A stretch of DNA of 64,000 nt from Cereibacter johrii (GTDB taxonomy: Bacteria > Pseudomonadota > Alphaproteobacteria > Rhodobacterales > Rhodobacteraceae). The notes below the pieces were generated by a model that was not told the origin of the DNA, made no database searches, and worked only from the letters and a program-made list of their open reading frames with translations. The DNA lies in the NCBI RefSeq assembly GCF_001720585.1, contig NZ_MABH01000248.1:1-64000 (forward strand). The letters run 5' to 3'. The position numbers were made by a program, and so were the translations under genes. This document shows, piece after piece, positions 1 to 64,000 of this stretch. Within the stretch, counting starts at the first letter, position 1, and each line of letters starts with the position of its first letter.

Positions 1-276
1 CAGCACCTGCACCCGGTCGCCGCGGTAGCGCGTCTCGGGCAGCGCCACCGGAGCGGGTGCGGGGGCGGGCATCGTCACCGGCTGGGCCTCGGCGGCCACG
101 GTGAGGGTGCGGGCCGCCTTGAGCGAGGCCGTCTCGACCGGCGTCACCACCGGGCGCGGATGGGGTTCGAGCTTCGCGGCGGCGGCCAGTCCCGGCCGCA
201 TCTGGCCGATATCGCGGCCGCCGATCAGCATGACGGCAAAAAGGGTGCAGCAAAGAAGCAACGTCAGGCGCAGCAT
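1..276 (-). CDS. Exported or membrane-anchored protein of unknown function (partial, N-terminal part)
   Basis: Ninety-two codons are visible, starting with ATG at 276 and running off the window start. The start is preceded by a GGAG Shine-Dalgarno nine bases away. Residues 1-20 (MLRLTLLLCC and following) form a hydrophobic stretch that reads as a signal peptide or membrane anchor. The rest is rich in Ala, Pro and Val, typical of a periplasmic linker. No catalytic motif is visible in this part. It is divergent from parC with 133 bases between them. I do not recognise the family; the missing C-terminal part would be needed. Confidence 0.6.
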   Translation of the reverse strand, partial: MLRLTLLLCCTLFAVMLIGGRDIGQMRPGLAAAAKLEPHPRPVVTPVETASLKAARTLTVAAEAQPVTMPAPAPAPVALPETRYRGDRVQVL

Positions 277-409
277 GGGAAAAATCTCCGGGATCAATCG
301 GGAGGCAGGGGCCGTGCCTCCCTTGCCCTGTGAACCGCGTTCCCCGGCGGCAGGTTCCCGGATTCCTTTCCGTCTGGACCGGAGCGGCGGCCGGGACTAG
401 ACACGCGCC

Positions 410-2713
<2,304 letters not shown>

Positions 2714-2730
2714 CGCGCGGGCGGCCGGAG

Positions 2731-2780
2731 CCGGGGGCTTCGCGCCCCCGGACCCCCGCGGGATATTTGGGCAGAGTGAA
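2731..2780 (+). repeat. Rhodobacter-type intergenic element with terminator-like hairpin
   Basis: An 8-bp stem CCGGGGGC (2731-2738) / GCCCCCGG (2744-2751) is followed by a C-rich stretch, the palindrome CCCGCGGG, and GATATTTGGGCAGAGTGAAA. From memory, this hairpin plus GGATATTTGGG tail occurs many times between genes in Rhodobacteraceae. It lies just behind parC and probably helps end that transcript. Only one copy was noticed in this window. Confidence 0.55.
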
Positions 2781-2856
2781 AGGGCCGGGCGGCCGGGCGC
2801 GGTTGCGCGGCGCCACGGGGCAAGTTATGCGGGGGCAACCTCTTTCGGAGAAGCCC

Positions 2857-3432
2857 ATGATCCTGCGCCTCGCAGCCCTCTGCCTCGCGGTCCTGCTCGT
2901 GACCGCCTGCCAGCGCAACGACCTGAAGGAACCGCCCGTCGATCTGGGCGATTTCGCGCTCGGCCTGAACATCGTCGTGGCGGATCATGCGCAGAAGGTG
3001 CCGATCTCGCGCGAGGCCTCGGTCGAGGCGTGGGAAAAGGTCATGAAGAAGGCGATCGACGACCGTTTCGGGCGCTACGAGGGGACGAAGCTCTACAATC
3101 TGGGCGTCAGCATCGACGGCTATGCGCTGGCTCCGCCCGGCATTCCGGTCGTCGCAGCGCCGAAGTCGGTGATCGCGATCACGGCCAACATCTGGGACGA
3201 TGCGGCGGGCGCCAAGCTCAACGAGAAGGGCGAGAAGATGACCGTCTTCGAAAGCCTGACCGGCGGGTCCATCGTGGGCAGCGGCTATACGATGAGCAAG
3301 GACGAGCAGATGGAGGCGCTGGCCTACAATGCGGCCAAGCGGATCGAGGGCTGGCTTGTCGCCCATCCCGAGTGGTTCGGCCTGCCGCCGCTGCCGCCGG
3401 AACCCGCGCCCGCGCCGGGGAAAGACAAGTGA
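2857..3432 (+). CDS. Small putative lipoprotein of unknown function
   Basis: The product has 191 residues and starts with a lipoprotein signal peptide: a short charged start, a hydrophobic core, and the lipobox LVTAC with Cys18 as the predicted lipidation site. The mature part is soluble-looking, with a mixed alpha/beta composition and a Pro-rich tail (LPPLPPEPAPAPG). ATG 2857 is chosen because GGAG lies seven bases upstream and the lipobox then sits at the right distance; the reading frame stays open far upstream only by GC-rich chance. An envelope lipoprotein is likely. I do not recognise the domain, and the gene stands alone between parC and tuf. Confidence 0.8.
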   Translation: MILRLAALCLAVLLVTACQRNDLKEPPVDLGDFALGLNIVVADHAQKVPISREASVEAWEKVMKKAIDDRFGRYEGTKLYNLGVSIDGYALAPPGIPVVAAPKSVIAITANIWDDAAGAKLNEKGEKMTVFESLTGGSIVGSGYTMSKDEQMEALAYNAAKRIEGWLVAHPEWFGLPPLPPEPAPAPGKDK

Positions 3433-3435
3433 TAC

Positions 3436-3462
3436 TTGATTTTCTTCCTGCCAATGGATAAC
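3436..3462 (+). promoter_or_regulatory. Possible sigma70 promoter for tuf copy 1
   Basis: TTGATT at 3436-3441 and GATAAC at 3457-3462 are spaced 15 bases apart (16 if ATAACT is taken as the -10). The site overlaps the end of the lipoprotein gene and would give a leader of about 65 bases before tuf. The -35 is good, the -10 fair, the spacing short. Confidence 0.4.
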
Positions 3463-3532
3463 TCCGCCGCCGTGTAGAACGGGCTGTCCGGTGTCCCATG
3501 GGCCGCCCCCCAATCCGCGAGGCGCTCCGCCA

Positions 3533-4708
3533 ATGGCAAAGGCAAAGTTTGAACGTAACAAACCGCACGTCAACATCGGCACGATCGGCCACGTTGACCA
3601 CGGCAAGACGACTCTGACGGCCGCGATCACGAAGTATTTCGGCGAGTTCCGCGCGTACGACCAGATCGACGGCGCGCCGGAAGAGCGGGCCCGCGGGATC
3701 ACGATCTCGACCGCGCACGTGGAATACGAGTCGGAAACGCGTCACTATGCGCACGTCGACTGCCCCGGCCACGCCGACTATGTGAAGAACATGATCACGG
3801 GCGCCGCGCAGATGGACGGCGCGATCCTCGTGGTGAACGCGGCCGATGGCCCGATGCCGCAGACGCGCGAGCACATCCTGCTCGGCCGTCAGGTGGGCAT
3901 CCCCTACATGGTCGTCTACATGAACAAGGTCGACCAGGTGGACGATCCGGAACTCATCGAGCTGGTCGAGATGGAGATCCGTGAGCTTCTGTCCTCCTAC
4001 GACTACCCCGGCGACGACATCCCGATCATCAAGGGCTCGGCTCTGGCGGCGATGAACGGCACCGACAAGGAAATCGGCGAGGATTCGATCCGCGCGCTGA
4101 TCGCCGCCGTCGACGAGTACATCCCGACCCCGGCGCGTGCCGTGGACCAGCCGTTCCTGATGCCGGTCGAGGACGTGTTCTCGATCTCGGGCCGCGGCAC
4201 CGTGGCCACGGGCCGGATCGAGCGCGGCGTGGTGAAGGTGGGCGAGGAACTCGAGATCGTCGGCATCCGCCCGTCGAAGAAGACGGTCTGCACCGGCGTC
4301 GAGATGTTCCGCAAGCTGCTCGACCAGGGCGAAGCGGGCGACAACGTGGGCCTGCTGCTCCGCGGCGTGGACCGCGACGGCATCGAGCGCGGGCAGGTTC
4401 TCTGCAAGCCGGGCTCGGTGAAGCCGCACACGAAGTTCGAGGCCGAGGCCTACATCCTCACGAAAGAGGAAGGCGGCCGCCACACCCCGTTCTTCGCCAA
4501 CTACCGTCCGCAGTTCTACTTCCGGACCACCGACGTGACCGGGACCGTCCAGCTGCCGGAAGGCACCGAGATGGTGATGCCGGGCGACAACCTGAAGTTC
4601 AACGTCGAGCTGATCGCGCCGATCGCCATGGAAGAGAAGCTCCGCTTCGCCATCCGTGAAGGCGGCCGCACCGTCGGCGCCGGCGTCGTCTCGAAAATCA
4701 TCGCCTGA
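3533..4708 (+). CDS. tuf: Elongation factor Tu, copy 1
   Basis: EF-Tu is the GTPase that carries aminoacyl-tRNA to the ribosome. The product has 391 residues. It shows the P-loop GHVDHGKT (19-26), DCPGHADY, and the guanine motif NKVD, followed by the two beta-barrel domains. The protein is identical to copy 2 at 22210. The DNA is also the same from ATG 3533 to base 4705, where this copy ends GCC-TGA and the other GCG-TAA. An in-frame ATG lies upstream, but [12 protein letters not shown] is the true N terminus. The Shine-Dalgarno here is poor (GAGGCG) compared with AGGAGG in copy 2. This copy is monocistronic and is followed by a strong terminator. Confidence 0.98.
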
Positions 4709-4731
4709 TCCTCACGGATCGGCCGGGGCAG

Positions 4732-4761
4732 GGCGCGCGGGACATCCCGCGCGCCTTTTCC
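4732..4761 (+). terminator. Intrinsic terminator of tuf copy 1
   Basis: A perfect 11-bp stem GGCGCGCGGGA (4732-4742) / TCCCGCGCGCC (4745-4755) is followed by TTTTCC. It sits 23 bases after the tuf stop codon. Confidence 0.9.
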
Positions 4762-4823
4762 TTTGGCGCCGTCCGTGTCAGGGTGGGCCCGCGCCGCATC
4801 CGGCGCCCGCGAGGGAGGCCCGC

Positions 4824-4844
4824 ATGGTGACGATCCGCATCTGA
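4824..4844 (+). CDS. Possible six-residue leader peptide (MVTIRI)
   Basis: ATG GTG ACG ATC CGC ATC TGA is preceded by a very good Shine-Dalgarno, GGGAGG at 4813-4818, five bases from the ATG. It ends 30 bases before the acetyltransferase start. Its GGGAGG could pair with CCTCCC at 4879-4884 inside the acetyltransferase start region. This layout resembles short leaders that control resistance genes by translational attenuation, but a chance mini-ORF cannot be excluded. Confidence 0.35.
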   Translation: MVTIRI

Positions 4845-4874
4845 CCGTTCATCCGTAACGCCAGAGGAGATCCC

Positions 4875-5519
4875 ATGCCCTCCCCTTTGCTGAACGCCGG
4901 CCTGCGGCATCCGATGCGCTTTGCCGACGGGCGCGCGAATCCCTCGATGGTGCATCTGAACCGCGTCATCGACCATCCGAACATCCGCATCGGCGATTTC
5001 ACCTATGCCAACGACTTCGACCCGCCCGAGGACTGGGCGGCGCGGCTGGTGCCTTACCTCTATCCCGGCGCGCCCGAGCGGCTGGAGATCGGCCGCTATG
5101 GCCAGATCGCCCATGGGGTGCGCTTCATCACCGCCTCCGCCGATCATCCGGCGGGCGGGCTCACCACCTATCCGTTCGCGATCTTCGATCCGGGCAGCCT
5201 CGCGCTGTTCAAGGAGGCGCTGACGGATCTGCCCGACACGGTGATCGGACATGACGTCTGGATCGGGCATGGGGCGCTGATCCTGCCCGGCGTGCGGCTG
5301 GGCCACGGGGTCATCGTGGGGGCGGGGGCCGTGGTCGCCCGTGACGTGCCCGACTATGCGGTGGTGGCCGGCAATCCCGCGCGCATCCTGCGGATGCGCT
5401 TTCCGCCCGAGGTGGTTGCACGGCTCCTTGCGCTCGCCTGGTGGGACTGGCCGCAGGAGCGCCTGGCCGAGCGGCTGGCCGCGCTGGTGGCGGGCGATCT
5501 CGAGGCGGCCGCGCGCTGA
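4875..5519 (+). CDS. Hexapeptide-repeat xenobiotic acetyltransferase (CatB/Vat type)
   Basis: The 214-residue protein looks like a xenobiotic acetyltransferase, a trimeric left-handed beta-helix enzyme that moves acetyl from acetyl-CoA to a hydroxyl of a small molecule such as chloramphenicol or streptogramin A. Supporting features are the isoleucine-patch repeats (IGHDVWIGHGALILPGVRLGHGVIVGAG in outline), the catalytic-type His in SADHPAGG, and the end motif VVAGNPARILRMRF followed by a C-terminal helix with WWDWP. ATG 4875 has GAGGAG six bases upstream. It is a single gene between the tuf terminator and tRNA-Trp. The true substrate cannot be read from sequence; chromosomal members often have no known role in resistance. 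Confidence 0.8.
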   Translation: MPSPLLNAGLRHPMRFADGRANPSMVHLNRVIDHPNIRIGDFTYANDFDPPEDWAARLVPYLYPGAPERLEIGRYGQIAHGVRFITASADHPAGGLTTYPFAIFDPGSLALFKEALTDLPDTVIGHDVWIGHGALILPGVRLGHGVIVGAGAVVARDVPDYAVVAGNPARILRMRFPPEVVARLLALAWWDWPQERLAERLAALVAGDLEAAAR

Positions 5520-5553
5520 CGCCGCAGCCGGCGCCCCACGCGCAACTTTGCAC

Positions 5554-5582
5554 TTGCGGTCGGGCGCCGGCTGCCGTATCTC
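5554..5582 (+). promoter_or_regulatory. Probable promoter of tRNA-Trp (and perhaps secE-nusG)
   Basis: TTGCGG (5554-5559), a 17-base spacer and TATCTC (5577-5582) precede the tRNA by 11 bases. This predicts a transcript starting a few bases before the mature tRNA, as expected for a tRNA promoter. The hexamers are imperfect. Confidence 0.5.
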
Positions 5583-5593
5583 GCGGCTGGCCT

Positions 5594-5669
5594 AGGGGTA
5601 TAGCTCAGTTGGTAGAGCATCGGTCTCCAAAACCGAGGGTCGTGGGTTCGAGTCCCCCTGCCCCTGCCA
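5594..5669 (+). tRNA. trnW: tRNA-Trp (anticodon CCA)
   Basis: The 76-base cloverleaf includes an encoded 3' CCA. The acceptor stem is AGGGGTA (5594-5600) with TGCCCCT (5659-5665), the D arm is TAGCTCAGTTGGTAGAGCA, the anticodon stem is TCGGT/ACCGA around CTCCAAA with CCA at 5627-5629, and the T arm carries GGTTCGAGTCC. Its place directly before secE is common in alphaproteobacteria. Confidence 0.97.
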
Positions 5670-5761
5670 GGCCCTTCCCGATCCCGCGCTCTTCCGGCGA
5701 GAGCCTTGAACTTTGGCGTCCCAGGGCGTATCTGCCGCGCGACGCTTCTTGAGGACAGACG

Positions 5762-5956
5762 ATGGCCAAGGCGAATCCCTTCACGTTCATCTCGCAGGTG
5801 CGCAGCGAAGTCGGCAAGGTCGCCTGGCCCGGCCGGCGCGAGGTGCTGCTGACCACGATCATGGTCTTCGTCATGGCGGCGCTGACCGCGACCTTCTTCT
5901 CGCTCGTCGACTTCGCGATCCGGCAGGGGCTGAGCCTGCTGCTCAACACCTTCTGA
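5762..5956 (+). CDS. secE: Preprotein translocase subunit SecE
   Basis: SecE clamps the SecY channel in the inner membrane. The product has only 64 residues with one membrane helix (roughly residues 30-55, VLLTTIMVFVMAALTATFF), the minimal form usual in alphaproteobacteria, while E. coli SecE has three helices and 127 residues. The amphipathic signature EVGKVAWPGRREVL precedes the helix. The start has GAGGAC upstream. It lies between tRNA-Trp and nusG, its standard location; secY is at 33356. Confidence 0.95.
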   Translation: MAKANPFTFISQVRSEVGKVAWPGRREVLLTTIMVFVMAALTATFFSLVDFAIRQGLSLLLNTF

Positions 5957-6016
5957 CATTTCCGCTTGAACGCCGGGGGTGCTGCCTGTAATCGGGCGGT
6001 CACTGGGAAGAGGCCG

Positions 6017-6049
6017 GCGCGCAGCGATTCGGGTTGCGCGCTGTTTTTT
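6017..6049 (+). terminator. Intrinsic terminator or attenuator between secE and nusG
   Basis: GCGCGCA (6017-6023) pairs with TGCGCGC (6035-6041), followed by TGTTTTTT. All parts of an intrinsic terminator are present. It lies between genes that are usually cotranscribed, so partial read-through or a separate nusG promoter is implied. No clear promoter was found between it and nusG at 6119. Confidence 0.7.
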
Positions 6050-6118
6050 GTTCTGGGGGCGGACGCTGGTTCGCCGGAGGAGCGGGGATTGCCCCGCGCG
6101 AAGAGGTAAGGCTGAGGC

Positions 6119-6652
6119 ATGGCGAAGCGTTGGTATTCGGTGAGCGTTCTCTCGAACTTCGAGAAGAAGGTCGCCGAGCAGATCCGGACCGCCGTGGCGG
6201 ACGCCGGTCTCGAGGAAGAGATCGACGAGGTGCTGGTCCCCACCGAAGAGGTGATCGAGGTCCGGCGCGGCAAGAAGGTCACGTCCGAGCGCCGCTTCAT
6301 GCCGGGCTATGTGCTCGTCCATATGGAAATGTCGAACCGCGGCTATCACCTGATCTCCTCGATCAACCGGGTGACGGGGTTCCTCGGGCCGCAGGGCAAG
6401 CCGATGCCGATGCGCGACTCGGAAGTGAACACGATTCTGAACCGCGTCGAGGAAGGCGAGGCGCAGCCGCGCAGCCTGATCCGCTACGATATCGGTGAGA
6501 CGGTGAAGGTGACCGACGGTCCGTTCGAGGGCTTCTCGGGCATGGTCGAGGATGTGGATGAGGAGCATTCGCGCCTCAAGGTGACCGTCTCGATCTTCGG
6601 CCGGGCGACCCCGGTCGAGCTGGAATTCACCCAGGTGGCCAAGGGCGCCTGA
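6119..6652 (+). CDS. nusG: Transcription elongation/antitermination factor NusG
   Basis: NusG binds the RNA polymerase clamp, suppresses pausing, and links polymerase to Rho or ribosomal protein S10. The 177-residue length is typical. The NGN domain begins at MAKRWYSVSVLSNFEKKVAEQI and contains RRFMPGYVLVHMEM. The C-terminal KOW domain is VKVTDGPFEGFSGMVEDVD followed by RLKVTVSIFGR. It heads the rplK-rplA-rplJ-rplL-rpoB-rpoC cluster and is separated from rplK by 93 bases. Confidence 0.97.
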   Translation: MAKRWYSVSVLSNFEKKVAEQIRTAVADAGLEEEIDEVLVPTEEVIEVRRGKKVTSERRFMPGYVLVHMEMSNRGYHLISSINRVTGFLGPQGKPMPMRDSEVNTILNRVEEGEAQPRSLIRYDIGETVKVTDGPFEGFSGMVEDVDEEHSRLKVTVSIFGRATPVELEFTQVAKGA

Positions 6653-6745
6653 GTGCATCGCGTGGGAGGCGAGCGCGCCCGCAGGGCGTGACGGACCGGA
6701 CCACTAAACTCGTCCCAAAGGGGGCAGTGACAGAGGAGAGGCCAT

Positions 6746-7198
6746 ATGGCCAAGAAGATTATCGGCAGCCTCAAGCTGCAAGTGAAGGCGGGTCAAGCCA
6801 ACCCGTCTCCGCCGGTCGGTCCGGCGCTGGGTCAGCGCGGCCTGAACATCATGGCCTTCGTGAAGGAATTCAACGCGAAGTCCGCCGACCTCGAGCCGGG
6901 CACCCCCACGCCCGTCATCATCACCTACTACCAGGACAAGTCCTTCAGCCTCGAGCTAAAGACGCCGCCGGCGTCCTTCATGCTGAAGAAGGCCGCGGGC
7001 CTTGCTCCGGTGGGCAAGCGGAACCGCCCGAAGGGCTCGGCCAAGCCGGGCCGCGAAGTGGCGGGTTCGGTGACCGTGGCGCAGATCCGCAAGATCGCCG
7101 AAGCCAAGATGAAGGATCTGAACGCCAACGACGTCGAGGCGGCGATGCAGATCATCCTCGGCTCGGCCAAGTCCTGCGGCATCGAGGTCAAGGGGTAA
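6746..7198 (+). CDS. rplK: 50S ribosomal protein L11
   Basis: L11 binds the GTPase-associated region of 23S rRNA and is needed for RelA activation and release-factor function. It has 150 residues (E. coli 142). Recognisable segments are [27 protein letters not shown] in outline and the C-terminal rRNA-binding domain ending [19 protein letters not shown]. It has a strong Shine-Dalgarno (GAGGAGAGG). Only three bases separate it from rplA, so the two are surely translated from one message. Confidence 0.97.
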
Positions 7199-7201
7199 GT
7201 C

Positions 7202-7900
7202 ATGGCCAAGGTTGGAAAACGGACGCGCTCGGCGCGTGAAGCCTTCGTCGGCAAGGACCTGATCTCGGTCGAGGATGCGGTGGCGCTGATCAAGCAGGCC
7301 GCCTCGGCGAAATTCGACGAGACCCTCGAAGTGGCGATGAACCTGGGCGTCGACCCGCGTCACGCCGACCAGATGGTGCGTGGCGTCGTCACCCTGCCGA
7401 ACGGCACGGGCAAGACGGTGCGCGTGGCGGTCTTCGCCCGCGGCGCCAAGGCGGACGAGGCGAAAGCGGCCGGTGCCGACATCGTCGGTGCCGAAGACCT
7501 GATGGAGACGATCCAGTCGGGCAAGATCGAGTTCGACCGCTGCATCGCGACCCCGGACATGATGCCGCTCGTCGGCCGTCTGGGCAAGATCCTCGGGCCG
7601 CGGAACCTGATGCCGAACCCGAAGGTCGGCACCGTGACGATGGATGTGAAATCCGCCGTCGAGGCCGCCAAGGGCGGTGAGGTGCAGTTCAAGGTCGAGA
7701 AGGCGGGCGTGATCCACGCCGGCGTCGGCAAGATGTCGTTCGAGGCGGACAAGCTCGCGCAGAACGTCCGCGCCTTCGTCGATGCCGTGAACCGCGCGAA
7801 GCCTGCCGGGGCGAAAGGCACCTACCTCAAGAAGGTGTCGCTCTCCTCGACCATGGGTCCGGGCGTCTCGGTCGACCTGACCTCCGCCACCAGCCACTGA
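7202..7900 (+). CDS. rplA: 50S ribosomal protein L1
   Basis: L1 forms the mobile stalk by the E site and in many bacteria represses its own L11-L1 message. It has 232 residues, the usual length. Family segments include [20 protein letters not shown] near the N terminus, [21 protein letters not shown] in the middle (the L1 signature) and [17 protein letters not shown] at the end. It is followed by a structured leader of about 240 bases before rplJ. Confidence 0.97.
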
Positions 7901-7919
7901 GGCGGGGGCTTTGAGAGTT

Positions 7920-8138
7920 CCCCTGCCCTCGGGCAGGGGATGACGGGGCGGAAACGCCCTGTCCTGTCCGAGACGGCGGGTGGGGGCAACCTCTTAATAT
8001 CCTGCCTGAGATGGGGAACGAGACGGATTTTCGCGGGAAACCGCCGGATCTTGGCTCGGGACCACATCGCGGACCCGAACGCCCCGCTTGCGGGGCAGAA
8101 GTGAGCCGGGGGGCAACCCCCAAACTTGGAGTGAAACT
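7920..8138 (+). promoter_or_regulatory. Structured leader upstream of rplJ (L10-leader-like)
   Basis: Two compact hairpins follow rplA: CCCCTGCC/GGCAGGGG (7920-7927 with 7932-7939), then GGGGCG with a GAAA tetraloop (7945-7957). Further G/C-rich pairings precede rplJ. No T-run follows, so this is not a simple terminator. In many bacteria the L10(L12)4 complex binds this leader to repress rplJL; the location fits, but I did not match an exact consensus. Some of the leader also has no real ORF. Confidence 0.5.
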
Positions 8139-8654
8139 GTGGATAGAGCCCAGAAAGAGAAAGTGGTCGAGGAACTCGGCCAGATCTTCGAAAGCTCTGG
8201 CGTGGTTGTGGTTGCACACTACGCAGGCATCACGGTTGCTCAGATGCAGGACCTGCGCGCGCAGATGCGCGAAGTCGGTGGGTCCGTACGCGTTGCCAAG
8301 AACAGGCTCGCCAAGATCGCCCTCGCCGGGAAGCCCTCTGAAAAGATGGGCGACCTGCTGACGGGCATGACCGTGATGGCCTATTCCGAGGACCCCGTCG
8401 CTGCGGCGAAGGTTGCGGAAGCCTATGCCAAGAAGAACGACAAGTTCGTGATCCTCGGCGGGGCAATGGGCGACACGATCCTGGACCCGGCCGGTGTGAA
8501 GACCGTCGCCGCCATGCCGTCGCGCGAAGAGCTCATCGCTCAGATCGTGTCGTGCATCGGTGCGCCCGCGTCGAACATCGCCGGTGCCATTGGCGCACCT
8601 GCTTCGAACATCGCCGGCATCCTCTCCACCCTGGAGGAGCGGGAAGCCGCTTGA
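8139..8654 (+). CDS. rplJ: 50S ribosomal protein L10
   Basis: L10 anchors the L7/L12 stalk. It has 171 residues from GTG 8139, chosen because GGAG lies seven bases upstream and [13 protein letters not shown] is the conserved N terminus; the longer frame upstream has no support. The core [12 protein letters not shown] is typical. The C-terminal L12-binding helix carries two tandem copies of [10 protein letters not shown](A/I), bases 8556-8588 and 8589-8621. The two copies differ at several third codon positions yet encode almost the same residues, so the repeat is old and under protein-level selection. Confidence 0.96.
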
Positions 8655-8723
8655 GCAATCTCGTCGACCTGCGTGGGTTGTCACCCACCATGTTGGACCC
8701 CATCTAACTGAACGGAACAGAAA

Positions 8724-9101
<378 letters not shown>

Positions 9102-9139
9102 TTCGGTCGGGTGCGCTTCGCATCCATCGGTTGAAATCG

Positions 9140-9170
9140 GGCTGGGTCCGGCGGATAGTCGGGCCCAGCC
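9140..9170 (+). other. Strong hairpin between rplL and rpoB
   Basis: GGCTGGGTCCG (9140-9150) pairs with CGGGCCCAGCC (9160-9170) over 11 bp with one U-G pair and a nine-base loop. There is no T-run. In E. coli this same interval holds an attenuator and an RNase III cut site that lower rpoBC relative to rplL; this hairpin is a candidate for the same job. Confidence 0.55.
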
Positions 9171-9345
9171 GAACCTGTCTCGGCAGAGGCTTCGCAGGAA
9201 GCCCCTCCCAAGGCGCGGTTCGAGGTTCGGGAGCCCTCCGGTGGGACGGGGGGCGTGAATGGGACCTCACCCCCTTCTTCGCAAGCGGCGCAGGACCGTG
9301 GCCCGACGGTCCCTGCGCCCGCGAAAACGAAAGGTGACTTCGAGC

Positions 9346-17808
<8,463 letters not shown>

Positions 17809-17833
17809 TCGCAGCCTCTTTCGCCTGACCTTG

Positions 17834-17868
17834 GGCCCGCGCACTCCGGTGCGCGGGCCTTGCCTTTT
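17834..17868 (+). terminator. Intrinsic terminator of rpoC
   Basis: A perfect 11-bp stem GGCCCGCGCAC (17834-17844) / GTGCGCGGGCC (17849-17859) with loop TCCG is followed by TTGCCTTTT. It lies 25 bases after the rpoC stop codon. Confidence 0.88.
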
Positions 17869-17999
17869 GGCGGCGCTCCCGGTCGGGCCCGGTGATGCCC
17901 GCCCGCCACGGCCCGCTGCCCCTCCGGCCGAAAGATCGCGTCCCGCTTCCCTCCGGCTTCGGTCGCGGTCTAGGGTCGGGAGGCGGGACGGAGGATTTC

Positions 18000-18926
18000 G
18001 TGCGACTCTCGGACAATCTGCGCGGCGCCCTCGCCATGACCGTGGCCATGGCCGCCTTCACGGTGAACGATGCCCTGATGAAGGCCGTGACGCAGACCAT
18101 GCCGCTCTTTCAGGCCATCGCGCTCCGGGGGCTCGTCTCGCTGCCGCTCCTGTTTATCTACGGCTGGGCGGTGGGCGGCCTGCGCTTTCGCATCCCGCGC
18201 AGGGACGGCGGGCTGCTCGCGCTGCGGGCGGGGGCCGATGTGCTCTCGACCATCGCCTATCTCTCGGCACTGATGGTCCTGCCGCTCGCCAACCTCGTGG
18301 CGATCCTCCAGTCGGTGCCGCTGGCCGTGACGCTGGCTGCCGCCCTCGTGCTGAAGGAGCCGCTGGGCTGGCGGCGGCTTTCGGCAATCCTGATCGGCTT
18401 CTGCGGCGTCCTGCTCATCGTGCGGCCCGGCGCCGAGGGTTTCAGCCTCTGGTCGCTCGTGGGGCTGGCGGCGGTCGGCTGTGTCGTGGCGCGCGACCTC
18501 GCCACCCGGCGCATCGGCTCGGATCTTCCGGCCGCGACCATCGCGCTCTGGACCTCGGGCGCCGTCACGTTGCTGGGGCTGGCGGGCAGCCTGCCTTCCG
18601 GGTTCGGGCCGGTGACGGGGGGCGAGGCGCTCTTTCTCGGCGGCGCGGCGGTGGCGCTGATGGTGGGCTATCTCTCCATCGTCCTCGCCATGCGGGGAGG
18701 GGATATCGCGGCCGTCTCGCCCTTCCGCTATACCGCCCTACTCTGGGCCATCGCCCTCGGCTGGCTCCTCTTCGGAGACCTGCCCGACGGGCCGGCCCTT
18801 CTGGGTTTCGCAGTGATCACGGCCACCGGGATCTTCACGATCTGGCGCGAGGCGCGGCTGCGCCGGCTGCCGCGGGAAGCATCTGTTGACATCCCCCCCG
18901 ACTCCCCCTATACGCCGCCTACCTGA
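18000..18926 (+). CDS. EamA/DMT-family transporter
   Basis: This 308-residue inner-membrane protein belongs to the drug/metabolite transporter superfamily, which exports small metabolites. About ten hydrophobic segments form two EamA repeats; typical pieces are LSALMVLPLANLVAILQSVPL and FRYTALLWAIALGWLLFGDLP. GTG 18000 is chosen because GGAGG lies five bases upstream; an in-frame ATG further upstream has no hydrophobic or conserved sequence. The substrate is unknown. The promoter of the str operon is embedded in its last codons. It sits alone between the rpoC terminator and rpsL. Confidence 0.85.
   Translation: MRLSDNLRGALAMTVAMAAFTVNDALMKAVTQTMPLFQAIALRGLVSLPLLFIYGWAVGGLRFRIPRRDGGLLALRAGADVLSTIAYLSALMVLPLANLVAILQSVPLAVTLAAALVLKEPLGWRRLSAILIGFCGVLLIVRPGAEGFSLWSLVGLAAVGCVVARDLATRRIGSDLPAATIALWTSGAVTLLGLAGSLPSGFGPVTGGEALFLGGAAVALMVGYLSIVLAMRGGDIAAVSPFRYTALLWAIALGWLLFGDLPDGPALLGFAVITATGIFTIWREARLRRLPREASVDIPPDSPYTPPT
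18886..18914 (+). promoter_or_regulatory. Promoter of the str operon (rpsL)
   Basis: TTGACA (18886-18891), a 17-base spacer and TATACG (18909-18914) make an almost ideal sigma70-type promoter. It lies inside the 3' end of the transporter gene and predicts a leader of about 215 bases before rpsL. Confidence 0.75.
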
Positions 18927-19138
18927 CCTGCGGGCTTTGCGGCCTGCAGCCAGCTTCAGTTAACTGTAGTGGTCATGATCCGGGCCATGTGCCCCGATCC
19001 TCTGGAATTCCACCGCGTCGTCCCCGCCAAAGGGACGTCCGCGGTTTTGGTGTTTGTGTGAACAGGCACCACGAACGGCGCCCCCCGATCGGATCCGGGC
19101 AGGCGTGAATGAAACGGGTTGCAACACGGGGAACGTGA

Positions 19139-19510
19139 ATGCCAACGATCCAACAGCTCATCCGCAAGCCGCGGGAGCCGAAACGAGTCCGCTCCAAGTC
19201 CCAGCACCTGGAGTCCTGCCCGCAGAAGCGTGGCGTCTGCACGCGCGTCTACACCACGACGCCGAAGAAGCCGAACTCCGCTATGCGTAAGGTCGCCAAG
19301 GTCCGCCTGACCAACGGCTTCGAGGTGATCTCCTACATCCCCGGCGAAAAGCACAACCTGCAAGAGCACTCCGTCGTGCTCATCCGTGGCGGCCGCGTGA
19401 AGGACCTTCCCGGCGTGCGTTACCACATCCTGCGCGGTGTCCTCGATACCCAGGGTGTCAAAGATCGTCGTCAACGCCGTTCGAAATACGGCGCGAAGCG
19501 TCCGAAATAA
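19139..19510 (+). CDS. rpsL: 30S ribosomal protein S12
   Basis: S12 helps decode at the A site and is where streptomycin-resistance mutations occur. It has 123 residues. The conserved segments [37 protein letters not shown] and [19 protein letters not shown] carry the Lys residues seen in streptomycin-sensitive strains. It is first in the str operon, 12 bases before rpsG. Confidence 0.98.
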
Positions 19511-19522
19511 GGAGTTCCGGGG

Positions 19523-19993
19523 ATGTCCCGTCGTCACGCAGCCGAGAAGCGCGAAATCCTGCCCGACGCCAAGTTCGGCGATACGGTTCTGACCAAGTTC
19601 ATGAACAACCTGATGATCGACGGCAAGAAGTCGGTCGCGGAATCCATCGTCTACAACGCGCTCGACCGCGTGCAGACCCGCCTGAAGCGCGAACCGCTCG
19701 AAGCCTTCCACGAAGCGCTCGACAACGTGAAGCCTTCGGTCGAGGTGCGCTCGCGCCGCGTCGGCGGTGCGACCTACCAGGTGCCGGTCGAAGTCCGCAC
19801 CGAGCGCCGTGAGGCGCTGGCGATCCGCTGGCTCATCACCGCGGCGCGCAAGCGCAACGAGAACACCATGGAAGAGCGTCTCGCCGCCGAGCTCGCCGAT
19901 GCCTGCAACAACCGCGGGACGGCCGTGAAGAAGCGCGAAGACACCCACAAGATGGCCGACGCGAACAAGGCGTTCAGCCATTACCGCTGGTAA
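19523..19993 (+). CDS. rpsG: 30S ribosomal protein S7
   Basis: S7 nucleates the 30S head and contacts the E site. It has 156 residues, the usual bacterial length. Typical parts are [37 protein letters not shown] and the C-terminal [15 protein letters not shown]. In E. coli S7 represses the str operon; no S7 target was checked here. It is 24 bases upstream of fusA. Confidence 0.98.
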
Positions 19994-20017
19994 CCCTTCA
20001 GCCTGAGGACCATCCCA

Positions 20018-22135
<2,118 letters not shown>

Positions 22136-22139
22136 GCGC

Positions 22140-22176
22140 GGTGGGCGGTCAGCCCACCCTACCAACCCCGTAGGGT
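22140..22176 (+). other. Mutually exclusive hairpins between fusA and tuf copy 2
   Basis: GGTGGGC (22140-22146) can pair with GCCCACC (22152-22158). ACCCTAC (22156-22162) can pair with GTAGGGT (22170-22176). The two stems share three bases, so only one can form fully. The block GGGCGGTCAGCCCACCCTAC and GTAGGGTGCACCCCACCC also looks like a common REP-type intergenic repeat. Confidence 0.45.
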
Positions 22177-22209
22177 GCACCCCACCCGCGAACGTCTCAG
22201 GAGGCCATC

Positions 22210-23385
22210 ATGGCAAAGGCAAAGTTTGAACGTAACAAACCGCACGTCAACATCGGCACGATCGGCCACGTTGACCACGGCAAGACGACTCTGACGGCCG
22301 CGATCACGAAGTATTTCGGCGAGTTCCGCGCGTACGACCAGATCGACGGCGCGCCGGAAGAGCGGGCCCGCGGGATCACGATCTCGACCGCGCACGTGGA
22401 ATACGAGTCGGAAACGCGTCACTATGCGCACGTCGACTGCCCCGGCCACGCCGACTATGTGAAGAACATGATCACGGGCGCCGCGCAGATGGACGGCGCG
22501 ATCCTCGTGGTGAACGCGGCCGATGGCCCGATGCCGCAGACGCGCGAGCACATCCTGCTCGGCCGTCAGGTGGGCATCCCCTACATGGTCGTCTACATGA
22601 ACAAGGTCGACCAGGTGGACGATCCGGAACTCATCGAGCTGGTCGAGATGGAGATCCGTGAGCTTCTGTCCTCCTACGACTACCCCGGCGACGACATCCC
22701 GATCATCAAGGGCTCGGCTCTGGCGGCGATGAACGGCACCGACAAGGAAATCGGCGAGGATTCGATCCGCGCGCTGATCGCCGCCGTCGACGAGTACATC
22801 CCGACCCCGGCGCGTGCCGTGGACCAGCCGTTCCTGATGCCGGTCGAGGACGTGTTCTCGATCTCGGGCCGCGGCACCGTGGCCACGGGCCGGATCGAGC
22901 GCGGCGTGGTGAAGGTGGGCGAGGAACTCGAGATCGTCGGCATCCGCCCGTCGAAGAAGACGGTCTGCACCGGCGTCGAGATGTTCCGCAAGCTGCTCGA
23001 CCAGGGCGAAGCGGGCGACAACGTGGGCCTGCTGCTCCGCGGCGTGGACCGCGACGGCATCGAGCGCGGGCAGGTTCTCTGCAAGCCGGGCTCGGTGAAG
23101 CCGCACACGAAGTTCGAGGCCGAGGCCTACATCCTCACGAAAGAGGAAGGCGGCCGCCACACCCCGTTCTTCGCCAACTACCGTCCGCAGTTCTACTTCC
23201 GGACCACCGACGTGACCGGGACCGTCCAGCTGCCGGAAGGCACCGAGATGGTGATGCCGGGCGACAACCTGAAGTTCAACGTCGAGCTGATCGCGCCGAT
23301 CGCCATGGAAGAGAAGCTCCGCTTCGCCATCCGTGAAGGCGGCCGCACCGTCGGCGCCGGCGTCGTCTCGAAAATCATCGCGTAA
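22210..23385 (+). CDS. tuf: Elongation factor Tu, copy 2
   Basis: This second EF-Tu copy is in its classical str-operon position behind fusA. It encodes the same 391-residue protein as the gene at 3533. The nucleotide sequence matches from the ATG to the last codon (GCG here, GCC there), while flanks and stop codons differ (TAA here). The Shine-Dalgarno is strong (AGGAGG). Such near-perfect identity across about 1.17 kb points to ongoing gene conversion. It is followed by a weak terminator-like hairpin and then the S10 operon. Confidence 0.98.
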
Positions 23386-23404
23386 ACCGCAATTGGCAGA
23401 GGGG

Positions 23405-23433
23405 CGGGGGGACGAGACCACGCCCCCCCGTTT
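23405..23433 (+). terminator. Weak terminator-like hairpin between tuf copy 2 and rpsJ
   Basis: CGGGGGG (23405-23411) pairs with CCCCCCG (23424-23430) around a 12-base loop, followed by TTTCCC. The T-run is only three bases, so partial attenuation between the str and S10 operons is more likely than full termination. Confidence 0.4.
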
Positions 23434-23457
23434 CCCGCCAAGCCCGAGGGCAATGAA

Positions 23458-23766
23458 ATGCAAGGTCAGACTATCCGCATCAGGCTGAAGGCCTTCGATT
23501 ACCGGGTGCTGGACGCCAGCACCCAGGAAATCGTGAACACCGCCAAGCGGACCGGTGCGCAAGTGCGCGGCCCGATCCCGCTGCCGAACAAGATCGAGAA
23601 GTTCACCGTTCTCCGCGGTCCGCACATCGACAAGAAGTCGCGCGACCAGTGGGAGATCCGGACGCACAAGCGTCTTCTCGACATCGTCGATCCGACCCCG
23701 CAGACCGTGGACGCGCTGATGAAGCTCGACCTCGCGGCCGGCGTGGACATTCAGATCAAGGTTTGA
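23458..23766 (+). CDS. rpsJ: 30S ribosomal protein S10
   Basis: S10 is a 30S head protein and, as NusE, a transcription antitermination factor that binds NusB and NusG. It has 102 residues. [34 protein letters not shown] and [21 protein letters not shown] are characteristic. It opens the S10 operon, 13 bases before rplC. No separate promoter is clear between tuf and rpsJ. Confidence 0.98.
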
Positions 23767-23779
23767 GGGGTCCACGAAG

Positions 23780-24502
23780 ATGCGTTCTGGTGTAATCGCC
23801 AAGAAGCTGGGCATGACCCGGCTGTTCCTCGAGGACGGGAAGCAGGTTCCCGTGACCGTCCTCCAACTCGATTCGCTTCAGGTCGTCGCGCAGCGCACGA
23901 CCGAGAAGGACGGCTACACGGCCGTTCAGCTCGGCGCGGGCGCGGCCAAGGCCAAGCGCGTGTCGGCGGCTCAGCGTGGCCACTTCGCGAAAGCGAACGT
24001 GGAGCCCAAGCGCAAGATCGCCGAATTCCGCGTCACGCCGGACTGCCTGATCGACGTGGGTGCCGAGATCACCGCTGACCACTATTTCGCGGGTCAGTTC
24101 GTGGATATCGCCGGCACCTCGATCGGTAAGGGCTTTGCCGGTGCCATGAAGCGGCACAACTTCGGCGGTCTGCGCGCCTCGCACGGCGTGTCGATCAGCC
24201 ACCGCTCGCACGGCTCCACCGGCCAGTGCCAGGACCCCGGCAAGGTGTTCAAGGGCAAGAAGATGGCCGGCCACATGGGTGCTGCCCGTGTGACCACGCA
24301 GAACCTGCAGGTCGTGCGCACCGACAGCGACCGCGGCCTGATCATGGTGAAGGGCGCCGTTCCCGGTTCGAAGGGCGGCTGGGTCACCATCAAGGACGCG
24401 GTGAAGAAGCCGGCGCCGGAACAAGCGATCCGTCCGGCGGCGATCCGTGCCGCGGCGGTTGCCGAGGAAACCTCCACCGGAGGCGAAAGCAATGAAGGCT
24501 GA
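23780..24502 (+). CDS. rplC: 50S ribosomal protein L3
   Basis: L3 is an early assembly protein near the peptidyl-transferase centre. It has 240 residues (E. coli 209): about 30 extra residues form an Ala/Glu-rich tail ending SNEG. The core is clear: [15 protein letters not shown] at the start, [24 protein letters not shown] in the middle (L3 signature) and [20 protein letters not shown]. Its 3' end overlaps rplD by 11 bases, so translation of the two is coupled. Confidence 0.97.
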
Positions 24503-25112
24503 AGTCATCAAGCTGGACGCGAGCCCCGCTGGCTCGATTGAACTCGACGACGCGATCTTCGGTCTGGAGCCGCGCGCCGACATCCTGCACCGCGTCGTGC
24601 GCTGGCAACGGGCGAAAGCCCAGGCCGGCACGCACTCGGTGCTCGGCAAGTCGGACGTGAGCTACTCGACCAAGAAGATCTATCGCCAGAAAGGCACCGG
24701 CGGCGCTCGCCACGGGTCCAAGAAGGCGCCGATCTTCCGTCACGGTGGCGTCTACAAGGGCCCGACCCCGCGCAGCCACGCCCACGACCTGAACAAGAAG
24801 TTCCGGGCGCTCGGGCTGAAGCACGCGCTGTCGTCCAAGGCCACGACGGGCAACCTGATCGTGCTCGAGGATCTCGCGCTGGCCGAAGGCAAGACCGCGA
24901 TGCTCGCGAAAGCGGTGAAGGAACTCGGCTGGAAGCGCGTGCTCGTCATCGACGGCGCCGACATCAACGAGAACTTCGCCAAGGCCGCGCGCAACCTCGA
25001 AGGCGTGGACGTGCTGCCGTCGATCGGGGCGAACGTGTATGACATCCTGAAGCGTGACACGCTCGTGATCACGAAGGCGGGTGTCGAAGCTCTGGAGGCT
25101 CGTCTGAAATGA
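24492..25112 (+). CDS. rplD: 50S ribosomal protein L4
   Basis: L4 lines the exit tunnel; in E. coli it also represses the S10 operon. It has 206 residues from ATG 24492 ([15 protein letters not shown]). The internal loop [26 protein letters not shown] reaches the tunnel and is the site of macrolide-resistance changes. The start lies inside the end of rplC, and the stop overlaps the rplW start by four bases (ATGA). Confidence 0.97.
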
Positions 25113-25405
25113 CCGCCAAACCCGAACATTACGATGTGATCCGCAAGCCGGTGATCACCGAGAAGGCGACCATGACGTCGGAAGCCAACGGCGTCGTCTT
25201 CGCCGTGGCGATGGAAGCGACCAAACCGCAGATCAAGGAAGCGGTCGAGGCCATCTTCAACGTCAAGGTCAAGGCGGTGAACACCGTCGTGACCAAGGGC
25301 AAGACCAAGAAGTTCAAGGGCCGCCCCGGCGTGCGCTCGGACCGCAAGAAGGCCTATGTGACGCTCGAGGAAGGAAACACCATCGACGTCTCGACGGGCC
25401 TCTGA
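25109..25405 (+). CDS. rplW: 50S ribosomal protein L23
   Basis: L23 sits at the tunnel exit and docks trigger factor and SRP. It has 98 residues. [16 protein letters not shown] at the N terminus, [25 protein letters not shown] and the final [14 protein letters not shown] are typical. Start and rplD stop overlap (ATGA). A terminator-like hairpin follows before rplB, unusual within this operon. Confidence 0.97.
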
Positions 25406-25425
25406 TAGAAGGCCTGCGAATCTCG

Positions 25426-25455
25426 CGGCCCCGGGCTTCCGGGGCCGTGATTTTT
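25426..25455 (+). terminator. Terminator/attenuator between rplW and rplB
   Basis: A perfect 9-bp stem CGGCCCCGG (25426-25434) / CCGGGGCCG (25439-25447) with loop GCTT is followed by TGATTTTT. The last T begins an exact TATAAT (25455-25460), but no matching -35 lies 16-18 bases upstream. A small CCCCT/AGGGG hairpin (25488-25501) follows before the rplB Shine-Dalgarno. Confidence 0.65.
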
Positions 25456-25527
25456 ATAATCTGGGGATCTTCGGAGCCCTGTACCGGCCCCTCCCAAGGG
25501 GTCTCTAGCTGACGGAAGACAGGAAGC

Positions 25528-26367
25528 ATGGCACTCAAGTCGTACAAACCGACGACGCCTGGCCAGCGTGGGCTGGTTCTGATCGACCGTTCGGAGCTGT
25601 GGAAAGGCCGTCCGGTCAAGACCCTCGTCGAGGGCCTGATCAAGACCGGTGGCCGGAACAACACCGGACGCGTCACGATGTGGCACAAGGGCGGCGGGGC
25701 CAAGCGGCTCTACCGCATCGTGGATTTCAAGCGTCGCAAGTTCGACGTGCCGGCCGTGGTCGAGCGCATCGAATACGACCCGAACCGCACCGCGTTCATC
25801 GCGCTCGTGCGCTATGAGGATGGCGAGCTCGCCTACATCCTCGCGCCGCAGCGCCTCGCCGTGGGCGACAGCGTCGTCGCCGGCGCCAAGACCGACGTGA
25901 AGCCGGGCAACGCGATGCCCTTCTCGGGCATGCCGATCGGCACGATCGTGCACAACGTCGAGCTGAAGCCCGGCAAGGGCGGCCAGCTGGCCCGCGCCGC
26001 CGGCACCTACGCCCAGTTCGTCGGCCGCGACGGCGGCTACGCCCAGATCCGTCTGAGCTCGGGCGAGCTGCGCATGGTGCGTCAGGAATGCATGGCCACC
26101 GTGGGTGCCGTGTCGAACCCGGACAACTCGAACCAGAACTTCGGCAAGGCCGGCCGGATGCGGCACCTCGGCGTTCGCCCGACCGTCCGCGGCGTGGCCA
26201 TGAACCCGATCGACCACCCGCACGGCGGCGGCGAAGGCCGGACCTCGGGCGGCCGTCACCCGGTCACCCCGTGGGGCAAGGGCACCAAGGGCAACCGGAC
26301 CCGCAAGAGCAAGGCTTCGGACAAGCTGATTGTCCGCTCGCGGCACGCGAAGAAGAAAGGGCGCTGA
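25528..26367 (+). CDS. rplB: 50S ribosomal protein L2
   Basis: L2 is essential for subunit association and peptidyl transfer. It has 279 residues (E. coli 273). It starts [21 protein letters not shown]. The C-terminal signature [20 protein letters not shown] contains the His needed for peptidyl-transferase activity. It is separated from rplW by 122 bases with a hairpin but only three bases from rpsS. Confidence 0.98.
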
Positions 26368-26370
26368 GCC

Positions 26371-26649
26371 ATGGCACGTTCTACCTGGAAAGGCCCCTTC
26401 GTCGACGGGTACCTGCTGAAGAAGGCAGAGAAGTCGCGCGAGTCGGGCAAGAATGAAGTGATCAAGATCTGGTCGCGGCGCTCCACCATCCTGCCGCAGT
26501 TCGTGGGTCTGACCTTCGGCGTCTACAACGGCAAGAAGCACGTCCCGGTCAACGTGACCGAGGAGATGATCGGCCAGAAGTTCGGTGAATATTCGCCGAC
26601 CCGGACCTACTACGGTCACGCGGCCGACAAGAAAGCGAAGAGGAAGTAA
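26371..26649 (+). CDS. rpsS: 30S ribosomal protein S19
   Basis: S19 is a 30S head protein that contacts S13 and the A-site tRNA region. It has 92 residues, the same as E. coli. [41 protein letters not shown] and [20 protein letters not shown] are diagnostic. Three bases separate it from both neighbours, rplB and rplV. Confidence 0.98.
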
Positions 26650-26652
26650 TCC

Positions 26653-27032
26653 ATGGGCAAGGAAAAGAACCCGCGCCGCGTGGGCGAAAACGAGGCTTTT
26701 GCCAAGGCGAAGATGCTGCGCACCTCGCCGCAGAAGCTGAACCTCGTCGCGGCCCTCATCCGTGGCAAGAAGGTCGACAAGGCGATCGCCGACCTCACCT
26801 TCTCGAAGAAGCGCATCAGCCAGGACGTGCTGAAGTGCCTGCAGTCGGCCATCGCGAACGCCGAGAACAACCACGGCCTCGACGTGGATGAACTCGTGGT
26901 CTCGGAAGCCTTCTGCGGCAAGAACCTTGTCATGAAGCGCGGTCGTCCGCGGGCTCGCGGCCGGTTCGGCAAGATCATGAAACCGTTCAGCGAGCTCACG
27001 ATCAAGGTGAAGCAAGTCGGGGAGACTGCGTA

Positions 27033-27033
<1 letters not shown>
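26653..27033 (+). CDS. rplV: 50S ribosomal protein L22
   Basis: L22 has a globular body on the surface and a beta-hairpin in the exit tunnel. It has 126 residues, longer than E. coli (110), with extra basic residues at the N terminus ([19 protein letters not shown]). [19 protein letters not shown] and the C-terminal hairpin [21 protein letters not shown] are typical. Its stop overlaps the rpsC start by one base (TAATG). Confidence 0.97.
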
Positions 27034-27749
<716 letters not shown>

Positions 27750-27763
27750 GGGAGCAATGACAG

Positions 27764-28177
27764 ATGCTGCAACCGAAACGGACGAAGTTCCGCAAACAGC
27801 ACAAGGGCCGCATCCACGGTGAAGCCAAGGGCGGGTTCCTCCTGAACTTCGGCGGCTTCGGCCTCAAGGCCACCGAGCCCGAGCGTGTGACCGCGCGGCA
27901 GATCGAGGCGGCTCGCCGTGCGATCACCCGCCACATGAAGCGTCAGGGCCGGGTCTGGATCCGCGTGTTCCCGGACGTGCCGGTGACCTCCAAGCCCACC
28001 GAAGTCCGGATGGGTAAGGGCAAGGGCTCGGTCGACTACTGGGCGGCCAAGGTGAAGCCGGGCCGGATCATGTTCGAGATCGACGGCGTGTCCGAGACCA
28101 TCGCCCGCGAGGCCCTGCGCCTCGGCGCGATGAAGCTGCCGGTCATGACCCGGATCGTGGTCCGCGAGGACTGGTGA
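27764..28177 (+). CDS. rplP: 50S ribosomal protein L16
   Basis: L16 positions the A-site tRNA near the peptidyl-transferase centre. It has 137 residues. [19 protein letters not shown], the conserved [23 protein letters not shown] region and [21 protein letters not shown] are typical. It is followed by a strong terminator hairpin rather than running straight into rpmC. Confidence 0.98.
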
Positions 28178-28204
28178 TCTCCGGCCCCAGGCGGGCAGGA
28201 CAGA

Positions 28205-28238
28205 GGCCCCCGGACGCAGCCGCGCCCGGGGGCCTTTT
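28205..28238 (+). terminator. Intrinsic terminator between rplP and rpmC
   Basis: A 9-bp stem GGCCCCCGG (28205-28213) / CCGGGGGCC (28226-28234) with a 12-base loop is followed by TTTTC. About 180 bases then separate it from rpmC. A poor promoter-like pair, TTGCCC (28272-28277) and TAGCAG (28295-28300) at 17 bases, could restart transcription. Confidence 0.75.
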
Positions 28239-28416
28239 CAATGAAACAAGGCCGTTGGGGCATTCTTTCGCTTGCCCTTCGGCCGAACCTCCTGTAGCAG
28301 GCTGCATCCTGCGGATTCCGGGTCACCGGATTCGCGGGTTTGTCATTGATCCACCAGATCCAAGGTAACCCTGCCAAGGTCGGGAGCCCTCTGGTGATTG
28401 AAGAAGGAAAGAGGCG

Positions 28417-28623
28417 ATGACCACCGCCCAGGAACTGCGGTCCAAGACCCCGGACCAGCTCCGCGACCAGCTCGTGGCGCTCAAGAAAGAGGCCTTCAAC
28501 CTCCGCTTCCAGCAGGCCACCGGCCAGCTCGAGAACACCGCCCGCATGCGCGCCGTCCGCCGCGACGTTGCCCGCATCAAGACGGTCCTGAACGAGATGG
28601 CCGCTTCGGCCGCTGCGAACTGA
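28417..28623 (+). CDS. rpmC: 50S ribosomal protein L29
   Basis: L29 is a small helical protein at the exit tunnel next to L23. It has 68 residues. [24 protein letters not shown] and [29 protein letters not shown], read in parts, match the family. A good Shine-Dalgarno (AAGGAAAGAGG) precedes ATG 28417. It is separated from rplP by 239 bases containing a terminator. Confidence 0.97.
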
Positions 28624-28636
28624 GAGGAAGCCTCCC

Positions 28637-28879
28637 ATGCCCAAACGCATCCTGCAAGGCACCGTGACCAGCGACAAGAACGAGCAGACCGTGACGGTCC
28701 TCGTCGAGCGCCGCTTCAAGCACCCGCTGCTGAAGAAGACGGTCCGTCTGTCGAAGAAATACCGGGCCCATGACCCGGAGAACCAATTCAAGGTCGGCGA
28801 CGTCGTCCGCATCGAGGAATGCGCGCCCATCTCGAAGACGAAGCGCTGGAAGGTCGTGACCGACGCCGTCGTGGCGTGA
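28637..28879 (+). CDS. rpsQ: 30S ribosomal protein S17
   Basis: S17 is an early-binding 30S body protein. It has 80 residues. [37 protein letters not shown] and [23 protein letters not shown] are typical of the family. It is the last gene of the S10 operon; 73 bases follow before rplN. Confidence 0.97.
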
Positions 28880-28952
28880 CGTCCTCCTTTCCGCCTGAAC
28901 GAAACCCTGGGGCCGTGGGATCTAGCGGTCCCCAAAGGTCGGGAGAAACCAA

Positions 28953-29321
28953 ATGATCCAGATGCAGACCAATCTGGATGTTGCTGACAACTCCGGCGCT
29001 CGCCGAGTTCAGTGCATCAAGGTTCTGGGTGGTTCCCACCGTCGCTATGCCAGCGTCGGCGACATCATCGTGGTGTCGGTGAAGGAAGCCATCCCGCGCG
29101 GTCGCGTGAAGAAGGGCGATGTCCGCAAGGCCGTCGTCGTGCGCACCGCCAAGGAAGTCCGTCGTGAGGACGGCACCACCATCCGCTTCGACCGCAATGC
29201 TGCCGTCATCCTGAACAACCAGGGCGAACCGGTCGGCACCCGTATCTTCGGGCCGGTCGTGCGCGAGCTGCGTGCCAAGAACTTCATGAAAATCATCTCG
29301 CTGGCGCCGGAGGTGCTCTGA
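28953..29321 (+). CDS. rplN: 50S ribosomal protein L14
   Basis: L14 lies at the subunit interface by L19 and L3. It has 122 residues, typical. [20 protein letters not shown] and the signature containing [18 protein letters not shown] are clear. It starts the spc gene order. Its stop overlaps the rplX start by one base (TGATG). Confidence 0.98.
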
Positions 29322-29626
29322 TGGCTGCGAAGCTGAAGAAGGGTGACCGCGTCGTCGTGCTGGCCGGCAAGGACAAGGGCAAGCAGGGCGAGATCACTGC
29401 GGTGATGCCGAAGGACAACAAGGCCGTGGTCGAGGGCGTGAACGTCGCCATCCGCCACACCAAGCAGACGCCGACCGCCCAGGGCGGCCGTCTCGCCAAG
29501 GCGATGCCGATCGATCTGTCGAACCTCGCGCTGCTCGATGCCAACGGCAAGGCCACGCGCGTGGGCTTCCGCTTCGAGGGCGAGAAGAAGGTCCGCTACG
29601 CCAAGACCACGGGGGATGTCATCTGA
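29321..29626 (+). CDS. rplX: 50S ribosomal protein L24
   Basis: L24 starts 50S assembly and lies at the tunnel exit. It has 101 residues. The KOW motif [20 protein letters not shown] is at the N terminus. It overlaps both rplN and rplE by one base, giving tight translational coupling of the three genes. Confidence 0.97.
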
Positions 29627-30186
29627 TGCTCGACCAGACCAACTACACCCCGCGCCTGAAGGCGGCCTATGCGAGCACCGTTCGCGCCGCGCTGAAGGAA
29701 GAGTTCGGCTACAAGAACGACATGCAGATCCCGCGTCTGGACAAGATCGTCCTGAACATGGGCGTCGGCGAGGCGGTCAAGGACACCAAGAAGGTGAAGA
29801 CCGCCGCGGAAGAGCTCTCGATGATCGCCGGCCAGAAGGCCGTCGTGACCCACGCCAAGAAGTCGATCGCCGGCTTCCGCGTGCGCGAGCAGATGCCGCT
29901 CGGCTGCAAGGTCACGCTCCGCGGCGACCGCATGTACGAATTCCTCGACCGTCTGATCACGATCGCGCTGCCCCGCGTCCGCGACTTCCGCGGCGTGAAA
30001 GGCAACTCGTTCGATGGCCGCGGCAACTACGCGATGGGCCTCAAGGAGCAGTTCGTGTTCCCCGAGATCAACTTCGACAAGGTCGACGAGGTTCTCGGCA
30101 TGGACATCATCATCTGCACCACCGCGAAGACCGACGCGGAAGCGAAGGCGCTGTTGAAGCAGTTCAACATGCCGTTCATCAGCTGA
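29626..30186 (+). CDS. rplE: 50S ribosomal protein L5
   Basis: L5 holds 5S rRNA in the central protuberance. It has 186 residues. [19 protein letters not shown] and [20 protein letters not shown], plus the C-terminal [19 protein letters not shown], match the family. Twenty bases separate it from rpsN. Confidence 0.98.
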
Positions 30187-30205
30187 TCGCGGGAGAGAGA
30201 AGAGT

Positions 30206-30511
30206 ATGGCGAAGAAATCCATGATCGAACGCGAGATCAAGCGCGCGAAGATGGTGCAGCAATATGCTGCCAAGCGCGCCTCGCTGAAGGAGATCACCAC
30301 CAACGCGGACCTGCCGATGGAGCAACGCTTCAAGGCGCAGCTCAAGCTGGCGGAACTGCCGCGCAACTCGTCGGCCACGCGGATCCACAACCGCTGCCAG
30401 CTGACGGGCCGTCCGCATGCGTATTATCGCAAGCTGAAACTCTCGCGGATCATGCTGCGTGAACTGGCCTCGTTCGGCCAGATCCCCGGCATGGTGAAGT
30501 CGAGCTGGTAA
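30206..30511 (+). CDS. rpsN: 30S ribosomal protein S14 (zinc-free long form)
   Basis: S14 is a late-assembling 30S head protein. It has 101 residues, the same as E. coli. The C-terminal signature [20 protein letters not shown] has one Cys where zinc-binding S14 has a four-Cys knuckle, so this is the long zinc-independent form. The N terminus [20 protein letters not shown] is basic. Twelve bases separate it from rpsH. Confidence 0.97.
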
Positions 30512-30523
30512 GGAGATCGGGAT

Positions 30524-30922
30524 ATGTCTGTGAACGATCCGCTCGGCGATATGCTGACCCGCATCCGCAACGCGCAGCTGCGTGGCAAGTCCACGGTGAG
30601 CACGCCGGCGTCCCGGCTGCGCGCCTGGGTGCTCGACGTGCTCCAGGCCGAGGGCTACATCCGCGGCTACGAGAAGAAGGAAACCGAGAACGGCCAGGGC
30701 GAACTGGTCATCTCGCTGAAGTACTTCGAGGGTACCCCGGTGATCCGCGAACTCAAGCGCGTGTCGAAGCCCGGCCGCCGCGTCTACATGGCCACGAAGG
30801 ACCTTCCGAGCGTCCGTAACGGCCTCGGCGTGTCGATCATCTCCACGCCGAAAGGCGTCATGTCCGATGCGAGCGCCCGCTCCGCCAATGTTGGCGGCGA
30901 AGTGCTCTGCACCGTGTTCTGA
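30524..30922 (+). CDS. rpsH: 30S ribosomal protein S8
   Basis: S8 binds helix 21 of 16S rRNA and in E. coli represses the spc operon by binding the rplX-rplE region. It has 132 residues. [20 protein letters not shown] and the C-terminal [20 protein letters not shown] signature are clear. Ten bases separate it from rplF. Confidence 0.98.
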
Positions 30923-30932
30923 GGAGGGTTCA

Positions 30933-31466
30933 ATGTCTCGTATTGGCAAGAAACCCGTTCCGCTGCCGAAAGGCGTGACGGCCTCGATCTCGGGCCAGTC
31001 GATCGAAGTGAAGGGCCCGAAAGGCACCCGCAGCTTCTCGGCGACCGACGACGTGACCCTCGCGCTGGACGAAGGTTCGGTGAAGGTGACCCCGCGCGGC
31101 ACCTCGAAACGTGCGCGTCAGCAATGGGGCATGGTGCGGTCGCAGGTGGAAAACCTCGTGACCGGCGTCACCACCGGCTTCAAGAAGGAGCTGGAGATCT
31201 CGGGCGTGGGTTACCGCGCGCAGATGGCCGGCAACGTGCTGAAGCTCTCGCTCGGCTATTCGCACGACGTCAACTTCGAGGTTCCGGCGGGCGTCACCGT
31301 CACCACCCCGAAGCAGACCGAGATCACGGTCGAAGGCATTGACCAGCAGCTGGTCGGCCAGGTGGCGGCGAACATCCGCGAGTGGCGGCGTCCCGAGCCC
31401 TACAAGGGCAAGGGCATCCGCTACAAGGACGAGTTCATCTTCCGCAAGGAAGGCAAGAAGAAGTAA
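30933..31466 (+). CDS. rplF: 50S ribosomal protein L6
   Basis: L6 lies near the factor-binding site by the sarcin-ricin loop. It has 177 residues, as in E. coli. ATG 30933 ([15 protein letters not shown]) follows GAGGAGGG and is the family N terminus; the open frame upstream is the rpsH overlap region. The C-terminal signature [19 protein letters not shown] is diagnostic. Confidence 0.98.
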
Positions 31467-31477
31467 GGGGCGCGACA

Positions 31478-31837
31478 ATGGCGAACACGAAAAGAGAGCT
31501 GTTCCTCAAGCGCCGCCTGCGCGTCCGGAACAAACTGAAAGCATCGGCGAACGGGCGGCTCCGGCTGTCCGTCCACCGTTCCTCGAAGAACATCAGCGCC
31601 CAGCTGATCGACGACGCGAACGGTGTCACGCTGGCGGCGGCCTCGACCCTCGAGAAGGGCCTGGGCTTCGTCGGCAAGAACAACGTCGAGGCGTCGGCGG
31701 CCGTGGGCCGTGCGATCGCCGAGCGGGCGAAGGCGGCCGGGATCGAGGAATGTTTCTTCGACCGCGGCGGTTTCCTCTTTCACGGGAAGATCAAGGCTCT
31801 GGCCGACGCTGCCCGTGAAGGCGGCCTGAAGTTCTGA
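31478..31837 (+). CDS. rplR: 50S ribosomal protein L18
   Basis: L18 brings 5S rRNA to the central protuberance with L5. It has 119 residues from ATG 31478 ([20 protein letters not shown]). [20 protein letters not shown] and the final [20 protein letters not shown] are typical. Eleven bases separate it from both rplF and rpsE. Confidence 0.98.
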
Positions 31838-31848
31838 GGAGTAAGACG

Positions 31849-32412
31849 ATGGCAGAAAGAGAGAACCGCCGGGACCGTCGCGACGATCGTTCGCGCGAGG
31901 AAACCCCGGAATTCGCCGATCGTCTGGTGGCGATCAACCGCGTCTCCAAGACCGTGAAGGGCGGCAAGCGCTTCGGCTTTGCGGCTCTGGTGGTCGTGGG
32001 CGACCAGCGCGGCCGCGTCGGCTTCGGCAAGGGCAAGGCCAAGGAAGTGCCGGAAGCCATCCGCAAGGCGACCGAGCAGGCCAAGCGTCAGATGATCCGC
32101 GTCGCGCTGCGCGACGGCCGGACGCTGCACCATGACCAGGAAGGCCGCCACGGCGCCGGCAAGGTCGTGATGCGGGCCGCCGTTCCGGGGACGGGGATCA
32201 TCGCCGGCGGCCCGATGCGCGCCGTGTTCGAGATGCTCGGCATCCAGGGCGTGGTGGCGAAGTCGCTCGGCTCGCAGAACCCCTACAACATGATCCGTGC
32301 CACGATGGACGGTCTGAAGCGGGAATCCAGCCCTCGTCAAGTCGCGCAGCGTCGCGGCAAGAAGGTGGCCGACATCCTGAAGAAGCCGGAAGCCGAAGTG
32401 GCGGAAGCGTAA
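31849..32412 (+). CDS. rpsE: 30S ribosomal protein S5
   Basis: S5 contributes to decoding accuracy and mRNA entry; spectinomycin resistance maps here. It has 187 residues (E. coli 167), with a charged N-terminal extension ([18 protein letters not shown]). The double-stranded-RNA-binding-like core contains [20 protein letters not shown], whose loop is the spectinomycin site, and [19 protein letters not shown]. Twelve bases separate it from rpmD. Confidence 0.97.
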
Positions 32413-32424
32413 GGAGTCCGCACC

Positions 32425-32613
32425 ATGGCGAAAACGATCATCGTGAAGCAGGTCCGGTCGGCAGCCCGCCGTCCGGCCGTTCAGACCGCGGTCCTCAAGG
32501 GCCTCGGGCTGAACAAGATGCACCGGACCCGGGAACTGGAAGACACGCCGTCGATCCGCGGCATGGTCGCCAAGATCCCGCATCTGGTCGAGATCATCGA
32601 AGAGCGCGGCTGA
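32425..32613 (+). CDS. rpmD: 50S ribosomal protein L30
   Basis: L30 is a small peripheral 50S protein. It has 62 residues. [17 protein letters not shown] and [22 protein letters not shown] in parts match the family. A gap of 156 bases follows, with a CCCTCC/GGAGGG hairpin (32723-32728 with 32742-32747) just before the rplO start. Confidence 0.96.
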
Positions 32614-32769
32614 CGCCGGGCTCGTGCAATCACGGGGCGCGCGGGCTTGCACCGGGCGCCCTTTCCCCATATCAGGCGCGCGGAGAGGCGACTCTCTGCC
32701 CAACAACAAGAAACGCCGTGTTCCCTCCATCCGTCGCTGGCGGAGGGGTTCCGGCCAGGAGATAGCGAC

Positions 32770-33255
32770 ATGAAACTGAACGAACTCCGCGACAACGAAG
32801 GCGCAGCCCGCAAGAAGAAGCGCGTGGCGCGCGGCCCGGGCTCGGGCAAGGGCAAGACCGCCGGCCGCGGGATCAAGGGCCAGAAGTCGCGTTCGGGCGT
32901 GGCTCTGAACGGCTACGAAGGCGGCCAGATGCCGCTCTACCGGCGTCTGCCGAAGCGGGGCTTCACCAAGCCGAACCGCAAGGAATATGCCGTGGTCAAC
33001 CTCGGCCTGATCCAGAAGTTCGTCGATGCCGGCAAGCTGGACGCCAGCCAGCCGATCGACGAGGCCGCGATCGTGGCCGCGGGCGTGACCTCGCACAAGC
33101 GTGACGGCATCCGCGTGCTGGCCAAGGGCGAGATCACCGCGAAGCTCGCGCTGACCGTGTCGGGCGCGTCGAAATCGGCGGTGGAAGCGATCGAGAAGGC
33201 GGGTGGCTCGATCACCCTGACCGCTCCGGCTGCGGCGGCCGCCAGCGCAGAATAA
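32770..33255 (+). CDS. rplO: 50S ribosomal protein L15
   Basis: L15 is a late-stage 50S assembly protein with a long basic N-terminal arm. It has 161 residues from ATG 32770 ([20 protein letters not shown]), chosen for its AGGAGA Shine-Dalgarno and family match. The Gly/Lys arm with [20 protein letters not shown] and the segment [11 protein letters not shown] are diagnostic. The C terminus is Ala-rich. Confidence 0.97.
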
Positions 33256-33355
33256 GGTTGTGGGTGCGCCTGCGGGCGCATACATCACCTGACAGTTTTC
33301 CCGCGCCGCCGACCCGGAGAACGGATCGGCGGCGCCGTCATGAGAGAGACCGGGC

Positions 33356-34714
<1,359 letters not shown>

Positions 34715-34724
34715 GGGAAGAGTG

Positions 34725-35378
34725 ATGGTGAATGTGATACTTCTGGGGCCGCCGGGCGCGGGCAAGGGCACGCAGGCCAAGCGGCTCGAGGAGAGCCGCG
34801 GCATGGTGCAGCTCTCGACGGGCGACATGCTGCGCGAGGCCAAGACCAGCGGTTCCGAGATGGGCCGCCGCGCGGCCGAGGTGATGGACCGGGGCGAGCT
34901 CGTGACGGACGAGATCGTGATCGGCCTGATTCGCGAGAAGCTGCAGTCGCCCGCGGCGGGCGGCTTCATCTTCGACGGTTTCCCGCGGACGCTGAAGCAG
35001 GCGGATGCCTTGGGAGAGCTGCTTGCGCAGATGGGGCAGGGGCTCGATGCGGTGATCGAGATGCAGGTGGACGATGCCGCCCTCGTGGCGCGCATCACCG
35101 GCCGCTACTCGTGCGGCGCCTGCGGCGCGGTCTATCACGACGATACGAAGCCCACGAAGGTCGAGGGCGTCTGCGACGTCTGCGGCTCGACGGACCTGCG
35201 GCGGCGTGCGGACGACACGGCCGAGGCGCTGTCGAAGCGTCTGATGGAATATTACAAGAAAACCTCGCCCCTCATCGGCTACTACTATGCCAAGGGGCAG
35301 CTGTCCTCGGTCGACGGTCTGGCCGAGATGGATGCGGTGTCGGCGGCGATCGCGAAGGTTCTTGACAAGCGCGGGTGA
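34725..35378 (+). CDS. adk: Adenylate kinase (zinc-lid form)
   Basis: Adenylate kinase interconverts ATP + AMP and 2 ADP. It has 217 residues from ATG 34725 ([16 protein letters not shown]); the P-loop is at 8-16. The long LID domain carries four cysteines, Cys130, Cys133, Cys150 and Cys153, spaced CxxC-16-CxxC, a structural zinc site that E. coli Adk lacks. The start codon lies 11 bases after the secY stop. The gene is followed by the alpha-operon promoter region. Confidence 0.97.
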
Positions 35379-35384
35379 CTTTGC

Positions 35385-35421
35385 ATCCGGCCTTGACGGC
35401 CGGATCAAAAGCCCATAGATC
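35385..35421 (+). promoter_or_regulatory. Alpha-operon promoter with -35 in the loop of an inverted repeat
   Basis: TTGACG (35393-35398), a 17-base spacer and TAGATC (35416-35421) form a good sigma70-type promoter before rpsM. The -35 overlaps a perfect inverted repeat, ATCCGGCC (35385-35392) / GGCCGGAT (35398-35405), whose five-base loop is TTGAC. As RNA the repeat could end the adk transcript; as DNA it could be an operator. There is no T-run. Confidence 0.65.
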
Positions 35422-35552
35422 ACGGCGTCCCGCGAGGGAATCGTCCAGCGACGGGTTTTGTCCTGCGGCGAACAGTCCGGAGCGACTGCCGGCTCCGGTG
35501 GTTGTGAAAAAAGGTCCTGGAATTACGGGACCGCAACAAAAGGAAGAAACGT

Positions 35553-35921
35553 TTGGCACGTATTGCTGGCGTCAACATCCCGACCGCGAAACGGGTTCCG
35601 ATCGCGCTCACCTACATCCACGGCATCGGCGACTTCGTGGCCGGTCAGATCTGTGACGCCGTGGGCATCGACCGCGCCCGTCGCGTCAATGAACTGTCCG
35701 ACGCCGAAGTGCTGGCGATCCGCGAGTACATCGATGCGAACGTGACCGTCGAGGGCGACCTGCGTCGCGAGACCTCGATGAACATCAAGCGCCTGATGGA
35801 TCTCGGCTGCTACCGCGGCCTGCGTCACCGTCGCGGCCTGCCGGTGCGCGGTCAGCGCACGCACACCAACGCCCGCACCCGCAAGGGCCCGGCCAAAGCC
35901 ATTGCCGGCAAGAAGAAATAA
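35553..35921 (+). CDS. rpsM: 30S ribosomal protein S13
   Basis: S13 is a 30S head protein that contacts P-site tRNA and forms intersubunit bridges. It has 122 residues. The start codon is TTG at 35553, giving (M)[20 protein letters not shown], with AGGAAG upstream; no ATG fits the family N terminus. The C terminus [18 protein letters not shown] is diagnostic. It is the first gene of the alpha operon. Confidence 0.96.
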
Positions 35922-35934
35922 GGGGCGCTGAGAC

Positions 35935-36324
35935 ATGGCACGTGACAAGACCCGCATGAAGCGCAAGGAACGCAAGAACATCGCCGCCGGCGTTGCTCAT
36001 GTGAACTCCTCGTTCAACAACACCAAGATCCTGATTTCCGACGTGCAGGGCAACGCGATCTCCTGGTCGTCGGCCGGCACCATGGGCTTCAAGGGCTCGC
36101 GGAAATCGACGCCCTACGCGGCGCAGATGGCCGCCGAGGACGCCGCCAAGAAGGCTCAGGACCACGGCATGAAGACCATCGAGGTCGAAGTGCAGGGCCC
36201 GGGTTCGGGGCGCGAATCGGCGCTCCGCGCGCTGGCCGCCGCTGGCCTCAACATCACCTCGATTCGCGACGTGACGCCGATGGCGCACAACGGCTGCCGT
36301 CCGCCGAAACGCCGTCGCGTCTGA
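35935..36324 (+). CDS. rpsK: 30S ribosomal protein S11
   Basis: S11 forms the 30S platform near the mRNA exit. It has 129 residues, the same as E. coli. [19 protein letters not shown] and the C-terminal [19 protein letters not shown] are typical. It is 13 bases from rpsM. The next gene is rpoA, because rpsD (S4), the usual E. coli neighbour, is elsewhere, as is normal in alphaproteobacteria. Confidence 0.98.
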
Positions 36325-36340
36325 CCGCACATCCATCGGG

Positions 36341-36368
36341 TCGGGCCGCGCCATCTGGTGCGGCCCGA
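36341..36368 (+). other. Strong hairpin between rpsK and rpoA
   Basis: A 12-bp stem, TCGGGCCGCGCC (36341-36352) with GGTGCGGCCCGA (36357-36368) including one G-U pair, closes on loop ATCT. No T-run follows. It lies about 70 bases before rpoA and could be an attenuator, an RNA-processing site or an RNA-stability element. Confidence 0.6.
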
Positions 36369-36439
36369 TCGACTTGTTCAGATCCTCGGGCGTTGCCGGC
36401 TTACGGACATGGGCTGGCGACAGGTATGGAGGCAAACGC

Positions 36440-37456
36440 ATGATCCACAAGAACTGGGCCGAGCTGATCAAGCCGACGCAGCTGGTCGTCAAGCCGGGTG
36501 CCGATCCGGCCCGGGTCGCCACCGTGATTGCGGAGCCGCTCGAGCGCGGCTTCGGTCTGACGCTGGGCAACGCGCTGCGCCGCGTGCTGCTCTCGTCGCT
36601 TCAGGGGGCCGCCATCACCTCCGTCCAGATCGACAACGTGCTGCACGAGTTCTCGTCGGTGGCCGGCGTCCGTGAGGATGTGACCGACATCGTCCTGAAC
36701 CTGAAGGGCGTCTCGATCAAGATGGAGGTCGAGGGTCCGAAGCGTCTGTCGATCTCCGCCAAGGGGCCGGGCGTCGTCACGGCGGGCGATATCTCGGAAT
36801 CGAACGGCATCGAGATCCTGAACAAGGACCATGTCATCTGCCACCTCGACGAGGGGGCGGACGTGTTCATGGAGCTGACCGTGAACACCGGCAAGGGCTA
36901 TGTCGCGGCGGACAAGAACCGCCCCGAGGATGCGCCGATCGGCCTCATTCCGATCGACGCGATCTATTCGCCGGTGAAGAAGGTGAGCTACGAAGTCACG
37001 CCGACCCGCGAGGGCCAGGTGCTCGACTATGACAAGCTCACCATGCGGATCGAGACCGACGGCGGCCTGACCCCGGACGATGCCGTGGCCTATGCGGCGC
37101 GCATCCTGCAGGATCAGCTGTCGATCTTCGTGAACTTCGAAGAGCCGGAATCGGCCACCCGCCACGACGTGGAGGACGGGCTGGAGTTCAACCCGCTGCT
37201 CCTCAAGAAGGTGGACGAGCTCGAACTGTCGGTCCGCTCGGCGAACTGCCTCAAGAACGACAATATCGTCTATATCGGCGATCTCATCCAGAAGACCGAA
37301 GCCGAGATGCTCCGCACCCCGAACTTCGGCCGCAAGTCGCTCAACGAGATCAAGGAAGTGCTCTCGGGCATGGGTCTGCACCTCGGCATGGATGTCGAGG
37401 ACTGGCCGCCGGAGAACATCGAGGATCTGGCCAAGCGCTTCGAAGACCAGTTCTGA
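36440..37456 (+). CDS. rpoA: RNA polymerase subunit alpha
   Basis: Alpha dimerises to start polymerase assembly; its C-terminal domain binds UP elements and activators. It has 338 residues from ATG 36440 ([15 protein letters not shown]), chosen for the GGAGGC Shine-Dalgarno and family fit. The N-terminal domain contains [20 protein letters not shown]. The C-terminal domain contains [20 protein letters not shown] and [14 protein letters not shown], with the DNA-binding Arg-Ser-Ala-Asn-Cys stretch intact. Confidence 0.98.
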
Positions 37457-37556
37457 GGGCGGGGGCGTCATGCCCCCCTCTCGGCCCCCGGGCAATCCCG
37501 CCCCAAAGAAGCCCGTCGCACCGCACGTCGGGCAGGACAAAGCATAGGAGACCATC

Positions 37557-37976
37557 ATGCGTCACGCCCGCGGCTATCGCCGCCTGAACCGCACCCACGA
37601 GCACCGCAAGGCGCTGTTTGCCAACATGGCCGGCTCGCTTATCGAGCATGAGCAGATCAAGACGACCCTGCCGAAGGCCAAGGAACTGCGTCCGATCATC
37701 GAAAAGCTGATCACGCTGGCCAAGCGCGGCGACCTGCACGCCCGCCGTCAGGCTGCGGCGCAGCTCAAGGAAGACCGTCACGTCGCCCGGCTGTTCGAGA
37801 TCCTCGGGCCGCGCTACGCCGAGCGCGCCGGCGGCTATGTCCGCGTGCTGAAAGCCGGTTTCCGCTATGGGGACATGGCGCCGATGGCGATCATCGAATT
37901 TGTCGACCGCGATCCGAATGCGAAGGGCGCCGCCGACAAGGCGCGCACCGCTGCCGAAGAAGCGCTGGAAGAATAA
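37557..37976 (+). CDS. rplQ: 50S ribosomal protein L17
   Basis: L17 lies on the solvent side by the tunnel exit. It has 139 residues (E. coli 127). [20 protein letters not shown] and [22 protein letters not shown] in parts are diagnostic; the C terminus is a short Ala/Glu tail. It is the last gene of the ribosomal block and is followed by a strong terminator. Confidence 0.98.
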
Positions 37977-38000
37977 GACCGTTTCCGGTCTTGCGATTTG

Positions 38001-38036
38001 GGCCTGTCTCCTTGGAGATGGGCCTTTTTCTTTTTG
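38001..38036 (+). terminator. Intrinsic terminator after rplQ
   Basis: GGCCTGTCTCC (38001-38011) pairs with GGAGATGGGCC (38014-38024), including two G-U pairs, followed by TTTTTCTTTTT. A small AAGACCG/CGGTCTT hairpin precedes it at about 37975-37992. It closes the alpha operon. Confidence 0.88.
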
Positions 38037-38151
38037 GCACCATGGGCTTTTGTTTCATGACCAAAGGGATGGGATTACCGCGAAAGGCAGTTCAAGACAG
38101 GCGGATTCACCGTTGCCAAAAAACGTGTTTGCTTCATGAGATGGTTGTCAT

Positions 38152-38163
38152 AAAGCTAGCTTT
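38152..38163 (+). promoter_or_regulatory. Twelve-base palindrome abutting the LuxR-type gene
   Basis: AAAGCTAGCTTT is a perfect palindrome ending one base before the GTG at 38164. The surrounding intergenic DNA is more AT-rich than the rest of the window. It may be an operator; it does not match the classical 20-bp lux box. Confidence 0.35.
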
Positions 38164-38847
38164 GTGACGGCGCAGGGATCGCCGAATATCGAGCTTGTGT
38201 CCATCCCAAGCGATTTGCTGTGCACTGTTTCCCGAATGACGATGAATTCAAAAATCGATCTTGAAATCAGTCAGCTCCGGCGCATGGCCACGGCAGGCTT
38301 CTTTCTTGGCCTGCACGTCCGCTTCACCTCGCCGCTCATCACCATGCAATCATACCGCGAGGACTGGATCGAGTATTACACGGAAAAGGGATATGTCATT
38401 TATGATCCCACGATCCGCTGGGCGTTGAGCGAAACGGGCCATCGCAGGTGGAGCGATCTGGCAGAGCAGGATACGCGCGGTGTCTTCGCGGCTGCCGCGC
38501 AATTCGATCTCCGCTATGGCGTCACATGTTCATGGGGCGCACGGGAATCGCGCAGCCTGGGGAGTTTTGCGCGTTCGGACAGGGAATTTACCGACCGCGA
38601 GGTCGAGTTGATCTTTTCCCTGTTCCAGCGGCTTCACGAACTGACCCAGCCGCCCCATGAATTGACGCAACCGCAGATCGAGGCGCTGCGCTGCATCGCC
38701 AGTGGCGACCGCCACGCGGCGGCGGCGATGAAACTCGGCATTTCCGAAAGCGCGCTGAAGGCGCGGATCGCCAGCGCGCGCCAGCGACTCGGCGCCCGCA
38801 CCACCGCCGAGGCCATCCAGCGGGCCAAGGAATACCGCCTGATCTGA
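38164..38847 (+). CDS. LuxR-family regulator with autoinducer-binding domain (LuxR solo)
   Basis: This is a quorum-sensing type transcription factor of up to 227 residues. The ligand domain keeps the five TraR/LuxR signal-binding residues with exact spacing: Trp and Tyr in DWIEYY, Asp-Pro in YDP nine residues later, and Trp in RRWSDL 15 after the Asp. The C-terminal LuxR helix-turn-helix reads from TQPQIEALRCIASG to LGARTTAEAIQRA; the usual Glu at TraR position 178 appears as Gln. No acyl-homoserine-lactone synthase gene is nearby. The start is uncertain: GTG 38164 lacks a Shine-Dalgarno, as do ATG 38236 and 38242, which would give a shorter N terminus. The first third uses more A/T-rich codons than neighbours. 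Confidence 0.8.
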   Translation: MTAQGSPNIELVSIPSDLLCTVSRMTMNSKIDLEISQLRRMATAGFFLGLHVRFTSPLITMQSYREDWIEYYTEKGYVIYDPTIRWALSETGHRRWSDLAEQDTRGVFAAAAQFDLRYGVTCSWGARESRSLGSFARSDREFTDREVELIFSLFQRLHELTQPPHELTQPQIEALRCIASGDRHAAAAMKLGISESALKARIASARQRLGARTTAEAIQRAKEYRLI

Positions 38848-38850
38848 CGC

Positions 38851-38878
38851 TTGCACCGGGGCGGGCGGCGATTACATA
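38851..38878 (+). promoter_or_regulatory. Possible promoter of the Deg/HtrA protease gene
   Basis: TTGCAC (38851-38856), 16 bases, then TACATA (38873-38878) sit just after the LuxR gene and 26 bases before the protease start. Both hexamers match only in part. Confidence 0.35.
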
Positions 38879-38903
38879 TCGCTGCGTCCCATGAGGTGTT
38901 TCG

Positions 38904-40289
38904 ATGCGCAAGGCGCTGCTTGCCCTTTCCCTGATCGCTCTCCTGTCGCCGCTCGCCGCGCCTGCCGAGACGCGCCTGCCCGAGAGCGCGGCCGAGATCT
39001 CGCTCTCCTTCGCGCCGGTGGTCCGCTCGGCGGCACCGGCGGTCGTGAACATCTATGCCACGCGGGTCGTCGAGCAGCGCGTCAGCCCCTTCGCGGCCGA
39101 TCCCTTCTTCGACCAGCTCTTCCGCGATTTCGGTCGCCGCCAGCCGCGGGTGCAGAACTCGCTGGGCTCGGGCGTGATCGTCTCCGGCGACGGCATCGTG
39201 GTTTCGAACTATCATGTGGTGGGACAGGCGGATGCGATCCGGGTCGTGCTGAACGACCGGCGGGAATATGAGGCCGAGGTGATGCTCGCGGATGAGGACA
39301 GCGACCTCGCGGTGCTGAAGCTGGAGGATGCCAGGGATCTGCCGCATCTGGGCCTGCGCGATTCCGACGGTGTCGAGGTGGGGGAGCTGGTGCTGGCCAT
39401 CGGCAATCCGTTCGGCGTGGGCCAGACCGTGTCGCAGGGCATCGTCTCGGGTCTCGCGCGCTCGGGGCTCTCGATCGACGGCGGGCGCGGCTATTTCATC
39501 CAGACGGACGCGGCCATCAACCCCGGCAACTCGGGTGGCGCGCTGGTGGACACGGCGGGGAGGCTTGTGGGCATCAACACGGCGATCCTCACGCAGTCCG
39601 GCGGCTCGAACGGGATCGGCTTCGCCATTCCCGCCAATCTCGTGCGCAGCTTCCTTGCGCAGGCGGAGGCGGGCGAGGCGCGGTTCCAGCGCCCCTGGGC
39701 CGGCGTCAACGGGCAGGCGGTCGATGCCGGCATGGCCGAGGCGATGGGGCTCGAACGCCCAGAAGGGGTGGTGCTGACCGAACTCGATCCCGAGAGCCCG
39801 TTCCGCGCCGCGGGCCTGCGCGCGGGCGATGTGGTGGTGGCGCTGGAGGGGCTGCGCACCGACAGCCCGCAGGAGGTGATCTTCCGGCTCTCCTCTCTCG
39901 GCATCGGCGCGCGCGCCTCCGTGACCTATCTGCGCGACGGCGAGACGCGCGAGGCCGAGATCGCGCTCGTTGTGGCGCCCGACAAGCCGCCGCGCGAGAC
40001 GGTGACGCTGCGCGAGACGGTCCTTGCCGGGCTCACGGTCGAGCGGCTCAATCCCGCGGTGCGCGCCGAGCTGAACCTGCCCCTGACGCTCGAAGGGGTG
40101 GTGGTGCGCGCGTCCGAGGCGACGGCGGCCCGGACGGGCCTGCGGCCGGGCGATATCCTGCTCGAGATCAACGGCCGCCGGATCGAGCGTCCGCGCGATG
40201 TGGAGCGCGCCGCGCAGGAGCGGGTGCGCTGGTGGCAGATCGACGTCCTCCGCGACGGCAAGCCGCTGCGACTGCGCTTCCGTCTGTGA
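38904..40289 (+). CDS. Deg/HtrA-family periplasmic serine protease
   Basis: Deg proteases degrade misfolded envelope proteins. The product has 461 residues with a signal peptide (cleavage near Ala19-Ala21, LAAPAE). The trypsin-like domain has the triad His104 (SNYHVV), Asp134 (EDSDLAVL) and Ser210 (GNSGG). Two PDZ domains follow: one near 295-330 (LDPESPFRAAGLRAGD) and one near the C terminus (TGLRPGDILLEINGR). It resembles DegQ/DegS-type enzymes more than long DegP, since the N-terminal loop is short. It is 38 bases upstream of rarA. Confidence 0.9.
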   Translation: MRKALLALSLIALLSPLAAPAETRLPESAAEISLSFAPVVRSAAPAVVNIYATRVVEQRVSPFAADPFFDQLFRDFGRRQPRVQNSLGSGVIVSGDGIVVSNYHVVGQADAIRVVLNDRREYEAEVMLADEDSDLAVLKLEDARDLPHLGLRDSDGVEVGELVLAIGNPFGVGQTVSQGIVSGLARSGLSIDGGRGYFIQTDAAINPGNSGGALVDTAGRLVGINTAILTQSGGSNGIGFAIPANLVRSFLAQAEAGEARFQRPWAGVNGQAVDAGMAEAMGLERPEGVVLTELDPESPFRAAGLRAGDVVVALEGLRTDSPQEVIFRLSSLGIGARASVTYLRDGETREAEIALVVAPDKPPRETVTLRETVLAGLTVERLNPAVRAELNLPLTLEGVVVRASEATAARTGLRPGDILLEINGRRIERPRDVERAAQERVRWWQIDVLRDGKPLRLRFRL

Positions 40290-40327
40290 CCCTTTCCCCG
40301 CCCTCGCGGCGCGCGTAGGCTTCGCCC

Positions 40328-41641
40328 ATGTCCGACCTCTTCGACCGAGAGCCTGCGCCCCCGCAGCCCGATGCCCCCCGACCGCTGGCCGACCGGCTGC
40401 GGCCGAAGTCGCTGGCCGAGGTGATCGGGCAGGGCAAGGTCCTGTCGCCCGACGGGCCCTTGGGCGCCATGCTGGCCTCGGGCAGCCTGTCGTCGCTGAT
40501 CCTCTGGGGACCGCCGGGCGTGGGCAAGACCACCATCGCCCGGTTGCTCGCGAAGGAGACCGACCTCGCCTTCGTGCAGATCTCGGCGATCTTCACCGGC
40601 GTGCCCGACCTTCGGAAGGTGTTCGAGGCGGCGAAGCTCCGGCGGGCGAACGGGCAGGGGACGCTCCTGTTCGTCGATGAGATCCACCGCTTCAACAAGG
40701 CCCAGCAGGATGGCTTCCTGCCGCACATGGAGGACGGGACCATCCTCCTCGTGGGCGCCACCACCGAGAACCCCTCGTTCGAGCTGAACGCGGCCCTCAT
40801 GTCGCGGGCCCAGGTGATCGTGCTCGAACGGCTGAGCCTCGCCGATCTCGAACGTCTGGCCCAGCGGGCCGAGCACGAGACGGGGCGTGCCCTGCCGCTC
40901 GACGGTCCCGCGCGCGAGGCGCTTCTGGAGATGGCCGACGGCGACGGACGGGCGCTTCTGAACCTCGTCGAGCAGGTGATGGCCTGGAAGGTCAAGGGTC
41001 CGCTCGACCGCGACCAGCTTGCCACACGCCTCATGCGGCGGGCCGCGAAATACGACAAGTCGGGCGAGGAGCATTACAACCTCATCTCGGCCCTGCACAA
41101 ATCCGTGCGCGGATCGGACCCCGATGCCGCGCTCTACTGGTTCGCGCGGATGCTCGAGGGCGGCGAGGATCCCCGCTTCCTCGCCCGGCGCATCACCCGC
41201 ATGGCGGTCGAGGACATCGGCCTTGCCGATCCGCAGGCGCAGGGGATCTGCCTCGAGGCCTGGGCCACCTACGAACGGCTGGGGTCGCCCGAGGGCGAGC
41301 TCGCGCTGGCCGAGGCGCTGGTCTATCTGGCGCTCAGCCCGAAATCGAACGCGATCTACACTGCCTACAAGGCCGCGCGGGCGGCGGCGAAGCAGACCGG
41401 CTCCGAGCCGCCGCCGAAACATATCCTGAATGCGCCGACGAAGATGATGAAGGAGATCGGCTACGGCTCGGGCTACCAGTACGATCACGATGCCGAGGAC
41501 GGCTTCTCGGGCCAGAACTACTTCCCCGAGGGCATGAAGCGCCCGGTCTGGTATCTGCCGCAGGAGCGGGGGTTCGAGCGGGAACTGAAGAAGCGCACCG
41601 ACTATTTCTCCAAGCTCCGCGCCAAGCGGCAGGGCGGTTGA
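40328..41641 (+). CDS. rarA: Replication-associated recombination protein RarA (MgsA)
   Basis: RarA is an AAA+ ATPase of the clamp-loader type that acts at stalled replication forks. It has 437 residues. The N-terminal segment PLADRLRPKSLAEVIGQ is the family start. Walker A GPPGVGKT is at 61-68, the Walker B motif is LLFVDEIHRFNKAQQDGFLP, and the sensor stretch LVGATTENPSFELNAAL is present. The C-terminal oligomerisation domain contains HYNLISALHKSVRGSDPDAALYW in parts. It follows the protease gene and precedes crcB by 31 bases. Confidence 0.93.
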   Translation: MSDLFDREPAPPQPDAPRPLADRLRPKSLAEVIGQGKVLSPDGPLGAMLASGSLSSLILWGPPGVGKTTIARLLAKETDLAFVQISAIFTGVPDLRKVFEAAKLRRANGQGTLLFVDEIHRFNKAQQDGFLPHMEDGTILLVGATTENPSFELNAALMSRAQVIVLERLSLADLERLAQRAEHETGRALPLDGPAREALLEMADGDGRALLNLVEQVMAWKVKGPLDRDQLATRLMRRAAKYDKSGEEHYNLISALHKSVRGSDPDAALYWFARMLEGGEDPRFLARRITRMAVEDIGLADPQAQGICLEAWATYERLGSPEGELALAEALVYLALSPKSNAIYTAYKAARAAAKQTGSEPPPKHILNAPTKMMKEIGYGSGYQYDHDAEDGFSGQNYFPEGMKRPVWYLPQERGFERELKKRTDYFSKLRAKRQGG

Positions 41642-41672
41642 CATTGACCCTTGCGGGGAACAGAGAAGCGCG

Positions 41673-42047
41673 ATGATCAGCTCTCTCTTACAGGTGGCGC
41701 TTGGCGGCGCCCTCGGCGCCTCGGCGCGCTATCTGACCAATGTCGGCAGTATGCGCCTCTTCGGTCCGTCCTTCCCGGTCGGGACCATGGTCGTCAACGT
41801 GGCGGGCTCGTTCCTGATGGGCGTGCTGGTGGTGGTGCTGGCCCACAAGGGCGACCGCTACGCGCCGCTTCTCATGACGGGAATGCTGGGCGGCTTCACG
41901 ACCTTTTCGGCCTTTTCGCTGGATGCGGTCACGCTCTACGAGCGCGGGCAGGCGGGGCTTGCCGCGGCCTATGTGGGGCTTTCGGTGGGGCTGTCGCTCG
42001 TGGGGCTGATGGCCGGCATGGCGGCGGTTCGGGGATGGATGGCATGA
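41673..42047 (+). CDS. crcB: Fluoride ion channel CrcB (Fluc)
   Basis: CrcB/Fluc is a small dimeric inner-membrane channel that lets fluoride out. It has 124 residues with four helices. GGALGASARYLTN near the N terminus, GTMVVNVAGSFLMGVL and GMLGGFTTFSAFSLDAV are the family motifs, including the Asn and Phe residues of the ion pore. Its stop overlaps the next start by four bases (ATGA). The 31-base space upstream is too short for a fluoride riboswitch. Confidence 0.93.
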   Translation: MISSLLQVALGGALGASARYLTNVGSMRLFGPSFPVGTMVVNVAGSFLMGVLVVVLAHKGDRYAPLLMTGMLGGFTTFSAFSLDAVTLYERGQAGLAAAYVGLSVGLSLVGLMAGMAAVRGWMA

Positions 42048-43084
42048 GCAGCGTGCAGCTTCTGAAGGTGACGGCAGACGAGGGCGAGCAAAGGCTCGAC
42101 CGCTGGTTCAAGCGCCGCTTCCCGCATGTGACGCAGGGCGCCGTGGAGAAGATGTGCCGCACCGGGCAGGTGCGCGTCGACGGCGCGCGGGCCAAGGCCT
42201 CGGACCGCGTGGCCGAGGGCATGGAGATCCGTGTGCCGCCGCTGCCCGATCCGGATGCGCCGCGGCCGCAGGCGTCGCGGGTCACGAAGTCCGACGAGCA
42301 GATGATCCAGGACTGCGTGATCTACCGCGACAACGACATCATCGTGCTGAACAAGCCCGCGGGCCTGCCCTCGCAGGGAGGCTCGGGGCAGGGCGAGCGG
42401 CATGTCGACGGGCTGACCGAGGCGCTGAAGTTCGGCTACAAGGAGCGGCCCAAGCTGGTGCACCGGCTCGACAAGGACACGTCGGGCGTGCTGGTGCTGG
42501 CGCGCACCGACCGCGTAGCGCGGGCGCTCTCCGAGAGTTTCCGCCACCGCAACACGCGCAAGATCTACTGGGCGCTGGTCGCGGGCGTGCCCAGCCCGAA
42601 ACAGGGCTCGATCAAATATGCGCTGATGAAGGCGCCGGGCCACGGGCGCGGCGGCGAGGGCGAGAAGATGCTCTGCATCCATCCCGCCAAGGTGGGCGAC
42701 TACCCCGAGGCCAAGCGCGCCCAGACCGACTTCTTCACCCTCTGGTTCCTCGGCAACCGCTGCGCCTGGATGGCGCTTTCGCCGATCACGGGGCGCACGC
42801 ACCAGCTGCGCGCCCATATGGCCGAGCTCGGCCATCCGATCGTCGGCGACGGGAAATACGGCGGGTCGGGGCAGGAGAATCTCGGCGACGGCTGGGGGGC
42901 GCAGATCGGCGGTGAGATGAGCCGCAAGCTGCATCTCCATGCCCGCAGCCTCACCATCGAACATCCGATCAAGAAGGAACTCGTGACCTTCACCGCGCCG
43001 CTGCCCGCCCATATGGCCAAGACCTGGAAGCTGCTCGACTGGAAGGAAGGCGACGTGCCCGAAGATCCGTTCGGAGCCTTCTGA
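42044..43084 (+). CDS. RluA-family 23S rRNA pseudouridine synthase (RluC-like)
   Basis: The enzyme isomerises specific uridines in RNA. It has 346 residues from ATG 42044 (MSSVQLLKVTADEGEQRLD); an upstream open frame is only crcB read in another frame. An S4 RNA-binding domain occupies about 14-80 (EQRLDRWFKRRFP then VEKMCRTGQVRVDG). The catalytic domain carries HRLDKDTSGVLVLAR with the catalytic Asp, and GRTHQLRAHMAELGHPIVGD. The length and S4 domain suggest RluC, which acts on 23S rRNA, but RluD cannot be excluded. It overlaps crcB by four bases and the next gene by one. Confidence 0.88.
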   Translation: MSSVQLLKVTADEGEQRLDRWFKRRFPHVTQGAVEKMCRTGQVRVDGARAKASDRVAEGMEIRVPPLPDPDAPRPQASRVTKSDEQMIQDCVIYRDNDIIVLNKPAGLPSQGGSGQGERHVDGLTEALKFGYKERPKLVHRLDKDTSGVLVLARTDRVARALSESFRHRNTRKIYWALVAGVPSPKQGSIKYALMKAPGHGRGGEGEKMLCIHPAKVGDYPEAKRAQTDFFTLWFLGNRCAWMALSPITGRTHQLRAHMAELGHPIVGDGKYGGSGQENLGDGWGAQIGGEMSRKLHLHARSLTIEHPIKKELVTFTAPLPAHMAKTWKLLDWKEGDVPEDPFGAF

Positions 43085-43791
43085 TGGCGGGGTGGGTTGC
43101 GAAACGGTTCTGGAAGGAGGCCGCCGTGGCCGAGGAGCCGGGCGGCTTCGCCGTGCTCCTCGACGGGCGCGGCGTGCGGACGCCGGCCAAGCGGCCGCTG
43201 ATCCTGCCCACCCGTGCGCTGGCCGAGGCGGTCGCGTCCGAATGGCAGGCGCAGGAGGGCCAGGTGCGCCCCGAGACGATGCCCGTCACCCGCTCGGCCA
43301 ATTCGGCGCTCGACAAGGTGGCGCCGCAGTTCGACGAGGTGACGGAGATGCTCGCGGCCTATGGCGGCACCGATCTCCTCTGCTACCGCGCCACGGCCCC
43401 CGAGGCGCTCGTGGCGCGGCAGGCGCAGGCCTGGGACCCGGTCCTCGCCTGGGCGGCCGGGCGGTTCGAGGCCCCGCTCGAGACCACCGCAGGCGTGATG
43501 CATCAGGCCCAGCCCGAGACCAGCCTCACCCGCCTCGCGGACCATGTTCGTGGCTTTTCTCCCTTTCAGGTTGCGGGCTTCCATGATCTCGTGGCCATCT
43601 CGGGATCGCTGATCCTGGGCCTCGGCGTGACCGAGGGACACCTCCTTCCGGAGGAGGCCTGGGAGCTCTCGCGCCTGGACGAGACCTGGCAGATCGAGCA
43701 GTGGGGCGCGGACGAGGAAGCGGCGGAAATCGAGGCGTTCCGGCGCACGGCCTTCCTGCAGGCGGCGCGATTCTACGCATTGTGCGGGTAA
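43084..43791 (+). CDS. ATP12-family F1-ATPase assembly chaperone
   Basis: Atp12 proteins bind the free F1 alpha subunit during ATP synthase assembly; they are known from mitochondria and alphaproteobacteria. The product has 235 residues. GGFAVLLDGRGVRTPAKRPL at the N terminus and PVTRSANSALDKVAPQFDEV are typical. The C-terminal part has FHDLVAISGSLILGLGV and the acidic WELSRLDETWQIEQWG. It begins with ATG overlapping the previous stop by one base, so crcB, the pseudouridine synthase and this gene form one translational unit. Confidence 0.87.
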   Translation: MAGWVAKRFWKEAAVAEEPGGFAVLLDGRGVRTPAKRPLILPTRALAEAVASEWQAQEGQVRPETMPVTRSANSALDKVAPQFDEVTEMLAAYGGTDLLCYRATAPEALVARQAQAWDPVLAWAAGRFEAPLETTAGVMHQAQPETSLTRLADHVRGFSPFQVAGFHDLVAISGSLILGLGVTEGHLLPEEAWELSRLDETWQIEQWGADEEAAEIEAFRRTAFLQAARFYALCG

Positions 43792-43884
43792 CAATCCTCG
43801 GCCACGAACGGGGGATGCGTCGCAAAACCGCCCAATCGATTCGCAATCCCGTGATTTCGCTGCGCAAATGGACGCTTCTGCGGT

Positions 43885-43919
43885 TTGACTTGACGATTGA
43901 AACGGCTTCGGTCGACACT
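43885..43919 (+). promoter_or_regulatory. Possible promoter of the bzt operon
   Basis: Two overlapping -35-like boxes, TTGACT (43885) and TTGACG (43890-43895), lie about 120 bases before bztA. A weak -10 (GACACT, 43914-43919) is 18 bases behind the second. Small CCCC/GGGG and CCGCC/GGCGG hairpins follow before the bztA start. Confidence 0.3.
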
Positions 43920-44017
43920 GGATGCCACTGTGAGGAAGGGTATCCTCCACAAGAGATGTCCCCGCTCACCGGGGATCAAAGAACCGCCTCAGGGGCGGCA
44001 ATCAGGAAGAGGTACGC

Positions 44018-45034
44018 ATGACTAAATCCGTTTTTCTCGGCACGCTGACCGTGGCGGGCCTGGCTGCCGGCCTCGCGTCGGCGGCGACGCTCGACGATGT
44101 GAAGGCGCGTGGCGAGCTGAATTGCGGTGTCTCGACCGGTCTCACCGGTTTCTCGCTGCCCGATGCCAACGGCAACTGGACCGGGTTCGACGTCTCGCTG
44201 TGCCGGGCGGTGGCTGCGGCGGTGCTGGGCGACGGCACCAAGGTGAAGTTCGTGCCGACCACGGGCCAGACCCGTTTCACCGCCCTTGCCTCGGGCGAGG
44301 TTGACATGCTGGCGCGCAACTCCACCTGGACCTTCTCGCGCGACACCGACCTCAAGCTCGATTTCGTCGGCGTGAACTACTACGACGGTCAGGGCTTCAT
44401 GGTGCGCAAGGACCTCGGCGTGACCTCGGCCAAGGAACTCGACGGCGCCACCGTCTGCATCCAGACCGGCACCACGACCGAGCTGAACCTCGCCGACTGG
44501 TTCAAGGTCAACAACCTCAGCTACACGCCCGTCGCGGTCGAGACCAACGCCGAGGGCGAGCAGCAATATGCCGCCGGCGCCTGCGACGCCTATACGACGG
44601 ATGCCTCGGGCCTCGCCGCCACCCGCGCGGCCTTCGCCGACCCGGAAAACCACATCATCCTTCCCGAGATCATCTCTAAAGAGCCGCTCGGGCCGGCCGT
44701 GCGCCACGGCGACAACGAATGGGCCGACATCGTCCGCTCGACGCTGAACGCGCTGATCGCGGCCGAGGAATATGGCGTGACCTCCGCCAACATGGAGGAG
44801 CTGGCCGCCAACTCGCCGAACCCCGAGATCCAGCGTCTCCTGGGCGTGCAGGGCGACCTGGGCAAGATGATCCGCCTCGACAACGACTGGGCCAAGCGCG
44901 CCATCGCCGTGGGCGGCAACTATGGCGAGATCTTCGCCGCCACCATCGGCGAGGCCACTCCGATCGGCCTCGCGCGCGGGCTGAACGCGCAATGGACCCA
45001 AGGCGGGCTGCTCTACGCCCCGCCGTTCCGCTGA
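44018..45034 (+). CDS. bztA: Acidic amino acid/amide ABC transporter, periplasmic binding protein
   Basis: This is the solute-binding protein of a BztABCD/Aap-type system for glutamate, glutamine, aspartate and asparagine. It has 338 residues with a signal peptide cleaved near ASA-AT (residue 23). LDDVKARGELNCGVSTGLTGF and GFDVSLCRAVAAAVLGD begin the family-3 binding fold. The mid region has DMLARNSTWTFSRDTDLKLDF and CIQTGTTTELNLADWF, in parts. A strong hairpin after the stop codon probably protects this message so that more of this protein than of the permeases is made. Confidence 0.92.
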   Translation: MTKSVFLGTLTVAGLAAGLASAATLDDVKARGELNCGVSTGLTGFSLPDANGNWTGFDVSLCRAVAAAVLGDGTKVKFVPTTGQTRFTALASGEVDMLARNSTWTFSRDTDLKLDFVGVNYYDGQGFMVRKDLGVTSAKELDGATVCIQTGTTTELNLADWFKVNNLSYTPVAVETNAEGEQQYAAGACDAYTTDASGLAATRAAFADPENHIILPEIISKEPLGPAVRHGDNEWADIVRSTLNALIAAEEYGVTSANMEELAANSPNPEIQRLLGVQGDLGKMIRLDNDWAKRAIAVGGNYGEIFAATIGEATPIGLARGLNAQWTQGGLLYAPPFR

Positions 45035-45042
45035 TGTGACGA

Positions 45043-45067
45043 GGGGCGCCCGGGCATCGGGCGCCCC
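45043..45067 (+). other. Intergenic hairpin between bztA and bztB
   Basis: A perfect 10-bp stem GGGGCGCCCG (45043-45052) / CGGGCGCCCC (45058-45067) with loop GGCAT is followed only by TTC. It is a likely mRNA-stabilising or partial-termination element, as commonly found after binding-protein genes. Confidence 0.6.
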
Positions 45068-45181
45068 TTCAACAATCTCCCGCCGCAAGAGCGGGGCAAC
45101 AACGATCGGACTGCGAGGGGCGCAACGACGCCATCCTGCCGGAACACCGGCCCCGCGATCCGTTCAATGGGGAAACACTGC

Positions 45182-46444
45182 ATGGCCAACGTCGCGGATG
45201 CGCCGAAGGACTCCTTTCGGCTCAGCATGTTGCTATACGATACGCGCTATCGTTCTCTCACCATCCAGGTCTTCGTCTTCTTCCTGTTCATGGCCGGCGC
45301 CGCCTGGCTCGTGGACAATACGATGCGCAACCTCGAGGCGCTGGGGAAGGACTTCGACTTCGGCTTTCTCTGGAACCGCGCCGGCTACGACATCAGCCAG
45401 CGGCTGGTCGAATATACCAACGACAGCACCCATGGCCGGGCCATGCTGGTGGGGCTGCTCAACACGCTGCTGATCGCGCTGCTGGGCTGCATGGCTGCCA
45501 CCGTGATCGGCGTCCTCGTGGGCGTGCTGCGGCTGTCGCGGAACTGGATCGTCGGGCGGCTGATGACCGTCTATGTCGAGGTCTTCCGCAACGTGCCGCT
45601 GCTCCTCTGGATCCTCCTGATCTATGCGGTCTTCAGCGAGGCCACCCCCGCGCCGAACGCCTTCCGGCCGAACCCCGAGACGGGGATCGCGGACCGCTCG
45701 ATGTTCCTCGACGCGATCGCGGTGACGAACCGCTACACCGCCCTGCCGAACCCGGTCTTCAGCCGCGAGCTGGGCTGGCTCGATCTCGGCCTCTTCTACG
45801 TCAACATGGATGTGCTGGCGGTGATCGGGGCCGTCATCGCAGGCTGGTTCATCAACCGGGCCGTCAAGGCGCGCGCCACCCGCATCCAGGAGGCCACGGG
45901 CGAGCGCCCGGCGACCTGGTGGTCGTCGCTGCTCCTGCTCGCAGGCCTGCCGGTGGCGGTGCTGCTGGCGCTCGGCTTCCATCTCGAGTTCCCCGAGCTC
46001 CGCGGCTTCAACTTCGTGGGCGGCCTGAACGTCTCGAACTCCTTCATGGCGCTGTGGCTGGCGCTTTCGCTCTATACCGGCGCCTTCATCGCCGAGATCG
46101 TGCGCGCGGGCATCCTCGCCATCTCGCGCGGCCAGTCCGAGGCGGCCTTCGCGCTCGGCCTGCGGCCGGGGCGGACGATGAACCTCGTGATCCTGCCGCA
46201 GGCGCTCCGGGTCATCATCCCGCCGCTCATCTCGCAATATCTGAACCTGACGAAGAACTCCTCGCTGGCCATCGCCGTGGGCTATCTCGACCTCCGCGGC
46301 ACGCTGGGCGGCATCACGCTGAACCAGACCGGGCGCGAGCTCGAATGCGTGCTTCTGATGATGCTGATCTATCTCGCCATCAGCCTCGTCATCTCGGCGG
46401 TGATGAACGTCTACAACTCGGCCGTGAAGCTGAAGGAGCGCTGA
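45182..46444 (+). CDS. bztB: Acidic amino acid ABC transporter, permease 1
   Basis: This is the first inner-membrane permease of the Bzt system. It has 420 residues from ATG 45182, chosen because GGGGA lies eight bases upstream (an in-frame ATG at 45167 has none). Long length, about eight hydrophobic segments and an extra periplasmic region after the second helix are typical of the Bzt/Aap permeases, in contrast to the usual 220-residue type. The EAA-like coupling motif reads EAAFALGLRPGRTMNLVILPQ near the end. It is one base upstream of bztC. Confidence 0.9.
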   Translation: MANVADAPKDSFRLSMLLYDTRYRSLTIQVFVFFLFMAGAAWLVDNTMRNLEALGKDFDFGFLWNRAGYDISQRLVEYTNDSTHGRAMLVGLLNTLLIALLGCMAATVIGVLVGVLRLSRNWIVGRLMTVYVEVFRNVPLLLWILLIYAVFSEATPAPNAFRPNPETGIADRSMFLDAIAVTNRYTALPNPVFSRELGWLDLGLFYVNMDVLAVIGAVIAGWFINRAVKARATRIQEATGERPATWWSSLLLLAGLPVAVLLALGFHLEFPELRGFNFVGGLNVSNSFMALWLALSLYTGAFIAEIVRAGILAISRGQSEAAFALGLRPGRTMNLVILPQALRVIIPPLISQYLNLTKNSSLAIAVGYLDLRGTLGGITLNQTGRELECVLLMMLIYLAISLVISAVMNVYNSAVKLKER

Positions 46445-46445
46445 G

Positions 46446-47774
46446 ATGAGCGATACCCACGCCCAGACCGTGCCCTTCGTCCGCGAGACCATGCTGCCGC
46501 CGGTGGCCCCGCCCGCCAACGAGGCGGGCGTCGTCCGCTGGCTGCGCCAGAACCTGTTCTCGGGGCCGCTGAACATCGCGCTGACGGTGCTCGGCCTCGT
46601 CGCCATCTATTATGTCCTCGAGGGCATCGTGCCCTGGCTCATGCGGTCGGTCTGGACGGCGGACACGCTCGCCCAGTGCCGCCAGATCATCGCCGAGCGC
46701 TGGGGCGAGGGGGCCACCGGCGCCTGCTGGGCGGTGATCCGGGAACGCTGGCCGCAGTTCCTCTACGGCTTCTACCCGAACCACCTCTACTGGCGGCCGA
46801 CGCTGACCTTCGTGCTGCTCTTCGTGGCGCTGGCGCCGATCCTGTTCGGGCAGGTGCCCCGACAGCTCCTGTGGTTCAGCCTTGCCTATCCGTTCCTCGC
46901 CTTCTGGCTCCTCTGGGGCGGCTCGATCTTCCTGCCGCTCGTGGCTGCGGCGGGCTTCCTGTTCGGCTGGCTGGCCTATGGCCTCGCCGCCCGGTTCGGC
47001 ACCATCCCGGCGGTGGCGGCGGCGGCGCTGGTCCCCGTGCTCTGGTGGCTGTTCCTCGCGGGCGACGTGTCGGACGATCTGGCCCGGCTGACCGGCCGCA
47101 GCTTCCCGCTCTGGCTCGAGGAGGTGCGCTCGGACAAGTTCGGCGGCTTCGTCCTCGCCGTCACCATCGGCGTCTCGGGCATCGCCCTCTCGTTGCCGCT
47201 GGGCATCGTCCTCGCGCTCGGGCGGCGGTCGGACATGTTCCTCATCAAGGCGCTGTCGGTCTCGTTCATCGAGTTCATCCGCGGCGTGCCGCTCATCACG
47301 CTGCTCTTCACCGCCTCGCTCCTGCTGAACTACTTCCTGCCGCCGGGCACCACCTTCGACATCATCCTGCGGGTCATCATCATGGTGACGCTGTTTGCCG
47401 CGGCCTATATCGCCGAGGTGATCCGGGGCGGGCTCGCCGCCCTGCCGCGCGGGCAATACGAGGCGGCCGACGCGCTCGGGCTCGACTACTGGAAGGCGCA
47501 GCGGCTCATCATCCTGCCGCAGGCGCTGAAGATCTCGATCCCCGGCATCGTCTCGACCTTCATCGGCATGTTCAAGGACACGACGCTCGTCGTCTTCGTG
47601 GGCCTGCTCGATCCGCTGAAGGGCATCACCGACGCCGTGCGCGCCTCGACCGACTGGAAGGGCATCTACTGGGAGCCCTACATCTTCGTGGGCCTCATCT
47701 TCTTCGCCTTCAACTTCGCCATGTCGCGCTATTCGATGCATCTCGAGCGCCGGCTGAAGACCGACCATCGCTAA
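46446..47774 (+). CDS. bztC: Acidic amino acid ABC transporter, permease 2
   Basis: This is the second permease of the Bzt system. It has 442 residues and an array of extra helices at the N terminus (VLGLVAIYYVLEGIV, FVLLFVALAPILFGQVPRQL) before the conserved permease domain (about 230-440). The coupling segment is AADALGLDYWKAQRLIILPQ. ATG 46446 follows GGAGCG after the bztB stop codon and is followed by bztD 12 bases after the end. Long N-terminal extensions are typical of the second Bzt/AapM permease. Confidence 0.9.
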   Translation: MSDTHAQTVPFVRETMLPPVAPPANEAGVVRWLRQNLFSGPLNIALTVLGLVAIYYVLEGIVPWLMRSVWTADTLAQCRQIIAERWGEGATGACWAVIRERWPQFLYGFYPNHLYWRPTLTFVLLFVALAPILFGQVPRQLLWFSLAYPFLAFWLLWGGSIFLPLVAAAGFLFGWLAYGLAARFGTIPAVAAAALVPVLWWLFLAGDVSDDLARLTGRSFPLWLEEVRSDKFGGFVLAVTIGVSGIALSLPLGIVLALGRRSDMFLIKALSVSFIEFIRGVPLITLLFTASLLLNYFLPPGTTFDIILRVIIMVTLFAAAYIAEVIRGGLAALPRGQYEAADALGLDYWKAQRLIILPQALKISIPGIVSTFIGMFKDTTLVVFVGLLDPLKGITDAVRASTDWKGIYWEPYIFVGLIFFAFNFAMSRYSMHLERRLKTDHR

Positions 47775-47786
47775 GGAACCGAACCC

Positions 47787-48575
47787 ATGTCCGAAGCCAT
47801 CGAACGCGCCATCGACCGCAGCCACATGCAGGTGAGCGACGAGGTCGCCATCCAGATCAGCCAGATGAACAAGTGGTACGGCAGCTTCCACGTCCTGCGC
47901 GACGTGAACATGACCGTCCACAAGGGCGAGCGGATCGTGATCTGCGGCCCCTCCGGCTCGGGGAAATCCACCCTGATCCGCTGCATCAACCGCCTCGAAG
48001 AGCACCAGTCCGGCCAGATCGTCGTGGACGGGATCGAGCTCACCTCGGACCTCAAGAACATCGACAAGGTGCGCTCCGAGGTCGGGATGGTGTTCCAGCA
48101 CTTCAACCTGTTCCCGCATCTGACGATCCTGGAAAACTGCACCCTCGCGCCGATCTGGGTCCGCAAGACCCCGAAGAAGGAGGCCGAGGAGGTGGCGATG
48201 CACTACCTCAAGAAGGTCAAGATCCCCGAGCAGGCGCACAAATATCCGGGCCAGCTCTCGGGCGGGCAGCAGCAGCGGGTGGCCATCGCCCGCTCGCTCT
48301 GCATGAAGCCGCGCATCATGCTCTTCGACGAGCCGACCTCGGCGCTCGACCCCGAGATGATCAAGGAGGTGCTCGACACGATGATCGAGCTGGCGGAAGA
48401 GGGGATGACCATGCTCTGCGTGACCCACGAGATGGGCTTCGCGCAGGCGGTGGCGAACCGGGTGATCTTCATGGACCAGGGTCAGATCGTCGAGCAGAAC
48501 GAGCCGGGCGAGTTCTTCCGCAATCCGAAGTCGGAACGCACCAAGCTCTTCCTCAGCCAGATCCTCGGGCACTGA
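47787..48575 (+). CDS. bztD: Acidic amino acid ABC transporter, ATP-binding protein
   Basis: This is the ATPase of the Bzt system. It has 262 residues. Walker [10 protein letters not shown], the Q-loop in [14 protein letters not shown], the signature [15 protein letters not shown], Walker [16 protein letters not shown] and the switch His in VTHEMGF are all present. The first 20 or so residues precede the usual start and may be a short extension. It ends the operon at a strong terminator. Confidence 0.94.
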
Positions 48576-48600
48576 GCCGGAGGCTTCTGCCGAATTGATG

Positions 48601-48629
48601 GGCGCCATCCGCAGGGGTGGCGCCTTTTT
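48601..48629 (+). terminator. Intrinsic terminator of the bzt operon
   Basis: GGCGCCATCC (48601-48610) pairs with GGGTGGCGCC (48615-48624), including one U-G pair, around loop GCAG, then TTTTTC follows. Confidence 0.88.
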
Positions 48630-48789
48630 CGTGCCTTTGCCCCATTTTCAGGCAAGCCCCGGCCGACAGGCCGCGCCGCGCCTGCGACGGCGCGAGCGGT
48701 CTTGCGCGCGCCCGAGGTTGCTATCGTTCCGCTGAAACAAGCCGCGCCCGCCCGCGAGGAGGGACGGGCGTCCAGAAAGGGACAAGCAC

Positions 48790-49158
48790 ATGGCCAACAT
48801 CACCTTCACCTCGCCGATCATGCACGGGCCCAAGACGGTCTATGCCGTGGCGGGCGACACCAAGACCATCCTCGCCGTCGCCGAGGAGCACCGGATCCCG
48901 ATCCCGTTCGACTGCAAGGACGGCAACTGCGCCTCCTGCCTCATCGAAGTGACCTACGAGGAACCCTCGCTGCGCAAGGGCATCACGCTCACCGAGAAGG
49001 AGAAGGCCAAGCTGCGCGAACTGGGCAAGATCACCGCGCAGGAGATCCAGGATGCGGAGGTGCTCGACCTTCCGCCGCGCTACCGGCTGGCCTGCCAGTT
49101 CATCGCGCGCGACGAGAATGTGACGGTGGCCTTCTCCGGCGAACCCGGCGGCGCCTGA
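48790..49158 (+). CDS. Plant-type [2Fe-2S] ferredoxin with a long inter-cysteine insert
   Basis: This small electron carrier has 122 residues. The iron-sulphur ligands are Cys42, Cys47 and Cys50 (DCKDGNCASC) and Cys102 (RLACQF). The first three have the standard Cx4CxxC spacing, but 51 residues separate Cys50 from Cys102, about 20 more than in plant ferredoxin. The added part is helical and charged (LTEKEKAKLRELGKITAQEI). No reductase or oxygenase partner is beside it; flanking genes are the bzt operon and a creatinase. The redox partner is unknown. Confidence 0.88.
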   Translation: MANITFTSPIMHGPKTVYAVAGDTKTILAVAEEHRIPIPFDCKDGNCASCLIEVTYEEPSLRKGITLTEKEKAKLRELGKITAQEIQDAEVLDLPPRYRLACQFIARDENVTVAFSGEPGGA

Positions 49159-49466
49159 GCCGAACCGGGGCCGGGCCTGCCGCGCCTGTCTGCGGCGGGC
49201 CTGCGCCCCTTGACAGGCAACCCGTGGCGCGGGATGAAACGGGATCCCCGAGGCCCTTCCGGGCCCGGGCCGGGCGGAGAGCCTTCCGAGGCCGCCTCCG
49301 CCCGTGTCAGACATGCCGGATACGACCGGCAGGAAAGCGCATGCGACGATGGCGTCGTCGCGCGGAGGTCCGCCTCCGGTGCTGGCGCGGGCAACCCCGC
49401 ATCCGTCCTGTACGCCGGGACTCCTGAGGGGTCCCGTTCGGCGGGCCCCAGTCGATGAGGTCCGAG
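49159..49466 (+). other. Intergenic region with promoter-like box and structured leader before the creatinase
   Basis: TTGACA (49210-49215) with GATGAA 17 bases on is the only promoter-like pair. The following transcript would form several hairpins: GCCGG/CCGGC around ATACGA (about 49319-49334), GCGACGA/TCGTCGC further on, and CGGGACTCC (49416-49424) with GGGGTCCCG (49428-49436). No coding sequence is supported. I could not match these hairpins to a known riboswitch. Confidence 0.4.
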
Positions 49467-50672
49467 ATGGAACGTCCCGAAAACTACCGCTTCCACAATG
49501 GCGAGAAGGCCGCGCTGCCCTTCCCGCCCGAGGAATACGAGGCCCGGCTCGAGGGCCTGCGCGACCTGATGGAGCTGCATTCGCTCGACGCGGTCGTGCT
49601 GACCTCGATGCACAATGTGGCCTACTATTCCGGCTTCCTCTACCTGTCGTTCGGCCGCCCCTACGCCTGCGTGGTCACCCCCACGGACTGCGTCACGGTC
49701 AGCGCGGGAATCGATGCCGGTCAGCCCTGGCGGCGGAGCGTGGGCGACAACATCACCTACACCGACTGGCAGCGCGACAACTTCTGGCGGACGGTGGCGC
49801 AGGTCACCGGCACGGGCCGGGCCATCGGCTGCGAGGCGGACCATCTGACCATGGTGCAGGCCGAGAAGCTGAACGCCTTCCTTAGGCCCACGCGCGGCAT
49901 GGACATCGCCCCCGGCACGATGGCGCAGCGGATGGTGAAGTCTCCCGCAGAGATCGCGCTCATCCGCCACGGCGCGCAGGTGGCGGATGTGGGCGGCTAT
50001 GCCATCCGCGAGGCGATCCGCGAGGGCGCAACCGAGCTCGAGATCGCCATGGTGGGGCGCGACGCGATGGAGCGCGAAATCGCGGCCCGCTTCCCCGAGG
50101 CCGAATATCGCGACAGCTGGGTCTGGTTTCAGTCGGGCCCGAACACCGACGGCGCGCACAACCCGGTGACGAACCGGGCGCTCCGGCGTGGCGACATCCT
50201 CTCGCTCAACTGCTTTCCGATGATCTCGGGCTATTACACCGCGCTCGAACGCACGCTGTTTCTGGGCGAGGTGGACGAAGCCAGCATGAAGATCTGGGAG
50301 GCGAATGTCGCCGCCCATGAATATGGCATCTCCCTGCTGAAGCCGGGAGCCTCCTGCGCCGAGGTGACGGCGAAGATCAACGCCTTCCTCGAAGAGCGCG
50401 ACCTCCTGCGCTACCGCACCTTCGGCTACGGCCATTCCTTCGGCCTGCTCTCGCATTACTACGGCCGCGAGGCGGGGCTCGAGCTGCGCGAGGATATCGA
50501 GACGGTGCTCGAGCCCGGCATGGTGATCTCGATGGAGCCGATGCTGACGCTCGGCGAAGGCCAGCCCGGCGCGGGCGGCTACCGCGAGCACGACATCCTC
50601 GTCATCACCGAGGAGGGGCCCGAGAACATCACGGGCTATCCCTACGGTCCCGGCTTCAACGTGGTGGGCTGA
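49467..50672 (+). CDS. Creatinase (creatine amidinohydrolase), pita-bread family
   Basis: Creatinase splits creatine into sarcosine and urea. The 401-residue length matches the Pseudomonas enzyme (about 403). Segments I recall from that enzyme are nearly identical: SFGRPYACVV near the N terminus, DGAHNPVTNR, GDILSLNCFPMISGYYTALE, and FGYGHSFGLLSHYYGREAGL. The catalytic His falls at 231 versus 232. Metal-binding residues of the related aminopeptidases are lacking, as expected. ATG 49467 (MERPENYRFHNGEK) is preferred because GAGG lies six bases upstream; an ATG 12 bases earlier has none. No creatininase or sarcosine oxidase gene is nearby, and an M24 hydrolase for another guanidino compound remains possible. 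Confidence 0.88.
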   Translation: MERPENYRFHNGEKAALPFPPEEYEARLEGLRDLMELHSLDAVVLTSMHNVAYYSGFLYLSFGRPYACVVTPTDCVTVSAGIDAGQPWRRSVGDNITYTDWQRDNFWRTVAQVTGTGRAIGCEADHLTMVQAEKLNAFLRPTRGMDIAPGTMAQRMVKSPAEIALIRHGAQVADVGGYAIREAIREGATELEIAMVGRDAMEREIAARFPEAEYRDSWVWFQSGPNTDGAHNPVTNRALRRGDILSLNCFPMISGYYTALERTLFLGEVDEASMKIWEANVAAHEYGISLLKPGASCAEVTAKINAFLEERDLLRYRTFGYGHSFGLLSHYYGREAGLELREDIETVLEPGMVISMEPMLTLGEGQPGAGGYREHDILVITEEGPENITGYPYGPGFNVVG

Positions 50673-50842
50673 GGGGCCTCTCGCCTGGGGCAGGGCGGGC
50701 CGCTCGCGCGCAGGCGGTGCGGCCCGACCGTAAGATCACGTCTCCATCGCCGGCTGCGGCGGGCCAGACCGGGGGCGGGACGGCGCATGGCCAAGCGCCA
50801 CCGGTCCTGCCGCCGCAAGCGGCCTCCGCAGCGGTCCCGGCA

Positions 50843-50882
50843 GCGTCGCAGAACCGTCACCCTTCCGTCATGCGGGCTTCAT
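50843..50882 (+). promoter_or_regulatory. PHO-box-like direct repeats (putative PhoB site)
   Basis: Four 7-base units repeat every 11 bases: GCGTCGC (50843), CCGTCAC (50854), CCGTCAT (50865) and GCTTCAT (50876). The central pair, CCGTCAC-CCTT-CCGTCAT, is close to the PhoB consensus CTGTCAT-N4-CTGTCAT. It lies 44 bases before the start of the phytase-like gene. Confidence 0.55.
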
Positions 50883-50925
50883 CCAAAGCCGCCATCCCTC
50901 GGCCGAACGACAAGAGGGATGCTCC

Positions 50926-53097
50926 ATGTCCATGAAACTCGCCGGGATGACCTCGGCTCTTGCGCTGGCCGCGGCCGCGCCGGTGCTGGCAGAGACCAGC
51001 TTCAACCGCATCGCGACCTTCGCCACGACCGCCAACATGGCCGCGGGCGAGGACATGAGCCGCCCGACCTCGGCCGAGATCGTGTCGGTGTCCGAGGACG
51101 GAATGACGCTGATCTACACCGACAGCCCGCTGGGCGTGGTGGGGCTCATCGACCTCGCCGATCCCGAGGCGCCGAAGCCGCTCGGCACCATCGCCATGGG
51201 CGGAGAGCCCACCACCGCCGTGATCGCGGGCGCGCGCGCCTATGTCGCCGTCAACACCTCCGAGAGCTACACCGCGCCCTCGGGCAAGCTCGTGACCGTG
51301 GATCTCGAGAGCCGCAAGGAGGTGGCCTCCTGCGATCTCGGCGGCCAGCCCGACTCGGTCGCCAAGGCGCCGGACGGCTCGTTCCTCGCCATCGCCATCG
51401 AGAACGAGCGCGACGAGGAGGTGAACGACGGCGCGCTGCCGCAGATGCCCGCGGGCTTCCTCGTCAAGCTGCCGCTGACCGAGGCGGGGGCGGACTGCGC
51501 GGCGCTCGAGCGGATCGATCTGACCGGCCTCGCCGCCATCGCCCCCGAGGATCCCGAGCCGGAGTTCGTCTCGATCAACGCGGCCGGCGACATCGCCGTG
51601 ACGCTGCAGGAGAACAACGAGGTGGTGATCGCCGCCGCCGACGGCACGATCAGCCATTTCCCGGCCGGCACCGTCGATCTCGAAGGGATCGACACGAAGA
51701 AGGACGGCCGCTTCTCCTTCACCGACAGTCAGGAAGCCCGTCTGCGCGAGCCCGACGGGATCAAGTGGATCGGCACCGACCATCTCGCCACCGCCAACGA
51801 GGGCGACTGGAACGGCGGCGCGCGCGGCTGGACGATCTTCTCGCGGGACGGGCAGGTGGTCTGGGAGGCGGGCGCGAGCCTCGAGCGCGCCATCGCCGCC
51901 ATCGGCCATTATCCCGAGCACCGGTCGAAGTCGAAGGGGGTCGAGGTGGAGTCGGTCGAGGTGGCGAGCTTCGGCGGCACGCCTCTGGCCTTCGTCGCCT
52001 CCGAGCGCGCCTCGGTGGTGGCGGTCTATGATCTGACCGATCCGGCGGCGCCGCGTCTCCTCCAGATCCTGCCCTCGGGCGTCTCGCCGGAAGGCGTGGT
52101 GGCCATCCCCGAGCGCGACCTTCTCGTGACCGCGAACGAGGCCGACCTGCGCGAGGACGGCGGCGCGCCGGCCCATGTGATGATCTACCGGCGGGGCGAA
52201 GGCCCTGCGGCCTATCCGACCCTCACCTCCGAGGGCAGCGACTCGCTGATCGGCTGGGGCGCCCTGTCGGCGCTTGCCGCCGACGCCCAGACGCCGGGTC
52301 AGCTCTGGGCCGTCTCGGACAGCGTCTATTCCATGGCACCCACGATCTACCGGATCGACGCGACCGCTACGCCCGCGCGCATTGCGGAAGCGATCCCGGT
52401 CACGCGGATGGGCCAGCCCGCCCAGAAGCTCGACCTCGAGGGGATCGCCTCCGACGGCGAGGGCGGCTTCTGGCTCGCCTCCGAGGGCAACAGCGCCAAG
52501 CTCGTGCCCCACGCGATCTACCATGTCGACGGCAAGGGCCGGATCGACGAGGAGATCCCGCTGCCGGCCGAGCTTCTGGCGGGCGAGACCCGCTTCGGCC
52601 TCGAGGGGATCGCGAAGGTGGGCGATGTGCTCTGGATGGCCGTGCAGCGCGAATGGAAGGACGATCCGAAGGGGCAGGTGAAGCTTCTGGCCTACGACCT
52701 CAAGGAGGAAAGCTGGGGCGGCGTGCGCTACCCGCTCGACGCGCCGGCGGAAGGCGCCTGGATGGGGCTGTCGGAGCTGACCGTCCACGGCGACTGGGCC
52801 TGGCTCATCGAGCGCGACAACCGCGTGGCCGATGCGGATGCCGCGAAGCGTCTGACCCGTGTGGCCCTGTCGGAGCTGAAGCCCGCGCCGCTCGGCTCGG
52901 AGCTGCCGCTGGTGAAGAAGGAGGTCGTCCGCGATCTGGTGCCCGATCTTCAGCGGCTGAACGGCTATGTCCTCGACAAGGTCGAAGGCTTCGCCATCGA
53001 TGCGGCAGGCACCGGCTACATCGTCACCGACAATGACGGGACCGACGATGCCTCGGGCGAGACCCTGTTCTGGAGCGTGGATCAGCTTCCGGAATGA
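50926..53097 (+). CDS. Exported beta-propeller protein with phytase-like esterase domain
   Basis: The product has 723 residues with a signal peptide (AAAAPVLAETS, cleavage near 22). The first half reads as beta-propeller repeats (PLGVVGLIDLADPEAPKPLG, VVAVYDLTDPAAPRLLQI). The second half matches the esterase-like phytase family: LDLEGIASDGEGGFWLASEG, RFGLEGIAKVGDVLWMAVQRE and GFAIDAAGTGYIVTDNDGTDD. It is probably periplasmic or extracellular and may release phosphate from organic phosphates. The PHO-box-like repeats upstream support a phosphate-starvation role. Activity is inferred from fold only. Confidence 0.75.
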   Translation: MSMKLAGMTSALALAAAAPVLAETSFNRIATFATTANMAAGEDMSRPTSAEIVSVSEDGMTLIYTDSPLGVVGLIDLADPEAPKPLGTIAMGGEPTTAVIAGARAYVAVNTSESYTAPSGKLVTVDLESRKEVASCDLGGQPDSVAKAPDGSFLAIAIENERDEEVNDGALPQMPAGFLVKLPLTEAGADCAALERIDLTGLAAIAPEDPEPEFVSINAAGDIAVTLQENNEVVIAAADGTISHFPAGTVDLEGIDTKKDGRFSFTDSQEARLREPDGIKWIGTDHLATANEGDWNGGARGWTIFSRDGQVVWEAGASLERAIAAIGHYPEHRSKSKGVEVESVEVASFGGTPLAFVASERASVVAVYDLTDPAAPRLLQILPSGVSPEGVVAIPERDLLVTANEADLREDGGAPAHVMIYRRGEGPAAYPTLTSEGSDSLIGWGALSALAADAQTPGQLWAVSDSVYSMAPTIYRIDATATPARIAEAIPVTRMGQPAQKLDLEGIASDGEGGFWLASEGNSAKLVPHAIYHVDGKGRIDEEIPLPAELLAGETRFGLEGIAKVGDVLWMAVQREWKDDPKGQVKLLAYDLKEESWGGVRYPLDAPAEGAWMGLSELTVHGDWAWLIERDNRVADADAAKRLTRVALSELKPAPLGSELPLVKKEVVRDLVPDLQRLNGYVLDKVEGFAIDAAGTGYIVTDNDGTDDASGETLFWSVDQLPE

Positions 53098-53521
53098 ACC
53101 TGCCGGCCCCCGGTCCGCCGGGGGCCACCCTCGGGACGCGCGGGAGACGCCCGCATGTCCCGCCCCGTCCGGGGCGCGGGCGGCGTGCCCCCGGCCTCGG
53201 CCCGCGCCTCGCGGCAGCGGTGCTTCGGTCCGCGAGCGGCGGGCTGCCCCGGCACCGTCTTCCCCGGTCGAGCCGCTCCTCGTGCATCCTCAAGTTGAGT
53301 CGGGCAGGCGGGGCGCCCGACCGTCAGGAGGGGCTGTCTCCGGGGAAGAAGGCCGCGCTTCCGTCCCGAAGCGCGCCCCTTTTCCCGCGCGAGGGCCGGA
53401 ATCGGGTCGGAAGTGGACCCGACGTGCCACGTTTGCGGCCTTCCTGCGCCGGGGGACTTGACGGGATCGTGCGCGCCATGTCCGATCAATCGGATTTCCC
53501 GCCCCTCCAGATGGATTGATC
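53098..53521 (+). other. Non-coding gap with two or three hairpins
   Basis: A 9-bp stem GGCCCCCGG/CCGGGGGCC (53105-53113 with 53118-53126) follows the phytase-like gene but has no T-run. GTCGGGC/GCCCGAC is at 53299-53305 with 53315-53321. CGCGCTTC/GAAGCGCG (53354-53361 with 53368-53375) is followed by CCCCTTTT and looks like a real terminator. A promoter-like TTGACG (53458-53463) precedes the next gene. Reading frames here have no family features. Confidence 0.5.
53354..53383 (+). terminator. Probable intrinsic terminator before the L,D-transpeptidase gene
   Basis: An 8-bp stem CGCGCTTC (53354-53361) / GAAGCGCG (53368-53375) with loop CGTCCC is followed by CCCCTTTT. Its location, 257 bases after the phytase-like gene, suggests that an undetected transcript may end here. 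Confidence 0.45.
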
Positions 53522-54280
53522 GTGACCAGCCGCATTCTCTCATACGCGCTGATGGCGCTGCTGCCGTTCCTCGCCGCCTGCGCGCAGGCGCCGGCCCCCG
53601 AGACGCCGAAGGAGCATCCGCTCTATCCGGGCATCCAGGATGGCGAGTTCTTCATCGAGCCGGTGCCCATGCGGTATCTGACGCCCGACACGGTGCGGCA
53701 GGAGGTGGCCTACAACGGCCCCGAGGAGCCCGGCACCATCGTCGTCGATACGTTCGCGCGGCGGCTCTATTATGTGACGGAAGAGGGCCGGGCCATGCGC
53801 TACGCCATCGCCGTCGGCCGGGCGGGTCTCGCCTTCCGCGGCAATGCCAAGGTGCAGCGCAAGCGCGAGTGGCCCTCGTGGCAACCCACGGCCAACATGA
53901 TCCGCACCCAGCCCGAGATGTATGCGCCCTATGCGGCGGGCCTGCCCGGCGGGCTCGAGAACCCGCTCGGCGCGCGGGCGCTCTATCTCTACCGTGGCGG
54001 GCGGGACACGATGTTCCGCATTCATGGCACCGTGCAGAATGCCTCCATCGGGCACGCAACCTCGGCGGGCTGCATCCGGCTGTTCAACCAGGATGCGATC
54101 GACCTCTACGGTCGCGTGAACCTCGGCACGCCGGTCAAGGTCCGCACCGAGGCCGAGTCGCTCGCGCTCGAGGGGCAGTTCCACGACGACCGCTACGGCC
54201 GCATCGCGCCGGGCCCGGCCGAGCCGCTGACCGAGGAGGAGCGCGTGCTTCTGTCGGGCGTGCCGACCCAGACGCGCTGA
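53522..54280 (+). CDS. L,D-transpeptidase (YkuD domain), lipoprotein-like
   Basis: L,D-transpeptidases make 3-3 peptidoglycan cross-links or attach lipoproteins. The product has 252 residues from GTG 53522. The N terminus VTSRILSYALMALLPFLAAC carries a lipobox ending LAAC (Cys20 by this start), so the enzyme is probably membrane-anchored. The YkuD signature is complete: His168 (HGTVQNASIGH) and the catalytic Cys184 in TSAGCIRLFNQDAIDL. Residues WPSWQPTANMI in the middle are typical of the ErfK/YbiS group. A TTG at 53516 in the same frame is less likely. Confidence 0.9.
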   Translation: MTSRILSYALMALLPFLAACAQAPAPETPKEHPLYPGIQDGEFFIEPVPMRYLTPDTVRQEVAYNGPEEPGTIVVDTFARRLYYVTEEGRAMRYAIAVGRAGLAFRGNAKVQRKREWPSWQPTANMIRTQPEMYAPYAAGLPGGLENPLGARALYLYRGGRDTMFRIHGTVQNASIGHATSAGCIRLFNQDAIDLYGRVNLGTPVKVRTEAESLALEGQFHDDRYGRIAPGPAEPLTEEERVLLSGVPTQTR

Positions 54281-54292
54281 GGCGCCGTTGCC

Positions 54293-54318
54293 GCGCGCGC
54301 CGGGCCGCCGGCGCGCGC
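54293..54318. terminator. Bidirectional hairpin between convergent genes
   Basis: A perfect 11-bp inverted repeat GCGCGCGCCGG (54293-54303) / CCGGCGCGCGC (54308-54318) with loop GCCG lies between the transpeptidase and cupin stop codons. T-runs are absent on both sides, so it may act as a roadblock or with Rho. Confidence 0.5.
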
Positions 54319-54321
54319 AGG

Positions 54322-54663
54322 TCAGAGACGGATGACGTAATCCTTGACCGTCGTCTCGATCACCTCCCAGGTGCCCTCGAAGCCGGGGCGGATGATCCAG
54401 CTGTCGCCCGCCCGCAGCGTCACCGCCTCGCCCGCGGCCGAAGTCAGGATCGAGTGGCCCTCGAGGATGCGGATATATTCCCACTCCTCGTAGCGCACGC
54501 GCCATTTGCCCGGCGTCGATTGCCAGATGCCGCAGAAGAGGCCGTCGCGCTCCTCGAGGTTCCAGCTCGTGTGGACCGGATCGCCTGCGATCAGCCGGTC
54601 GGGGGAAGGGCGCTCGATCTCGGGGGCGACGGCCTCGCGGCTCAGGCGGATCAGGTGGTTCAT
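54322..54663 (-). CDS. Small cupin-domain protein
   Basis: This 113-residue single-domain beta-barrel starts at 54663, where GAGGAG lies six bases upstream on the minus strand; the longer open frame beyond has no such site. The cupin motifs are seen as [20 protein letters not shown] and [19 protein letters not shown]. It resembles the DUF861/cupin_3 group. It lacks the usual His-rich metal site, so a binding rather than catalytic role is possible. It is convergent with the transpeptidase and divergent from panB. Function unknown. Confidence 0.75.
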
Positions 54664-54827
54664 GTCTCTCTCCTCGGGGGCAGGGGGCCAGCATCGGGCC
54701 CGCCGCGGCACAGTCAAGAGAAAGCAGCCGGGCAAGAAGCCACGTCCGCACGGACACTTGCCTTCTGGTCCTTCGGGCCGTTGGCCTTTATACCCGGTCC
54801 CGACGGTTCCTCTGGGGGAGAGCAGCT

Positions 54828-55661
54828 ATGAGCGTGAACAGTCCCGTCCGCCCGGTCATGGCGGCCGACATCCTGGCGCGGAAGGGGGGCGAACCCATCG
54901 TCTGCCTGACCGCCTATACCACGCCCATGGCGCGGCTGGTGGATGCCCATTGCGACCTCACGCTGGTGGGCGACAGCCTCGGCATGGTGGTTCATGGCCT
55001 GCCCACCACGGTCGGCGTGACCATGGAGATGATGATCCTGCACGGGCAGGCTGTAGCGCGGGGCACCTCGCGCTCGATGCTGGTGGTCGACATGCCCTTC
55101 GGCAGCTACGAGGAGAGCCCCGCGCAGGCCTTCGCCAATGCGCGCCGCCTGATGGCCGAGACGGGCTGCGCCGCGGTGAAGCTCGAGGGCGGCCAGCACA
55201 TGGCCGAGACGATCCGCTTCCTCGTCGCGCGCGGCGTGCCGGTCATGGCCCATATCGGGCTCACGCCGCAGGCGGTGAATGCGCTCGGCGGCTACAAGGT
55301 GCAGGGCCGCGGCGCCGATGCCGAGCGGGTGATGGAGGATGCCATCGCCGTGGCCGAGGCCGGGGCTTTCTCGGTCGTGCTCGAGAAGGTGCCGGACGGG
55401 CTGTCGCAGCGCATCACCCAGCGCATCGCGATCCCCACCATCGGCATCGGGGCCTCGGCCCATTGCGACGGGCAGGTGCTGGTGCTCGACGACATGCTGG
55501 GGCTCTTCGCCGACTTCCGCCCGAAGTTCGTCAAACGGTATGGCGAGCTCGGCGCGGCCGCCGACGAGGCCATTGCCGCCTATGCGTCCGAGGTCCGGGC
55601 CCGGCGCTTTCCCGCGCCGGAACATGTCTTCGCCGACGAGCTGAAGGGAAAGGCACAGTGA
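54828..55661 (+). CDS. panB: 3-methyl-2-oxobutanoate hydroxymethyltransferase
   Basis: PanB makes ketopantoate from alpha-ketoisovalerate and methylene-tetrahydrofolate, the first step of pantothenate and CoA synthesis. It has 277 residues. ITAY-type N terminus ([20 protein letters not shown]), [21 protein letters not shown] in parts and the metal/substrate region [10 protein letters not shown] are typical, as is [15 protein letters not shown]-17-TATACC (54766-54794) is a weak promoter candidate. Its stop overlaps panC by one base (TGATG). Confidence 0.95.
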
Positions 55662-56500
55662 TGCCTCCGATCCTGCGGACGGTGGCCGAGCTCCGCGCCC
55701 GGGTCTCGGACTGGAAGGCCGCGGGCGAGACGGTGGGGGTCGTGCCCACCATGGGCGCGCTGCACGAAGGCCACCTGAGCCTCGCGCGCCGCGCCCGGGC
55801 CACCTGCGACCGGGTGATCGTCACGATCTTCGTGAATCCGAGGCAGTTCAACAATCCCGCGGATCTCGAGAAATATCCCCGGACCGAGGCGCAGGACGCG
55901 GCGCTTCTGGCCTCCGTGGGGGTCGATGCGGTCTTCGCGCCCGGCCCGGAGGAGGTCTATCCCCGGGGCTTCGCCACCAATGTCTCGGTCTCGGGCGTGA
56001 GCGAGCCGCTCGAAGGCGCGCACCGGCCGGGCCATTTCGACGGGGTGGCGACGGTGGTCGCCAAGCTCTTCGGCATGACGCGGGCGGATCGCGCCTTCTT
56101 CGGCGAGAAGGACTGGCAGCAGCTGATGGTGGTGCAGCGGCTGGTGGCCGATCTGAACATCCCCGTCACGATCGAGGGCTGCGCCACCGTGCGCGAGGCC
56201 GACGGGCTGGCGCTCTCCTCCCGAAACCGGCGCCTGTCGGCGGAGGGGCGTGCCCGGGCACCGGCGCTGGTGCGCGCGATGCAGGCCGCCACCGAGGCGA
56301 TGCGCGGGGGGCAGGCCGTTCCCGAGGCCCTTGCCGAGGCCCGCGCGGCGGTGCTGGCCGCGGGCTTCGAGACGGTCGATTATCTCGAGCTTCGCACGGC
56401 CGATCTTCTCCTGCCGATGGAGCGGCTCGAGGGCCGGGGCCGGCTCCTTGCCGCGGCGACCCTCGATGGCGTGCGGCTGATCGACAACATTCCCGTCTGA
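55661..56500 (+). CDS. panC: Pantothenate synthetase (pantoate-beta-alanine ligase)
   Basis: PanC joins pantoate and beta-alanine using ATP. It has 279 residues from ATG 55661. The HIGH-like segment [19 protein letters not shown] and the signature [18 protein letters not shown] are at the N terminus; [17 protein letters not shown] and [11 protein letters not shown] follow. It is translated with panB; panD, which would supply beta-alanine, is not in the window. Confidence 0.96.
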
Positions 56501-56621
56501 GACCGTCGGAGACCTGCCGGGCGGTGGCGCCTCGATGAGTTCCGCCTCCGGGCGGCCTCCGCGATGGCGGCCGCTTCCACGGCGCCTTCTCCGGCTGCCG
56601 GGCTCACCGCCGCCCCGCCCG

Positions 56622-57893
56622 TCACCGGGGGGCGAGCAGATCCGCCAGCACCAGCGCCATGACCTTCGCGCTGTCGAGCATGTCCGCGATGCCCACCCAT
56701 TCGTCCGGCTGGTGCGCGAGATGCAGCAGCCCGGGCCCATAGGCGATGCAGTTCTTCAGCTTGCCGATCCGGTCGATGTGCTTCTGGTCGTAGGTGCCGG
56801 GCGAGACCACATATTCCGCCTGCCGCGCCAGAACGCGCTCGATGGCGGCGGCGGTCGAGCGTACCACCGGCGCTTCGCGGTCGGTGAGGGTGGGGCGCAC
56901 CTCGAACAGGTCGCGGATCTCGAAGGCGAAGCCCGGACGCGCCTCGGCCAGCCGTTGGGCCAGGGCGCGCAACTCGGCCTTCACCTCGTCCAGATCCTCC
57001 TCGATCAGGAAGCGGCGGTCGATCACGATGCGGCAGCGGTCGGCCACGCAGGGCGCGGGCAGGCCGGTGTAGCCCGGCTCGGGCTCGGGTTCGCCGCCGT
57101 GGATCGAGTTGATGTTGAGTGTGGATTGCCGCGCCCCCTCGGGCGTCACCGGCATGGCGGTGGTGCGACGGGCCAGCAGCGGATAGAGCCGCTCCTCGAT
57201 CTCGGCCAGAAGCGCGCCCATGTGCCGGATCGCGCTGTCGCCCAGGAAGGGCATCGAGCCATGGGCGATGCGCCCCTGCGTCTCGACCTCGGCCCACCAG
57301 ACGCCGCGATGGCCGAGACAGATCCGGTCCTTGTGCAAGGGCTCGGGGATCAGCACATGCTGGACATGCGCGAAACGACCCTGCCCGGCCAGATAGGCCA
57401 CCCCGCCGAAGCCGCCCGACTCCTCGTCGGCGGTGGCCGAGATCTCGATGCTGCCGGCGAAATCCGGGCAGACGGCGAGGAAGGCCTCGGCCGCGATCAC
57501 CGAGGCCGCGAGGCCGCCCTTCATGTCGCAGGCACCGCGACCGTAGAGCCGGTCGCCCTCGACCTCGGCCCCGAACGGGTCGCGCGTCCAGCCATGGCCC
57601 ACTTCGACCACGTCGTGATGCGAGTTGAAATGCACGCAGTCGCCGTCCCGCGCGCCCTTCCGCCGCGCGATCAGGTTCCAGCGCGGGTAGGCCTCGCAAT
57701 CGCCGGGCGCACCATGGGCCCGCACCAGCTCGACCTCGAAGCGCGGCGCGAGGCGGGCCGCGAGCATGTCGCAGAGGGCGCGGTAGTTCCGCCCTGGCGG
57801 GTTCAGCGTGGGAATGCGCACGAGATCCTGCGTCAGCGCCACCAGATCGGCGCGGCGGGCCTCGACTTCGGCGATCAGGCGGCGGTCATCCAT
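56622..57893 (-). CDS. M20-family deacylase (ArgE/DapE type)
   Basis: This is a zinc-dependent amidohydrolase of the acetylornithine deacetylase/succinyl-diaminopimelate desuccinylase group. It has 423 residues from ATG 57893 (MDDRRLIAEVEARRADL); the open frame extends further upstream only as antisense of the next gene. The zinc and base residues are His92 and Asp94 (HHD), Asp123 (GACDMKGG), Glu157-Glu158 (DEESGG) and His near the C terminus (LLHLAHQPDEWV). The substrate is uncertain: several ArgE/DapE paralogues hydrolyse other N-acyl amino acids. It is divergent from the 89-residue membrane protein gene. Confidence 0.83.
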   Translation of the reverse strand: MDDRRLIAEVEARRADLVALTQDLVRIPTLNPPGRNYRALCDMLAARLAPRFEVELVRAHGAPGDCEAYPRWNLIARRKGARDGDCVHFNSHHDVVEVGHGWTRDPFGAEVEGDRLYGRGACDMKGGLAASVIAAEAFLAVCPDFAGSIEISATADEESGGFGGVAYLAGQGRFAHVQHVLIPEPLHKDRICLGHRGVWWAEVETQGRIAHGSMPFLGDSAIRHMGALLAEIEERLYPLLARRTTAMPVTPEGARQSTLNINSIHGGEPEPEPGYTGLPAPCVADRCRIVIDRRFLIEEDLDEVKAELRALAQRLAEARPGFAFEIRDLFEVRPTLTDREAPVVRSTAAAIERVLARQAEYVVSPGTYDQKHIDRIGKLKNCIAYGPGLLHLAHQPDEWVGIADMLDSAKVMALVLADLLAPR

Positions 57894-58023
57894 CCCGCCA
57901 GACTGCCCCGACCGGGCCCCGAGGGCAACAGCGCGGCCATGTGCCCGATACCGCGACTTTGCGTCCTGCGCTAGAACGGCGCAACGGTCCCCCGGGACCG
58001 CCATCGGAAGGGAGACCGCAAGA

Positions 58024-58293
58024 ATGATCCTCGGATTTCTGAAACTTGCACTCGTGGGCTTCGTGCTGCTCACGATCCTCTATGTGCTCATCCGGATCTA
58101 CGCCCGGTCCCTCCGCCGCGAGGCGCTGGAGAACGAATATGACGAAGGCCATGGCGACGGCCCGCGCGACGCCTATATCGAAGCGGGCATGAGGGATTAC
58201 GAGCACAGCCTGCGCAAGAAGCTCATCCTGCTCGTGTATATCGTGCCGGCCATCGTCTTTGCGGCCGTGTTCTGGACCTTGAATAACCCGTGA
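58024..58293 (+). CDS. Small two-helix membrane protein of unknown function
   Basis: The product has 89 residues. Helix 1 is about residues 4-25 (GFLKLALVGFVLLTILYVLIRI) and helix 2 about 67-85 (LILLVYIVPAIVFAAVFW). The loop between them is acidic and cytoplasmic-looking (ENEYDEGHGDGP). It starts at ATG 58024 and ends seven bases before the DUF1523 gene, so the two are cotranscribed. I do not recognise the family. Confidence 0.75.
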   Translation: MILGFLKLALVGFVLLTILYVLIRIYARSLRREALENEYDEGHGDGPRDAYIEAGMRDYEHSLRKKLILLVYIVPAIVFAAVFWTLNNP

Positions 58294-58300
58294 GGTAGTG

Positions 58301-58957
58301 ATGCGTTATCTGAAGTGGACGGTTCTGGCGGTTGCGGCGCTTCTGGTGGTGTCCTTCCTGCACTACACCCTGCCCCGTCATGACGTGGTGCGGATCGTGG
58401 GCACCAACACGCAGCGGATGGATCTGGGCGAGAACACCTTCTTCTTCGCCTCGCCCGATGCGGGGACGAACACCGCCACGGCAGGCAACCGCGACATCAA
58501 GTTCATCAACGCCGTGCGCCCGAACGGCAAGACCATCGTCTATCGCAATGAGGACACCGGCTGGGGCTGGCCGCCTTACTTCAAGGTGAACAGCTTCGAC
58601 ATCCAGGCGAAGGCGACCGACCTCACCTCGACCGAGGCCGCACCGAAATGGGTGGTGGTCACCCGCTACGGCTGGCGCAACCAGCTGTTCACCATCTTCC
58701 CGAACGCGGTGAAGCTGCGCGAGGTCGCAAGCCCCGAGGTCACCGTGATCCCGTGGTTCAACATCTTCTTCTTCGTGGCGCTGGGCGGGCTCGCCATCCT
58801 CGCCCGCGGCATGTGGATGCAGTTCCGCGAGCGCACCATCGACCCGGCCCTCGAGGACATGGGCGACGCCTGGGACCGCGAGTCGGGGCTGGCCCGCAAG
58901 CGCACCCGCACCAGCGTGGGCCGCTTCAAGGCCTGGATGCGCTCGCTGCGGAGTTGA
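58301..58957 (+). CDS. DUF1523-family membrane protein
   Basis: The product has 218 residues from ATG 58301, which has GAGG five bases upstream; a GTG three bases earlier is also in frame. There are an N-terminal helix (LKWTVLAVAALLVVSFLHY) and a second near 150 (WFNIFFFVALGGLAILARG). The periplasmic part between them has the DUF1523 features: LPRHDVVRIVGT and EDTGWGWPPYFKVNSFDIQ. Function unknown. It ends at a large bidirectional terminator. Confidence 0.8.
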   Translation: MRYLKWTVLAVAALLVVSFLHYTLPRHDVVRIVGTNTQRMDLGENTFFFASPDAGTNTATAGNRDIKFINAVRPNGKTIVYRNEDTGWGWPPYFKVNSFDIQAKATDLTSTEAAPKWVVVTRYGWRNQLFTIFPNAVKLREVASPEVTVIPWFNIFFFVALGGLAILARGMWMQFRERTIDPALEDMGDAWDRESGLARKRTRTSVGRFKAWMRSLRS

Positions 58958-59013
58958 CCGCGGCAGCGGAACGTGCCGCCCCGTCCCGGTCATCCCCGCC
59001 GGGCGGATCCCAA

Positions 59014-59057
59014 AGAGAAAGGCGCCGGAGTCCCTGCGGACTCCGGCGCCTTTCTCT
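59014..59057. terminator. Twenty-base-pair bidirectional terminator
   Basis: The two arms, 59014-59033 and 59038-59057, are perfectly complementary over 20 bp with loop CTGC. The core GGCGCCGGAGTCC is flanked by GAAA on the left and TTTC on the right, so both directions end in a pyrimidine-rich tail. It separates the convergent DUF1523 and pheT genes. Confidence 0.85.
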
Positions 59058-59069
59058 GCGCTTGGGGCT

Positions 59070-61487
59070 TCAGCCGCGGAGCGTGGCCCCGGTCGCCTTC
59101 GCCACCTTCTCGACGATCTTCGCCGACACGGCCTCAATGTCCTTGTCGGTCAGCGTCCGGTCCGTCGGCTGCAGCCGCACCGTCAGCGCGAGCGATTTCT
59201 TGCCCGCCCCCATCTGCGCTTCGGCCTTCTCGCCCGAGAACTGGTCGAACACCCGCACGCTCTCGATCAGCGCCTTGTCCGCACCCTGAGCCGCATTCAC
59301 CAGCGTCAGCGCCTCGACCGAGGCATCCACCACGAAGGCGAAGTCGCGCTCGACCGCCTGCAGGTCCGACAGTTTCAGCGCGGGCCGCGTGGGCGTCTTG
59401 ACCTTCGGCAGCGGGACATTGGCCACGAGGATCGTGAAGGCCACCGCGGGCCCCTTCACATCCATCTCGCGCAGGATCTTCGGATGGACCTCGCCGAAGG
59501 TCGCGAGCAGGTTCGGCCCGAGGCCCACGGCGCCCGAGCGGCCGGGATGCCACCAGCCAGGCACCTTGCGGCTGACCTGCATCTTGGCCGGAGCACCCAC
59601 GGCAGCCAGCACCGCCTCGGCATCGGCCTTGGCGTCATAGACATCGACCGGACGGCGCGAGCCGAACGGATCCCGCGGCGCCGACGCCCCCACCAGAAGG
59701 CCCGTCGCCTGCAGCTGCTGCTCGCCCGGCTCGCCGCCCGCAAAGACCGGCCCGATCTCGCAGAGCGCCACGTCGGCGAAGCCGCGCGCCTGGTTGCGGG
59801 CCGCTGCGCGCAGCAGGCCCGGCAGCAGGTCGGGGCGCAGGTGGGTCATCTCGGAGGAGATCGGGTTCTCGACCCGCACCGCCTCGGAGCCGCCGCCGAA
59901 GAGCTTCGCCGACGCTTCGTCGATGAAGCTGTAGGTCACGCATTCATTGTAGCCGAGCGCCGCCAGCGTCCGCCGCGCGGCCTGCTCGCGCACCTGCAGG
60001 GGCGTCAGGATCGGCTTCGGCACGCCCGCCTGCGCGCGGGGCAGGGGCTTGCCCTGCAGCTTCGTCAGCGAGGCCACGCGGGCGATCTCTTCCACCAGAT
60101 CCGCCTCGCCCTGCACGTCCGGCCGCCAGGAGGGCGGCACCGCCATCTCTCCCTCGAGCGTGAAGCCCAGCGCCTCGAGCGTCGCGCGCTGCTCGGCCTC
60201 CGGGATCTCCATGCCGACGAGGCTCACCACGCGCTTGGGATCGAAGCGGTAGGCGCGCGACGTGTCCGGCACGGCGCCATCGGTCACCACTTCCGAGGCC
60301 TCGCCGCCGCAGAGATCGAGGATCATCCGGGTGGCCAGCTCCAGCCCCGGCAGGGTGAAGGCCGGATCCGCGCCGCGCTCGAAGCGGTAGCGCGCATCCG
60401 AAACGATCTTCAGCGCGCGCCCCGTGGCGGCAATGGTGATCGGATCCCAGTAGGCGCTCTCGAGGAAGACGTCGGTCGTCTCCTCGGTGCAGCCCGACAG
60501 CTCGCCGCCCATGATGCCCGCGAGCGACTCCGGCTGCGCATCGTCGGAGATCAGCATCTGGCCCGGCCGCAGCTTGTAGGTCTTGCCGTCGAGGGCCAGC
60601 AGCTCCTCGCCGCCCTCTGCGGCATGGACGCGCAGGCCGCCCGTGATCTTCGCCACGTCGAAGACATGGAGCGGCCGGTTCAGCCCGATGGTGAAATAGT
60701 TGGTGATGTCCACCAGCGTGGAAATCGGCCGCAGCCCCACCGCGCGCAGCCGCGCCTGCAGCCAGGCGGGCGAGGGGCCGTTCTTCACGCCGCGGATGGT
60801 GCGGCCGGCGAAGAACGGGCAGCCCTTCTCCTTCAGCGCCGCCTCGATCGTCACCGAAACCGGCGAAGGGAAGAGGCCCGGCACCGGCTCGACGGGCAGG
60901 GGCTTCAGCCGGCCGAGGCCGCGGGCCGCCAGATCGCGCGCAAGGCCGCGCACGCCGAGACCGTCGGGACGGTTCGGCGTGATCTTCACCTCGATCGTCG
61001 GGTCGTTCACGCCCTTGTAGTCGATGAAGCGCATCCCCATCGGCGCATCCTCGGGCAGGTCGATGATCCCGTCGTGATCGTCCGACAGCATCAGCTCGCG
61101 CTCCGAGCAGAGCATCCCGTTCGATTCGACGCCGCGGATCACGCCGGGCTTGAGATCGACGCCGGTGCCGGGGACATGGGTGCCCACCGGGGCGAAGACC
61201 CCCACGAGGCCGGTGCGGGCATTGGGCGCGCCGCAGACCACCTGCACCTCCTCGGAGGGCGCGTCGGGGCCGTTGGGCCAGGTCGCCACGCGGCAGAGCC
61301 GCAGCCGGTCCGCATTCGGATGCGGCTGGGCCTCGATCACGCGGCAGATGCGGAAGGCGCCCAGCACCTTGGCCGGATCCTCCACCCCCTCGACCTCATG
61401 GCCGAGGTCGGTCAGCGCGGTCACGATCTCGTCGAGCGGGGCCTCGGTCTCGAGGTGATCCTTCAGCCAGGACAGGGTGAATTTCAT
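59070..61487 (-). CDS. pheT: Phenylalanine-tRNA ligase subunit beta
   Basis: PheT is the large subunit of the alpha2-beta2 phenylalanyl-tRNA synthetase; it binds tRNA and edits mischarged Tyr. It has 805 residues. The N-terminal tRNA-binding domain begins MKFTLSWLKDHLETEAPLDE and contains ICRVIEAQPHPNADRLRLCR. The B3/B4 editing region, the B5 and the C-terminal anticodon-binding (FDX-ACB) domain (DKALIESVRVFDQFSGEK) follow. It is separated from pheS by a membrane protein gene and a gap of 390 bases. Confidence 0.97.
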   Translation of the reverse strand: MKFTLSWLKDHLETEAPLDEIVTALTDLGHEVEGVEDPAKVLGAFRICRVIEAQPHPNADRLRLCRVATWPNGPDAPSEEVQVVCGAPNARTGLVGVFAPVGTHVPGTGVDLKPGVIRGVESNGMLCSERELMLSDDHDGIIDLPEDAPMGMRFIDYKGVNDPTIEVKITPNRPDGLGVRGLARDLAARGLGRLKPLPVEPVPGLFPSPVSVTIEAALKEKGCPFFAGRTIRGVKNGPSPAWLQARLRAVGLRPISTLVDITNYFTIGLNRPLHVFDVAKITGGLRVHAAEGGEELLALDGKTYKLRPGQMLISDDAQPESLAGIMGGELSGCTEETTDVFLESAYWDPITIAATGRALKIVSDARYRFERGADPAFTLPGLELATRMILDLCGGEASEVVTDGAVPDTSRAYRFDPKRVVSLVGMEIPEAEQRATLEALGFTLEGEMAVPPSWRPDVQGEADLVEEIARVASLTKLQGKPLPRAQAGVPKPILTPLQVREQAARRTLAALGYNECVTYSFIDEASAKLFGGGSEAVRVENPISSEMTHLRPDLLPGLLRAAARNQARGFADVALCEIGPVFAGGEPGEQQLQATGLLVGASAPRDPFGSRRPVDVYDAKADAEAVLAAVGAPAKMQVSRKVPGWWHPGRSGAVGLGPNLLATFGEVHPKILREMDVKGPAVAFTILVANVPLPKVKTPTRPALKLSDLQAVERDFAFVVDASVEALTLVNAAQGADKALIESVRVFDQFSGEKAEAQMGAGKKSLALTVRLQPTDRTLTDKDIEAVSAKIVEKVAKATGATLRG

Positions 61488-61877
61488 CGGGCGCCCCTCG
61501 GAATTGTTGCGGTTCGGGCCTTAGCGCAAACGGGCGGCAAGGGAAAGGCCGCGGCGCTTGCGCGGGCCGCGGCCGTCAACCCTTTCTCCAGCTTTTCGGG
61601 CGAGGCTGAGGCATGAACCTCGATCTCATCCCCCGGGCGGGCCGCAGCCTCTTCCTGCTTGTGCGGCTCTGCCTTCTCGCGGCCTTCATAGCGCCGCTCG
61701 GACTGACCTTCGTCGCCTCGGGCGAAGCCGTCCAGATCACGCCGCCTCCGCCTCCGGCGGGTGCGGTCACGCCTCGGCCGGTGCGGCCGCGGCCCTGTCC
61801 CTGGCGGACGGGGCCTCCTCCCATGGCGCCCTGAGGCAGGGGGTGGCGCTCCGGGCGCGGACGCCCGGAGCCGCGGC
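61488..61877. other. Gap between the membrane protein gene and pheT
   Basis: On the minus strand this 390-base interval separates two genes of the pheS-pheT cluster and has no clear gene in that sense. On the plus strand it holds a plausible 73-residue ORF (61613-61834). No terminator or strong promoter for pheT was seen, so pheT may be transcribed from pheS through this gap. Confidence 0.4.
61613..61834 (+). CDS. Possible small exported proline-rich protein
   Basis: The product has 73 residues. A hydrophobic segment (LFLLVRLCLLAAFIAPLGLTF, read in parts) lies at 13-34, then a Pro-rich tail (PPPPPAGAVTPRPVRPRP). It starts with ATG 61613 behind GAGGCTGAGGC. It lies opposite to the flanking genes and between them. 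The Shine-Dalgarno and signal-like helix favour a real gene; high GC and short length caution against certainty. Confidence 0.4.
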   Translation: MNLDLIPRAGRSLFLLVRLCLLAAFIAPLGLTFVASGEAVQITPPPPPAGAVTPRPVRPRPCPWRTGPPPMAP

Positions 61878-62594
61878 TCAGAAGCCGAACTTCGGCAGCG
61901 ACAGGGCGGGCAGGCTCAGCTCGGGCAGCGAGAGGCGCGGCAGCGTCAGCTCCGGCAGCTGCGCGCGGACCGCGGCCCAGTCGATGTAGGTGGAGAGATA
62001 GCCCACCGTCAGCAGCGCGAGCACCATGAGCATCAGGCGGAAGCCCTGCGCCGAGAAGCGGAAGGCCAGCTCCTTGCGGTAGAGATCTTCGATCAGCTGG
62101 TCCTGCAGCCGCCGCGCGGCGGTGGCATCGTCGGCGGCATTCGTCAGCACGCGATGCGCCGCGATCTGATCCACCTGCGACAGGCCGAAGCCCAGCCGCA
62201 GCACGAAGGGCAGGCAGCAGACGGCGAGCCCGATCAGCAGCAGCCGGCCCGGCTGCCAGGTCGGGATCGAAAAGGCGAGCACGAGCTCCGCCCCGAGCAG
62301 CACGGCCCAGAGGGCCACCAGCGTCGCGCTGCGCACCTCGACCTTGCGGAGGAAGGACTGCAGCACCTCCTGCGCTTCCGGGCTGCGCTCGGTGACATTG
62401 CCGGCCGCATTGGCCTGAAGCTGGCCGTAGAGCTGGAACCGCTTCCGCCACATCGGATAGAGCCTTGCGGCCGGATATTCGGGATAGCGGAACTGACGGC
62501 GCAGCTCGAGATAGTAGACCGCGGCGAAATACCAGACGACGAGGGTCGCCGCGATGACGTTCTGGATGGTGACGATGTTGTGCACGCTAACCAT
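61878..62594 (-). CDS. Membrane protein with C-terminal LPxL[S/T] repeats, between pheS and pheT
   Basis: The product has 238 residues from ATG 62594 (MVSVHNIVTIQNVIAATLVV). A TTG start 18 bases upstream is less likely. There are hydrophobic helices at about 10-30 and near 90-105, 115-135 and 185-205. The C terminus has five pentapeptides, LPELT, LPRLS, LPELS, LPALS and LPKFG (bases 61884-61958), each encoded by 15 bases. Central region EVLQSFLRKVEVRSATLVAL is cytoplasmic-looking and charged. Family not recognised. It is read in the same direction as pheS (33 bases upstream) and pheT. Confidence 0.7.
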   Translation of the reverse strand: MVSVHNIVTIQNVIAATLVVWYFAAVYYLELRRQFRYPEYPAARLYPMWRKRFQLYGQLQANAAGNVTERSPEAQEVLQSFLRKVEVRSATLVALWAVLLGAELVLAFSIPTWQPGRLLLIGLAVCCLPFVLRLGFGLSQVDQIAAHRVLTNAADDATAARRLQDQLIEDLYRKELAFRFSAQGFRLMLMVLALLTVGYLSTYIDWAAVRAQLPELTLPRLSLPELSLPALSLPKFGF

Positions 62595-62627
62595 GACCGG
62601 ACCCTTTACCAAGATCCGGTCAAGGTA

Positions 62628-63710
62628 TCAGCGCGAGAGGCCCCCGGCCAGATCGGGCATGTCCAGAGCGGCAAAGCCATAGTGACGCAGCCAGCGCAGG
62701 TCGCTCTCGAAGAAGGCGCGCAGATCCGGGATGCCGTATTTCAGCATGGCGATCCGGTCGATCCCCATGCCGAAGGCAAAGCCCTGCCACTCGTCGGGGT
62801 TCACGCCGGCCGCGGCCAGCACCTTCGGATGCACCATGCCCGAGCCGAGAATCTCGAGCCAGCTGTCGCCCTCGCCGATCCTGAGCTGGCCCCCCTCCCA
62901 CGAGCAGCGGATATCGACCTCGGCCGAAGGCTCGGTGAAGGGGAAGTGCGAGGCGCGGAAGCGCAGCTCCACCGAGGGCACCTCGAAGAAGGCGCGGCAG
63001 AATTCCTCGAGCACCCATTTGAGGTTGGCCATCGAGATGTCGCGGTCGATGGCCAGACCCTCGACCTGATGGAACATGGGCGTGTGGGTCTGGTCCATGT
63101 CCATGCGATAGACACGGCCGGGCGCGATCACGCGGATCGGCGCGCCCTGCGCCTGCATGGCCCGGATCTGCACCGGCGAGGTATGGGTGCGCAGGACGTG
63201 CGGCGGGCGGTTGTCGCCCTCGGCGCGCGCCATGAAGAAGGTATCGTGCTCCTGCCGGGCCGGATGCTCGGGCGGGATGTTCAGCGCGTCGAAGTTGAAC
63301 CAGTCGCTCTCGACCTGCGGGCCTTCCGCCACGGCGAAGCCCATGTCGGCGAAGATCGCGGTCAGTTCGGCCATGACCTGGCTCACCGGATGGATGGTGC
63401 CCGCCCGCCGCGGCCGGCCGGGCAGCGTCACGTCGAGCCATTCGGTCTTCAGCCGTGCATCGAGCGCCGCATCGGCCAGCCCCTGCTTGCGGGCGCGCAG
63501 GCTCGCGTCGATCTCGTCGCGCAGCCGGTTCAGCGCGGCGCCGGTGGTCTGGCGCTCCTCGGGCGACATCTGGCCCAGTTCGCGCATCTTCAGGCTGATC
63601 TCGCCCTTCTTGCCTAGGGCGGCCAGACGCACCTCCTCGAGCGCGGCCTCGTCGGCGGCGCTGGCGATGGCCTCGATATATTTGCCTCTGAGCGTGTCGA
63701 GCGCGGTCAT
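62628..63710 (-). CDS. pheS: Phenylalanine-tRNA ligase subunit alpha
   Basis: PheS is the catalytic subunit. It has 360 residues from ATG 63710 ([17 protein letters not shown]), with GGAGG six bases upstream; the frame extends beyond but without a start signal. The class II motifs are clear: motif 2 region [10 protein letters not shown] and [20 protein letters not shown], and motif 3 [18 protein letters not shown]. Phe-binding residues such as [21 protein letters not shown] are typical. It follows rplT, a common neighbour. Confidence 0.97.
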
Positions 63711-63735
63711 GTCAGCCTCCGATGCAGGTGAGCGG

Positions 63736-63764
63736 GTGCTACCGGCAGAGGGCCGCTTTGTCCA
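63736..63764 (-). promoter_or_regulatory. Possible promoter of pheS
   Basis: On the minus strand TGGACA (63764-63759), a 17-base spacer and TAGCAC (63741-63736) lie 25 bases upstream of the pheS start. No leader peptide rich in Phe codons was found. Confidence 0.45.
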
Positions 63765-63876
63765 GAGCGCCGCCGCCCGGCGCAGCCATGCGGCCGGGCG
63801 GGCAGGGGCTGCCCGAAGGAAAGCGCGCCTGCCTCGGCGGGGGAGGCCCGGCGGTCTCTGGCCCCCGGACATGAGA

Positions 63877-63907
63877 AGGCCCCGCCACCCGGAAGGGTGC
63901 GGGGCCT
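63877..63907 (-). terminator. Terminator-like hairpin after rplT
   Basis: On the minus strand AGGCCCCGCACCC (63907-63895) pairs with GGGTGGCGGGGCCT (63890-63877), one bulged base, around loop TTCC, followed by TCTC. The T-run is poor. Confidence 0.55.
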
Positions 63908-63928
63908 GCCCTGAAGCGGTCGGAGACC

Positions 63929-64000
63929 TCAGGCCAGCGCGGCCTTGGCTTGCGCGGCGATCGCGTTGAAGGCTTCCGGCTCGTGCACGGCGAGATCGGC
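63929..64000 (-). CDS. rplT: 50S ribosomal protein L20 (partial, C-terminal end)
   Basis: Only the last 23 residues are in the window ([20 protein letters not shown] and so on, ending LA). They match the L20 C terminus, for example the E. coli ending with [21 protein letters not shown]. L20 is an early 50S assembly protein and a repressor of its own operon. The gene continues off the window; rpmI probably lies beyond it. pheS is downstream after a hairpin. Confidence 0.85.

Follow-up and report, generated by a model that had tools for sequence, protein, structure and literature searches.

A probable four-half-site PHO promoter before the gene of an exported Phytase-like protein in Cereibacter johrii

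In this study, we analyzed a stretch of 64,000 nucleotides, referred to as the window, which is part of contig C248 of the 4.5-Mb draft genome of Cereibacter johrii. The locus of interest comprises a gene for a large two-domain protein with start codon ATG at position 50926, an array of four short direct repeats in front of it, the promoter and translation signals predicted between array and gene, and a gene for an L,D-transpeptidase further downstream (Table 1). At the N-terminus of the encoded protein, a signal-peptide-like stretch was recognized by eye, and the profile of the Phytase-like family matched with 209.4 bits at a gathering cut-off of 27.6 bits. The first-pass annotation, made from the letters of the window, had called the product an exported phytase-like esterase. 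Of this, the assignment to the Phytase-like family and the signal-peptide-like start stand, whereas "phytase" is here the name of a family and says nothing on activity. The AlphaFold model (pLDDT 87) is mostly beta and consists of two propeller-like halves, of which the C-terminal one reached a pLDDT of 90 when folded alone. According to structure searches, the N-terminal half resembles WD40/YncE-type propellers. Among the matches listed for the C-terminal propeller, E. coli YjiK was closest (Z 20.9; 2.7 Å over 216 residues), glutaminyl cyclases were also near, and apyrases and a paraoxonase were found lower. Searches with the whole protein and with the C-terminal domain returned general propellers, and no phytase was among the matches listed.

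Table 1. Features of the array, the predicted promoter and the adjacent genes; positions refer to the window.
Feature	Positions	Strand	Basis
Putative PHO half-site 1, GCGTCGC, followed by the A-rich spacer AGAA	50843..50849	+	Columns of both conserved in the alignment of 93 ortholog sites
Putative PHO half-site 2, CCGTCAC	50854..50860	+	Middle base C in 73 and G in 1 of 93 orthologs
Putative PHO half-site 3, CCGTCAT	50865..50871	+	Strong conservation in 93 aligned ortholog sites
Putative PHO half-site 4, GCTTCAT, weaker, promoter-proximal	50876..50882	+	Weaker in orthologs; shared with the consensus of pst promoters
Predicted minus-10-like element CCATCC with its conserved CA at 50893-50894	50892..50897	+	Fixed distance in orthologs
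Probable ribosome-binding sequence AAGAGGGA	50912..50919	+	Read from the letters, inferred
Gene of the exported two-propeller protein, 723 amino acids, Phytase-like (PF13449) at residues 443-704	50926..53097	+	Profile match and predicted structure
YkuD L,D-transpeptidase gene, located after the phytase-like gene	53516-54280		

The first-pass annotation had described four heptamers at 11-base intervals upstream of the gene, which the letters bear out: four CTGTCAT-like half-sites of 7 bp follow each other in direct orientation with spacers of 4 bp and thus at exact 11-base steps. The departure from CTGTCAT is larger for repeats 1 and 4 than for repeats 2 and 3. A repeat search over positions 50780-50925 reported no direct-repeat family at the settings used, probably because the copies differ. 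CTGTCAT is the PHO box motif of PhoB in E. coli (PMC4415409, PMC2573895), and CTGTCAT-N4-CTGTCAT served as PHO box query for S. meliloti (PMC2573895). The 7 + 4 direct repeats, the 11-base period and the coding-strand orientation of the PhoB box are all present in the window, although the first three half-sites there open with C or G followed by C-G instead of with C-T-G, and the array has four half-sites and falls short of the pst box in its own genome. PHO promoters of E. coli have an A-rich spacer and a minus-10 element about 10 bases past the last repeat, as is the case here. The central pair of repeats had initially been read as the PhoB consensus. A PHO box as such is supported; the A-rich spacer, however, sits between repeats 1 and 2, and the conserved unit is formed by all four repeats together with the minus-10-like CAT.

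For the analysis of conservation, 111 ortholog loci were collected, of which 98 with distinct upstream DNA were kept after removal of 13 near-duplicate upstream regions. De novo motif detection in these 98 upstream regions yielded tgTCAC.aAAccGTCAc....ccGTCAC.cg.ccGTcAC, that is, four in-step repeats on the coding strand, with the two-repeat consensus tGTCAC.aAAc(c/t)GTCA(c/t). In the 98 orthologs, the 3′ end of the three-repeat portion precedes the start codon by a median of 56 bases. For the 18-mer motif, the log-likelihood gain was 542 compared to 96-110 in five shuffled sets, in a run in which 11 reverse-strand loci were misoriented. Scores above 10 bits were obtained for 93 of the 98 orthologs, and 60 exceeded the highest backward control (median of these controls 0.9 bits, maximum 20.8 bits). 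The five sites scoring below 10 were left out of the column counts, which therefore refer to 93 sites. One of these five belongs to Cereibacter ovatus (score 9.0), the second-nearest relative found and the nearest named one in the ortholog list, with a protein identity of 78%; another genome of the same genus had a protein identity of 96%. The array is also shared by orthologs in records labeled Rhizobiales, Hyphomicrobiales, Rhizobiaceae, Rhizobium or Agrobacterium, with varying strength: L106 (31.6), L110 (20.7), L088 (19.0), L093 (16.3) and L090 (13.4) matched well, and L097 (8.7) and L098 (9.4) matched poorly.

In PhoB-activated promoters, the last half-site replaces the minus-35 element, and a fixed distance between array and minus-10 element is expected if this applies here. 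Among the 93 aligned ortholog sites, a C-A-(T) element was found at columns 49-51, with CA in 58 and A in 66 of them. In all 20 of 20 pst promoters, TA occurs at the matching place, mostly as CTAG. In both the pst and the phytase-like promoters, repeat 4 starts 17 bases before the minus-10 A, and the conserved CA(T) lies at a pst-like fixed distance from an array placed where a minus-35 element would be expected. Based on this shared geometry, we predict the minus-10 element given in Table 1 and a transcription start near 50901-50905. The pst promoters of 20 Rhodobacteraceae, the own genome included, likewise carry four repeats at the same distance to the minus-10 A. Their consensus has CTAG and TGTTAC-type middle repeats, whereas the phytase-like promoters have CCAT and (C/T)GTCAC repeats. 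Scans for sigma-70 promoters and terminators gave no match. A perfect 8-base inverted repeat, CATCCCTC/GAGGGATG at 50893-50900 and 50914-50921, extends across the predicted minus-10 element and the probable ribosome-binding sequence.

Likeness to the boxes of undoubted Pho genes was found for pst and phnC and to a lesser extent for phoX. Of 30 genomes searched for pstC, 20 were scanned over about 10 kb around this gene with the matrix of the phytase-like promoters. The best matches ranged from 11.5 to 32.9 bits, and 19 of 20 were above the backward-control maximum of 13.4 bits. The pst sites thereby obtained yield TGTCAtaaAACTGTtACA, which is near the published PHO box. The site of the own genome lies about 75 bases upstream of the open reading frame (ORF) preceding pstC; we regard this ORF as pstS-like because of its position and a sequence motif, and no NCBIfam model matched it at E 1e-60 or better. 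Upstream of phnC, matches of at least 14 bits, a cut chosen by the analyst, were present within 400 bases in 15 of 23 cases and within 1,500 bases in 18 of 23, while the controls reached at most 7.0 and 11.8 bits, respectively. The phoX promoters matched poorly (4 of 13 reached 14 bits), and the region upstream of phoX in the own genome gave weak matches of 1.8 bits with the phytase-promoter matrix and 7.0 bits with the pst matrix.

In the reverse direction, matrices made from the pst sites were applied to loci of about 7 kb on both strands. The upstream region of the phytase-like gene held the top match of its locus in 77 of 98 cases with the 18-mer and in 85 of 98 with the 55-mer matrix, and with the 18-mer the forward strand scored above the reverse strand in 94 of 98 and 64 of 98 exceeded the 95% level of backward controls; these pst-to-phytase scores are partly circular, since the pst sites had been picked with the phytase-promoter matrix, in the version with 11 misoriented loci (the pst rescan used the corrected matrix). 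A low score compared with pst sites, which the first-pass annotation had taken to speak against a PHO box, was found in part. On both strands of the 64 kb, the window site ranked first with the pst 18-mer (12.1 bits, next 8.2) as well as with the 55-mer (6.8 bits, next -3.0), but it remained below the own pst site, which reached 22.5 and 55.1 bits, respectively. With the 29-mer phytase-promoter matrix, from which its own site had been left out, the window site scored higher than the own pst site (24.6 versus 21.6 bits).

The genome has one gene for PhoB above the TIGR02154 cut-off (21636-22304 of contig C76), on the contig that also carries pst. In line with the earlier remark that the window holds no pst or phoB genes, the pstC and PhoB family searches gave matches above cut-off on contig C76 only. 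Genes neighboring the orthologs were called with a simple ORF finder and identified by blastp: the gene that follows encodes an L,D-transpeptidase in 25 of 95 loci, the one that precedes encodes an M24 peptidase in 16 of 97, and the neighbors are otherwise variable. A family tally of divergent neighbors included 31 of 34. The gene divergent from the phytase-like gene is phnC in three relatives (306.9 to 318.1 bits, cut-off 266.1) and phoX in one. Two of the three gaps next to phnC contain strong oppositely directed arrays (23.7/24.0 and 20.9/22.0 bits), and the third contains weak arrays both ways (14.3/11.8 bits). Between the phytase-like gene and the divergent phoX, no array pointing toward phoX was detected (0.4 bits). 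At locus L048, one of the two with strong arrays next to phnC, the phnC-directed array overlaps the called ORF start, and the match to phnC starts at residue 36 of this ORF. One of the phnC gaps, at 7375-7600 of locus L243 in genome G094, has a strong PHO-like array in each direction with about 24 bits each.

Conservation among orthologs, mutual detection between this promoter and those of pst and phnC, a common promoter geometry and the divergent Pho genes all point the same way, and the array is very probably a PHO box, that is, a PhoB-controlled promoter with four half-sites before the phytase-like gene; the same four lines support the control by phosphate starvation proposed in the first-pass annotation. 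We infer the binding of PhoB, the start site, the activation by starvation and the role of the enzyme from these comparisons. When phosphate is scarce, PhoR would phosphorylate PhoB, and dimers of PhoB~P would bind the array on one helix face, where two dimers could fill the four half-sites. The half-site nearest to the gene would then substitute for the minus-35 element before a sigma-70-type minus-10 element, and RNA polymerase would be recruited. Transcription would start about 20-25 bases upstream of the ATG, and the exported phytase-like protein would be produced within the Pho regulon.

The array could also consist of chance GTCA words without function in GC-rich DNA. Isolated half-sites are indeed common, and C. 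ovatus retains only about two good repeats. The pattern CCGTCAY-N4-CCGTCAY with up to 2 mismatches matched 10 times in the window compared to an average of 2.77 over 100 shuffled sequences, one of which reached 10; three of the 10 matches are overlapping registers of the array, which is also the sole exact match in the window. Across the genome of 4.5 Mb, CNGTCAY-N4-CNGTCAY was found, when at most 1 mismatch was allowed, 96 times compared to 15 times for the backward pattern, and the exact matches numbered three, the window array included. The three-repeat pattern YGTYRY-N5-YGTYRY-N5-YGTYRY, which was composed after inspection of the site and hence serves as description and not as blind test, had the window array as its only match in the genome and none for its backward control. 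Since the array is conserved among the 98 ortholog upstream regions, we reject chance, the probability of which we consider negligible: orthologs of two orders keep position, strand, spacing and number of the repeats, and median scores of the backward controls were 0.9 and 1.9 bits. On contig C165 of the own genome, two PHO-like pairs that resemble each other, AGGTCATCCGCCCGTCAT and AGGTCATGCAGCCGTCAT, were noticed at 63544 and 63895, at a spacing of 351 bases.

More serious competitors are other OmpR-family regulators with 11-base spacing, chiefly CenR, which might bind the array alone or together with PhoB and make the gene one of envelope stress. CenR is an essential envelope regulator of R. 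sphaeroides, whose TGA-N8-TGA sites are known from ChIP-seq and mostly precede genes for envelope and exported proteins (PMC9275681). Its motif thus likewise consists of 11-base direct repeats before exported-protein genes, it comes from the closest model organism, and one listed site, TCACTTCGCCGTCAT, resembles TCACCCTTCCGTCAT of the window (PMC9275681). The window site scores 10.2 bits with a CenR matrix, and for repeats 2 and 3 alone this matrix exceeds the pst matrix (8.7 versus 4.6 bits). The L,D-transpeptidase gene that follows in 25 of the 95 loci also fits an envelope function. Against CenR stands the second half-site, for which, in contrast to the array, a G is typical: 24 of 31 published sites have G in its middle and 3 of 31 have C, whereas G occurs in 1 of 93 orthologs at repeat 2 and in 4 of 93 at repeat 3, and the window lacks it at that place. 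Given the published sites with C, the array might still be a CenR site of this rarer kind. The odds favored PHO over CenR in 70 of 93 orthologs at repeats 1-2, yet in just 53 of 93 at repeats 2-3. Within the 64 kb, the window site ranks 11th with the CenR matrix and first with the PHO matrix. Furthermore, two half-sites are described for the CenR motif, and CenR leaves the third and fourth repeats as well as the likeness to pst and phn promoters unexplained. We therefore regard an explanation by CenR or a related regulator as improbable; CenR is unlikely to be the main regulator and is a possible second one. For ChvI, the motifs TTGC-N3-GCAA in Caulobacter and N-GCC-N8-GCC in S. meliloti have been published (PMC9731502), which in a comparison by eye with these stated motifs are unlike the window array.

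With PhoB as the most plausible regulator, the function of the protein has to be considered separately. It probably frees phosphate from organic phosphates outside the cytoplasm. PhoB might, however, control a protein that is no phosphate scavenger and instead follows phosphate stress, e.g. as a binding or envelope protein, and we give this option a considerable chance, clearly below even. The sequence search for solved relatives gave none that convinced (one match, E 0.3), the C-terminal half is similar to a wide range of propellers, with YjiK as the best match, and to glutaminyl cyclases, and PF13449 is here the name of a family. Weak points in favor of an enzyme are the apyrase (1s18, 2h2u) and paraoxonase (4q1u) propellers among the matches listed, and invariant Asp, Glu and Asn residues. 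Apyrase and paraoxonase propellers are calcium-dependent hydrolases.

In S. meliloti, the gene SMc00620, annotated as "phytase type", is the most connected gene of a phosphate-stress network that holds phoB (PMC8829014); by this description and by its co-expression with phoB genes, it is a candidate counterpart. The PhoB regulon of Caulobacter includes "a phytase" (PMC11208175), likewise a candidate counterpart of the protein studied here. The Pho-regulon table available for Phaeobacter MED193 names no phytase-like protein (PMC10132767), and this strain may not carry the gene. The available portions of PMC3687685 and PMC12501420 do not mention the Phytase-like family. A literature search combining this family with phosphate starvation, or with PhoB and Rhodobacter, found no paper; an earlier prediction of the promoter is conceivable, and the literature searched contained no expression or binding data for the phytase-like gene.

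The promoter is most likely a new example of a well-known type of switch, and the value of the finding lies in placing a little-known exported protein family in the Pho regulon. Thereby, a family known by its domain name gains a testable place in phosphate metabolism: the conservation of PhoB-type promoters across two alphaproteobacterial orders predicts induction by starvation and a phosphorus-containing substrate. As a wider and tentative proposal, to which we assign a chance not far short of even, the long, two-propeller Phytase-like proteins may be widespread unrecognized phosphate-scavenging enzymes of Rhodobacterales and Rhizobiales, which are connected to PhoB via a dedicated promoter of four half-sites and belong to the regular content of the Pho regulon in all bacteria that have them. 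The matrix with four half-sites and fixed minus-10 spacing can be used for PHO promoters of GC-rich Rhodobacteraceae, where it aids in finding Pho genes and helps to separate PHO boxes from look-alike CenR sites.

Elsewhere in the window, positions 3533-3832 and 22210-22509 are 100% identical over at least 300 bases at a spacing of 18,677 bases. Identical 29-mers at 4456 and 23133 have the same spacing of 18,677 bases, which suggests that the duplication is longer than 300 bases.
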